A model generated the notes under the pieces. It worked only from the letters and a program-made list of their open reading frames with translations, searched no databases and was not told the origin of the DNA. Below, in pieces: positions 1-51,351 of a stretch of 51,351 bases of DNA. Origin of the DNA: Synechococcales cyanobacterium PMM_0082 (GTDB lineage: Bacteria; Cyanobacteriota; Cyanobacteriia; Pseudanabaenales; Pseudanabaenaceae); assembly GCA_949127865.1 (NCBI GenBank), contig CASBQR010000139.1, positions 1 to 51,351 on the forward strand, read 5' to 3'. The stretch's first letter is position 1, and the number at the start of each line of letters is the position of its first letter. The translations under genes and the position numbers were made by a program.

Positions 1-1166
1 AAAGGCTGTAAAGTTTGATAGACAATCCGTCGCACAACATATTCAGGCGTATAAAAAACACCTTCTCGTTTGCGCGTTTTCTGATTTTCAAGAATTTTTA
101 CCCTAGAACCATCTTCGATTAACTCATGAGCCAAAAACTGTTCATAGGCAGTCCCTAAAATATCTTGAGTTAAAGTTGTAAAATCATAGTTATAGATCGA
201 ACGATATTCCGTCAAAGTCCCAGTAATAGAATAAAGCAGTCCATCTCGTGGTACAGCATTAACAATAATTATTGGCTCTAAATACTCACTATCAATATCT
301 AAATCATCAACCCATGAAGAATGAAAAAGTTCTGTATTGTAATTAATCCAAGTAGTTTGAAATCCTTTACGAAGCTCATCAATAAATGGTAAATCTGGAA
401 AAGTTTCTTGCCAATTGTAATAAATTCTTCCTAAGTAGTTATAATACATTTCCGAGCTAAAGGCTTCTAGCAGTCGAATCAATAGAAATCTATTCAGAAT
501 TACTTGCGATGCTTCTCTAATTTTGTCTAAACCGAGTTCAGGTTGCGATACTTTGATGCCATTAGCTAAAATCGCCCGCCAAATCTTCAAATCCGCCAAA
601 AATCTCGCCCCTAAGCCTTCCCTCGTATTCTCGGTGTAATACGCTTCGAGACGATTGCCCCGTAAGTTCTCTCTAGCTAGGCAACTATAAAGGCGATCGC
701 GTAATTCAGGATCGTTTTGCAAATCCTCAATCTTAAACTGCCAAAATGGGTTCTTATCCTGCAATCGCAATATATGCCATTCCCGAAAATTAGATAAAAC
801 AATCCACAATACAGGCTGTTCATTGGCGATGTCCAAACTATAATCGCGCAAATAATCTAAAACCTGCTTTTTATTCGTTTCCCAAATATCTTTATCCCAA
901 AGACTTTTTGCCTCAAACATCAAAACAGGTCTAGCAGTAACTTCGGGCTTGAGTAAATAATCAACCCATGTCGTTGTCCGAATTAAACTCTTGATTTTCC
1001 CTTCTGGAGTGCGACATTCGGGCGTATATCCCAATGCATTCAGTAAAGGTTCTAGTAAACGGCTTTTGGTGGCATCTTCTGGTTTGCCTTCCAGTAGCGA
1101 TCGCCGCATTTGCTCAGATTCCACTACTAAGCGAGAAATTTCAGTTTGAAAATTTTCCAAGGACAT
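1..1166 (-). CDS. Type IIG-like restriction-modification enzyme, N-terminal part (HsdR_N-like nuclease domain, beginning of methylase domain); truncated by the window edge
   Basis: Minus-strand reading from ATG at 1166 (MSLENFQTEISRLVVESEQMRRSLLEGKPEDATKSRLLEPLLNALGY...) stays open to position 1, ending ...ENQKTRKREGVFYTPEYVVRRIVYQTLQPF. 'GVFYTPEYVVRRIV' is the typical N6-MTase entry motif and '..VLMFEAKSLW..' the HsdR_N-like motif. Not in the ORF track because it runs off the edge. Confidence 0.8.
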   Translation of the reverse strand, partial: MSLENFQTEISRLVVESEQMRRSLLEGKPEDATKSRLLEPLLNALGYTPECRTPEGKIKSLIRTTTWVDYLLKPEVTARPVLMFEAKSLWDKDIWETNKKQVLDYLRDYSLDIANEQPVLWIVLSNFREWHILRLQDKNPFWQFKIEDLQNDPELRDRLYSCLARENLRGNRLEAYYTENTREGLGARFLADLKIWRAILANGIKVSQPELGLDKIREASQVILNRFLLIRLLEAFSSEMYYNYLGRIYYNWQETFPDLPFIDELRKGFQTTWINYNTELFHSSWVDDLDIDSEYLEPIIIVNAVPRDGLLYSITGTLTEYRSIYNYDFTTLTQDILGTAYEQFLAHELIEDGSRVKILENQKTRKREGVFYTPEYVVRRIVYQTLQP

Positions 1167-1255
1167 AATCGCGGAAGATTCGAGAATTACACTTAGGTAA
1201 TTTTAACCGAACTCGTGTTATTCTATCGAACTTTCACAACTGAATTCCTGAAAGC

Positions 1256-1558
1256 TCATAAAATGATTTCTTTTCCAACACTGCGATCGCGTAAATCTGC
1301 AAAATCATCATCAGTAAATCTCAATCCATCATTTTCGATTGTCAACCTAAATTTTTGCAAACCCTTCCAAAAATCAGACATTTTAGATTCTTGACGCTCT
1401 TCTACTATCAAATCTACGCCCCGATCAATAAGCACAGCATTCTCTAAAATCACCGTGATTTCTTCCTCCAAAGTGCGCTGATGCGATCGCGCAAGATTCT
1501 GAAGTTTCTTGATCACATCTGGTTTCATCGTTTGTAAAGTGATTTGATTCATACTCAC
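1256..1558 (-). CDS. FitA/VapB-type ribbon-helix-helix antitoxin (apparently orphan)
   Basis: MNQITLQTMKPDVIKKLQNLARSHQRTLEEEITVILENAV RHH-like N-terminus; FADLRDRSVGKEIIL C-terminus typical of FitA-like antitoxins; no PIN gene directly downstream. Confidence 0.7.
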   Translation of the reverse strand: MSMNQITLQTMKPDVIKKLQNLARSHQRTLEEEITVILENAVLIDRGVDLIVEERQESKMSDFWKGLQKFRLTIENDGLRFTDDDFADLRDRSVGKEIIL

Positions 1559-1649
1559 TTCTCCTCAATGTTACGCTAGTGTTTAGTTTATCTCAGCAAT
1601 CGCTTTTTACAAAATTTTCACGATTAAATTATAAAAATTTCTTCTTTAT

Positions 1650-2057
1650 TCATGCTACTATCTCCCAATCTTCAAGTCGTACCCCATCCACACGCTCAAA
1701 CTCCCTTGTATTATGTGTTACCAGAATTAGATTGTTTGCCAAAGCGATCGCTGCAATCTGTAAATCATAAGCACCAATCGGAGTTCCTGCACTAGCCAGA
1801 ATCGCTCGAATTTGACCAAATAAAAGTGCCGCATCATCCCCAAAAGGTAATGAGATAAATCTCTCTAAAAAGTCTTGTTGATGTTCCAATGTTCTAGTTG
1901 GATTATTACTTCGCATTGCACCATAAAATAGCTCAGCCTTGACAACAGAGCATACAGCCATATCTTCAATGGGTGTCGAAATTAAGCGATCGCGTATTGC
2001 ACTTGACCGACCATTAAAATACGCTGCACAAGCATTAGTATCCAACAGATAACGCAT
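1650..2057 (-). CDS. vapC: PIN-domain toxin, VapC family
   Basis: MRYLLDTNACAAYFNG..., ...CSVVKAELFYGA..., ...GAYDLQIAAIALANNLILVTHNTREFERVDGVRLEDW: PIN acidic residues and layout. Confidence 0.92.
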   Translation of the reverse strand: MRYLLDTNACAAYFNGRSSAIRDRLISTPIEDMAVCSVVKAELFYGAMRSNNPTRTLEHQQDFLERFISLPFGDDAALLFGQIRAILASAGTPIGAYDLQIAAIALANNLILVTHNTREFERVDGVRLEDWEIVA

Positions 2058-2059
2058 TT

Positions 2060-2326
2060 TTAGTCAAAAGCTCTAACAAGTTCATCATCAAGGCTCTCTA
2101 ATATGCCGCGATCGTCAAGAATAATCGGATCGTCTGCACAAACCCCATAAAGATTCTCCAACGGTACAGACACAGGTGTTAACGATTTTCCCTGATCGGC
2201 ATTATCCAAACTTACGGGCTGATAAATCACCGTTACCTCTACCTCTCTCTCTGTCAAACCAACAGGAATATCCAGATGAAGAATACCATCTTGTCTAATA
2301 TGCTTTCGTACTTTGATACTTTCCAT
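2060..2326 (-). CDS. Antitoxin partner of the PIN toxin (AF2212/DUF104-like N-terminal module); ORF track begins at 2341, M6 (2326) preferred
   Basis: MESIKVRKHIRQDGILHLDIPVGLTEREVEVTVIYQPV...; ends 2 bp before the VapC start. Confidence 0.65.
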   Translation of the reverse strand: MESIKVRKHIRQDGILHLDIPVGLTEREVEVTVIYQPVSLDNADQGKSLTPVSVPLENLYGVCADDPIILDDRGILESLDDELVRAFD

Positions 2327-2343
2327 TGTTCTAAACACCATAG

Positions 2344-2529
2344 CTATATAGATACTTCCTCACCCAACTCTTTCAAAATTCCTCGCAACTCAGCCAGAGC
2401 TGCTTCCAACTCACCTATTGCCTCTTGAGCCAAGATCGCTGGTTCAGGCAGATCACTATTATTATCCGCATTTTTATCTTTTAGCCCTAAATGCCAGTAA
2501 ACTCTTTTCAATCTACTGCCATCACTCAC
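2344..2529 (-). CDS. Small hypothetical protein upstream of the VapC pair
   Basis: 61-aa ORF, 2 bp from the antitoxin ORF, acidic/Leu-rich C-terminus (EAIGELEAALAELRGILKELGEE). Confidence 0.45.
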   Translation of the reverse strand: MSDGSRLKRVYWHLGLKDKNADNNSDLPEPAILAQEAIGELEAALAELRGILKELGEEVSI

Positions 2530-2823
2530 ATTTCGCGCAGCATAATAAGTGTTATTGCTTTTTTAGGATTAGATTCTCTAGATTATAGGTAAGTCAAAAT
2601 GAGAATCTTTAAAGTAGGGATAAAGCAATTTGGTCGATGCGATTGCGAATTTTAAGGATAGAATTTTGTGTATCCATTTCATTGCTCTTTACCCAAAGGG
2701 AAAGCCTCCATGTTTGGTGATAATTTGGTTAATATCGCTCATGGTTTCAGACAGGATAGAAATGATATTTTGATAATGGGTGCGATCGCCCATTTCATAT
2801 CAAGCCAAATATCAAGCAGATCA

Positions 2824-3168
2824 CTAAGCTCCATTTTTTATCAAATACTGACTTAAGTTTTCTAAGAGTCTTCGATGTCTTTCATGTGAAATCTCTCCAA
2901 TCGATCCCATCGCATTTTTATGGGAAATTGCGGTTAAAAAGCTCAAACGGATAACAGATGTACTGATTAGCCCACTTGCTCGAAAGTCTATATCGGTTGG
3001 TGCGATAATTTCGTCAAAGTTGGGGATGTATTGCTTCAGTTGAGTGCTAATACCACAAATTAAAAGATCTTGATATTTAGGCATTTCCCTCGGAACAAGG
3101 GCAGGACGATTTTTTATTTCGCCATTGAATTGAGGTATGGCTGTAAGGATGATTTTAGCTTCTTGCAT
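2824..3168 (-). CDS. MazF/PemK-family endoribonuclease toxin
   Basis: KIILTAIPQFNGEIKNRPALVPREMPKYQDLLICGISTQLKQYIPNFDEII...DFRASGLISTSVIRLSFLTAI: PemK-like 'KNRPALV...LICGIST' pattern; overlaps upstream ORF 3155..3406. Confidence 0.8.
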   Translation of the reverse strand: MQEAKIILTAIPQFNGEIKNRPALVPREMPKYQDLLICGISTQLKQYIPNFDEIIAPTDIDFRASGLISTSVIRLSFLTAISHKNAMGSIGEISHERHRRLLENLSQYLIKNGA

Positions 3169-3406
3169 AGCGATCGCTATATTCTTTAATCAAATCGAGT
3201 GTATATTCTGGTTCGTCATTTCCATAACATTGATTGAGGTTCTGTAAGGCGAAATAGTCCCAATCATCTTTATTCTCTAAATTATTTTTTGATTCTTTAT
3301 TTAAAGGAATTGGGATGATTAATACTTGTGTTCCTTCAGGAATAGATAAGGATTCGGGGATTTGAATTTTACCGTCCTTAACGATCGCTACAATGGATGA
3401 TTGCAT
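3155..3406 (-). CDS. Antitoxin of the MazF/PemK pair (AF2212/DUF104-like N-terminus)
   Basis: MQSSIVAIVKDGKIQIPESLSIPEGTQVLIIPIPLN; overlaps toxin start by 14 nt. Confidence 0.7.
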   Translation of the reverse strand: MQSSIVAIVKDGKIQIPESLSIPEGTQVLIIPIPLNKESKNNLENKDDWDYFALQNLNQCYGNDEPEYTLDLIKEYSDRYARS

Positions 3407-3573
3407 GGTAATATTCCTAGTTTTTAATATTTTAGCATTGGCATATCATCACAGCTTTAGCGATCGCCCATCTTCAATATCAAGCTAAATTTCAATCATA
3501 AGGCGATCGCCACATCTTATCAACCCCTTACCCATTATAAGGATTCTAGTAAAGATTTTCTAAGGTTACTAAT

Positions 3574-3966
3574 TTACAGATTTTCATTTTTTTCGATGAT
3601 ACGCTTGATTTCAGATGCTGATATATCTGCTTGTTCAGACTTTGAGTAAATCGTAATCAGAATAATGGATGTAGTAGTTCTGACATAATAAATCACTCTA
3701 TAACCTGCACTTTTCCCTTTTTGGTTATCGCTATTTTTAACCCGCAATTTAAAGACTGTATAGCCAATATTTGCAATTTGATCGCCTTGGAATTTACCTT
3801 GTTGTAAATCCTCTAGAACTGGCTGAATGTCTTTGCGGATGCTGCAATATTTTTTGGCGAGTTTACGGAGGCTGTTTTTAAATTCATCAGAGAATCTAAT
3901 TTCAACTAATGGATCAATCGACATCAATTCCTTCCCATAGTTCAGAAATTGGTTTGGTTCTGCCAT
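3574..3966 (-). CDS. RelE/ParE-superfamily toxin (internal start M16 also possible)
   Basis: VEIRFSDEFKNSLRKLAKKYCSIRKDIQPVLEDLQQGK...YTVFKLRVKNSDNQKGKSAGYRVIYYVRTTTSIILITIYSKSEQADIS. Confidence 0.8.
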   Translation of the reverse strand: MAEPNQFLNYGKELMSIDPLVEIRFSDEFKNSLRKLAKKYCSIRKDIQPVLEDLQQGKFQGDQIANIGYTVFKLRVKNSDNQKGKSAGYRVIYYVRTTTSIILITIYSKSEQADISASEIKRIIEKNENL

Positions 3967-4162
3967 TCATCGCATCTTCCCATCCGCGCTGAAAGCTTTC
4001 TATGGGTGAATCGTCTTCTGTCTCTATAGTTTGACTAGCATTAATTTCTCGATCTAGTAAATCTCTCAATCTAATTTTTTCTTGCAGTCCTAAAGATTGC
4101 ATCATTTCGATTAATGATTCAAAGGGAAGGGATAGGTTTACTTTTATTTGAATTGGTTGCAT
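3914..4162 (-). CDS. Antitoxin of the RelE/ParE pair
   Basis: 82 aa acidic protein directly upstream and overlapping the toxin ORF; ...SFQRGWEDAMNGRTKPISELWEGID. Confidence 0.6.
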   Translation of the reverse strand: MQPIQIKVNLSLPFESLIEMMQSLGLQEKIRLRDLLDREINASQTIETEDDSPIESFQRGWEDAMNGRTKPISELWEGIDVD

Positions 4163-4264
4163 ATTGGTTTAGCTCCTGATTGTGATTATCTAATCTCCAT
4201 AACCATCGGATCGCCTATCTCAAAAATCAATCAAATAGCGATCACCACACGTTCTAGGAATTTT

Positions 4265-4305
4265 TTGTATAGCCATCAAGTAAAAAAGTACTGCTTACTA
4301 TACAA
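4265..4305. promoter_or_regulatory. Inverted repeat TTGTATAG...CTATACAA in the divergent intergenic region; candidate operator
   Basis: Perfect 8-bp arms 4265-4272 and 4298-4305, upstream of 4372..4674 (+) and of 4162 (-). Confidence 0.4.
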
Positions 4306-4371
4306 GATAATTTAGATGATGTGTAAGTATATTGTTATGATTCTATTTCTACTCTCAATTAAGAGGGATAT

Positions 4372-4674
4372 ATGCCAACTCAAGGATATGGGCTTTTCGT
4401 TACTGAGCCAAACGCCTATAAATCATTAGAATGTAACATCTGCGGTTCTCAATGCCTAGTTGAGCGTAACTTGCCAGCAAAATCAGGCTTCATAGCAGCT
4501 ATGGGGAGGATGGACAAGCCTCGTGATGAATTTTCTTGCTCCAATCTAGAGGAAGAATGGCACAAACAGGCAGTAAGCCTTGTAATGGAGATAGAGAAAA
4601 CGCCAAGCAAACGTATTGGACAACTAATGCAGCAAGATCTAGAAGATTTACTCCAAAAAAATAACATTCATTAA
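4372..4674 (+). CDS. Small Cys-rich (possible zinc-binding) protein, first gene of the CBS-HEPN-like unit
   Basis: MPTQGYGLFVTEPNAYKSLECNICGSQCLVERN...DEFSCSNLEEEWHKQ; CxxCGSxC cluster; 16 bp before the next gene on the same strand. Confidence 0.7.
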   Translation: MPTQGYGLFVTEPNAYKSLECNICGSQCLVERNLPAKSGFIAAMGRMDKPRDEFSCSNLEEEWHKQAVSLVMEIEKTPSKRIGQLMQQDLEDLLQKNNIH

Positions 4675-4690
4675 TTTAAGGAAGACGACT

Positions 4691-5848
4691 ATGTTCAGAC
4701 ACTTTAAAGATTTAGACAAATTAGCGAATGCACTTCATGTTGAGCATTTTGCAACTATGGACAGTGAATTGGAATATGTTGATTCAGAAGATCTTGCTGT
4801 AGAAGTGCTTGCTTGGATGAAAGCCAATGATTTTAATATTGTTCCTGTGAAAAAAGATGGCGAAAAATCTTTCTTTATTGATAGAGAAAAAGATCTCAAA
4901 GATCTTGCTGAAGGAGAAATTATTGCAAATCGCATGAAACCAATAGACCCTAGTAAATTCGTTGAGAAAGGTAAGTTTATTAAAGATGCACTAAAAGAAC
5001 TAAGTGAAAGAGGATGGTTTTTTGTCGGCACTGGTAATGTAGTACTAGAGGGAATCGTTACTCTAGAGGATTTGGGTAAGCCTGCTGTATCTTTTTACTT
5101 GTTGTCTCATCTTTTGATGTTGGAATCTGGACTCAGAAGACTTTTGGGGTCATACACTAATGATCCAATGCCTGATGCAGCAATAGATCACGGCGAGAGC
5201 TTTACTAATATAATTAATAGAGTCAAAAAGGAAAAACCGTTAAGATCCAAATTAGGATTTGCCTCAAACAATCAGTTTGACAACTATACAGGTTTTATGG
5301 GAGAGCTACGAAATGCTCTTGCTCATGGTCGTAGTATTCTAACTAAGGCTGGTGGCAGTGTAAAAAAAGCTACTGACTATATCGAGAAAATTGATTCTTT
5401 ATTGAAAAAAGTTGAAGAGTTGATCAATGACAAAGATGACATAGATGACGTATGGGATAAGTTTGCTGAAACTCATGTCGTGAAACATACAGAGCAAAAT
5501 TGGGCTGGAACTAATGCCATGCCTAATTTGCCAATGAATTACCCCATCTATGTGATATCAGCAGCTAATCCTTTAGAAGAAGTGTTGTCACCTGAGGAGA
5601 ATAAAAAAAGACACTGTGGTCTTCAGTCTATTTTGGTATCTCGCAAACTAAAATTTGAAGAGGTATTCGGTGAGTCTCCTAATGGAACATGGTCTGAGGC
5701 TAGTTTTGCTGTCGAAGGTATGAGCCAAAAAGATGCTTGTGAATTAGCTAAAAAGTTTGGACAAAGGGCAATCTTTGAACTTACTGAAGATGAGATAAAA
5801 GTTATTTCAGTTGATGGAGAATGTAAGAAAAGAAAAGCACGCTGTTGA
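4691..5848 (+). CDS. CBS-domain / HEPN-like / DUF3293 fusion protein
   Basis: N-term CBS-like tandem (LAVEVLAWMKANDFNIVPV..., ...GIVTLEDLGKPAV); middle 'GELRNALAHGRSIL' with RX4H (RNALAH) HEPN-type motif; C-term 'YVISAANPLEEVLSPEENKKRHCGLQSIL...GTWSEASFAVEGMSQKDACELAKKFGQRAIFEL' resembling DUF3293. Confidence 0.75.
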   Translation: MFRHFKDLDKLANALHVEHFATMDSELEYVDSEDLAVEVLAWMKANDFNIVPVKKDGEKSFFIDREKDLKDLAEGEIIANRMKPIDPSKFVEKGKFIKDALKELSERGWFFVGTGNVVLEGIVTLEDLGKPAVSFYLLSHLLMLESGLRRLLGSYTNDPMPDAAIDHGESFTNIINRVKKEKPLRSKLGFASNNQFDNYTGFMGELRNALAHGRSILTKAGGSVKKATDYIEKIDSLLKKVEELINDKDDIDDVWDKFAETHVVKHTEQNWAGTNAMPNLPMNYPIYVISAANPLEEVLSPEENKKRHCGLQSILVSRKLKFEEVFGESPNGTWSEASFAVEGMSQKDACELAKKFGQRAIFELTEDEIKVISVDGECKKRKARC

Positions 5849-5873
5849 TAACTAACCATATGTGGAATTAGTA

Positions 5874-6251
5874 TCAAATCTTATGAAATTTGCCTGTTTC
5901 ACACGATTGCCAATGTTCACCATTTATAAGAACTTTGCACTGATTTCCTTTAACTATGCGTAGATGACCAGCAATTTCATCTGATGATAACTCTGAACTA
6001 TCGATCTCCTTCGTTTCAGCACCAACATTGAATAGCTCATTACTTTCGATTGCTTCTAGCAGTGATGCGTATACCGTTGTGTTTTCGTCACTGCTGAGAT
6101 AAACAATATATTTATCGCCCCAACGATATACCTGCTCAAGATCCGCACCTGCCCCAAGTGATTCACTATCCCAATACACACTGTACACAGGTTCTTCTTC
6201 CAAAAGAGTCCCTAATTCTTCATCACTAGGAAATTGGCTATATTTAGCCAT
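5874..6251 (-). CDS. Hypothetical protein
   Basis: 125-aa ORF convergent with 4691..5848; no recognised family. Confidence 0.55.
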   Translation of the reverse strand: MAKYSQFPSDEELGTLLEEEPVYSVYWDSESLGAGADLEQVYRWGDKYIVYLSSDENTTVYASLLEAIESNELFNVGAETKEIDSSELSSDEIAGHLRIVKGNQCKVLINGEHWQSCETGKFHKI

Positions 6252-6301
6252 TGTAGTAATTGCTTATATTATGAATTTTCTCAATTATTCTAATACTTCC
6301 A

Positions 6302-6340
6302 AGCGATCGCCATACTCATAAACCTGTCAACAAGCAATTA
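6302..6340. repeat. 39-bp direct repeat, copy A (toxin-distal boundary of the DUF5615/DUF433 pair)
   Basis: agcgatcgccatactcataaacctgtcaacaagcaatta; 38/39 identical to 6936-6974. Confidence 0.9.
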
Positions 6341-6346
6341 GCGATC

Positions 6347-6682
6347 TCATTCTGTCACAACTGTAACTTGACCCTTATTTGCTGAATCCAGAACCGCTAA
6401 AAGATTTGATGCTAAAGGCTTGAGCGCAGCTAAGCTATTTGATGGTGCTTGCAAAACCACTACAGCAATATCAAACTGAGGTATATTTTGTTGAAAAGAT
6501 AAATTGCGATCAACCGTCACAAATACATCAAACTCTTCTACAGCAAGAGCTAAAAGCTTACCATTTTTAACTCCTGCCCATCCCATTTGCGGAACTGTCT
6601 TCACCTCATAGCCAATAATCTCTCTAGCGAATCGGCGATCAATACACTCATCCAAAAGAATCCTCATATTACGCCGCCACAC
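6347..6682 (-). CDS. DUF5615 PIN-like (Mut7-C-like) toxin
   Basis: MRILLDECIDRRFAREIIGYEVKTVPQMGWAGVKNGKLLALAVEEFDVFVTVDRNLSFQQNI; start probably the MRILL methionine. Confidence 0.85.
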   Translation of the reverse strand: MWRRNMRILLDECIDRRFAREIIGYEVKTVPQMGWAGVKNGKLLALAVEEFDVFVTVDRNLSFQQNIPQFDIAVVVLQAPSNSLAALKPLASNLLAVLDSANKGQVTVVTE

Positions 6683-6887
6683 TAAAAAATGCTCTTCCTA
6701 ACTCTTCCAAAAAGTAAATAACTTGTTCCCTAGTTACAGTTGGGAAACCATCTAAAAAATCATCAATAGACTCTCCTGCTTTAAGATAATCTAAAAGCGT
6801 TTGTACAGGAACTCTGGTATTTGTAAATACAGTCGTACCACCCATAACATCGGGAGATCTGCTGATAAACTTTGAGTCTCTAAACAT
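6669..6887 (-). CDS. DUF433-family antitoxin; ORF track begins at 6971, M29 (6887) preferred
   Basis: MFRDSKFISRSPDVMGGTTVFTNTRVPVQTLLDYLKAGESIDDFLDGFPTVTREQVIYFLEE; the extra N-terminus in the track (MLADRFMSMAIARA...) is translated from the intergenic 39-bp repeat. Confidence 0.85.
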   Translation of the reverse strand: MFRDSKFISRSPDVMGGTTVFTNTRVPVQTLLDYLKAGESIDDFLDGFPTVTREQVIYFLEELGRAFFSVAA

Positions 6888-6935
6888 AAATTTGTGATAT
6901 TTAGATATATCTAATATTTTAGCAACTATTGCCCT

Positions 6936-6974
6936 AGCGATCGCCATACTCATAAACCTGTCAGCAAGCAATTA
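6936..6974. repeat. 39-bp direct repeat, copy B
   Basis: agcgatcgccatactcataaacctgtcagcaagcaatta; one mismatch to 6302-6340. Confidence 0.9.
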
Positions 6975-6995
6975 AGCGATTGCTGATTTATCTCT

Positions 6996-7259
6996 CTATT
7001 TCTCATAATGAAATCTACAACCGACAATGATCACAGCATCTTCATTAACTTTATAAACTAAGCGATGTTCATCCGAAATTCGCCTTGACCAATATCCCTT
7101 TAGATCATATTTCAAAGGCTCAGGCTTACTAATCCCATCAAAAGGAATGCGTAATTTATCACTAATCAGATTAACGATTTTGCCATAAATCTTCTTATCC
7201 TCTCTAGCCCAATTATTGAAATCTTGAAAAGCTTGCGGTTCAAATACAATATTTTTCAT
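6996..7259 (-). CDS. yoeB: YoeB/Txe-family mRNA interferase toxin
   Basis: FEPQAFQDFNNWAREDKKIYGKIVNLISD...GISKPEPLKYDLKGYWSRRISDEHRLVYKV...IIVGCRFHY: hallmark YoeB motifs. Confidence 0.95.
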   Translation of the reverse strand: MKNIVFEPQAFQDFNNWAREDKKIYGKIVNLISDKLRIPFDGISKPEPLKYDLKGYWSRRISDEHRLVYKVNEDAVIIVGCRFHYEK

Positions 7260-7497
7260 GCCATTCCTCAGCCGAAATCGTAATCAAACCTTCCCCTTTT
7301 TCTATATTAGAAACTGCATCTAACAACCTTTTGCGATTTGCCGAAGTAGAAAGCAAATAATCTGGTTCATCCTCACTATTAACCAATAGAATTATTTCAA
7401 CCTGTGTACCTTCAAGCAACTCTGGCGTATAAAGTTCAATTTTTCCATCTTTACCGACAGTCCCCATCTGCTTAATTGCTGTTACCATTGGCTGCAC
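7240..7497 (-). CDS. Antitoxin of the YoeB pair: AF2212/DUF104-like N-terminus with YefM-like C-terminus
   Basis: AIKQMGTVGKDGKIELYTPELLEGTQVEIILLV + SANRKRLLDAVSNIEKGEGLITISAEEWHEKY; overlaps toxin start. Confidence 0.75.
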   Translation of the reverse strand: MQPMVTAIKQMGTVGKDGKIELYTPELLEGTQVEIILLVNSEDEPDYLLSTSANRKRLLDAVSNIEKGEGLITISAEEWHEKYCI

Positions 7498-7568
7498 CTA
7501 TAGTTTCTATGGATATTTGGATATTTTAGCAATAATTGCTTTGGCGATCGCTATATAGCTTCTTGAGG

Positions 7569-8492
7569 TTACGAGGATTTAGCTGATTCTTGTAGGTTGA
7601 GGATAATTTTTTCTAAGTCAAAGCGATCGGCGCGATAGATTTCCGAACAAAATTGACAAGTTGCCTCAGCTCCTTGATCTTCATTGATCATTTCCCGCAA
7701 CTCCGCCTCACCAAACATCCTTAAAGCGCCTAGTACTCGGTCGAAGGTGCAACGACATTTAAATTTGACTGGCTGTTCCTCGGGGATGATATTTAACCCT
7801 AAATCACCTAAAAGATTCTCAATAATCTGTCTTAGGGTCATACCTTGTTTGAGGAGGGCAGTAAATTCGCTTAAGCTTTTAACCCGACTATCTAATAGTT
7901 CTAGTAAGTTATAGTCACGGCGGGCTTGGGGCATAATTTGCAGGAGTAAGCCGCCCGCAACATCCACACCATTGTCATCGGTTAATACGCCAGTTAATAG
8001 GGCTGATGGTATTTGCTCTGAAGAAACTAGGTAGTAGGTAATATTTTCACTAATTTCACTGGATACTAGCTCCACATTGCCTGAGTAGGGCGTGCCATAG
8101 CCGACATCTCGAATTACCTGAATAAAGCCATTTGTGCCAAGGGCTGAGCCTAAATCAAGGGAGTTTGGATTAGATAGAGGTAGCTCTAAGCTGGGATTAT
8201 CGACATAGCCCCGAACTGTGCCATCAAAGCCAGCATCGGCGAAAATTAGTCCGAGTTTACCATCACCATTCAGGCGAATACTAACTCGGGCTTGGGGTTG
8301 TTTCATACCTGATGCTAGGAGGAGGGCTGCGGTCATAGTTTGCCCTAAAGCTTTTGTGGTCAGGGCTGACATTTTATGCCGACGACCAGCTTCTGCGGTT
8401 AGGTTGGTTGTAGTCACGGCGACAGCTTTGATGCCTCCATCTACGGCGGTTGCTCGGATTAAGCGATCGCCTGTGCCAAAATTTTCTACCAT
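7569..8492 (-). CDS. hslO: Redox-regulated chaperone Hsp33 (track start 8534; M15 at 8492 preferred)
   Basis: DRLIRATAVDGGIKAVAVTTTNL...GHKMSALTTKALGQTMTAALLLAS-type region...KFKCRCTFDRV...ATCQFCSEIY (CxC...CxxC). Confidence 0.95.
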   Translation of the reverse strand: MVENFGTGDRLIRATAVDGGIKAVAVTTTNLTAEAGRRHKMSALTTKALGQTMTAALLLASGMKQPQARVSIRLNGDGKLGLIFADAGFDGTVRGYVDNPSLELPLSNPNSLDLGSALGTNGFIQVIRDVGYGTPYSGNVELVSSEISENITYYLVSSEQIPSALLTGVLTDDNGVDVAGGLLLQIMPQARRDYNLLELLDSRVKSLSEFTALLKQGMTLRQIIENLLGDLGLNIIPEEQPVKFKCRCTFDRVLGALRMFGEAELREMINEDQGAEATCQFCSEIYRADRFDLEKIILNLQESAKSS

Positions 8493-8566
8493 ATCTATAC
8501 TTAAAAAAAGTCTGAAATTAATTTCTGGGATCACAAAACCCCTTTATATTAACTCTTGCTAGAAAC

Positions 8567-11500
8567 CTATGGAAAGAGCTTGGCGATCGCTTGAATTAAA
8601 TCATCTTTACGCACGGGTTTACTAATAAAGTCATCCATGCCCGCCTCAAAACATTCTTGCTTTGATTCTATGGTGGCATTTGCAGTCATAGCAACAATTT
8701 GAGGTTGAGCTTCAAGGGGGAAATCTACACGAATACGGCGGGTGGTGGTGACTCCGTCCATTAGTGGCATTTGCATATCCATGAATATTAAATCAAAAGT
8801 TTTAGACTTCATTAACTCCAGAGCTTCCACACCATTATTTGCGATCGCAGCAGCGTTGTAACCGATTTTACTCAATATTTTTGTGGCTACTTTCTGATTT
8901 ATGACATTATCCTCAACGATTAGAATCTGAAGATTGGGGTTGAGCTTAATGGTTGAAGCAGGGGAAGTGTCTTCATCGATCGCTAACATACTTACCCGTA
9001 AATTAATGATAAAAGAGAACTTAGAACCTTCACCTACGGTAGACTCAACCGAAATGGTACCACCCATCATCTCACATAGCCGCTTACTAATGACTAAGCC
9101 TAATCCTGTACCACCATAGCGGCGGGTAATGGAACTATCTCCTTGCTGGAAGGGTTGAAATAAAACTTGAAGGCGATCGCTAGGAATACCAATACCTGTA
9201 TCAATGACATCAAACTGAACTTGGTAATCAATTCCTTCTTTCTTAAGTAGTCTGACGTTGAGCTTTACCGATCCTGCTTCTGTGAATTTTAGAGAATTTC
9301 CTAAAAGATTCATAATAATTTGGCGTAATCTATTGGCATCTCCTAGCAAGGTGTCGGGAATACGGCGATCTATACTCATGGTGAGGGCGATATTTTTTTC
9401 ATGAGTTTTAGGGGAAAGAAGACTAATAATGCTGTCCAGACAAGAGTTCAGAGAAAAAGGCTCCAAGGAAAGTTTTAAACCATTTGCTTCAATTTTTGAG
9501 AAGTCGAGGATATCGTTAATTACAGTCAGAAGGGCATATCCCCCAGAACGAATAATTTCGGCAAAATCCTGCTGCTCTTCATCAAGATCTGTGGTCAAGA
9601 GTAGATCGGTCATCCCAATTACGGCATTCATCGGTGTACGGATTTCATGGCTCATCATAGCGAGGAATTCACTTTTAGCAAGTGTTGAAGCTTCTGCTTT
9701 TCGCTTTTCGACAATTAATATTTGTTCCAGTGCAGCCCGTTGTTTTGCGTTTACAATGATTTGCGAAAAAACCTTTAGTAATGATTCTTCCTCCTCACTG
9801 TAAATGCGATATTTTTGGACAGAATCGAATCCCACAAATCCTATACATTCATCACCTGTCATCATCGGGATGGCGATTAGACTTTTTATGTTTTGTGGCA
9901 CTAGTATTTTTCTCATACTATTGTCCTCCTTAAGGGCATAAACATCAGGTATAGCAATAGTTTGTCCGTTTTTATGGGTAATTGCCCATTCTGAGATCAT
10001 ATCTATGGGAATGTCTTGGAGATTATGAATTTGTGAATCTATATTCGGGGCACACCATTCATGGGTATTGCGGCAAGTCTTTCTGAGCCAATCAAATTCA
10101 AATATATAAGACCTATCCACATCTACAAATTGCCCTAATTCTTGTAGTGAACGATTGATTGTACTTTCAAGTTCAGAAACTGGAATATTAATATATTCAG
10201 AAGAAATGTAAGTTAAGATTTTTTGGAGGTCTGACTGTTGTTTAATCTGCGAAAATAATTCTGCTTGTTTGACGGATACTCCCAGTTGATTTGCAATTTG
10301 GATGGCGATCGCGACTTCGTCATTTTGCCAAATCCGAGGAGCCGAATTTTGATAGGATGCCAATAGTCCCCATAGCTTCTCACCTTCATAAATTGGGGTA
10401 GTAATGTATGCCTGGATTTGAAAGCTTTCTAGTAAATCGATATAGCATTGATCAAACTCCATACTATAGATATTATTCACACAAAGATAGGTGCTGCCAG
10501 TGCTATATTTTCCGCCTTGGCTATCTTTTAAGTAGGTATCAACGATGGGCGAACTGGAGGCGATTAATGCTTGAATATAGCAATCATCTCCTTCAATTGA
10601 CTGATTAGCCATTAGTTGTGTAGGGAGCTTGTCAACTAGGGGAAGCCATTGTTCGTCTACAGATTCTGCCACAAAGCTACCACTCCAATCGGGGTTAAAC
10701 CGATAGACAACTACCCGATCGCACTGTAATACCTCTCTCATTTCTGTAACTGTGGTTGACAAAATAATATTGAGATCAAGTTCTCTGCGAATCCGATTAG
10801 ATATCTCAAAAATTAATTGTTCCTGCCTCAGTTTTTGTTGAAGAGAGAGTTCCATCAGCTTTAGATCAGTAATATCTTCAGAAATACCTAAAAGATACTG
10901 AGGATTCCCGTACTGATCTAGGATTGGCACTTTGCGAGTATGGAGTTGTCTAATACCATTGCTCCTAGTATCAATCTTTTCTTCAGGAATATCAAGAACA
11001 GTGTTTTTAATAAAAGCTTGCCGATCTTGACTAACAAAATAGTCTGCCTCTTCGGTAGAGAATAGTTCATAGTTATTTTTGCCGATAATTTCACCAGAGG
11101 ATTGCTTAAATAATTCTTCTGCAGCTTTATTAATTAGAGTAAATCGTAAATCCTTGGCATCTTTAACAAAAACCATGCTAGGAATATTTTCAATAATTGA
11201 ATTTAAGAAGGTTTGGGTTTCTTGGAGTTGTCTTTCTTGGCGTTTGCGATCGCTAATATCTTGTCCAAAAGTCAAAATGGAAATGAGATTTCTATCATTA
11301 TCAAAAAGTGCCGAGGCGTACCATTCCACATAAATTACTCGACCATCTTTGGTGTAGTTACGATTTTCCACCTTAACTCTTTTGTTCCCTGATGAATAAT
11401 CATATAAAAATCGGAATTCCTGTGAGACTCGATCAAAATCTTCTTCATACAGAAATTGCCAATTTAGATAATCCATTCCCAAGATTTCAGCTTCACTCCA

Positions 11501-13147
11501 GCCATAGATCTCCTCAGCCTTTTTCGACCATCGAATTATCCGATGATTAGTATCCCATTGAATAATAGCTAGAGGTGAGTTCTCAAAATGATTATCAATA
11601 TGTTCAAGAGAGGTTTGCAGTTTTAGTTCAGATTGTTTGCGATCGGTAATATCCATCAAAGTGCCAATTACTTCGACGACTTGATCATCTTCCATAATCA
11701 CCTCAGCCGAAGTTTTAACCCATAGATGCTGTCCCTTAGCAGTAATAAATGGTGATTCTAAATCGTAGGGTTGTCCTTGCTCGATCGCCCATTGAAATAG
11801 TTCTTTAATAACATTTGCCATACCCCCAGTATAAAAACTATGTAGATATTCAAGGTTTTCACGAAGATTAATATCGTAATCTAAGGGTAATTCATAAATA
11901 CGATAGACTTCCTCTGTCCATGATAGTTCTTGGCTTTGGACTTTATATGACCAGCCGCCAATTTTAGCGATTTCTTGGGTGGCATTTAGGAGATTTTGAC
12001 TGTTGATCAGTGCTTCTTCGGTTTTCTGGCGATCGCTTATATCCTGCCCTATAGAAAGTATAGAAATCAGGTTGCCTTCTGGATCAAAAACTGCGGAATT
12101 ATGCCATTCAATAGTTAGGAATCTACCGTCTTTGATGTAGTTACGATTTACTCCTCGAATTCTATAATTTTCGCCCTTAGTATATGGTTCAACGATCGCC
12201 TCCATAACTCGATCAAAATCATCTTCATGGATAAATTGCCATTCATGAAAATTGCGATTGATCACCTCATCTGCTGTCCAACCGAATATTACCTCCGCTT
12301 CCCTTGACCAGTAAGTAAGTTTGAGATTCTGATCCCATTCAATTACAGCTAGAGGTGAATTATCTAGGTGAGTATTTAGTAGTTTTAGCGAGTTCTTTAA
12401 TTCTCGTTCTGTGGTTTTGCGATCGCTTATGTCCTGAGCTGTCACAAAATCTGCCGCTTTACCCTTCCAAATTATTTTATGACAACTGACCTCCACATCA
12501 AAAACGGTACCATCCTGTTTCCGATGCCGCCATTCTGAAATCTCATCCAAATCGTTATCCTGACTAGCAAATGTCTCGATCGCTGTTCTTAATGCGGCAA
12601 TATCTTCAGGTGGGCGAATATCAGCAATGGTCATGCTTAAAAATTCGATTTTGGTATAGCCATACAGAGCGATCGCGGCATCATTAACTTCTAAAAATCC
12701 CCATGTATCTACATCATAAATCCACATCGGTTTGGGATTATTGGCAAATAGGAGTCGATAGGCATTTTCTTGTTCTAGGCGATCAGTAATATCTTTGATC
12801 GTCATCACAATTAAAGGCTCAGGATGCTGCTCATGCACCAAAGCTGAAATTAATATGCGTCGAATCTTGCCTGATTTGGTCTTTAAATCAGTTTCAAAGT
12901 CTCTAACTGCGGTTCTGCTTTGGAGTCTATTAAAAAGGAGATCGTGATCTTCCAGATTTTGCCATAGTCCTAAGCTAATTCCCCTAGAACCAATCAGTTC
13001 TTGTTCTTGATATTCAAAAACTTCACAAAAAACGGCATTAACTTTAATTATTTTGCACTCAGCCAAAGTCGCTAAAATTATTGGGTCGGCACTGACCTGA
13101 AAGACTAAATCAGTAATATTAGTTGAGTTAGGGCTGAGGGAGTCCAT
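8567..13147 (-). CDS. Hybrid sensor histidine kinase: about six PAS/PAC units, two GAF domains, HisKA, HATPase_c, receiver
   Basis: Repeated '...DITDR/DISDRK' PAC endings; GAF1 '[25 protein letters not shown]...'; GAF2 '[13 protein letters not shown]...'; H-box '[19 protein letters not shown]'; N/G boxes; '[13 protein letters not shown]...[11 protein letters not shown]'. Confidence 0.95.
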
Positions 13148-13226
13148 AAAGCTAATAATCCACAGTTTGATTCATAATACCTGAACTTAACTGTTATTAT
13201 TTGTTTGCAATAAACAATCATAAAAT

Positions 13227-13940
13227 TCACCAATTAACCTGGGCAGCAGAGGCGATCGCTAGAGGATGCAATAACCTAAACGCAACTACAGCGATCGCTA
13301 CACCAATGTATGCAGGACGTAAAAATTCTTGCCAATGGATTTGCTGTTTCCCTTGCCAAACTGCTAAAAACGGAAATACTGAAGTGCGATTTTTAACGTC
13401 TAAATAATCTTGTCCAAACCTTTTTTCGAGGCGGCGATCGCCATGCCATACCCCAAATAAATGATGAAGAATTAAGCCAATAGAAGCTACAACCATAAAG
13501 CTAGAACCGATCCATAGAGTATGCGCCAGACACCAAATTACCTGTCCAACCATCTGGGGGTGGCGAGAAATGCGGATAATTCCCGTTTCATAAAGATGGA
13601 CTTGGGGCTTTTGAATTGCCGCAACTTCTAGCAGATTAAAGGTAGATGGATAGAGAAAAATAAAGGAAATCACAGTGAATATAGATACTATGGTCTTAAT
13701 TCCCGTTACACTTTGCACATCCCAGAGGATCAGACCATCATAGCGATGATTAAAAAAGTAAATTAGCATCACCGTCGCTAAGGTTAAGCTCACCAAGGCA
13801 AAAATCACCCTATAAGCCCTTGCCCCTATTATTTCTTCAGCTTTTGCTCTGAGGGCTGCTAGTCCACTATGGGCGATCGCAAAGCCTAAAATTAAACCGA
13901 ACATAATGAAGTGAGATTTATATTCAGTAAAAAATAGCAT
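13227..13940 (-). CDS. NnrU-family (Z-ISO-like) integral membrane protein
   Basis: GFAIAHSGLAALR...GIIRISRHPQMVGQVIWCLAHTLWIGSS...HHLFGVWHGDRRLEKRFG. Confidence 0.85.
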   Translation of the reverse strand: MLFFTEYKSHFIMFGLILGFAIAHSGLAALRAKAEEIIGARAYRVIFALVSLTLATVMLIYFFNHRYDGLILWDVQSVTGIKTIVSIFTVISFIFLYPSTFNLLEVAAIQKPQVHLYETGIIRISRHPQMVGQVIWCLAHTLWIGSSFMVVASIGLILHHLFGVWHGDRRLEKRFGQDYLDVKNRTSVFPFLAVWQGKQQIHWQEFLRPAYIGVAIAVVAFRLLHPLAIASAAQVNW

Positions 13941-13974
13941 TGAGGATTACAAGTGAGATAAGTTAAGTCTTAAA

Positions 13975-14763
13975 TTATAACTCTACAATTACAGGTGTAT
14001 GGTCGCTGGGCTGAGGATTTTTACGAGGATTAATATCAATTTCACAAAACTGCGATCGCTCATACAAATCCGCCGTTACATAATGATGATCAATGCGCCA
14101 ACCATGATTACGCCGAAAGGAACCTGCCCGATAATCCCACCAGCTATAGTGTCCTTCTTCGCCATCGTAAAACTTCCGAAATACATCTTTAAATCCTAAA
14201 CTTAAAATATCTTGTAATGCTTCTCGTTCCACATCCGATGCCATCACCTTACTCTCTCGTTGCTTAGGATCATGAATATCTATATCTTCTAGGGCAATAT
14301 TAAAATCTCCACAAATTAAAATATTAGGTTCTTGTTTTAAGGTTTCGACTAAATAGGATTTTAATAACGCTAACCACTTTAATTTATATTCGTACTTCTC
14401 AGAAGCGATCGCTGAACCATTGGGAACATAGAGATTAATGATTCTGACATCATCTAAAACCCCAGAAATTAGGCGTTTTTGCAAATCAAATTCAGGATCA
14501 ATATCAGATAAAAGCGAATTGAAACCTGTGCGAATTTCGGTTAATTCCTGTCGAGCAATCAAAGCCACGCCGTTATAGGACTTCTGCCCATAGATATAGA
14601 CAAAATAGCCCAATTCCTGAAACGCAGCCAAAGGAAAATCACCATCAGATACTTTGGTTTCCTGCAAACACAGCACATCTAGATCGGGTCGGGATTGTAA
14701 AAAAGCGATCGCCTGATCTAAACGACTCCGAATTGAATTAACGTTCCAAGTAGCAATTTGCAT
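13975..14763 (-). CDS. xth: Exodeoxyribonuclease III (track start 14844; M28 at 14763 preferred)
   Basis: MQIATWNVNSIRSRLDQ...LCLQETKVSDGDFP...ICGDFNIALEDIDIHDP...RIDHHYVT...PSDHTPVIVEL. Confidence 0.95.
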   Translation of the reverse strand: MQIATWNVNSIRSRLDQAIAFLQSRPDLDVLCLQETKVSDGDFPLAAFQELGYFVYIYGQKSYNGVALIARQELTEIRTGFNSLLSDIDPEFDLQKRLISGVLDDVRIINLYVPNGSAIASEKYEYKLKWLALLKSYLVETLKQEPNILICGDFNIALEDIDIHDPKQRESKVMASDVEREALQDILSLGFKDVFRKFYDGEEGHYSWWDYRAGSFRRNHGWRIDHHYVTADLYERSQFCEIDINPRKNPQPSDHTPVIVEL

Positions 14764-14858
14764 TTGACTTATTCCCAGCTTCAGCTTCCTTCGATTTTTA
14801 GCATTTCCCAATCTAGGATATTCTGAAATAGCCGCTCCAAGCAAGGTATGGTTAAAAC

Positions 14859-17081
14859 CTAACAGGAAATTACAGAATTGGGATATTTTTGGGCAAGGGC
14901 AGCGATCGCAGGGCAGGGCTTAAACTGACTTTTACTATCAAGGTTATTCCAAGCAAAGGGAGCCGTAGCCGCAGCAGAGATATAGAGTAACCGTTTGGGA
15001 CGAGTCATCCCCATATAGAGCAGTCGAAACTCTTCATGTTGCTTGAGGGTTTGTGCAGATAGCCATGCTGATTCTTGATTAGGAATGATCTGATTATTAA
15101 TTACTGCTCGCATTTGAATTCGTGCCACCTCCGACAAACTAAAATCTCCTAAAAATTTGACGGCATCTGAAATATAGGATTTCCCTGGACAGATTCTCTC
15201 ATCTAAAAACGGCATGAAGACCACATCCCAATCCAGCCCCTTAGATTTATGCAAACTAATAATTGTGACCTGACCTGTTTGGGTATATTGGTTTTCAGGA
15301 TTCTCAATTTCAATCGCTTCAAATTTTTCTGATAGAACTATTTCTTGTAGAGTTGAAAGTAAATTAGAAATATTATAGTTACCTATTAATTCTTGACGCA
15401 GGCGATCGCTCAGTTTATCGGCAGTAGCAAGTTCGCCTTGATCGTATTTCAGGGTTAAGGCAATGAAAGCAATTAAATTATATAGAGGCAGTTCCAAACG
15501 CGATCGCAGTAAACTCGTGCAAATGTTTTGAGCTAATTGAGCTTGAGGCACTACTGGCTCTAGGGGCGTAGGATAGAGAAACTGTTCGGGAACACTAGCA
15601 AGAGTATTAAAATCATTGGGTTTAATTAGCTGTCGATCTAAAAGGATATTTAAACAGGTTTTAAGATGCTCAGGAGAATGGGGGCGTTCGATAAATTGTA
15701 AAATCCCCAGCATTTCCCTCGGAATCTTCAAACTGCGACCTTGATCTTCCACATCATAAATCCGAATGTCTTTCAGATCTGTCTCCTCAAAGTTGGATAG
15801 ATAGCGATAGATATATTTACCTTGGTTATGGCTTCTGACTAGGATGGCGATCGCTAAATTGGCATCTTCTGTGAGCAAATCTATGATTCTGTTTTTAATT
15901 AAACCCATGGTTTGCTCAATATCTTGGGGAAATTGAATTTCCAATCCCAGTCCCAAAGCTTGCGGATTAGCATCAATCACGGGCGTAATATGCTGAAGTA
16001 AAAATGGTTTTTCCGTTACCGTAGCATAGCTAGAATTATTTACCCAATCCAAAACATAATTAGCAGCATTAAAGATTTCGACACAACTCCGTCCTGCTTG
16101 CTCAATTTTCACGAGTTGACTAGGTTCTTTTGCCATCGCATTTTGACAAAAGTCGATAAAAAATCTCGGATCGGCACTGGTAAATGTTGAATTAATTGCC
16201 TGATTGGGATCGCCTACCCGCACTAAATTTGTTGAACCATCGGGCTTTGTCGCCAATTGCTTTAACAGTTCAGCTTGTAAAGGCGAAGAATCTTGAGCTT
16301 CATCTTCAAATACCGCAAAGATCCGTTCTTGCCAAAACTTACGGGCGGCAGGATTTTCTAAAACCCTCAAAGCGCCAATGATCATGTCATCGTAGTCGAT
16401 CGCCTGCTCAGATTTTAGTAATTTATTATAGGTCTCGTATAAACCACCCCCCATTTCTAAAAACTCTCCCATGGCTTTTAAGCTCTGCGGAGAAATCTGC
16501 GAACTTTTGGCTGTAGTAATAATTTCACTGGCGAGGTTTGGCAACACATCGGTACGCAGCACAGTTTGGCGACGCAGCCGTTCCGAATCTTCTCCATCAA
16601 AACTCCGTCCTGCCATTAATCGACTGTATTGTTTGGGATAGGTTTTCATCCATTCCCCCACAGCAATGCGGATCAGTCGCAATTTTTGAGATTCGGAAAT
16701 CAACTTAGTTTCATTTTCATTAAAGCCTGCCAGATCTCGGTGCGAACCTGCGATCGCAAATGCCAAACCGTGGAGAGTGTTGGCAATAAAAGCATTTTTA
16801 AATATTCGTGCCGATGGATGACCTGCTAATAGTTCTTCTAACTTTTGGTTAACCTTATGCCGAATATTTGTGGCAGCCGCTTTTGTAAAGGTGACGATAA
16901 TCAATTGATGACGACGACTGAGGTTATTTTCAACAATAGCGATCGCCGCCAAAGTTGCCATACCCGTAGATTTCCCAGCCCCAGGCACTGCGGATACAGC
17001 CATTTCGCCACCAGTCCAATAGGACATCTGCCGTTGATCAGGACGGAGGTAGTTGCGTAAGCTCTCAATGTCTGGTTGCAT
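14859..17081 (-). CDS. UvrD/Rep-family ATP-dependent DNA helicase
   Basis: SAVPGAGKSTGMATLAA (Walker A), VFEDEAQDSSPLQAELL (Walker B), VGDPNQAIN, ISLHKSKGLDWDVVFMP, LLYMGMTRPKRLLYIS. Confidence 0.92.
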   Translation of the reverse strand: MQPDIESLRNYLRPDQRQMSYWTGGEMAVSAVPGAGKSTGMATLAAIAIVENNLSRRHQLIIVTFTKAAATNIRHKVNQKLEELLAGHPSARIFKNAFIANTLHGLAFAIAGSHRDLAGFNENETKLISESQKLRLIRIAVGEWMKTYPKQYSRLMAGRSFDGEDSERLRRQTVLRTDVLPNLASEIITTAKSSQISPQSLKAMGEFLEMGGGLYETYNKLLKSEQAIDYDDMIIGALRVLENPAARKFWQERIFAVFEDEAQDSSPLQAELLKQLATKPDGSTNLVRVGDPNQAINSTFTSADPRFFIDFCQNAMAKEPSQLVKIEQAGRSCVEIFNAANYVLDWVNNSSYATVTEKPFLLQHITPVIDANPQALGLGLEIQFPQDIEQTMGLIKNRIIDLLTEDANLAIAILVRSHNQGKYIYRYLSNFEETDLKDIRIYDVEDQGRSLKIPREMLGILQFIERPHSPEHLKTCLNILLDRQLIKPNDFNTLASVPEQFLYPTPLEPVVPQAQLAQNICTSLLRSRLELPLYNLIAFIALTLKYDQGELATADKLSDRLRQELIGNYNISNLLSTLQEIVLSEKFEAIEIENPENQYTQTGQVTIISLHKSKGLDWDVVFMPFLDERICPGKSYISDAVKFLGDFSLSEVARIQMRAVINNQIIPNQESAWLSAQTLKQHEEFRLLYMGMTRPKRLLYISAAATAPFAWNNLDSKSQFKPCPAIAALAQKYPNSVISC

Positions 17082-17169
17082 AATCTAGATCCTAACTAAA
17101 CCTGAGCAGCTATATCTTAAATTTTAATTTATAATCTGTCCTAGCTCTAAACTTTCCCAACGGTCAAAC

Positions 17170-17772
17170 ATGCTAGACAAACGCGACTATACCTTAATCA
17201 TCGACAAAAGTGGCAGTATGTCAACCATTGACAGGGATACCACTAAAAGTCGGTGGGAAATAGTTAAAGAATCTACCCTCGCCTTAGCCCGTAAATGCGA
17301 TCAATTAGATACTGATGGCATCACTGTATATTTGTTTTCAGGTAAGTTTAAGCGTTATGAGCAGGTTTCAGCCGCAAGGGTAGAGCAAATCTTCCAAGAA
17401 AATGAACCGATGGGTGGCACCAATCTGACGGGAGTTTTACAAGATGCCATCAATCAATACTTTCAGCGCAAAAAGGCAGGAAAAAATAAAGCAGGTGAAA
17501 CCATCTTAATCATTACGGATGGAGAGCCTGACGATCGCCGTTCTGTCTATGAAATAATTATTGATGCTACAGGGCGGATGCAGTCAGATGCTGAGCTTGC
17601 TATTTCTTTTATTCAGGTAGGCTTCGATCAAAGTGCATCAGATTTTTTGAAAGCCCTTGATGATAAATTAATGAGTGTTGGTGCTAGTTTTGACATTGTG
17701 GATACCGTTACCCTCAGCGACATGGAAGACATGACTATTGCTGAAGTTCTCCTAAGTGCAATTAATGATTAG
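17170..17772 (+). CDS. VWA-domain protein
   Basis: YTLIIDKSGSMS (MIDAS DxSxS), GGTNLTGVLQDAI, ILIITDGEPDD. Confidence 0.92.
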   Translation: MLDKRDYTLIIDKSGSMSTIDRDTTKSRWEIVKESTLALARKCDQLDTDGITVYLFSGKFKRYEQVSAARVEQIFQENEPMGGTNLTGVLQDAINQYFQRKKAGKNKAGETILIITDGEPDDRRSVYEIIIDATGRMQSDAELAISFIQVGFDQSASDFLKALDDKLMSVGASFDIVDTVTLSDMEDMTIAEVLLSAIND

Positions 17773-17778
17773 GCTGAA

Positions 17779-18807
17779 ATGGGTTATTTAACTCGATCGC
17801 TTACCGCATTACTGATTATTCCCACAGGGATTAGGACAGCAATTGGTGGCTATGCAGGTGATGCTTTACCTGTTGCCAGAGCGATCGCTGCGGTTGCTGA
17901 TACTCTAATTACCCATCCTAATGTTTTGAATGGGGCTAGTTTGTTTTATCCCATGCCGAATGTGCTTTATGTAGAAGGCTATGGATTAGATCAAATGGCT
18001 TTGGGTAACTGGGGACTCCAGCCTGTGCATTCTAATCGCATTGGGGTAATTTTAGATAAAGACATAGAGCCAGATTTAGAGTTACGTCATCGTCAGGCGA
18101 TCGCGGCAGCTCAAGCAACCTTAGGGCTAACAGTTACTAATATAATCACCACAGATCAAAACCTAGGCGTAGAACTACAAATTGGAAAATCTGGAGCAAC
18201 TTGGGGAACTATTGCCAATCCTGATAGCTTACTCAGGGCGGCGGCTGCTCTAGTCAATATTCATAAAGTTCAGGCGATCGCAGTGGTGGCAAGATTTCCT
18301 GATGATTCTGATAGCGCAGCATTACAACAATATCGTCAAGGGCAAGGCGTTGATGCCTTAGCAGGAGCGGAAGCAGTAATTAGTCATTTATTGGTTCGAG
18401 AATTTAGAATTCCCTGCGCCCATGCTCCAGCCCTATTGCCTTTACCCATCGATCCCAGAATTTCACCCCGTGCTGCCGCCGAAGAATTAGGATATACTTT
18501 TCTGCCCTGTGTGCTAGCAGGATTAAGCCGAGCTCCACGATTTAGCTCTGACCTATCTTCGTCGATTACCAGAAATGATATTGACGCAATCATAATTCCC
18601 GAAAGTGCCTGTGGTGGAGCCGCAAGTTTAGCCCTAAATAGTCTTAATCACGTTCATAAAATTTTTGTAAGAGAAAATACTACGGCTTTAGCGGTTTATC
18701 CATCGATGTTGGGATTAACAGGAATTACGGTAAACGGATATATGGAAGCGATCGGGGTTTTAGCCGCAATTAAAGCAGGGATCGATCCCCAATCCCTAAA
18801 GCTGTAA
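17779..18807 (+). CDS. DUF3326-family protein
   Basis: PTGIRTAIGGYAGDALPVARAIAAVADTLITHPNVLNGASLFYPMPNVLYVEGYGLD...; 6 bp after the VWA gene. Confidence 0.8.
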   Translation: MGYLTRSLTALLIIPTGIRTAIGGYAGDALPVARAIAAVADTLITHPNVLNGASLFYPMPNVLYVEGYGLDQMALGNWGLQPVHSNRIGVILDKDIEPDLELRHRQAIAAAQATLGLTVTNIITTDQNLGVELQIGKSGATWGTIANPDSLLRAAAALVNIHKVQAIAVVARFPDDSDSAALQQYRQGQGVDALAGAEAVISHLLVREFRIPCAHAPALLPLPIDPRISPRAAAEELGYTFLPCVLAGLSRAPRFSSDLSSSITRNDIDAIIIPESACGGAASLALNSLNHVHKIFVRENTTALAVYPSMLGLTGITVNGYMEAIGVLAAIKAGIDPQSLKL

Positions 18808-19106
18808 ATTTCTGCTGATTTCCCATAATGAGAATACTATCTAAGCAGATAAGCATAAGCAAACTGATCATAAAAAAGGGTCACAAGGATAGGTTCCCCA
18901 TTTTGGTTTTGCGTATTTCAAATATATAAAGGTATTAATTTTTTTTTGAATTACCTACTTGCAAAATTATTAACTGTAAAATTAACCTACTTTAATGTAT
19001 GATTAAGAACCCAACTTATACCTATATGTGGTTATTAACTACAAAGTTATAGCAAACTATAGATTTAAGTCAGTAAACCCTAGTAAGTATATTTGACAGT
19101 TTTAGC

Positions 19107-20159
19107 ATGGTTCCTCAGACAAAAACTACTCCCGATGTTGGCTTTACCCACGAAGATTTCGCTGCATTACTCGACAAATACGACTACCATTTTAGCCCCG
19201 GCGACATTGTGGCAGGAACTGTTTTTAGTCTAGAACCCAGAGGCGCTCTAATTGATATTGGAGCCAAAACTGCCGCTTATATTCCTATTCAGGAAATGTC
19301 AATCAATCGCATTGATCAACCTGAAGAAGTCTTACAAGATGGCGACACCCGTGAATTTTTTATTCTTGCTGATGAAAACGAAGAAGGGCAGTTAACTCTG
19401 TCTATCCGTCGTATTGAATATATGCGGGCGTGGGAACGGGTACGGCAATTGCAAAAAGAAGATGCTACCGTTCGTGCTTTGATTTTTGCCACAAACCGTG
19501 GTGGTGCCTTGGTCAGAATTGAAGGCTTACGAGGATTTATCCCTGGTTCCCATATCAGTACCCGCAAAGTTAAAGAAGAGTTAGTTAACGAAGAACTACC
19601 TTTAAAGTTTTTAGAAGTAGATGAAGATCGCAATAGATTAGTCCTCAGTCATCGCCGTGCTCTTGTCGAACGCAAGATGAACAAACTGGAAGTTGGCGAA
19701 GTTGTTATTGGTGTTGTCCGTGGCATCAAGCCCTACGGTGCCTTTATTGACATCGGTGGCGTAAGTGGACTATTACACATCTCTGAAATTTCCCACGACC
19801 ACATTGATACTCCTCACAACGTCTTCAATGTCAATGATGAAGTCAAAGTTATGATCATCGACCTCGATGCGGAAAGAGGTAGAATTTCCCTCTCCACTAA
19901 GCAATTGGAATCTGAGCCTGGTGACATGGTTAAGAATCCCCAAGTTGTCTATGATGGAGCTGAGGAAATGGCAGCAAAATTCAGAGAGCAGATGAATCAG
20001 CCTGCAGCTAGTTTGACTGTTACTGAAGATGGAGTTGAAGCGATCGCAATTGAGGAAATTGAAGTTCCTTCAGCAGAGGAAGAACCAATTATTGAAGAAC
20101 CAATTATTGAAGAAGTAGTAGAAGTAGTAGAAGTAGCAACTGACGTAATCGAAGGATAA
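19107..20159 (+). CDS. rpsA: 30S ribosomal protein S1 (cyanobacterial short form)
   Basis: Three S1 repeats (GDIVAGTVFSLEPRGALIDIGAKTAAYIP; GGALVRIEGLRGFIPGSHI; GEVVIGVVRGIKPYGAFIDIGGVSGLLHISEISHDHI) plus acidic tail. Confidence 0.95.
   Translation: MVPQTKTTPDVGFTHEDFAALLDKYDYHFSPGDIVAGTVFSLEPRGALIDIGAKTAAYIPIQEMSINRIDQPEEVLQDGDTREFFILADENEEGQLTLSIRRIEYMRAWERVRQLQKEDATVRALIFATNRGGALVRIEGLRGFIPGSHISTRKVKEELVNEELPLKFLEVDEDRNRLVLSHRRALVERKMNKLEVGEVVIGVVRGIKPYGAFIDIGGVSGLLHISEISHDHIDTPHNVFNVNDEVKVMIIDLDAERGRISLSTKQLESEPGDMVKNPQVVYDGAEEMAAKFREQMNQPAASLTVTEDGVEAIAIEEIEVPSAEEEPIIEEPIIEEVVEVVEVATDVIEG
20079..20108 (+). repeat. 15-bp tandem duplication in the rpsA acidic tail, followed by GAAGTAGTA units
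   Basis: gaagaaccaattatt x2 at 20079-20093 and 20094-20108. Confidence 0.9.
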
Positions 20160-20206
20160 TCGCATAACTATTTAGTTAGCTCTATTAATTAAAATCAAGG
20201 GGGGTG

Positions 20207-20253
20207 TGAGGTCTAAGCCAGTAGAAAAGGTTTTGACTTGGCACCTCATTTTT
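20207..20253 (+). terminator. Candidate rho-independent terminator downstream of rpsA
   Basis: tgaggt..aagcca ... ttggcacctca imperfect stem followed by tttttat. Confidence 0.45.
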
Positions 20254-20269
20254 ATATTCTAGGCTTCTA

Positions 20270-20624
20270 ATTTAGTTAATTGGCATCAAGCAAATATTAT
20301 AGATGCCCAACTACCCCCTAGATTTTTATGATATTTAGCATGATCGAGCGGTTTTTCATTTTTTAATTACTGAAAGCGATCGGCAAAAGTATAAAGAAAA
20401 CCTGCTTAAATCACTTAGAATTGGTGGTTTTTTGATTATTGCCACCTTTAGACTTGATGCTCCGCTAAGTAGTGGTGGCTTAGAGGTTATTACGTTACAA
20501 TTGTGATCGCTTATTAAAAGAATTTGCAGACTTTTTTACATTGGTTAGTAGTATCAAGAAAGAGCATTTAACCCCAATGGGATCTACCCAAGATTTTACC
20601 TATTGTTTCTTCCAGAGAAAATAG
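20270..20624 (+). pseudogene. Decayed class I SAM-dependent methyltransferase (C-terminal remnant)
   Basis: Frame at 20321+: D-F-Y-D-I-*-HDRAVFHFLITESDRQKYKENLLKSLRIGGFLIIATFRLDAPLSSGGLEV..., then a frame change to YNCDRLLKEFADFFTLVSSIKKEHLTPMGSTQDFTYCFFQRK* ending at 20624. Canonical 'YDLWHDRAVFHFL' has TGG changed to TAG at 20336-20338. Confidence 0.85.
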
Positions 20625-20626
20625 AA

Positions 20627-21034
20627 TTAAAGCCTTTGCTTGATAATGGCATTGCCAATATTGGGAATCAAACTTGCATCTGTAAACCAGCCTATAGCCA
20701 TACCGATCGCCGCAATCACCCCTAATACAAAAAAAGCTTGCCACCTCTCACCACTAATTGCTCGCACTTCCATTCGGGCAATAAACATGAGTAAAGCCCA
20801 AACCAAGCAAATTCCAATTGATAAAACTAAAGCTTCAGCCCGGGCAAACACAAAATAGATAGCTGCCATTGCCCAAAATACAGCCAGTATCCATTCAATG
20901 CCAAAGGCGATCGCCCCACTGCTGAGCCAAATTTCCCAGCTAGCGCCATGAATAGCCAAGAGCCATCCTAATCCAGCGTAGCCAGAAATTAAAAGGATAA
21001 GAGAAAATAAAGGAATTTTGTTAATGATACGCAT
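20627..21034 (-). CDS. Hypothetical membrane protein
   Basis: 135 aa with several hydrophobic segments. Confidence 0.65.
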   Translation of the reverse strand: MRIINKIPLFSLILLISGYAGLGWLLAIHGASWEIWLSSGAIAFGIEWILAVFWAMAAIYFVFARAEALVLSIGICLVWALLMFIARMEVRAISGERWQAFFVLGVIAAIGMAIGWFTDASLIPNIGNAIIKQRL

Positions 21035-21057
21035 AATTACTTATCATATTTAACCTC

Positions 21058-21570
21058 TTAATCTAGGTAAAATAGAGTTGTGACTTTACGTTGCTCCTCG
21101 GCATCTTGACAGGTAGTTAGTAAGGTATAGCTATCGTGGTAAGCAAAGCAGATGAGGTGCTGACATTTAGAAATTATCTCTTGATTACACAGGATACTGG
21201 CATCGCCAAGAGAAAGCCCATCATTTTCACTATGTTCGATTAGATGCATGACATTTTCTAATTGCTCCCTTGATTCAGCAGGTTGCCTATTTAAGCTTTG
21301 CGGGAGAATTACGGTCAGCAAATCGGGATTAGCACGCATTGCCCCACGGATGATGGCTAGATTTGTGCCGATCGCTCCAGAGGTAATAACACTATTACCA
21401 GCTAATACTAAGGCATAGCTTAAAAGCTCAATTAAATGTTGATGAGTAAGTGGAACATGACGAGAACCTAAAATGGCATAGCGTTTAGAGCTTTTTTGCT
21501 GAATGGTGGCAAGTTCTTGAAGAAAATCGTCAATTTTAGGTAAATTGGGGATATTAACTGACTGAGTCAA
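21058..21570 (-). CDS. DprA-like Rossmann-fold protein (short paralogue-like)
   Basis: KRYAILGSRHVPLTHQHLIELLSYALVLAGNSVITSGAIGTNLAIIRGAMRANPDLLTVILPQSL. Confidence 0.75.
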   Translation of the reverse strand: MTQSVNIPNLPKIDDFLQELATIQQKSSKRYAILGSRHVPLTHQHLIELLSYALVLAGNSVITSGAIGTNLAIIRGAMRANPDLLTVILPQSLNRQPAESREQLENVMHLIEHSENDGLSLGDASILCNQEIISKCQHLICFAYHDSYTLLTTCQDAEEQRKVTTLFYLD

Positions 21571-21704
21571 AAAGCCTCCTGCGGGGAAATGGCATTAAAA
21601 ATTAATTGAGATCTTTGTAATCTTACTAGATAGCAAAACAATATCATTTATCAAATTATTCTCCTAGATATTAGTTTAAACAAACCTCTTGGCTAATCGT
21701 GCTC

Positions 21705-21947
21705 TTAAGATGCTAGTTGGTATTTATCACTATCAGTTGCCCCTGCAAGTGCCACTTCATAGGCATCCTGCCATTGGCTACGTCCTCCTAGCATATCCTC
21801 TAATTCTTTAGCTTCTTTAAGCGTCAATTCACCCACCTCTCTAGCATAAGAAATTCTTCCAACTATGATTAGCTTTGCTTCTAAGGAAAGTTTGTTTTTT
21901 AAAGCAGTGCGAATAATCTCCTCAAAGTTATCAAATCTCACTTTCAT
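21705..21947 (-). CDS. Small protein overlapping the CdiA-CT-like gene; candidate immunity/antitoxin
   Basis: 80 aa; start overlaps the upstream gene's stop by 4 nt (21944-21947). Confidence 0.6.
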   Translation of the reverse strand: MKVRFDNFEEIIRTALKNKLSLEAKLIIVGRISYAREVGELTLKEAKELEDMLGGRSQWQDAYEVALAGATDSDKYQLAS

Positions 21948-22462
21948 AAATTTCCTCTCTGTATAAGAATTAACTTTCCACTTGGCAAGATTAAAACTAC
22001 TACTTTTACCTGTTGAATAATATCTAGGTCTAAAGCATTACCAACCCCACGCTTTATCTCTTCAAGATCATAGTCATCTCTATCAATATGATAAGCTACT
22101 TTGATTGCTCCTTGATGTCTTGCTTCCCTAATCCCAGCCTGTACTCGATTAGCAAAAGCTTTTGCTTGAGGAGTCAACCTCTTGAAATCCCAGATTTCGC
22201 CATCAATCTCAGCATCAGGACGTTTGCCTTCTAACGCATTAGACTCATCTAAAAGTTTTACCTGACTGCCATTTTTTGCAAATACCTCAGCCACAAATAG
22301 TTCTGAATCAAAGCTTTCACCTCGATTATGCCCTTTGTGTACTAGTACAAAACCGCCTGTAGATTCATCAAAATAGTACCGATCATATTCTGGTTCGGTA
22401 TTGTTAAAAACTTCTTTGCTTTTAGCAACTTTGTTAGACATGGGGCATACTCCCCACCTCAC
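21944..22462 (-). CDS. CdiA C-terminal-like PD-(D/E)xK nuclease domain protein
   Basis: SFDSELFVAEVFAKNGSQVKLLDESNALEGKRPDAEIDGEIWDFKRLTPQAKAFANRVQAGIREARHQGAIKVAYHI: E...PD-x8-D-x-K arrangement. Start may be M7 (MSNKVAK). Confidence 0.65.
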   Translation of the reverse strand: MRWGVCPMSNKVAKSKEVFNNTEPEYDRYYFDESTGGFVLVHKGHNRGESFDSELFVAEVFAKNGSQVKLLDESNALEGKRPDAEIDGEIWDFKRLTPQAKAFANRVQAGIREARHQGAIKVAYHIDRDDYDLEEIKRGVGNALDLDIIQQVKVVVLILPSGKLILIQRGNL

Positions 22463-22488
22463 TTCCCACTAATTTTCTAATATCAGGG

Positions 22489-24096
22489 TCAAGTCGTTGC
22501 AGTTGCTTCTAGACTAGAGGGCATCCGAAAATTGCCTTTTAGCTGGATGCGGTGGTTGGCGTGGAGATGGCGCAAAATTCGATAAATCACCTCTGTTTGA
22601 TCTGTAGCATCAATTTGCCTAGCTATTTCGGCAATGGTCATGGGGTTTGGGCTATTGGCGATCGCTTCTACCACTTGCTTTTGTAATTCTAAAACCTGAG
22701 ATGCTGCTTTTTTCCCAGCCTCAACCCCTGGTTGGTTATAGGCGTTGATGTTAACCAAGGAGGCATAGAAACTTACAGCTCGTTCATACAGGGCAATTAA
22801 AGCCCCAATTGTTAGAGCAGATACTTTAGGGATCGTCACCATAATTGAATCTCGACCATTTTCATATAGTGCCTGACGAGTGCCTTGAAGTAGCCCAGAT
22901 AGGTAATCGCCACTGGTAATACCTGTCTCAACCTCTAGTTGTGGGACATGATTAGTATCATTTAAGACTTCAATAAAAGTGGCAAAAAAGTTGGGAACTC
23001 CATCTCTTAATTGTTGGACGTAGGCGTGCTGGTCGGTTGAGCCTTTATTGCCGTAAACCGCAATCCCTTGGTATACGATATTTCCATCTAGGTCTTTTTC
23101 CTTACCGAGGGATTCCATGACTAATTGCTGCAAATATCGACTAAATAGCATCAGCCGATCTTTGTAAGGCAGAATCACCATATCTTTTAAGCCTTTGCCA
23201 TCACCAGAGAAGTACCATGCCAAAGCCATCATGGCAGCAGGATTTTGCTTAATATATTCAACTCTGGTGGCACTATCCATAATCTTTGCGCCCCTAAGTA
23301 GGTTACGAATATCAATACCCTGTAGGGCTGCGGGTAATAAGCCTACGGCTGAAAGTTCGGATGTGCGTCCACCAATCCAGTCAAACATGGGAAATACTTC
23401 TAACCAGCCTTCAGTTTTGGCAAGTTTGTCGAGATTACTACCTATACCTGTAACGGCGACGGCATGGTGGGCAAAGTTTAATCCAGCCTTGCTATATACT
23501 GCCTTTACCTCTTTCATGGCATTATTGGGTTCAGGCGTACCTCCAGATTTGGAAATAGTGATTACGAGGGTGGTGGCTAGGCGATCGCCCAGTTGAGATA
23601 GGACTAAATCAATACCATCGGGATCGGTATTATCTATAAAGCTGATTTGCAAAGGTGGATTAGCAACGGCTAGAGCTTGAGCAACAAATTGTGGACCTAG
23701 AGCCGATCCGCCAATGCCAATGGAGAGAATATCTGTAAATTTAGGGGCAGTGGGCGGATGAATCTCCCCTGAGTGAATAGCTTGAGCAAAAACTTCAATT
23801 TGATCGATGGTAGTATTAATCGCAGTTCGCAGTTCTTCTGTTGGCGCAATTTCAGGCGATCGCAGCCAGTAGTGTCCTACCATTCTCTGTTCATCGGGAT
23901 TGGCGATCGCCCCTGCCTCTAGCGCCTTCATATCGGCAAATGCTTTGGTAAATTTGGGCTCGATCATGTCTAGGAAATCCTGAGAGAATCCCATCCGACT
24001 GATATCTACGTAAAGCTCTAAATCTTGGTTATAGTACAACCAGTCTTGATAACGTTGCCATAACTCTACTGCTGAATTCATCAAATTTGACCTCAA
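22489..24096 (-). CDS. pgi: Glucose-6-phosphate isomerase (start may be M6)
   Basis: [83 protein letters not shown]. Confidence 0.97.
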
Positions 24097-24306
24097 ATCT
24101 TTAGGTTTCTGAATTTTGCTCTGAATTTTTCTAAGTTGCCCAAAAGCTAATTGCTCTAGCTAATTCTACTAAGGTGATCCTACAGACTTGTGAGCCGTTG
24201 ATCCTATTAATTAAGCTAAATCTTAAGAATTTAAGCCGAAATTTATTGATTAATTTTTGGCATGGACAACTACATTCGCTGACAGTGATTACGCTAAGAT
24301 GTTCTG

Positions 24307-25710
24307 ATGATCAAGACTACAGCCAAAACCATAGATGCTGATGACACCCGTGCCATTACCTTAATTGGTATTTATGCTTTTTATACAGGCTGCTTTATGC
24401 TTTTGGGGGTTGCTACGCCAATTCTAAGGTTAAGAATCTATAGCCAAGGTGGAGAGTTAATAATTACGGCAGTAGCGATCGCTCTTTTAGGATGGATACT
24501 ATCAGGACATTGGAGTAAGTCGGTAACTAGAAGTTGTTATTACAATTTGGCTATTAGTTATTCTCCACCAATGCAAGTGGCGATCGCTATATTTTGGATC
24601 AGCCTACTTTTAATATTTAGCTGGGATTTGAATCAAGTGATAAGGGATGGTTTGATCTCAGGAATGTGGGCGATCGTTGCTACGACTTTACTGGGAGTTG
24701 CCCTAAGATTAGGCATGACCACGGAGTTAGGAAACTTTAAAAATATTGCCAGTAACCCTATTGCTGCCCAAGTTACAAATGCCAAAATTACATCTGTCCA
24801 AATTACAATTAGGGAACAAAGCGATCAAGACCAAATTATTATTAGCCCCAATATCTTAGCCCAGCAGCCTCGCCAATTCAAAGCCCTTATGTCTTTAGCT
24901 CTAAGCCTATTTACTTATACAATTCTTGATTTACCTGAAGGAATTGCTGAATTTACGGCGATCGCCCTCGCAAGTTTTGGATTAACAGGTTTAAGTACAT
25001 GGCAAGTTTTACTTTGCCCATCTAAGCGGTCAATTTCTCTGAATTTTAGTGGCATTTGGGGGATGGCATCGAGCTTTACCATTAACCTACTCCAGTTTTC
25101 ACGGCTAGAGACGATAAAGTTAAAGGAAATAGATATGCAATGGTTACAATTAGCAGGGAACTCCAGTACCATTACTCTGCCCATCTCAGTTAGCGAAGTG
25201 CAAAAAAGTCCTAAACAATTGGAATCGAACCTAGGCGATAGTTTAGTTAAAATTTTGATAGACAGATTAAATCTAGCCGAACACAAGATTAGCCGAGATA
25301 TTCTTGGGGTCATGAATATTATATTGCCCCAAAGTGTGAGTACGCTGGCGGGTATAGTAATTCTAGGCATGGGCATAGGATTTTTAGCATTTTTGCCATT
25401 ACCGGCGCCAATGCCCCTCGAAACTTACATTTTATTCAGTGGAACTTGTTTGGTTAGCCCTAGTATTGCTCGCTTAATTATGGCAATGGTCGCCCCTAGT
25501 AACATGATTCCCGATTCTGCACCACAGGCTTTATCCCCTTGGCAGATAGGGATAGCATTAATCCTGATTGCTACGTTCTCTGGTTCACAATTTCCTCCAA
25601 ACCAAGGCGAAAGTATATTAACCTTGGCAGTAATTTGGCTATGTTTTGGAGTTGGATCCTGTATTTTGGCTTTATCTAGGCGATCGCCACTAATTACTAA
25701 GAGATTTTAG
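24307..25710 (+). CDS. Hypothetical multi-pass membrane protein
   Basis: 467-aa ORF with multiple hydrophobic helices. Confidence 0.75.
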   Translation: MIKTTAKTIDADDTRAITLIGIYAFYTGCFMLLGVATPILRLRIYSQGGELIITAVAIALLGWILSGHWSKSVTRSCYYNLAISYSPPMQVAIAIFWISLLLIFSWDLNQVIRDGLISGMWAIVATTLLGVALRLGMTTELGNFKNIASNPIAAQVTNAKITSVQITIREQSDQDQIIISPNILAQQPRQFKALMSLALSLFTYTILDLPEGIAEFTAIALASFGLTGLSTWQVLLCPSKRSISLNFSGIWGMASSFTINLLQFSRLETIKLKEIDMQWLQLAGNSSTITLPISVSEVQKSPKQLESNLGDSLVKILIDRLNLAEHKISRDILGVMNIILPQSVSTLAGIVILGMGIGFLAFLPLPAPMPLETYILFSGTCLVSPSIARLIMAMVAPSNMIPDSAPQALSPWQIGIALILIATFSGSQFPPNQGESILTLAVIWLCFGVGSCILALSRRSPLITKRF

Positions 25711-25852
25711 GAGCGGATTATGTTAGGTTAAATTTTACAAATCTATCTTTCTTCTGCCAGAGGACACCCGATTTATTGATGGGAGGATGTCAACTGACTT
25801 GTAACTTTCTCAATTAATGCCAGATGCCATTTGATGCCTTAATATCACTCTA

Positions 25853-27187
25853 ATGCGTAAATATAGATACGGTTCTTCCTATTCGTCAAAGCCAAATCAA
25901 AATTGGCTGCGAAACATTCTCCTGATCACTCTGGTTGGCACACCATTGCTGCTAATACTTCTGGAACTAGGGCTAAAGAATTTTGCTCCTACGGAATGGT
26001 TGGGGAATAAAGTTAATAGCACCACTCAAGACTATGAGCTCAAGCCAATTTCCAGAAATGGTAAACCCCTAGAAAATATTTCCAATATTCAAGGTGGGGA
26101 TTTAGAGGTCAAGATTAATCCTATTAGTGGCTATGACTTGGTGCCAAATCAGGCAAATAAATTTTGGCAAATTAACGCCCAAGGATTTAGGGTTAATAAT
26201 CCTGTACCTGTAAATAAAAATCCCCAAGATATTCGGATTTTTATTATAGGGAACTCCACGGCATTTGGGACGATGGCTGCTGACAATCAAAAGACTATAG
26301 GTAATAAAATCGAACAGTTACTAAATACAAGACTTCAAGAGCAATTAGCTCAACCCCAAAAATTTCAGCCTGCAATTTTTCCTTACTTTGCCGATCAAGT
26401 CGAGAAAGTGAGAATGCTACCACCAAGGATTCGAGGTGTGAATTATCAAGTAATTACGGCGGCTGTTCCAGGTTATACCTCTACCAATGAGTTATCACTA
26501 TGGGCTCACAAAATTTCGGAATTTAAGCCAGATGCTCTCATATTTCTAAATGGTTATGAGGATCTGCGATCGCCTAGTTCTAACCCAGCAAGGGAATTAA
26601 TCAATATTGAAACCTTACTACAACAGCAAGCCGATCAAGAAAAGCAAAATAATGAGCAAAGGTTTCGGAACTGGCTAGGTAGTTTTTACACGGTTAGGGT
26701 GTTCCAAAATTTGGTTAACCCTGCAAATGTGACCCCACCATCGGGCTATTATCAAGTTTTTAATGCCACTCAATTGGCAGCAACTGAAAAAGAATTGAAC
26801 CAAAGAATTAATAATTATGACGCTAATTTAAGGAAACTTGCTAGTCTTAATCCTCAAATTCCGATTATTTTGGCGATTCAACCTGAAATTACAGGAAAAA
26901 AAAGCCTATCAACCGATGAGTCCCAGATTGTTAAGTCCTTAGGCAGTGCCTATAGCGATCGCATTACTACCTCCTATCGAGCATTAGAATCAAAAGTTCT
27001 AAATCGCAAACCAAATAAAGTGAAAGTACTTAGTCTTTATAACGTTTTTGGCGATCGCAAAGAACAGATTTTTCTCGATCCAATCCATCTCACTGATGCT
27101 GGCAATACTCTGGTCGCCAAGAAATTATTTAATGTGTTAGAAGAAATATATAAAATCCAACCCCAGCCAGCCTCCGCACCATCTTAG
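25853..27187 (+). CDS. SGNH/GDSL hydrolase-like membrane-anchored protein
   Basis: N-terminal TM; IFIIGNSTAFG (block I), ITAAVPGYTSTNE, ALIFLNGYEDL, FLDPIHLTDAGN (block V DxxH). Confidence 0.8.
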   Translation: MRKYRYGSSYSSKPNQNWLRNILLITLVGTPLLLILLELGLKNFAPTEWLGNKVNSTTQDYELKPISRNGKPLENISNIQGGDLEVKINPISGYDLVPNQANKFWQINAQGFRVNNPVPVNKNPQDIRIFIIGNSTAFGTMAADNQKTIGNKIEQLLNTRLQEQLAQPQKFQPAIFPYFADQVEKVRMLPPRIRGVNYQVITAAVPGYTSTNELSLWAHKISEFKPDALIFLNGYEDLRSPSSNPARELINIETLLQQQADQEKQNNEQRFRNWLGSFYTVRVFQNLVNPANVTPPSGYYQVFNATQLAATEKELNQRINNYDANLRKLASLNPQIPIILAIQPEITGKKSLSTDESQIVKSLGSAYSDRITTSYRALESKVLNRKPNKVKVLSLYNVFGDRKEQIFLDPIHLTDAGNTLVAKKLFNVLEEIYKIQPQPASAPS

Positions 27188-27221
27188 GCTAACCATCTCC
27201 CATAAAAATATAAATAAATAC

Positions 27222-28022
27222 ATGAATTTTTTTCAAGGTAAATTCAAAAAAACTATTGCTCGCATTGAAATTCTAGGAGCGATCGGCGGGTCTACCCGTA
27301 CCCGTGTTCTTGAAGCTTTAGAATTTGTGCAACAGAAACGCTTCCCCGCCTTAGTTCTCCGCATCGACAGCCCTGGTGGTACCGTAGGTGATTCTCAGGA
27401 AATCTATGATGCTCTCAAACGGACTCGGGAAAAAACTAAGATAATTGCTAGTTTTGGTAATATTTCTGCTTCAGGCGGAGTTTATATAGGTGTAGGGGCA
27501 GATCACATCATAGCAAACCCTGGCACGATTACAGGCAGCATTGGCGTGATTTTACGAGGTAATAATATTGAAAGGTTGCTAGAAAAAATTGGAGTTTCCT
27601 TTAAGGTAATTAAATCTGGTACCTATAAGGATATTTTGGCATTTGATCGAGAAATTACGGCGGAAGAAAGGGTAATTCTTCAAAGCTTAATAGATAGCAG
27701 TTATAACCAATTTGTCAACACCGTAGCTGAAGGTCGCAACCTCAGTCCAGCCACCGTAAAATCCTTTGCTGATGGTAGAGTATTTACAGGAGAACAAGCT
27801 GTGGAATTGGGCTTAGTTGATCGCCTAGGCAATGAAGATGATGCGCGCCGCTGGGCATCGGAACTAGTGGGTCTAAATCCAGTCACAACTAAATTTTTTA
27901 CAATCAAACCACCCAAACCGTTCATCAATCGATTTTTACCAAGTTCAATCACAAACTCTACTTTTAATCGATTGCAATTTGAAATTGAAGCCAATGGCGT
28001 GCCTTTATGGATGTGGCAATAG
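27222..28022 (+). CDS. sppA: Signal peptide peptidase SppA (short form)
   Basis: FPALVLRIDSPGGTVGDSQEIYDAL, FGNISASGGVYIGVGADHIIANPGTITGSIGVI, KSGTYKDI. Confidence 0.95.
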   Translation: MNFFQGKFKKTIARIEILGAIGGSTRTRVLEALEFVQQKRFPALVLRIDSPGGTVGDSQEIYDALKRTREKTKIIASFGNISASGGVYIGVGADHIIANPGTITGSIGVILRGNNIERLLEKIGVSFKVIKSGTYKDILAFDREITAEERVILQSLIDSSYNQFVNTVAEGRNLSPATVKSFADGRVFTGEQAVELGLVDRLGNEDDARRWASELVGLNPVTTKFFTIKPPKPFINRFLPSSITNSTFNRLQFEIEANGVPLWMWQ

Positions 28023-28078
28023 CATAATTGCTTAGACATAGTTTAAGATAATTTAACTTTGAGGAGTAGTGAATATCT

Positions 28079-29485
28079 GTGTCAAGTATAAAAGTCCGAA
28101 AGCCTGAAAAAAAAGATAAACAAAAATCAAAGATCTCTACCAAATTCAGAACTTTTCTGTTTTTTATGGTGCTTGCCCTAATCTCTGGAGGAGTTGGAGC
28201 AGCTATAGCAGTAATGTTGAATAGCAAACCCTTTCAGCAACAATCTTTGAGCGGAACCGAAACAGAGGCTTTTAAATCTGATATTGCTGCCGCCACCATG
28301 GGAATACCTGAATTAACCAGCCCCGTTAATATCTTAGTCATGGGGACAATTGTTTTAACCTCTGATTTACCTGGAGCCGAGAATCTGCCCAAACCTGAAT
28401 ACTTAGCACAGACTAGTTCTAGTCTAGATGGTCAAAGTGATGCCATGATTCTAGTGCGCCTAGACCCAAGTACTCAAAAAATAACTGCCCTATCGATTCC
28501 CCGTGACAGTAGAGTAGAGATCCCGGGTTATGGAATGCAAAAAATTAATGCTGCCAACTATATTGGCGGGGCTGTACTATCTGCTCAAACTGTCAGTAAT
28601 TTAACGGGTAATATTCAAATAGATCGTTATCTACGAGTTAATGTTGAAGGCTTTGGACAATTAATTGATGCCCTAGGTGGGGTAGAGATCTATGTACCTA
28701 AGCGCATGAAATATCAAGACGATAGCCAGCGTTTATATATCAATCTCAATCAAGGACAGCAATTGCTAGATGGAAACAAAGCCATCCAATATATGCGTTA
28801 TCGCCATGATGAATTAGGTGATATTGGGCGAGTCCAGCGGCAACAGGCATTTTTTCGAGCGATCATTGTCCAAAAGCTTAAACTAGAGACCGTTCCTCGC
28901 ATTCCAGATATTTTAGCGGTGGTTAAGCAAAACCTAGATACGAATATGTCCGTACAGGAATTATTAGCGATCGCTAGTTTTGTCTCTAAGATTGATCGCA
29001 AAGACACAAAAATGTTGCTGACTCCGGGTAGATTTAGTACATCAGAAGAGTACCCCCTTAGCTATTGGATCGTAGATGAGCGCCGTCTTGCCTATTTGAT
29101 GCAAGAACATTTTAATGTCCTGTATGCTGATGCTGCCTTACTTAATAATCAGGATGAGTTTGCTCCACAGAATCTGCGGATTGCAGTTCAAGATACTACC
29201 TACTACCCAGATCGTATTAAAGTTGCGACAAATACTTTAATTAAAGCTGGTTATAACCAAACCTTTGTTGATCGCGAACCACCTACATTAATTTTGGAAA
29301 AGACTCAAATTATTGCTCAAAATGGCGATCGCGCTAGTGCAGAAAAGGTACGAGATACACTTGGGGTTGGAGAAGTGATTTTAGAAGCTACGGGACTTTT
29401 AGACTCTGATATTACTATTCGGTTGGGGAAAGATTGGATTGATACTTCTAAACTTATTCTCGTAAACCAACAACCAAAGTCTTAA
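28079..29485 (+). CDS. LytR-CpsA-Psr (LCP) family protein (GTG start)
   Basis: N-terminal TM; ALSIPRDSRVEIPGYGMQKINAANYIGG..., ALGGVEIYVPKRM, QYMRYRHDELGDIGRVQRQQ. Confidence 0.93.
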   Translation: MSSIKVRKPEKKDKQKSKISTKFRTFLFFMVLALISGGVGAAIAVMLNSKPFQQQSLSGTETEAFKSDIAAATMGIPELTSPVNILVMGTIVLTSDLPGAENLPKPEYLAQTSSSLDGQSDAMILVRLDPSTQKITALSIPRDSRVEIPGYGMQKINAANYIGGAVLSAQTVSNLTGNIQIDRYLRVNVEGFGQLIDALGGVEIYVPKRMKYQDDSQRLYINLNQGQQLLDGNKAIQYMRYRHDELGDIGRVQRQQAFFRAIIVQKLKLETVPRIPDILAVVKQNLDTNMSVQELLAIASFVSKIDRKDTKMLLTPGRFSTSEEYPLSYWIVDERRLAYLMQEHFNVLYADAALLNNQDEFAPQNLRIAVQDTTYYPDRIKVATNTLIKAGYNQTFVDREPPTLILEKTQIIAQNGDRASAEKVRDTLGVGEVILEATGLLDSDITIRLGKDWIDTSKLILVNQQPKS

Positions 29486-29505
29486 CTTTTTAGATTGATT
29501 CTGCC

Positions 29506-30489
29506 TTATTCCGAAATTCCTAAATGCTTCCATACAGCTTGAAGTAAAGTATCTAAACCTTTTTTGGTTGCTGCTGATATCACTAAAGGAGTTTCAGGAA
29601 ATTGGGAGGCGATCGCCTTTATATCTTCAGGACTCACCACATCACTTTTATTTAAAACTAAGATTTGCTGTTTTGCAGTTAGCCCATGTCCGTAGGCTGC
29701 CATTTCTGTTTGAATGGTCTCGTAATCGCCTAAGGGATTTTCCGAGGCTATATCTACTAAATGGATTAAGATCTTAGTCCGTTCCACATGGCGCAAAAAA
29801 TCATGTCCCAAGCCAATACCCAGATGGGAACCTTCAATTAAACCTGGAATATCCGCAAAGACAATGCCATCGCCATCAGGCTTAGAAACTACTCCTAAAT
29901 TTGGCACTAACGTTGTAAATGGATAATCAGCAACCTTGGGACGAGCTGCCGACAGCACGGAGATTAATGTAGATTTGCCAGCATTAGGCATTCCCACAAT
30001 TCCTACTTGGGCAATCAGCTTTAGTTCCATCCGTAATATAAATTCCTGACCTTCTAAGCCGGGTAAAGCGTGTTCGGGCGCACGATTGCGATTACTTAAA
30101 AAGAATTTATTACCTAATCCACCTTTACCACCTCTGGCGGCGACAAAGCGATCGCCTTTTTCAGTCAGATCAGCTAGGATTTCGTCATTGTCCACATTAA
30201 CAATCACCGTACCACAGGGAACTTTAATCAGGCGATCGCTACCCTTAGCTCCAGTCATATTCTTGATACCACCTCTTTCTCCATCATCAGCCTTAAAAAC
30301 GTGCTGAAACCGAAAATCTAAGAGGGTTTGCAAATCATCAACAGCTTCAATAATTACTGAGCCACCATGTCCGCCATTTCCGCCCGCAGGCCCCCCTGCA
30401 GGTACATACTTTTCTCGGCGAAAGGCAACAATCCCATCCCCACCTTTTCCTGCTTTAACTTGAATTTCCGCCCGATCTATAAATTGCAT
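29506..30489 (-). CDS. obgE: GTPase ObgE/CgtA
   Basis: Obg fold 'GKGGDGIVAFRREKYVPAGGPAGGNGGHGG'; GMPNAGKSTLISVLSAARPKVADYPFTTLVPNLG; FADIPGLIEGSH. Confidence 0.97.
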   Translation of the reverse strand: MQFIDRAEIQVKAGKGGDGIVAFRREKYVPAGGPAGGNGGHGGSVIIEAVDDLQTLLDFRFQHVFKADDGERGGIKNMTGAKGSDRLIKVPCGTVIVNVDNDEILADLTEKGDRFVAARGGKGGLGNKFFLSNRNRAPEHALPGLEGQEFILRMELKLIAQVGIVGMPNAGKSTLISVLSAARPKVADYPFTTLVPNLGVVSKPDGDGIVFADIPGLIEGSHLGIGLGHDFLRHVERTKILIHLVDIASENPLGDYETIQTEMAAYGHGLTAKQQILVLNKSDVVSPEDIKAIASQFPETPLVISAATKKGLDTLLQAVWKHLGISE

Positions 30490-30515
30490 TTAAATTGCAT
30501 TGATTAATTAAAAAC

Positions 30516-31025
30516 CTAATTCCGAAAAATATTCCCCGATCGCACCCAGCCCGTTTCTTTAGAGCTATCTACCCGAATATAAACCCATTCCTTATCAGGG
30601 GTTTCTTTTAATACCGACACGTTGGCACTATATTCTACTCCACCTGTGCGATCTGAGCCTTGTTTAGGTTCACTTCTTAGCACCAAACCTCTAGAAACAC
30701 TGACTTTACCTTGATATTTTACTTCAGATGGATTAGGAATAAAGCGTTTAGGCTTGGGGGGTGGGGCAAATTTAGCTATGGGTACTATCGCATTTTTAGA
30801 TAACGTATCACCCTGATTTGTAAATTCTGGTCGCGCAGGTGGCACTAAATAGGGCGCAAGAAATCCCTGCCATAGGCTATGCCCTGCCGCTATTGCCATC
30901 CCTAAGACAAATGCTAAAACTATGCTAGATTTTGTAATACTGGCAATTTTCATGAAATTATTTTGCAGATCGGGCTTAGACATATAGAATCCTACTGTAA
31001 ATTCTTGGCAATCTGGTGATCCCAA
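30516..31025 (-). CDS. SH3-domain protein with N-terminal TM
   Basis: VSRGLVLRSEPKQGSDRTGGVEYSANVSVLKETPDKEWVYIRVDSSKETGWVRSGNI. Confidence 0.8.
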   Translation of the reverse strand: MGSPDCQEFTVGFYMSKPDLQNNFMKIASITKSSIVLAFVLGMAIAAGHSLWQGFLAPYLVPPARPEFTNQGDTLSKNAIVPIAKFAPPPKPKRFIPNPSEVKYQGKVSVSRGLVLRSEPKQGSDRTGGVEYSANVSVLKETPDKEWVYIRVDSSKETGWVRSGNIFRN

Positions 31026-31043
31026 AACAGATCATCTACAATA

Positions 31044-31622
31044 TTGAACCTAGGAGTCCTGTTAATATCTTTTTGTATGAACTCTACCGACCTCAACTCT
31101 GCTAATTATTTTAGAAATCTCTTAGTGGCGATCGCTGCCATGATTCTGACAATAGTCCTATTTTTCAGTTTACGCGCTCAAAATAGTGATGTTTCTCTAA
31201 AAGCAGTGGCGGCGGCGGCTCTACCCCTAGATTTAGCGATCGCCAATCCTCAACCTACAGTTATGGAATTTTATGCCGATTGGTGTACTAGTTGTCAGTC
31301 CATGGCTGCGGATAATTTGGCTTTACAACAGCAATATGCAGGCAAAATCAACTTTGTCATGTTAAATGTCGATAATAATAAATGGCTACCAGAGGTTGAA
31401 AAGTTTGGGGTAGATGGCATTCCCCATTTTGTATTTTTAGGATCAGATAATGCCGTTCTTGGTAGTGCGATCGGCGCAATTCCCCGTAATATTTTGACTG
31501 AAAACCTAGAGTCCATGCTGGCAAATTTACCCCTACCCAATATTAGAGTCAATTCGGGTGAAGTTTCCACCTTTAGCGCCCCTCGTCCTGCGGATACTAG
31601 CAATCCTCGAGATCATGCCTAG
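31044..31622 (+). CDS. Thioredoxin-like membrane-anchored protein (TxlA-type); M13 (31080) is an alternative start
   Basis: VMEFYADWCTSCQSMA...FVMLNVDNNKWLPEVEKFGVDGIPHFVFLG. Confidence 0.88.
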   Translation: MNLGVLLISFCMNSTDLNSANYFRNLLVAIAAMILTIVLFFSLRAQNSDVSLKAVAAAALPLDLAIANPQPTVMEFYADWCTSCQSMAADNLALQQQYAGKINFVMLNVDNNKWLPEVEKFGVDGIPHFVFLGSDNAVLGSAIGAIPRNILTENLESMLANLPLPNIRVNSGEVSTFSAPRPADTSNPRDHA

Positions 31623-33653
31623 CTAGGGTAAAATATTCATCGCTGAAATCAGCCATTTCCGATCTTTTTGGGTAAGTACATACTCCACTTGATAGCGATC
31701 GGCTTTGGATGCAGCTTGATCAAGTTTGCCATTGGTAAAATAGTTACGGACTTCGGAAATTTCGGTAGTGATCGCCGCTTGATTTTTTTTAATGAGCTTA
31801 AAATCTTTAGCGACAACAGAATTTAGGGTATATTCGACATGAGAATTCGTGTTTTTTAGTTCGACAGCACGCGATCGCCAATTAGAAAGTAAAGGTTCAG
31901 CTAAAATTTGGTCAAGCCCCTCAACTTTGAATTTACTCCCAAGGGCTTCGGCTTTAACTTTTTGCCAAGAAGCCACAATTTCACCCGCAACTTTTTGATC
32001 GATATTTACGGCTAAATTAGGAGCTATAGGTTCTATAGGCTTAATATTAGCAATACTGGCATTCACAATTGGGGTGAGTACAGGTTCAGATTTACTCACC
32101 GCTTCAGGGGTTCTACTAAAAGAGTTCCAACCCAGATATCCTAAAGCCGCAGAGCCAAATATTAAACTGAAAAAACTTACCAAAAAGAGAATTAACCGTT
32201 GAGGATTGAGTTTATATTTGACTTTTTGTCTAGTTCTTGAGCGGGAATCTAATCTTTGAGATGGGCTAGGTGATGGGCGATCGGCAAAAACGGCTAAATT
32301 TTCGTTTGAATTTTGACTGAGATCTTTAGGGGCAAATTCATTATTAGATTTATTGGATTTAGAAAAAATTGCAGCGATCGGCTCATTAATATGGAGATTC
32401 TCTTCGATAGATGAGGAAATAGGAAATGGCAATACTTCCGCAGCAAAATCAGTAGCAAAAATTTGGCTAGTATTGGGAAGTTCGTCTATATAAGATTGGA
32501 CATGGCGATCGCTAAAATATGCGTCTAAATTTGTTGTCTGTCCAATTAATTCCTTAAAATTAGGATAAATTTCAGTACTCAGCCAGCTTTGCGTAAATTT
32601 ATATAGACCTTTAACTAAGTCATTCTCTGGTTTCGATAGGCGTTGAATAGCCGCTAGTTTTTCAGTTTCATTGCTTTGCTCAATCAGTAAAGTAGCTTCA
32701 TCTAACTGCCCTAACAATAAAGCGCAAATAGCCTCTTCAAAATAAACATTTTGCGTATTTTGCATTTTATTCAGCAAACTTTTAGCACGGCGGATTAAAT
32801 GGGGCTGGTTTTGCGAAACTCCCTTGGCAACCAGAGCATAGACCGCTAGATAGCTAGCAACCATCGAAGGACGGCGAGATTCTTGTTCAAATAATTCTTC
32901 TTGCTCAGAACTAGTCATGTATGTCCGTAGTTCTAAGATGAATTGTAAAAACTTATCAATATTTAAACCTGAGCGATCGTCACCTTTGCCATCAATTCCT
33001 CGCCGTTGCTCTAAAAGCTCTTTAAGTAAAGCGATACCTTCAGTGGTTAAGCCCAAGGTCATTAGCTCTAACACTTGATAGGGTCTTAGCTTCCATAAAT
33101 TATTCTGCAATTCTTGATGGATTTCAGGAAATAGCTCAGACTTGTTTTTTTGTTTGTCTGCTTGTTTTTCTAGGAGCGTAATTCCAATATTAAAATTTTC
33201 CGAAGCAGTTTCATACTTCCCTTGCCCCCAAAACTCAAGCCCTAGCTCTAAATATGCCAAGACCGTAGAGAGCATAAGATCAATATCAGCAGAATTTAGA
33301 TCGAAACTAAGGTCTCTACTCAGATTAATAATCTGATCATATTCCCCCAACTCATACAAAATCAAAAATGCCCCAGCTATATCACGGCTATCAATTTCAA
33401 TGAAAAATGCCTGCTCGCCTTTCGACTGAATTAACTCGGGTAAAATTTGTTGATCATAGAGCCGACGCTGTGAACTATCGCCCAACACCGTATTGGCAAC
33501 ATTTAATAACTTTTGCCTAGCCGAAATTGCTTTTTCTGAATATTCACGACGGGGGAAAGATTTAATGCGATCGCCATAAGCTTGATTGATTTGCTCAATT
33601 TTTGCTTGGGGCGTTAGACCTAAAATGCGATAGTAATCTAGTTGAATCCGCAC
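31623..33653 (-). CDS. ftn2: Cell division protein Ftn2/ARC6/ZipN (DnaJ-like + IMS domain)
   Basis: MRIQLDYYRILGLTPQAKIEQINQAYGDRIKSFPRREYSEKAISARQKLL...; C-terminal region after a TM 'AGEIVASWQKVKAEALG...'. Confidence 0.92.
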   Translation of the reverse strand: MRIQLDYYRILGLTPQAKIEQINQAYGDRIKSFPRREYSEKAISARQKLLNVANTVLGDSSQRRLYDQQILPELIQSKGEQAFFIEIDSRDIAGAFLILYELGEYDQIINLSRDLSFDLNSADIDLMLSTVLAYLELGLEFWGQGKYETASENFNIGITLLEKQADKQKNKSELFPEIHQELQNNLWKLRPYQVLELMTLGLTTEGIALLKELLEQRRGIDGKGDDRSGLNIDKFLQFILELRTYMTSSEQEELFEQESRRPSMVASYLAVYALVAKGVSQNQPHLIRRAKSLLNKMQNTQNVYFEEAICALLLGQLDEATLLIEQSNETEKLAAIQRLSKPENDLVKGLYKFTQSWLSTEIYPNFKELIGQTTNLDAYFSDRHVQSYIDELPNTSQIFATDFAAEVLPFPISSSIEENLHINEPIAAIFSKSNKSNNEFAPKDLSQNSNENLAVFADRPSPSPSQRLDSRSRTRQKVKYKLNPQRLILFLVSFFSLIFGSAALGYLGWNSFSRTPEAVSKSEPVLTPIVNASIANIKPIEPIAPNLAVNIDQKVAGEIVASWQKVKAEALGSKFKVEGLDQILAEPLLSNWRSRAVELKNTNSHVEYTLNSVVAKDFKLIKKNQAAITTEISEVRNYFTNGKLDQAASKADRYQVEYVLTQKDRKWLISAMNILP

Positions 33654-33738
33654 GGTTCAGTCCTTATTTTTAAGAGGCTTTTAAGAATAATAGCCCATAT
33701 TTTCTAGAAACTGAATCCCTGAAATAGTTTTATAGATG

Positions 33739-34569
33739 TTAGGGTAGCTTGGGATATTGGCGAAAATTGGGCTTACGCTTCTCTAAAAAGGCATTTTTAC
33801 CTTCCTGTGCTTCTTCGGTCATATAAAATAACATCGTGGCATTGCCTGCTAATTCTTGAATTCCTGCTTGTCCATCGCATTCTGCATTAAAAGCTGACTT
33901 CAGACAACGAATTGCCAAAGGACTTTTGTCTAAAATTTCTTCTGCCCAAGCGATCCCTTCATCTTCTAGCTGGTCAACAGGCACAATTTTATTTACTAAC
34001 CCCATCTCCAGAGCCTCTTGGGCATTATACTGACGGCATAAATACCAGATTTCCCTTGCTTTTTTCTGCCCGACAATTCTAGCTAGGTAGGAGGCCCCAA
34101 ACCCACCATCAAAACTACCAACCATAGCTCCAGTTTGTCCAAAAATCGCATTGTCAGCAGCAATAGTTAGATCACAAATGACGTGGAGAACATGACCGCC
34201 ACCGATCGCATAGCCAGCAACAAGAGCAATTACAGGCTTAGGAATAGTTCTAATAATGCGTTGTAAATCAAGGACATTTAAGCGAGGAATGCCATTTTCA
34301 GAAATATAGCCGCCATCACCTCGAATTTTCTGATCACCACCAGCACAAAAAGCATACTTACCATCAGGGGCAGGATTAGCTCCAGTTAAAAGCACAACGC
34401 CAATGGTTATGTCTTCACGGGCATCATTAAAAGCCTGAATCATTTCGGCGATGGTTTCAGGGCGAAAGGCATTACGAACTTCAGGACGGTTGATCGTAAT
34501 TTTGGCGATGCCATCGTGCTTGTGATAGAGAATATCTGTAAATTGCCCAAAACTCTGCCAGTCTTTCAT
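33739..34569 (-). CDS. menB: 1,4-dihydroxy-2-naphthoyl-CoA synthase
   Basis: [20 protein letters not shown]..., [74 protein letters not shown]. Confidence 0.97.
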
Positions 34570-34842
34570 TTAATGATCAGTATTAGGTGATGAGTTATAA
34601 ATGGCATCAAGGCGAGAGCGAGCATCATCAAAATCTAGCGATCGCATGACTAGGAGTGGTTCATCGGTAATATTGCCATTTTCATCAATCAGTTCAGGAT
34701 GAATAGTAGGTTTTGGTCTGCGGATGGCTCGATTCGTGGCTTTGATCTCAGTTTGAGATAGGGCAATCATGCTTTTGATTAAATTGGAAACAGCAACTAA
34801 AGACAAAAGTGTAAACGCAACGATATATAAAATTTGCAGCAT
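34570..34842 (-). CDS. DUF2973-family protein
   Basis: 90 aa, N-terminal TM then conserved acidic tail; directly upstream of menB. Confidence 0.65.
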   Translation of the reverse strand: MLQILYIVAFTLLSLVAVSNLIKSMIALSQTEIKATNRAIRRPKPTIHPELIDENGNITDEPLLVMRSLDFDDARSRLDAIYNSSPNTDH

Positions 34843-34990
34843 GGTTTGGGGTAACTTTTAATTTTTAATGTATTTTTTAAATTGACAGAGTAAAACTTTA
34901 ATTTTATTTAAGTGTTAATTTTGGTCTATATAACTTGATTTAAACAGCCGCTTTTTTAATTATTAATATCTCTAATATACAGTATTAACC

Positions 34991-35308
34991 TTAACTAGCT
35001 TGGCTTTGGCGAAAACGCATTCCCACGGCTTGACATTCCATTAATAACTTGTGCCAAGGCATCATGGCTTGAACTTCAATACCAACTTGCTCACCTGAAA
35101 GTTTGTACATGATCTTGGCAGTATTTACAGCTAGGAGGCTATCTTTGATTCGGGTAATCAAGTCATTTTTTTGGAGGTCTGTCAGAAAATCAATTTGTTC
35201 TTGTTCTAAAAGTAGTAGCGATCGCCCAAACCAATAAATAAAATCTTCAAGGAGTGGTTCTAGAATATTTTTTAAGACCTCAGAATCTGGAAATGTTGAA
35301 TCATTCAT
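34991..35308 (-). CDS. DUF2605-family protein
   Basis: LKNILEPLLEDFIYWFGRSLLLLEQEQIDFL...QVGIEVQAMMPWHKLLMECQAVGMRFRQS. Confidence 0.75.
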   Translation of the reverse strand: MNDSTFPDSEVLKNILEPLLEDFIYWFGRSLLLLEQEQIDFLTDLQKNDLITRIKDSLLAVNTAKIMYKLSGEQVGIEVQAMMPWHKLLMECQAVGMRFRQSQAS

Positions 35309-35641
35309 AGGTTTACCTTTGGTTGGAGAGTGGAGATGACAAACAGAATATTTGGTTTTATCTAGGCTTAGAGTATGTAAATACGATCTAAAAGACTGGA
35401 TTGATGGATCTCAATATAAAATTAAGTATATCAAATTCTTAATCTTTCTTAACAATTTATTATTTAAAGATTGGACTTTAGATCTAGGTAAAAATAGAGC
35501 CCCCAAGTCTATGGCGGGTATATTTATGGTTAAGATCCAGAGCTTGCCAACCATCCCCTATCAACCGACAATTGATCTTTAAGATGCCAAGTTCTAAATA
35601 AAAGAATAAATAAAACGGTATAAAACTCTTAATAAAACCCT

Positions 35642-36931
35642 ATGAAAAAAGTTCTAGCAATTATTTTAGGCGGAGGGCAAGGTTCCAGACTCTACCCACT
35701 CACAAAGCGACGTGCCAAACCTGCTGTACCTCTTGCCGGAAAGTACCGACTAATTGACATCCCCGTTAGCAATTGTATTAACTCTGATATTGAAAAAATC
35801 TACGTTCTTACCCAATTTAACTCCACATCTTTAAATCGGCATATTAATCAAACCTATCGCACTTCTTCATTTTCTGATGGATTTGTCGATATTTTAGCGG
35901 CGCAACAAACTCCTGATAACCCAGAATGGTTCCAAGGAACTGCTGATGCTGTACGACAATACCTGTGGCTCTTGGAAGCAGCCGATGTCACCGAATATTT
36001 AATTTTGTCGGGGGATCAACTATATCGCATGGACTACAGGCAGTTTGTGGAGCGGCATCGTAAAACTGGGGCAGATATTACCTTGTCGGTGCTTCCCGTC
36101 GATGAAAAAAAAGCTTCTGCCTTTGGTATTCTCAAAATTGATGATTCGGGAAAGGTTACGGACTTCCAAGAAAAACCCAAGGGTGATCTTTTGCAAAATA
36201 TGCGAGTAGATACAACTACCCTAGGGCTTGATCCAGAATCTGCAAAAGATAATCCCTATATTGCTTCTATGGGTATTTATGTATTCACAAAAGCAGCCTT
36301 GATTGCCCTACTAAGTGAGAATAAAGACAACACTGACTTTGGTAAGGAGATTATCCCAGGCGCGATCGGACGCTACAACGTGCAAGCATTCCTATTTTCT
36401 GACTATTGGGAAGACATTGGTACCATTGAGTCTTTTTACAATGCCAATCTTGACCTAACCCGCCATCCCAACCCACCTTTTAGCTTGTATAAATCCGATG
36501 CGCCTATTTACACTCGTCCTCGGTATCTACCTCCAAGTAAGGTCTTAGACTGCCAGATTACGGACTCAATTATCAGCGATGGTTGTATTTTAGAGCGTTG
36601 CACTGTTAGACATTCTCTCTTGGGACTGCGGATTAATATTGGGGCTGGTTGCATCATTGAAGATACCTTAGTTATGGGTTCCGACTTTTATCAAACCCCA
36701 TCGGAATATGAAGCTGATATTAGAGACGGTAATGTGCCGATTGGCATTGGCGAAAATACGATTATTCGGAGGGCGATCATCGATAAAAATGCCCGTATTG
36801 GTAAAAATGTCAAAATTATTAATAGAGACGGGGTTGATAATGCCAATCATGAAGAGCAGGGTTACACAATTTGCAGTGGGATTGTCGTAATTCTCAAGGG
36901 CGCGATTATTGCTGATGGGACGGTGATTTAA
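35642..36931 (+). CDS. glgC: Glucose-1-phosphate adenylyltransferase
   Basis: [43 protein letters not shown]...[15 protein letters not shown]...[12 protein letters not shown]. Confidence 0.98.
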
Positions 36932-37118
36932 GCTTCTGTTGTGGTGAAGGCGATCGCCAAATGATGAGACTTTAGAGCAAGCCCGAGACCCACCTGTGTT
37001 AATTTTTGTCTGCTAGAATCAAGAAATCCCAAGCGATCGCCAGAAAATATAAAACTTCCCATCAGTTGTGATAAGCGATTAAGGATTAATATAGATATTT
37101 TAGGGAGAGTAGAGATTT

Positions 37119-38126
37119 ATGAAACTTGTGGCACTGCAAAGCCTTTTGGATAATGCATCCTTTGCCATTTTGTTAGTGACAATGCTGATGTATTGGATCA
37201 GTGCTGCTTTTCCCAGCATTCCTTACCTTGCTCAAGGTGGAACCGCAGGTATGGCGATCGCTAATTTAAGCATTTTTGTATTACTCTCAGCCCGATGGAT
37301 CGATGCAGGATATTTTCCATTAAGTAATCTGTACGAATCTCTATTCTTTCTAGCATGGGGCATTACGGCTATGCATTTGGTGGCTGAGAATATGGGTAGT
37401 AAAAATATCAATAGTAAAATCTTGATTGGGGTTTTCACCTCGGCGATCGCTATGGCAATTACCGCCTTTGCCACCATGACCTTACCTGAAAATATGCAGG
37501 GAGCAGAGCCTTTAGTCCCCGCTTTGAAATCTAATTGGTTGATGATGCATGTTTCTGTGATGCTGTTAAGCTACTCGGCGTTAATGGTGGGGAGTTTATT
37601 GGCGATCGCCTTTTTGTTTGTCAGCCGCAATCAAGAAATTACTTTGAAGGGCAATTCTCTTGGTAATGTCAGCAATTTACGCCAAAATCAAGTATCTCTT
37701 AACTTTGATTCAGGCTTTAATACTGGTAATGAATCTAGTTTTGAATCAAGTAACGGAGCTGTAACGACTTTAAGTTTACCCAGTGGCATTTTAGCGATCG
37801 AGCGTCTGACCCTCAGTGAAACCCTAGATAATCTGAGTTATCGCATGATTGGTTTGGGATTTCCACTTTTGACCATTGGCATTATTGCAGGGGGTGTTTG
37901 GGCAAATGAGGCTTGGGGTTCCTATTGGAGTTGGGATCCTAAGGAAACTTGGTCATTGATTACTTGGCTAGTTTTTGCCGCATATTTGCATACAAGGATT
38001 ACGAAAGGTTGGCAGGGTAAAAGACCTGCTATGCTTGCCAGTGGTGGCTTAGTCGTGATTTGGACTTGCTATTTGGGTGTTAATCTTTTGGGTAAAGGAT
38101 TACATAGTTATGGCTGGTTTTTGTAG
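37119..38126 (+). CDS. ccsA: c-type cytochrome biogenesis protein CcsA/CcsB-type (heme attachment, Ycf5-like)
   Basis: [35 protein letters not shown] tryptophan-rich motif; multi-TM. Confidence 0.92.
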
Positions 38127-38181
38127 GATGATTGCAGTATATTTTTAACATATCCACTGAAAACCTTTTAACACTAAATTC

Positions 38182-38631
38182 ATGGCATTAATCACTGGAA
38201 CGAAAATAGTTAAAGACCTTGAAGCTGCTGGAGCTCTAGCTATGTATGTACCGCCTGAAGGTGGGCATGAAGGTAGATATCTAAGACGAGTGCGTAGTTG
38301 TGGTTATGATGTTTTATCCATATCGGCGAGAGGTTTAGGCGATGTGTCTAGTTATTTAACTGGGGTACATGGGGTTAGACCAGCCCATTTAGGCAAAAAA
38401 GCTATAGGCACTTATTTTTTACCTCCCCAAATTCAATATCGCCTTGCTAGCTTACCTGCCAATTCTAAGGGATTAGTAGTATGGCTAGGGGAAGGCAAAT
38501 TTCTATCTCGTCAAGAATTAGAAGTGATTAGCCAGATTCCTGCAAAATTCAAAAATGTCAAAGTTGTGATTGAGTTAGGAAGTGCTAGGGAAGTAATTTG
38601 GTCACCTTTAGTCCAAGCGATCGCTGCTTAA
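38182..38631 (+). CDS. ndhN: NAD(P)H-quinone oxidoreductase subunit N
   Basis: MALITGTKIVKDLEAAGALAMYVPPEGGHEGRYLRRVRSCGYDVLSISARGLGDVSSYLTGVHGVRPAHLGK. Confidence 0.96.
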   Translation: MALITGTKIVKDLEAAGALAMYVPPEGGHEGRYLRRVRSCGYDVLSISARGLGDVSSYLTGVHGVRPAHLGKKAIGTYFLPPQIQYRLASLPANSKGLVVWLGEGKFLSRQELEVISQIPAKFKNVKVVIELGSAREVIWSPLVQAIAA

Positions 38632-38648
38632 GTATCCCCAAGTAACCT

Positions 38649-39851
38649 ATGGAAAGAGCATACTGGGTGGCTTGGTCAACTATTCCCAGAATTGGCTCTG
38701 TGCTTTTAAAGCGGATTTATCAAAAATTTGGTTCTTTAGAAGTTGCATGGCAAGCTCTGGGGCAGGAATTAGCTGAAGTTGACGGCTTAGGCTCTCAAAC
38801 CATTGAGGGGATTATTGCTGCTAGGAATAAGATTGATCCCGTTCAACTCCTTGAATTACACGAAGCTAAAAATCATCCTTTTTGGACTCCTGCCGACCCT
38901 AAATATCCCCAGCTATTATGGGAAATCCCTGATCCGCCACCGCTTTTGTATCACCATGGCAGTCTATCTAATTCCTTGGGATGGTCGGAAGAATTAGCGA
39001 TCGCCATAATTGGTACTCGAAATCCTAGTAGCTATGGTCGCAAGTGGGCAAAAAAGATTGCTAAGGCACTGGCAGAGAGTGGATTTGTAGTGGTCTCTGG
39101 TTTAGCCGAAGGCATCGATGCTGAAGCCCATCAAAGTTGTTTAGAAGCAGGCGGAACTACTCTTGCTATTGTCGGTACAGGCGTAGATAAGGTCTATCCC
39201 GCTAAACATCTTCAGCTTTATCAAGAAATTTTGCGATCGGGCATGGTGATTAGTGAATATCCTGACGGCACTACACCAGAGAAATCGCATTTTCCCCAAC
39301 GAAATCGAATTATTGCGGGGCTTTGTCGTGCCAGTATTGTGATTGAGGCTCCCAGCCGTTCTGGGGCTTTGATTACTGCCCATCAAGCAAATGATTACGG
39401 TCGAGATGTGTATGCGCTCCCAGGTTCCTTGGATACCGATCAGGCTCAAGGTTGTTTGCAGCTAATTAATCGAGGTGCACAGATGATTTTGGGAATTAAT
39501 GAATTGCTGGAAAGTCTAGGAGCTATGCCCCAGTTAGATAGACAGTTAGATAGTCAGATGGATTCTGAGAGTTCTCAAAAATTTAGTATTCAAACTGAAA
39601 CCAACAGAAGACCGATCGCTCCAGTAATTTCTCAATCAAATTCCCCATCAAATTTACTAGATTTATCCACCCTCGATCCATCTCAGCAAAAGATTATAAA
39701 AGTTTTAAGTTTTGAAGAATTAAAAGGCTTAGATCGTCTAGTCTCAGAATCAGGCTTATCGACTGGGGAGGTATCGGTAGCTTTAATCCAATTGGAATTA
39801 TTAGGAGCGATCGCTCAGTCACCAGGCATGAGATACCAACGTTTACTTTAA
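38649..39851 (+). CDS. dprA: DNA-processing protein DprA
   Basis: IAIIGTRNPSSYGRKWAKKIAKALAESGFVVVSGLAEGIDAEAHQSCLEAGGTTLAIVGTGVDKVYPAKH...FPQRNRIIAGL. Confidence 0.97.
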   Translation: MERAYWVAWSTIPRIGSVLLKRIYQKFGSLEVAWQALGQELAEVDGLGSQTIEGIIAARNKIDPVQLLELHEAKNHPFWTPADPKYPQLLWEIPDPPPLLYHHGSLSNSLGWSEELAIAIIGTRNPSSYGRKWAKKIAKALAESGFVVVSGLAEGIDAEAHQSCLEAGGTTLAIVGTGVDKVYPAKHLQLYQEILRSGMVISEYPDGTTPEKSHFPQRNRIIAGLCRASIVIEAPSRSGALITAHQANDYGRDVYALPGSLDTDQAQGCLQLINRGAQMILGINELLESLGAMPQLDRQLDSQMDSESSQKFSIQTETNRRPIAPVISQSNSPSNLLDLSTLDPSQQKIIKVLSFEELKGLDRLVSESGLSTGEVSVALIQLELLGAIAQSPGMRYQRLL

Positions 39852-41111
39852 TCCTCTTAACGCTAAAATTGCCGTACCATAGGCTGCTTCCGATTGTGGA
39901 GCTTGGATTATTTCTGTCCTTAAATAAGGTTCCCGAATTTTTGTCCACAGGGGATTTTTTGCACCACCGCCAGTGCTATAGATGCGAGTAGGTGCAGGTG
40001 CGCCCAATTTTTGTAATAACCTATAGCCCTCCCCCTCAATTTTGGCAATGCCATCAAGTAACCCATAAAGAAATTCTTGATTACTAGCAGGACGAGGTGT
40101 CATTTTTGGCAGTAATTGGGGATCATTAATGGGAAATCTTTCGCCAATTTGGGGCAGGGGATAGTAATTTAAGTCATTTTCAACATATTTGCTTAGATCT
40201 ACGTGCTTCAGAATATCTAAGCTTAAACTTTCCAGCTCAAAGTCAGTAAAGAACTGCTTCAGTACAGCCCCACCTGTATTCGATGCGCCGCCTACTAGCC
40301 ATAAATCACCAAATCGATGACTATAAACTCCAAATTCAGAATTTTCTATGGGGTGGGGGCTGAGAATTTTAAGTACCAAGGTGGAACCAAGGGCAGTTAC
40401 AGCCTCACCAATGGCATTAGCTCCACTGGCAATAAATGAGGCAGTACTATCGGTGGTGCCAGCGCAGATCAGACATTCAGGATTGATTCCCAATTTTGTA
40501 GCGATTATTGGTTGAATCTTGGCGATCGTTTCTCCAGGGATCAAAACTTTTGGCAGTAAGCTCTTAATTTCTCTGGTAAATTCCAAATTACTCAACCAGT
40601 CTGGATATTGGCGATTTTGGGGATCATAGCCCAGCTTTAGGGCATTGTGATAGTCACTAATTCCTAATTTCCCATGTAATAAATAAGAGAGCCAATCAGC
40701 TTGATGGAGAAAAAAGTGATCCTGAGAATTAAAATCCAGATTTCTCACTAGCCATATCAGCTTCGCTAAACTTGAGGTGGCACTAATTGTTATATTTCCC
40801 GCAGGAGCGATCGCTACTAAATCTCCTAAAACCTCTTGCCCCCGCCCATCGTTATAAATTACAGGTGGATAAATTGCTTTGCCTAGGTCATCACAGATTA
40901 AAACTGTTGAAGAAGTGCCATCAATGGCGATCGCTTGCAATTTTTGCCTAATTTGCAGAGGTATTTCCTTAATAATATTTTCTAGTGCCAATTCCCAACT
41001 TTGGATATCCCTTAGGTCATAACTAGCTCTGGCTGTAGCTGCAATCATTTGCTGGGAATCGATAGCGATCGCCCTCACCCCTGAAGTGCCAAAATCTATC
41101 CCTAAATACAT
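39843..41111 (-). CDS. FGGY-family carbohydrate kinase (ribulokinase/xylulokinase-like; track start 41156, M16 at 41111 preferred)
   Basis: MYLGIDFGTSGVRAIAIDS..., AIAIDGTSSTVLICDD, ICAGTTDSTASFIASGA, IYSTGGGAKNPLWTKIRE. Confidence 0.9.
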   Translation of the reverse strand: MYLGIDFGTSGVRAIAIDSQQMIAATARASYDLRDIQSWELALENIIKEIPLQIRQKLQAIAIDGTSSTVLICDDLGKAIYPPVIYNDGRGQEVLGDLVAIAPAGNITISATSSLAKLIWLVRNLDFNSQDHFFLHQADWLSYLLHGKLGISDYHNALKLGYDPQNRQYPDWLSNLEFTREIKSLLPKVLIPGETIAKIQPIIATKLGINPECLICAGTTDSTASFIASGANAIGEAVTALGSTLVLKILSPHPIENSEFGVYSHRFGDLWLVGGASNTGGAVLKQFFTDFELESLSLDILKHVDLSKYVENDLNYYPLPQIGERFPINDPQLLPKMTPRPASNQEFLYGLLDGIAKIEGEGYRLLQKLGAPAPTRIYSTGGGAKNPLWTKIREPYLRTEIIQAPQSEAAYGTAILALRGLK

Positions 41112-41199
41112 ATCAACCTTGATCTCGTGGCATACTTTATGTGAATTCTGACTCAATCATGACAAACTTAACTACAGGAAAACTAAAGGATTATTAATT

Positions 41200-42456
41200 A
41201 TGGCAAAAGAAGAGCATCTTGCCCTAATCCAAAAAGGAGTTGCTAGTTGGAATACATGGAGACAAAATAATCCACACATTCAGGAATTAGATCTAACCGA
41301 TTATGATTTCACTGGATCAGACCTAAGTGGGGCAGACTTTAGCGGGACAGATTTACAAAGAACTAATTTTGCTGGAGCAAACCTAAGTAGAGCCAAGCTG
41401 CGGCGCGCAAATTTTGGAGACACAAATTTTAGTAATACCAATCTTAGTGAAGCTGATCTGCGGAGAGCTAATCTATCGGGGGCTGACTTAAATGGCGCAA
41501 ATCTCAGTGCTGCTGATTTAATTGGTGCAGATCTGCGTCGGGCTATTCTTGATCAAGCGATTTTAGTGGAGGCAGATCTAAGTCGCACAAACTTAGTGGG
41601 GGCAAGCTTAATTAATGCTGATCTTACTATGGTAAATCTCATAGGAGCAGATTTATCTGGGGCAGATTTATCTGGGGCAGACTTGAGAAGATCTAATGTG
41701 AGTAGAGCCAACCTCAATGAAGCTAACGTGAGCAATGCTAATCTGGGCAATGCTGATTTTAGTGGTTCTAATTTAAGCCAAGCTAACTTTAAGAAATCAC
41801 ATTTCATTGGTACCAATTTTAGCCGTACTAACCTGATTGAAGCTAACTTTAGTGGGACAGATTTTAGTGAAGTGGAGCTAAGTGGAGCTGATTTAATTGG
41901 GGCAGACTTGAGTAATGCCAATTTTACCGAAGCGGATCTGCGGAGAGCTAATTTAGTGGGTGCAAATTTTAATGAAGCCAACTTAAAAGAGGCAGATTTA
42001 AGTGGTGCCTATTTAATTGGGGCAACATTGATCAATGCCAGTATTGTCCGAGTTGATTTTAGGCGAGCTAATTTAATTGGCGCAGACCTGAGTGGAGCAG
42101 ATTTAACTGGTGCTGATTTAGTGGGAGCCAACCTGAGTGGGGCTAACTTGAGTGGGGCGGATTTAACGGCAGTTACATTAACTAGTGCCGATTTAAGTAT
42201 GGCTAACTTTGCTGACTGTAATCTCACTAATGCTAATCTATCCAGAGTTCAAGCTTTATCAACTAATTTTGCAGGGGCAAAGCTGACGGGAGCAAATATA
42301 GAGGATTGGAGCCTTAATCCTAAAACGAAATTGGATAAAGTGATCTGTGATTATGTATATTTACGGGCAAATCAAGAGCAACGTCTTCCTAGTATTGGCA
42401 TCTTTGCCCCTGAAGAATTTACGCAGCAGTTTGAAATGAGTAGCGATCGCTCTTAA
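41200..42456 (+). CDS. Pentapeptide-repeat protein
   Basis: Long run of A(D/N)LXX pentapeptides from about residue 35 to 390 (LSGADFSGTDLQRTNFAGANLSRAKLRRANF...). Confidence 0.95.
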   Translation: MAKEEHLALIQKGVASWNTWRQNNPHIQELDLTDYDFTGSDLSGADFSGTDLQRTNFAGANLSRAKLRRANFGDTNFSNTNLSEADLRRANLSGADLNGANLSAADLIGADLRRAILDQAILVEADLSRTNLVGASLINADLTMVNLIGADLSGADLSGADLRRSNVSRANLNEANVSNANLGNADFSGSNLSQANFKKSHFIGTNFSRTNLIEANFSGTDFSEVELSGADLIGADLSNANFTEADLRRANLVGANFNEANLKEADLSGAYLIGATLINASIVRVDFRRANLIGADLSGADLTGADLVGANLSGANLSGADLTAVTLTSADLSMANFADCNLTNANLSRVQALSTNFAGAKLTGANIEDWSLNPKTKLDKVICDYVYLRANQEQRLPSIGIFAPEEFTQQFEMSSDRS

Positions 42457-42551
42457 TTCACTATTCTTAATATTGAATTTTGAGTTCCAGTTTTCGGTTA
42501 TATTGCGGAAAGCATCCTGTCTGTAAATTAGTAAATTAGCTAACAATTTTT

Positions 42552-44108
42552 ATGCAAGCGATCGCCCAGCAAATCTTAAAATTCTCCCAGCAACTTCTAA
42601 GACATTTTGGCAAAAATTTTAGTCGAGTTCCTGCAAAAATCTTAGGTACATTGGTAGCGATCGCTCTAGTCGGATGTTTAGGAGCCTGTGGTGGTGATAG
42701 TTCCACAATCAGCAGCAATTCCCCAGCCCCAAACAATCTAACCCCTGTTAAATTAGCCCAATCGCCCAAGATCACAATTTCTGAAGTCTCGCCACCAGCC
42801 ACCATTCAAAAATTAAGCCGCTATTTTGATACCTTTGCCCCACAGGTCAAGATTCTAGAACCTAAGCCCGATGAAATCCTAACCGACACAAAAGTATCTA
42901 TTAAATTTGCAGTTAAAGATCTACCAATTTTCAAAAATCCTGATCTGGGCTTAGGCACTCATATTCACGTGATCCTAGATAATCAAGAATATAAAGCCAG
43001 CTACGACCTCAACCAACCCTTTGTATTTGAAAACCTAGCAGCAGGTACCCACACAATTAGAGCGTTTGTCTCTCGTCCTTGGCATGAGAGTTTTAAAAAT
43101 GAAGGAGCGTTTGCCCAAACCACTTTTCATGTTTATACCAAAACCCTAGAAAATATCCCCAGTCCCCAGCTACCTTTACTTACCTATAGCCGACCTGTGG
43201 GTACCTATGGTGCCGAGCCAGTAATGTTGGATTTTTATCTAACAAATACCCCTTTGCACGCTGCTTTATTGGATGAAGCCCCAACCACAGATTGGCAAAT
43301 CCGAGTGACTGTTAATGATCAAAGCTTTATTGTTGATCAATGGCTGCCAGTGTATATCAAGGGATTAAATATAGGCTTAAATTGGGTAAAGCTAGAGTTT
43401 TTAGATGCAGAAGGACATTTAGTTACAAATCAGTTTAATAACACCGCCCATTTAATTAATTATCAACCTGGGGGAACTGATACCCTGTCCCGCTTAGTTA
43501 GAGGTGAAGTTATTTCTAATGTTGAAGCGATCGTGAATCCTAATTACAAGTCTGAATTATTAGGAACAGAGCCGCAACAACCCGAAACTCAACCCATAAA
43601 ACCCGAACCCAAGCAGAAAAAATCTGCACCTGAGTTAGTTAAACAACTTCCTGCCAAGATTGAAGAAAGCTCTCCAATTCCCCAAACCACCTCAGCCCCC
43701 ATTGAATTACAAACTCCTGTTATTCCTGAGAAACCCTTAAATACGCCAATTGCTGAGCCGATTAAGATAAATACACCCAAATTACTACCAACAGTAGCCC
43801 CAACTCCTGTGAAGGCAGTTACTAAATTAAAGATTATAGAACCTACGGATACAGAGATATCCAAGCCCGTTGAACAAATTGCTGAACCATCGCCCTTAGA
43901 ACCAGCAACGACCGCCATTGAAGCACCCCAAAGCCCAAAAATTGAGCCGATAGAAGCACCTAAGATCGATGTCAAAATAGACCCAGATGCATCAACACCA
44001 AAAGTTTTGAAGGGTTTAGATAATTTAAATTTGGGAGAACGGCTCAAACAAGCTCGGCAGAAGCAAGCGATCGCCGATGAAGATTCCTTAGAACCAAAAC
44101 CTGAATAA
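42552..44108 (+). CDS. Putative lipoprotein, conserved N-terminal domain and Pro/Glu-rich low-complexity C-terminus
   Basis: LVAIALVGCLGACGGDSS (lipobox-like LGAC); LGTHIHVILDNQEYKASYDL...AAGTHTIRAFVSRPWHESFK; tail rich in P/E/K/T. Confidence 0.75.
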   Translation: MQAIAQQILKFSQQLLRHFGKNFSRVPAKILGTLVAIALVGCLGACGGDSSTISSNSPAPNNLTPVKLAQSPKITISEVSPPATIQKLSRYFDTFAPQVKILEPKPDEILTDTKVSIKFAVKDLPIFKNPDLGLGTHIHVILDNQEYKASYDLNQPFVFENLAAGTHTIRAFVSRPWHESFKNEGAFAQTTFHVYTKTLENIPSPQLPLLTYSRPVGTYGAEPVMLDFYLTNTPLHAALLDEAPTTDWQIRVTVNDQSFIVDQWLPVYIKGLNIGLNWVKLEFLDAEGHLVTNQFNNTAHLINYQPGGTDTLSRLVRGEVISNVEAIVNPNYKSELLGTEPQQPETQPIKPEPKQKKSAPELVKQLPAKIEESSPIPQTTSAPIELQTPVIPEKPLNTPIAEPIKINTPKLLPTVAPTPVKAVTKLKIIEPTDTEISKPVEQIAEPSPLEPATTAIEAPQSPKIEPIEAPKIDVKIDPDASTPKVLKGLDNLNLGERLKQARQKQAIADEDSLEPKPE

Positions 44109-44113
44109 TAATC

Positions 44114-45067
44114 ATGGCTAAAGTTTTATGTTTAGGAGAAATCCTCATTGATCAAATTGCATCCCAAGGTAATGCCCAAAATTGGGTAGCTCATTATGGT
44201 GGTGCGCCTGCTAATGTAGCCTGTGGTTTAGCTAAATTAGGGACAAGTGCCGCTTTTATTGGTTGCATTGGGAACGATCCCCTTGGCATCGAGTTATTAG
44301 AGGTTCTACAAAGTAACGGGGTTGATACCTCTGCTGTGCAAATTCATCCCAACGCTCCTACTAGGCAAATTTATATAACCCATAATGAGCTTGGCGATCG
44401 CCATTTTCAAGGATTTTCTGGGGATGCCCATACTATTTTTGCCGATAGTTTACTCAATGCTGATGATTTACCAATTAAATTATTTGAAGAGTCTGATTTT
44501 TTGGTCATGGGAACCCTAGGGCTTGCCTCAGCAGTTACCGCACAGGCAATGCAGCGAGCCTTGGCTTTGGCTGAGGATAACTTTATGAAAGTAATTATAG
44601 ATGTGAACTGGCGACCAATATTCTGGTCAAATTTGGATCAAGCCCCTAAACTAATTAATGAATTACTTTTACGTGCGGATTTTGTCAAATTTTCGGCAGA
44701 GGAGGCAGAGTGGTTATATCAAACTTCAAGTCCCAGAGCGATCGCCCAAGAACTAGATCACCTAGAGGGCGTAATCGTTACCAATGGAGAACAACCATGT
44801 CGCTATTATCTGGGAGAATATTCAGGGCAGCAACCTGCTTTTGAGGTAGAAGTAGCTGATACAACGGGAGCAGGAGATGGGTTTTTAGCAGGATTTATAC
44901 ATCAGATTTGTCAAATTAATTTAGATCAGCTCACAAATCCCCAAATTAGTGCTGAAATTATCAAATATGCCTCTGCTGTCGGCGCAATTACGGCTATGGG
45001 TATAGGAGCGATCGCCGCTCAACCAAATAATATACAAGTACAAAATTTTTTAAAAGAAAGGATATAA
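44114..45067 (+). CDS. PfkB-family carbohydrate kinase (fructokinase-like)
   Basis: VLCLGEILIDQIA...HYGGAPANVACGLAKLGTSAAFIGCIGNDPLG...EVADTTGAGDGFLAGFIHQ. Confidence 0.93.
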   Translation: MAKVLCLGEILIDQIASQGNAQNWVAHYGGAPANVACGLAKLGTSAAFIGCIGNDPLGIELLEVLQSNGVDTSAVQIHPNAPTRQIYITHNELGDRHFQGFSGDAHTIFADSLLNADDLPIKLFEESDFLVMGTLGLASAVTAQAMQRALALAEDNFMKVIIDVNWRPIFWSNLDQAPKLINELLLRADFVKFSAEEAEWLYQTSSPRAIAQELDHLEGVIVTNGEQPCRYYLGEYSGQQPAFEVEVADTTGAGDGFLAGFIHQICQINLDQLTNPQISAEIIKYASAVGAITAMGIGAIAAQPNNIQVQNFLKERI

Positions 45068-45069
45068 AT

Positions 45070-45471
45070 ATGGGTGTTTGGGGTGTAGATAGTTTTGAAA
45101 ATGATGATTCCGCCGATTGGATCACAGAGTTTATTGCCCGCCCTAGTATTGGTTCGGTAATTGACACCTTAACCTTAGCGGCAGAGGCAGGTTTAGATGA
45201 TTACTTAGAACTAGCTGAAGATGCGGCGGTGATTACGGCAGCAGAGATTGTGGCAGCTCTAAATCATCAACCTAGCGCCGATTTGCCTGAAGAAATTGCC
45301 GAGTGGGTTACTACCCAAAATGAAATTGATGCTGAGTTAATTGATTTGGCTCTACAGGCGATCGCTAAAGTTAAAATCAATTCGGAACTGCAAGACCTCT
45401 GGCAAAATAGTACCAGCCTAGATGAGTGGTTGACAGCTGTAAATAATTTAGAAGAACGCTTAAAATCCTAG
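45070..45471 (+). CDS. DUF4259-family protein
   Basis: MGVWGVDSFENDDSADWITEFIARPSIGSVIDTLTLAAEAGLDDYLELAEDAAVITAAEIVAAL. Confidence 0.85.
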   Translation: MGVWGVDSFENDDSADWITEFIARPSIGSVIDTLTLAAEAGLDDYLELAEDAAVITAAEIVAALNHQPSADLPEEIAEWVTTQNEIDAELIDLALQAIAKVKINSELQDLWQNSTSLDEWLTAVNNLEERLKS

Positions 45472-45545
45472 CGATCGCTCTATATACTAATTTTTCCAGA
45501 ACTCTCTAAATTAAATCTAAATTAAATTCAAATTAAATCCATAAA

Positions 45546-46496
45546 ATGTCCACTAATCGCACCATCAACATCGGTTCCCGTAAAAGTCAACTAGCTCTAG
45601 TTCAAAGTCATTGGGTGCAAGCCGAACTGCAAAAAGCATTTAGCGATCGCACCTTTACCGTTCAGACTATGAGTACGCAAGGCGATAAAATTTTAGATGT
45701 AGCCCTTTCTAAAATTGGCGACAAAGGACTATTTACCAAAGAATTAGAAGATGCCATGCTATCGGGAGCAGTAGATTTTGCCGTTCATAGCTTAAAGGAT
45801 TTACCAACCAACTTACCCGAAGGCTTAATGCTAGGTGCCATAACTAAGCGGGAAAATCCAGCAGATGCTTTAGTAATTAATGTCAAATATAAAGACCAAA
45901 AACTAGATTCTTTACCCGCAGGAGCAGTAATTGGCACTTCTTCTTTACGACGATTAGCTCAACTACGCCATTACTACCCCCACCTTAGTTTTAAGGATAT
46001 TCGGGGCAACCTCAATACCCGTTTGGCAAAACTTGATGCTGGGGAATACGATGGAATTATCCTAGCAGTGGCGGGACTAGAACGGTTGGGCATGGGCAAT
46101 CGCGTTGATGAAATTATTAGTGCTGATATCTCACTTCATGCCGTGGGACAGGGAGCTTTGGGCATTGAGTGTCGTAGTAATGATCCCGAAGTCCTGAATT
46201 TATTTGAAGCGATCGCTGATGAGGAATCTACGCAAAGATGTCTGGCGGAAAGGGCATTTTTACGAGAGCTAGAAGGCGGTTGTCAAGTTCCCATTGGCGT
46301 AAATACTGCTATTAATAATGCAAACCTTACCCTCAAAGGCATTATTGCTAGTTTAGATGGACAAACTCTAATTAGAGGCGAAGTAGTTGGTAGTGTTCAA
46401 GATGCTGAGGCGATCGGGATTGAATTAGCAAATCAACTAAAAGGCAAAGGCGCACAGGCAATTTTAGATGTCATAATTGCCGAAAACAGAAGTTAA
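45546..46496 (+). CDS. hemC: Hydroxymethylbilane synthase (porphobilinogen deaminase)
   Basis: [76 protein letters not shown]. Confidence 0.98.
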
Positions 46497-46564
46497 ATAG
46501 CTCTTACTTTTCAGGGCTTAAACTACTGCTTTATAAAACTTACGCATAGTTACCTATGATGTTT

Positions 46565-46640
46565 AATTCTTGCGCTGATACGGTAGACGGCTACGCGTAG
46601 AATTAGCAAGCTATCCCCTTCAAGCCGAAGGTTGATAATT
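46565..46640 (-). ncRNA. Candidate TnpB-associated omegaRNA (reRNA) scaffold overlapping the tnpB 3' end
   Basis: Minus strand: CCTTC-ggctt-GAAGG hairpin spanning the stop codon; TACGCGTAG-CCGT-CTACCGTA hairpin (one bulge) at 46599-46579, enclosed by CTTGC (46610-46606) and GCAAG (46573-46569). Confidence 0.5.
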
Positions 46641-47717
46641 CAAAATGTTAAAAGCAGCGTTTAAGTCACGATCCATCACCATACCGCAATTGCCACATTC
46701 ATAAGTTCTTACGCTAAGTGGCATATCTTGCTTATGTCCGCAATTGCTACAGGTTTTAGAGCTTGGAAACCATTGATTCACAAGTTCCAATTTAGAACCG
46801 TACATCAAACATTTATACTCAAGTTGCCTACGAAACTCATAAAATCCTAAATCAGCGATCGCTCCAGCTAGTTTATGATTACTCATCATTCCTTTAACAT
46901 TCAAATCCTCAATTTTAATCAGTTTGAATGTTTTAGCTAGGAACGTAGTTAACTTGTGTAGAAAATCTTTCCTAATACAAGCAATACGATTATGAAGATT
47001 ACGGATTTTATCGTAAGTTTTGCGTTGATTCTGACTACGCTTAACCTGTTTTGATGCTTTCCTTTGTAATTTAAGAAGCTTGGTTTTTGCTTGTTTCAAA
47101 GGTTTTGGAGCGTCAAAAACTTGAGTATTGGATAAAGTAGTAAACGATTTAATACCTAAATCAATACCTACTGATTCTTGAGTATGTTGCACTGGTAATC
47201 GTTCAGCATCAACGCAGAATGATACATACCATCTATTACCTTCTTTGGTTAAATTGAAGGTTTGAGATATGTAGCTTTGCTCAAGTGGCTCATGGAGCTT
47301 AAAAGTGCCAAGTGTAGGTATTTTGATTACATTGCCACTTGCAACTAGCATTTTACCGTTAGAATCATCAACCGTAAATGATTGACCTTTACTTCTTTTG
47401 GCAAATACTGGATGTTTAGCTAATCCGCTACAGTAACGCTTAAACGCAGTTTGTAAATCAATTAAAGCATTTTGATATACCCTACTTGACATTTCTTGCA
47501 TCCAGCTAAACTCAGGTAGTTTCTTAAGAGTATTGGTTAGGTATTTTTTGAATGTTCCTATAAATTTAGAATCAGATATTTTGATAGTTGAATCATCATA
47601 AAGTGACTTTCTAAAAGATAGTGCAATGTTGTAAACAACACGCCTAAAACCAGCATGTTTAGCCATTAAAGTTGCCTCAGACTTATTTAGTTTTAACGCT
47701 CTTTTAATCGCAAACAT
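46620..47717 (-). CDS. tnpB: TnpB (IS200/IS605-associated, OrfB family) RNA-guided nuclease; no TnpA nearby
   Basis: GIDLGIKSFTTLS (D), IKIEDLNVKGMM (E), CSNCGHKQDM...YECGNCGMVMDRDLNAAFNI (zinc finger + D): RuvC triad and four Cys intact. Confidence 0.95.
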   Translation of the reverse strand: MFAIKRALKLNKSEATLMAKHAGFRRVVYNIALSFRKSLYDDSTIKISDSKFIGTFKKYLTNTLKKLPEFSWMQEMSSRVYQNALIDLQTAFKRYCSGLAKHPVFAKRSKGQSFTVDDSNGKMLVASGNVIKIPTLGTFKLHEPLEQSYISQTFNLTKEGNRWYVSFCVDAERLPVQHTQESVGIDLGIKSFTTLSNTQVFDAPKPLKQAKTKLLKLQRKASKQVKRSQNQRKTYDKIRNLHNRIACIRKDFLHKLTTFLAKTFKLIKIEDLNVKGMMSNHKLAGAIADLGFYEFRRQLEYKCLMYGSKLELVNQWFPSSKTCSNCGHKQDMPLSVRTYECGNCGMVMDRDLNAAFNILNYQPSA

Positions 47718-48044
47718 AAGATTTTAGTCACTCACTCAACGGATTGTACACTAGTCTAGTCGAGTCTTTTATCCTCATCTCTTTTTTATGGTTTCTTAAC
47801 CCACATAATCTACAAGAGGAACAATGAATAATAGCCATTAAATTTTCTACCATTTCCTATCGTGGGGATAGTGATTCTTGGTTAGCCACTAAAATATTAC
47901 ATCCGTACCATGCAGTTTATATGCCATTGAAATACTTCACTATTTTGAAAATGTATAGTCAACTATAACTAAGTATTCTGGTACTTATTCAAAGCTCATA
48001 ATGATTTTAATTATCTATGGCGATTGCCCTGATATAATCAGGTA

Positions 48045-48701
48045 ATGTTTGCAGAATATTCACATCACTGGCAAAAAACCCTAGACTGGGAGCCAACCTT
48101 AGCCCAAGATCTGAGCTTCCAAAAAGTTTATGACTTGGTACTAGAGGGAAATAAAATTCAGAACTTAACTCGGATTGTAGAGATCGCTGACTTTTGGGAA
48201 AAGCATATCTGGGACTCACTGCGAGGAATTTTGCCTCTATGGAGCCAAGAAAATCTTAAGGTAATTGATATTGGCACAGGAGCAGGATTTCCGGGGATTC
48301 CTGTGGCGATCGCCCATCCCACTTGGCATTTAACCTTACTCGATAGCACCCACAAAAAGACAGCATTTATCGATCACCTTTGTGCATCTCTCCCCTTAAA
48401 CAATGTCACTTCATTAACAGGGCGGGCAGAGCAACTAAATAGCGTAAGTTCCCACTATCGAAATTATGATTTAGTCTTAGTTAGAGCCGTTGGCAATGCC
48501 GATCTTTGCGCCCAATATTCAGTTCCATTTCTCAAAAAAGGTGGAGTGGTAATTCTTTATCGGGGACAGTGGTCTGATCCTGAGCAAACAAGCCTTGAGC
48601 ATACCTGTAAGCCCTTAAGAGCTAAATTTACATACCTAGATCAGTTTCTAACACCATTGAGCTTGAGTATGCGTAATTGTGTTCATATATCTTATGTTTA
48701 A
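48045..48701 (+). CDS. rsmG: 16S rRNA (guanine527-N7)-methyltransferase RsmG
   Basis: NKIQNLTRIVEIADFWEKHIWDSLRGI...VIDIGTGAGFPGIPVAIAHPTWHLTLLDSTHKKTAFI. Confidence 0.95.
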   Translation: MFAEYSHHWQKTLDWEPTLAQDLSFQKVYDLVLEGNKIQNLTRIVEIADFWEKHIWDSLRGILPLWSQENLKVIDIGTGAGFPGIPVAIAHPTWHLTLLDSTHKKTAFIDHLCASLPLNNVTSLTGRAEQLNSVSSHYRNYDLVLVRAVGNADLCAQYSVPFLKKGGVVILYRGQWSDPEQTSLEHTCKPLRAKFTYLDQFLTPLSLSMRNCVHISYV

Positions 48702-48739
48702 GATTTGTCTGAGATTTTGAATGAAATCGTTTCTGAAAA

Positions 48740-49000
48740 TTAACGCTCAAATTCTAATTCGTATTCAACTTGATAGGGTGAGCTAAAGTTAGAAGCGTCA
48801 TACAAAAATCTTGTAGCTTCCTCTTCTAAACGATGAATTAAATGGGGTTCCAAAGCATTCATAGTTCGTAGTGCTGCCAAATAACCATCTAAAAATAAAC
48901 GAAGCTCATCGGTGCGATAACCCCTGTCCCACATATCCACCAAAGAATCAGTGAGTTTTTGATAGTTACGAATAGTTGCGGTGTCGTTAATCATAATCAT
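48740..49000 (-). CDS. Small conserved cyanobacterial protein (DUF6761-like)
   Basis: TATIRNYQKLTDSLVDMWDRGYRTDELRLFLDGYLAALRTMNALEPHLIHRLEEEATRFLYDASNF. Confidence 0.65.
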   Translation of the reverse strand: MIMINDTATIRNYQKLTDSLVDMWDRGYRTDELRLFLDGYLAALRTMNALEPHLIHRLEEEATRFLYDASNFSSPYQVEYELEFER

Positions 49001-49077
49001 TATTTTCTATGTAAATATTGAGTTTTGATGGATATGTTAAGTAATATTAACATTTTGTTATCTACTAGTTATGGAAA

Positions 49078-49419
49078 TTAACCCCAATCTGCATCAATGT
49101 CATCATCGAAATCAGCAACTTCTTTTTTAGCTGTTTGCCTAGGTCTTGAAGTCTCAGTTTTTGAGGTTTGATAGCTTGATGGATTTTGTGAATTTGAAGA
49201 ATTAGTAACTTGACTATAAGCCCGACGATTACTAACCTGTAAAACCGTTATTACTAGAGTTCCCAGTCCTGCGCTGAATACTAACACTACCCCCAAAGGT
49301 AAATTGATCGACTCTTGATTGAACAGTCTTAAAGTTACGATTTGCGAATTTTGGATAGCAAAAATACTTACACCCACTAAAAGCAAACTAAGTAAAAAAT
49401 ATGTAAATATGCGGATCAT
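49078..49419 (-). CDS. LapA/DUF1049-domain membrane protein
   Basis: LVGVSIFAIQNSQIVTLRLFNQESINLPLGVVLVFSAGLGTLV. Confidence 0.8.
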   Translation of the reverse strand: MIRIFTYFLLSLLLVGVSIFAIQNSQIVTLRLFNQESINLPLGVVLVFSAGLGTLVITVLQVSNRRAYSQVTNSSNSQNPSSYQTSKTETSRPRQTAKKEVADFDDDIDADWG

Positions 49420-49532
49420 TGAGAATTCCCCCTTCTAGTTAGGAAAAAATTAGTTAAAAATGCGCTGCCTCTAAGTCTACTGCCTTATTAGCCACGCAAA
49501 AATTGACTTCTTGAGGGAAACCCGCACAGATT

Positions 49533-50657
49533 TTAATATCCATCCATTAGGACTAGGTTATCGCGATGCACAATCGTATCTGAGCCTTCAAATCCCAAGA
49601 TTTGTGAAATATGCTCTGACTGCTGTCCTTGGATTTGTTGAATTTCCGCACTACTATAGTTTGTTAACCCTCGAGCAAGTTCTTTACCTGTGCGATCGCA
49701 TAAACTTACTGCCTGTTGGGCTTCAAAACTGCCGAAAACATCAATAATTCCTGCGGGGAGGAGCGATCGCCCCTTTGTTAAAACTGCATTCACCGCCCCT
49801 TCATCTAACAATAATTTTCCGACAGGAATCATGGCGTAAGCAATCCAACGTTTACGAGCATTGACAGTGCGGGGTTGGGGTTCAAATTGCGTACCTAAAT
49901 TCTCTCCCGCTAATATTTTAGGAATACTATTCGGTTCGCTCCCTTTACAAATTACCGTTTTTACCCCTGCGATCGCTGCAATTTTAGCCGCCGATAGTTT
50001 TGTTGCCATCCCCCCAGTCCCCCATTGATTTTGAGCATTAGTACCGCCTGAGTTTGTATCTATATCAAGGTTCCACAGATCTTGATGATTAACGGTCAAA
50101 ATGGGTATAGCATCTGGATCGAGGCGAGGATTGGCTGAATATAAGCGATCAACATCGGTGAGCAAAAATAACCAATCGGCTTCAATAATGCTGGCAACTA
50201 GAGCAGACAAAGTGTCATTATCCCCAAACTTTAATTCTTCAACAGCGACCGTATCATTCTCATTTACAATCGGCACGACTCCTAGTTCTAGTAGCTCTTG
50301 AAAAGTAGAATAGACATTTATATAGTGCTGGCGTTGAATTAAGTTGGCACGGGTCAGTAAAACCTGCGCTACGGGTTGATTAAATAGTCCGAAAAAATCA
50401 TCATAGATACCCATTAACCGCCCCTGTCCTACGGCAGCGATCGCCTGTTTGAGGGAAATCTTACTAGGTTTTTCTTTAATGCCTAATCTGGCACAACCAA
50501 TGCCCACAGCCCCTGAGGAAACTAGTACCACTCGATGCCCAACTTGCCTTAGCTTTACTACTACTTCGACCAAAGAAGCGATCGCACTAATGTGAATATC
50601 TCCAGAGCTAGGCTCAGTTAGGCTAGAGGTACCAATTTTAATTACTAAGGTTTGCAC
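49533..50657 (-). CDS. proB: Glutamate 5-kinase
   Basis: [18 protein letters not shown]...[17 protein letters not shown]...[27 protein letters not shown]...[16 protein letters not shown]-terminal PUA-like region. Confidence 0.97.
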
Positions 50658-50739
50658 TTGATTATTCCTTTCTAAAATTTGCCATTCAAAATTTATCTAA
50701 CTAAACTTATCTTTATCATCCTAATTTTTAGATATCACC

Positions 50740-51306
50740 ATGAACCTCAGTCATTTTAAGCAAAAATTCCAACAGATTTTGATCCTAGCTATTGTAGTCA
50801 GCCTTGTTTGGTTAAGTTTATTTACTGCTCCAGTCTATGCCCTTGGCGGTAAACTGCCCGAACTAAATCAGCCTGCTCCTACCTTTATCTTGCCCACAAA
50901 TACAGGCAGCAAAACTATCTCCTTAGCAAATTTAAAGGGTAAATGGGTAGTTGTATATTTTTACCCCAAGGACTTTACTTCGGGTTGCACTCTAGAAGCG
51001 AGAAGATTTCAAGCAGATTTACCTAAGTTTTTGGCAATAAATACCCAAATTCTTGGGATCAGTGCTGATTCTGTTGATTCTCATGCGGAATTTTGCGAAT
51101 CTGAAGGCTTAAAATTTCCACTCCTAGCCGATGAAGATGGGGCGGTGAGTAAAGCCTATGGGTCTTGGGTCGGATTTTTGTCGATGCGCCATACTTTTAT
51201 TATTGATCCTGAGGGAATTTTGAGAGAACGCTTTACCAAGGTCAGCCCTTCCATCCACAGTCAGCAAATATTAACTAAACTACGGGAATTACAGGAATCT
51301 GCTTAA
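50740..51306 (+). CDS. Peroxiredoxin, PrxQ/Bcp type, with N-terminal signal/TM
   Basis: PTNTGSKTISLANLKGKWVVVYFYPKDFTSGCTLEARRFQADL...ILGISADSVDSHAEFCESEGLKFPLLADEDGAVSKAYG. Confidence 0.93.
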   Translation: MNLSHFKQKFQQILILAIVVSLVWLSLFTAPVYALGGKLPELNQPAPTFILPTNTGSKTISLANLKGKWVVVYFYPKDFTSGCTLEARRFQADLPKFLAINTQILGISADSVDSHAEFCESEGLKFPLLADEDGAVSKAYGSWVGFLSMRHTFIIDPEGILRERFTKVSPSIHSQQILTKLRELQESA

Positions 51307-51351
51307 GTGATTGCTATAATTCCATTCGAAATATTAGCGATCGCCTTAACT

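Follow-up and report, generated by a model that had tools for sequence, protein, structure and literature searches.

A putative mobile CBS-HEPN cassette of Pseudanabaena-type cyanobacteria with a SAM-lyase-like DUF3293 module

Fusions of a CBS pair to a HEPN domain were noted as early as 2013 (PMC3710099), and in 2026 a one-protein representative of this architecture, DS-11, was validated as an anti-phage system that defends E. coli and needs both the predicted CBS ligand contact and the HEPN residues (PMC13092281). The other group of proteins relevant here are the SAM lyases, stand-alone trimeric enzymes represented in phages by T3 gp0.3 and Svi3-3 (PF23780), in which a Gly, a Glu and a Gln are named as conserved, ligand-contacting residues (PMC7877911); the Glu and the Gln are also present in the CRISPR SAM-AMP lyase (PMC12255297). 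Pfam treats DUF3293 (PF11697) and S-AdoMet_lyase (PF23780) as separate families, and in the literature searched we found neither a paper on DUF3293 nor an earlier mention of its fusion to CBS-HEPN proteins. The CBS-HEPN defence architecture is already known; the SAM-lyase-like reading of DUF3293 is new here.

The cassette described below lies in a 51,351-nucleotide stretch of cyanobacterial DNA, the whole of which we call the window. Its main protein (the "effector") is similar to DS-11 (NF053863) in having a CBS pair followed by a probable HEPN domain in one polypeptide, and differs from it in possessing DUF3293 and being accompanied by small partner genes, both of which DS-11 lacks. The features of the cassette are:

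4372..4674, plus strand: Cys-rich partner protein, 100 aa, with CxxCxxxC plus C56 and H64
4691..5848, plus strand: effector, putative fusion of CBS pair, HEPN and DUF3293, 385 aa
4691..5074, plus strand: CBS pair, residues 1-128 (Pfam CBS in homologues; Foldseek)
5075..5464, plus strand: helical HEPN-like domain, residues 129-258 (AF2 helices, sub-threshold Pfam, hhalign)
5309..5326, plus strand: R-x4-H motif, R207..H212 (RNALAH)
5465..5845, plus strand: SAM-lyase-like (PII-like) C-terminal domain (PF11697, Foldseek, hhalign)
5555..5773, plus strand: DUF3293 core, residues 289-361 (Pfam PF11697, E=1.1e-17)
5669..5764, plus strand: codons of the SAM-lyase-type triad, G327 (5669-5671), E336 (5696-5698) and Q358 (5762-5764), from the hhalign alignment
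5874..6251, minus strand: third cassette gene, 125 aa, acidic product, convergent with the effector gene

The two plus-strand ORFs with their coordinates, a CxxCGSxC motif in the 100-aa protein and the 16-bp gap between the genes had been reported in an earlier note on this DNA, and all of them were confirmed on the window, the motif reading CNICGSQC. Homologues are found elsewhere at 37-76% identity for the 385-aa protein and at 52-89% for the 100-aa protein, with pairwise dN/dS values of 0.23-0.40 and mostly 0.1-0.3, respectively, and on these comparative grounds we regard both ORFs as real conserved genes under purifying selection, not chance ORFs. The cassette is flanked (window 1256..7497, minus strand) by a dense run of toxin-antitoxin (TA)-like gene pairs, among them PemK/MazF-like (2824..3168) and RelE/ParE-like (3574..3966) toxins. 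As described in the note, it contains the only plausible plus-strand coding unit of this island, since each remaining plus-strand ORF within 1256..8534 is short and overlaps a gene on the minus strand. The proposed two-gene unit holds insofar as both genes are conserved and co-oriented, but the third conserved gene at 5874..6251(-) had been overlooked.

The proposed order of CBS, HEPN and DUF3293 in the effector is supported by Pfam, Foldseek, the alignment of homologues and the HEPN motif. Pfam CBS gives no match in the window protein itself and exceeds the curated cut-off in four of the five fusion homologues scanned (best 2.3e-8); in the AF2 model of the full-length effector (pLDDT 76.9, pTM 0.63) the CBS part finds its Foldseek matches (prob 1.00) in CBS pairs whose structures contain ATP, AMP or c-di-AMP. 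The HEPN identity of the following region is supported by its motif, homology, sub-threshold Pfam matches and predicted helices. Conservation of the motif, on which the earlier note had made its reading depend, was checked, and R207 and H212 are invariant in eight homologues that are 37-76% identical. The effector shares with the HEPN families RiboL-PSP, Swt1 and MAE_28990 (PMC3710099) the R-x4-H motif and the polar residue after the R, together with sub-threshold Pfam matches (e.g. HEPN_RiboL-PSP, E = 0.028 in the window and 1.2e-4 in L003); unlike these families, the window effector falls below every Pfam HEPN cut-off, and no Pfam HEPN model exceeds its cut-off in the scanned homologues either. 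AF2 predicts a helical bundle, for which the top HEPN match in Foldseek is weak (4nqf_A, prob 0.41), and in hhalign 239 columns of the CBS+HEPN part align, at prob 99.6, with the wider cyanobacterial CBS-HEPN family, which has the same motif. We infer, in agreement with the earlier proposal, that the effector is a nucleotide-gated RNase.

Against the NF053863 model, whose curated cut-off is 260 bits, the window effector scores 14.2 bits and its homologues 12.8-16.8 bits, all below the cut-off, and the match of the CBS part is weak (E 0.017 in the window, 0.0027 in L016). Stand-alone cyanobacterial CBS-HEPN proteins match the same model at 5.6e-8 and 3.2e-6, also below the curated cut-off, and a search for the class with NF053863 returned mostly generic CBS proteins, none of them over the cut-off. 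At the level of sequence similarity, the stand-alone CBS-HEPN proteins are intermediates that link the fusion to DS-11. By the NF053863 model the fusion is not a DS-11 member; judged by the analogous architecture, it probably works like DS-11.

The presence of DUF3293 in the effector is certain; the domain had been called correctly, and its resemblance to SAM lyases had been missed. In a Foldseek search of the PDB, the AF2 model of residues 129-385 (pLDDT 78.2) matched the phage T3 SAM lyase first (8bb1_E, E 0.01, prob 1.00), with 7ock_K likewise at prob 1.00, and among viral predicted structures its top match was a phage DUF3293 protein (6.8e-7), structures annotated as SAM hydrolase being matched at 2.6e-4 and 3.3e-4. 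With hhalign, a DUF3293 profile of 14 sequences aligned to a T3-type SAM-lyase profile of seven sequences with E 9.3e-5, prob 58.9 and score 30.7 when the ends were trimmed, a trimming picked after the untrimmed result (prob 15.5, E 0.0017, with an incorrect L072 ORF) had been seen; the best of 60 column shuffles scored 15.9 and the reversed profile 9.05. In this alignment the Gly, Glu and Gln that the lyases conserve fall opposite G327, E336 and Q358. As hmmsearch with DUF3293 against PDB sequences gave chance matches only, the case for a relation to SAM lyases depends on the fold, the profile-profile comparison and the motif, by which DUF3293 looks like a SAM-lyase-superfamily domain with a PII-like alpha-beta fold. 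The tail differs from SAM lyases in being fused to CBS-HEPN and in two features of the active site. The catalytic Glu is kept in five of the ten fusion copies (window, L002, L003, L017 and the second copy of G020), with Gln in its place in the other five (L004, L005, L006, L016 and G017), and the active-site Tyr (Tyr58 of Svi3-3) is absent, no Tyr being found after G327 in the alignment. Because of these two differences, ligand binding seems more likely than cleavage to be general across the copies.

In the Pseudanabaena family, the Cys gene is always located directly upstream of the effector gene when both share a contig. Its product belongs to no family of Pfam, PADLOC, NCBIfam or PHROGs. 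A match to PF16095 (COR-A) at 0.035 was dismissed as noise. Because C21, C24, C28, C56 and H64 are invariant in eight homologues, we infer that it is a metal-binding, possibly Zn-binding, partner, and it is a possible regulator or antitoxin of the effector, the Cys gene being intact where the effector is broken. The third gene occupies the same convergent place in G030, G025, G014, G020 and G017 (74-86% identical), lies 5-25 bp from the effector gene and has dN/dS of 0.14-0.25; searches with its 125-aa product matched no known family. A gene of G328 that is distantly related to the third gene (L104:6039-6431, E 5.5e-29) adjoins a CRISPR array, and no CBS-HEPN effector was found near it in the 12 kb read.

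In L004 the CBS part is like that of the window (83%), whereas the HEPN (65%) and DUF3293 (74%) parts are like those of L006 and only 40% and 49% identical, respectively, to the window; by these sequence identities the effector is a mosaic, with domain swapping between copies. Three effector copies are broken, two of them at the HEPN motif: in G017 the break lies just upstream of the motif (repeated 9-mer GATGATATG, inverted ends GGCGTTGTTGCAT), in the second copy of G020 it lies inside the motif (inverted ends CTCACCTTACGCAGA), and in G026 the effector is broken in DUF3293, adjoining transposase-like ORFs (read by eye). The breaks in G017 and G020 coincide with contig ends, and the inserted elements lie beyond the sequence read. 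The Cys genes stay open beside all three broken effectors, and G018 possesses a Cys gene without an effector. This pattern fits a costly effector with a harmless partner, although the broken copies may also represent ordinary gene decay.

DUF3293 was found in 11 of 391 cyanobacterial genomes, with ten of its 12 matches located within the present fusion or its fragments. The distribution of the fusion is patchy (8 of 59 relatives), and the flanks differ in every genome. All close effector homologues in named records are from Pseudanabaena, and in the 391-genome cyanobacterial sample the Cys protein is limited to the Pseudanabaena family. An initial single-protein scan of genome contigs gave no match, and PADLOC 2023 contains no model for the effector (best 0.029). 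Neither the effector nor the Cys protein has relatives in the viral contig scans, the phage collection or PHROGs, and thus nothing indicates that phages carry them. The effector homologue of Cyanobium sp. Morenito 9A2 has a type IV restriction helicase on one side and an hsdM-AbiEi-AbiEii-hsdS cluster on the other, and no homologue of the Cys protein was found beside it. About 4-6 kb upstream of the G026 cassette there are genes for a type II cytosine methyltransferase and a restriction enzyme (L057:2098-4402).

We consider it somewhat better than even (a probability of roughly 0.55) that the cassette is a mobile, metabolite-gated HEPN RNase with a SAM-lyase-like ligand module and partner genes. 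According to this model, the three genes would move horizontally as one cassette, the CBS pair would bind an adenosine-type ligand and set the geometry of the HEPN dimer, and upon phage infection the disturbed metabolites would cause the dimer to cut RNA and thereby stop growth. The DUF3293 module would bind SAM or a SAM-derived ligand, either as a second input or to switch the effector off, and in copies with the Glu, the window copy among them, may also cleave such a ligand, while the Cys-rich protein encoded just upstream would act as a regulator or antitoxin. A costly effector or a role in defence is suggested both by the neighbours of the Cyanobium homologue, which include AbiE genes and restriction genes of types I and IV, and by the disruption of three effector copies, two at the HEPN motif. 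Several observations count against the model: the fusion scores far below the NF053863 cut-off, Foldseek supports HEPN weakly, the Glu is Gln in five of ten copies and the Tyr is absent, most Pseudanabaena copies sit among TA genes and not in a classic defence island, and we found no phage link of the cassette. The TA surroundings suit a plain toxin-antitoxin module, in which HEPN would be the toxin, the Cys-rich protein or the product of the convergent gene the antitoxin, and CBS and DUF3293 would do no more than adjust stability, the module not being directed at phages in particular; a small gene lies directly upstream of the HEPN gene, and the Cys gene is intact at four loci with the effector broken or missing. 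We nevertheless regard it as doubtful, as the Cys protein of the window shares 74-89% identity with those of L002-L006 and the effector 41-76%, without the co-divergence expected of a cognate antitoxin, no Cys-type partner was found beside the Cyanobium effector, and the related DS-11 works as a one-protein system.

Another solution makes the DUF3293 tail an active lyase of SAM or its derivatives, serving as the effector itself or as a ligand-clearing off-switch, with CBS sensing the product, e.g. MTA. The window copy has the full Gly/Glu/Gln triad, and lyases of the same fold clear the SAM-AMP messenger in type III CRISPR (PMC12255297); yet the E69Q variant of Svi3-3 is nearly inactive even though SAM is still bound (PMC7877911), and with this very residue in half of the copies and a non-conserved active-site Tyr we find this solution decidedly unlikely. 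The proposal that CBS-HEPN proteins are nucleotide-responsive RNA regulators (PMC3710099) and the recurrence of stand-alone CBS-HEPN genes in the sampled Nostoc-type genomes would agree with a housekeeping protein that adjusts the turnover of RNA to the cell's energy state or SAM supply, without any phage role or toxicity, but the patchy, mobile occurrence of the fusion with different flanks in each genome, its mosaic domains, disrupted copies and restriction and Abi neighbours make this very improbable. Returning to the metabolite-gated RNase, a speculative elaboration that we rate as rather unlikely is that the SAM-lyase-like domain senses phage anti-restriction (SAM loss or a SAM-derived signal), or a phage SAM lyase via mixed trimers as an integrated decoy, and then frees the CBS-gated HEPN RNase; it would thereby guard the neighbouring restriction-modification systems, which phages put out of action when they destroy SAM.

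The cassette probably works as an anti-phage or toxin system that metabolites trigger, and it would be a variant of the recently validated CBS-HEPN defence family. It would join CBS-HEPN defence proteins, with their presumed adenosine ligand, to SAM-based signalling and counter-defence, allow the assignment of DUF3293 to the relatives of SAM lyases to be tested, and add SAM, MTA and SAM-derived messengers as candidate ligands for the CBS-HEPN class.

Other cyanobacteria possess a second CBS-HEPN architecture of ~570-615 aa (L106:1635-3437, L062-L068); over their CBS part, its members reach 1e-17 to 1e-22 against the DS-11 model. In G092 the gene of this architecture immediately precedes that of a type I methyltransferase, and the C-terminus of its product matches the PADLOC candidate PDC-S11. 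In two cyanobacteria we also found stand-alone DUF3293 genes of ~150 aa (L031:1336-1788, L105:5818-6261), which keep the Gly, Glu and Gln and possibly represent a free-standing SAM-lyase-like family.
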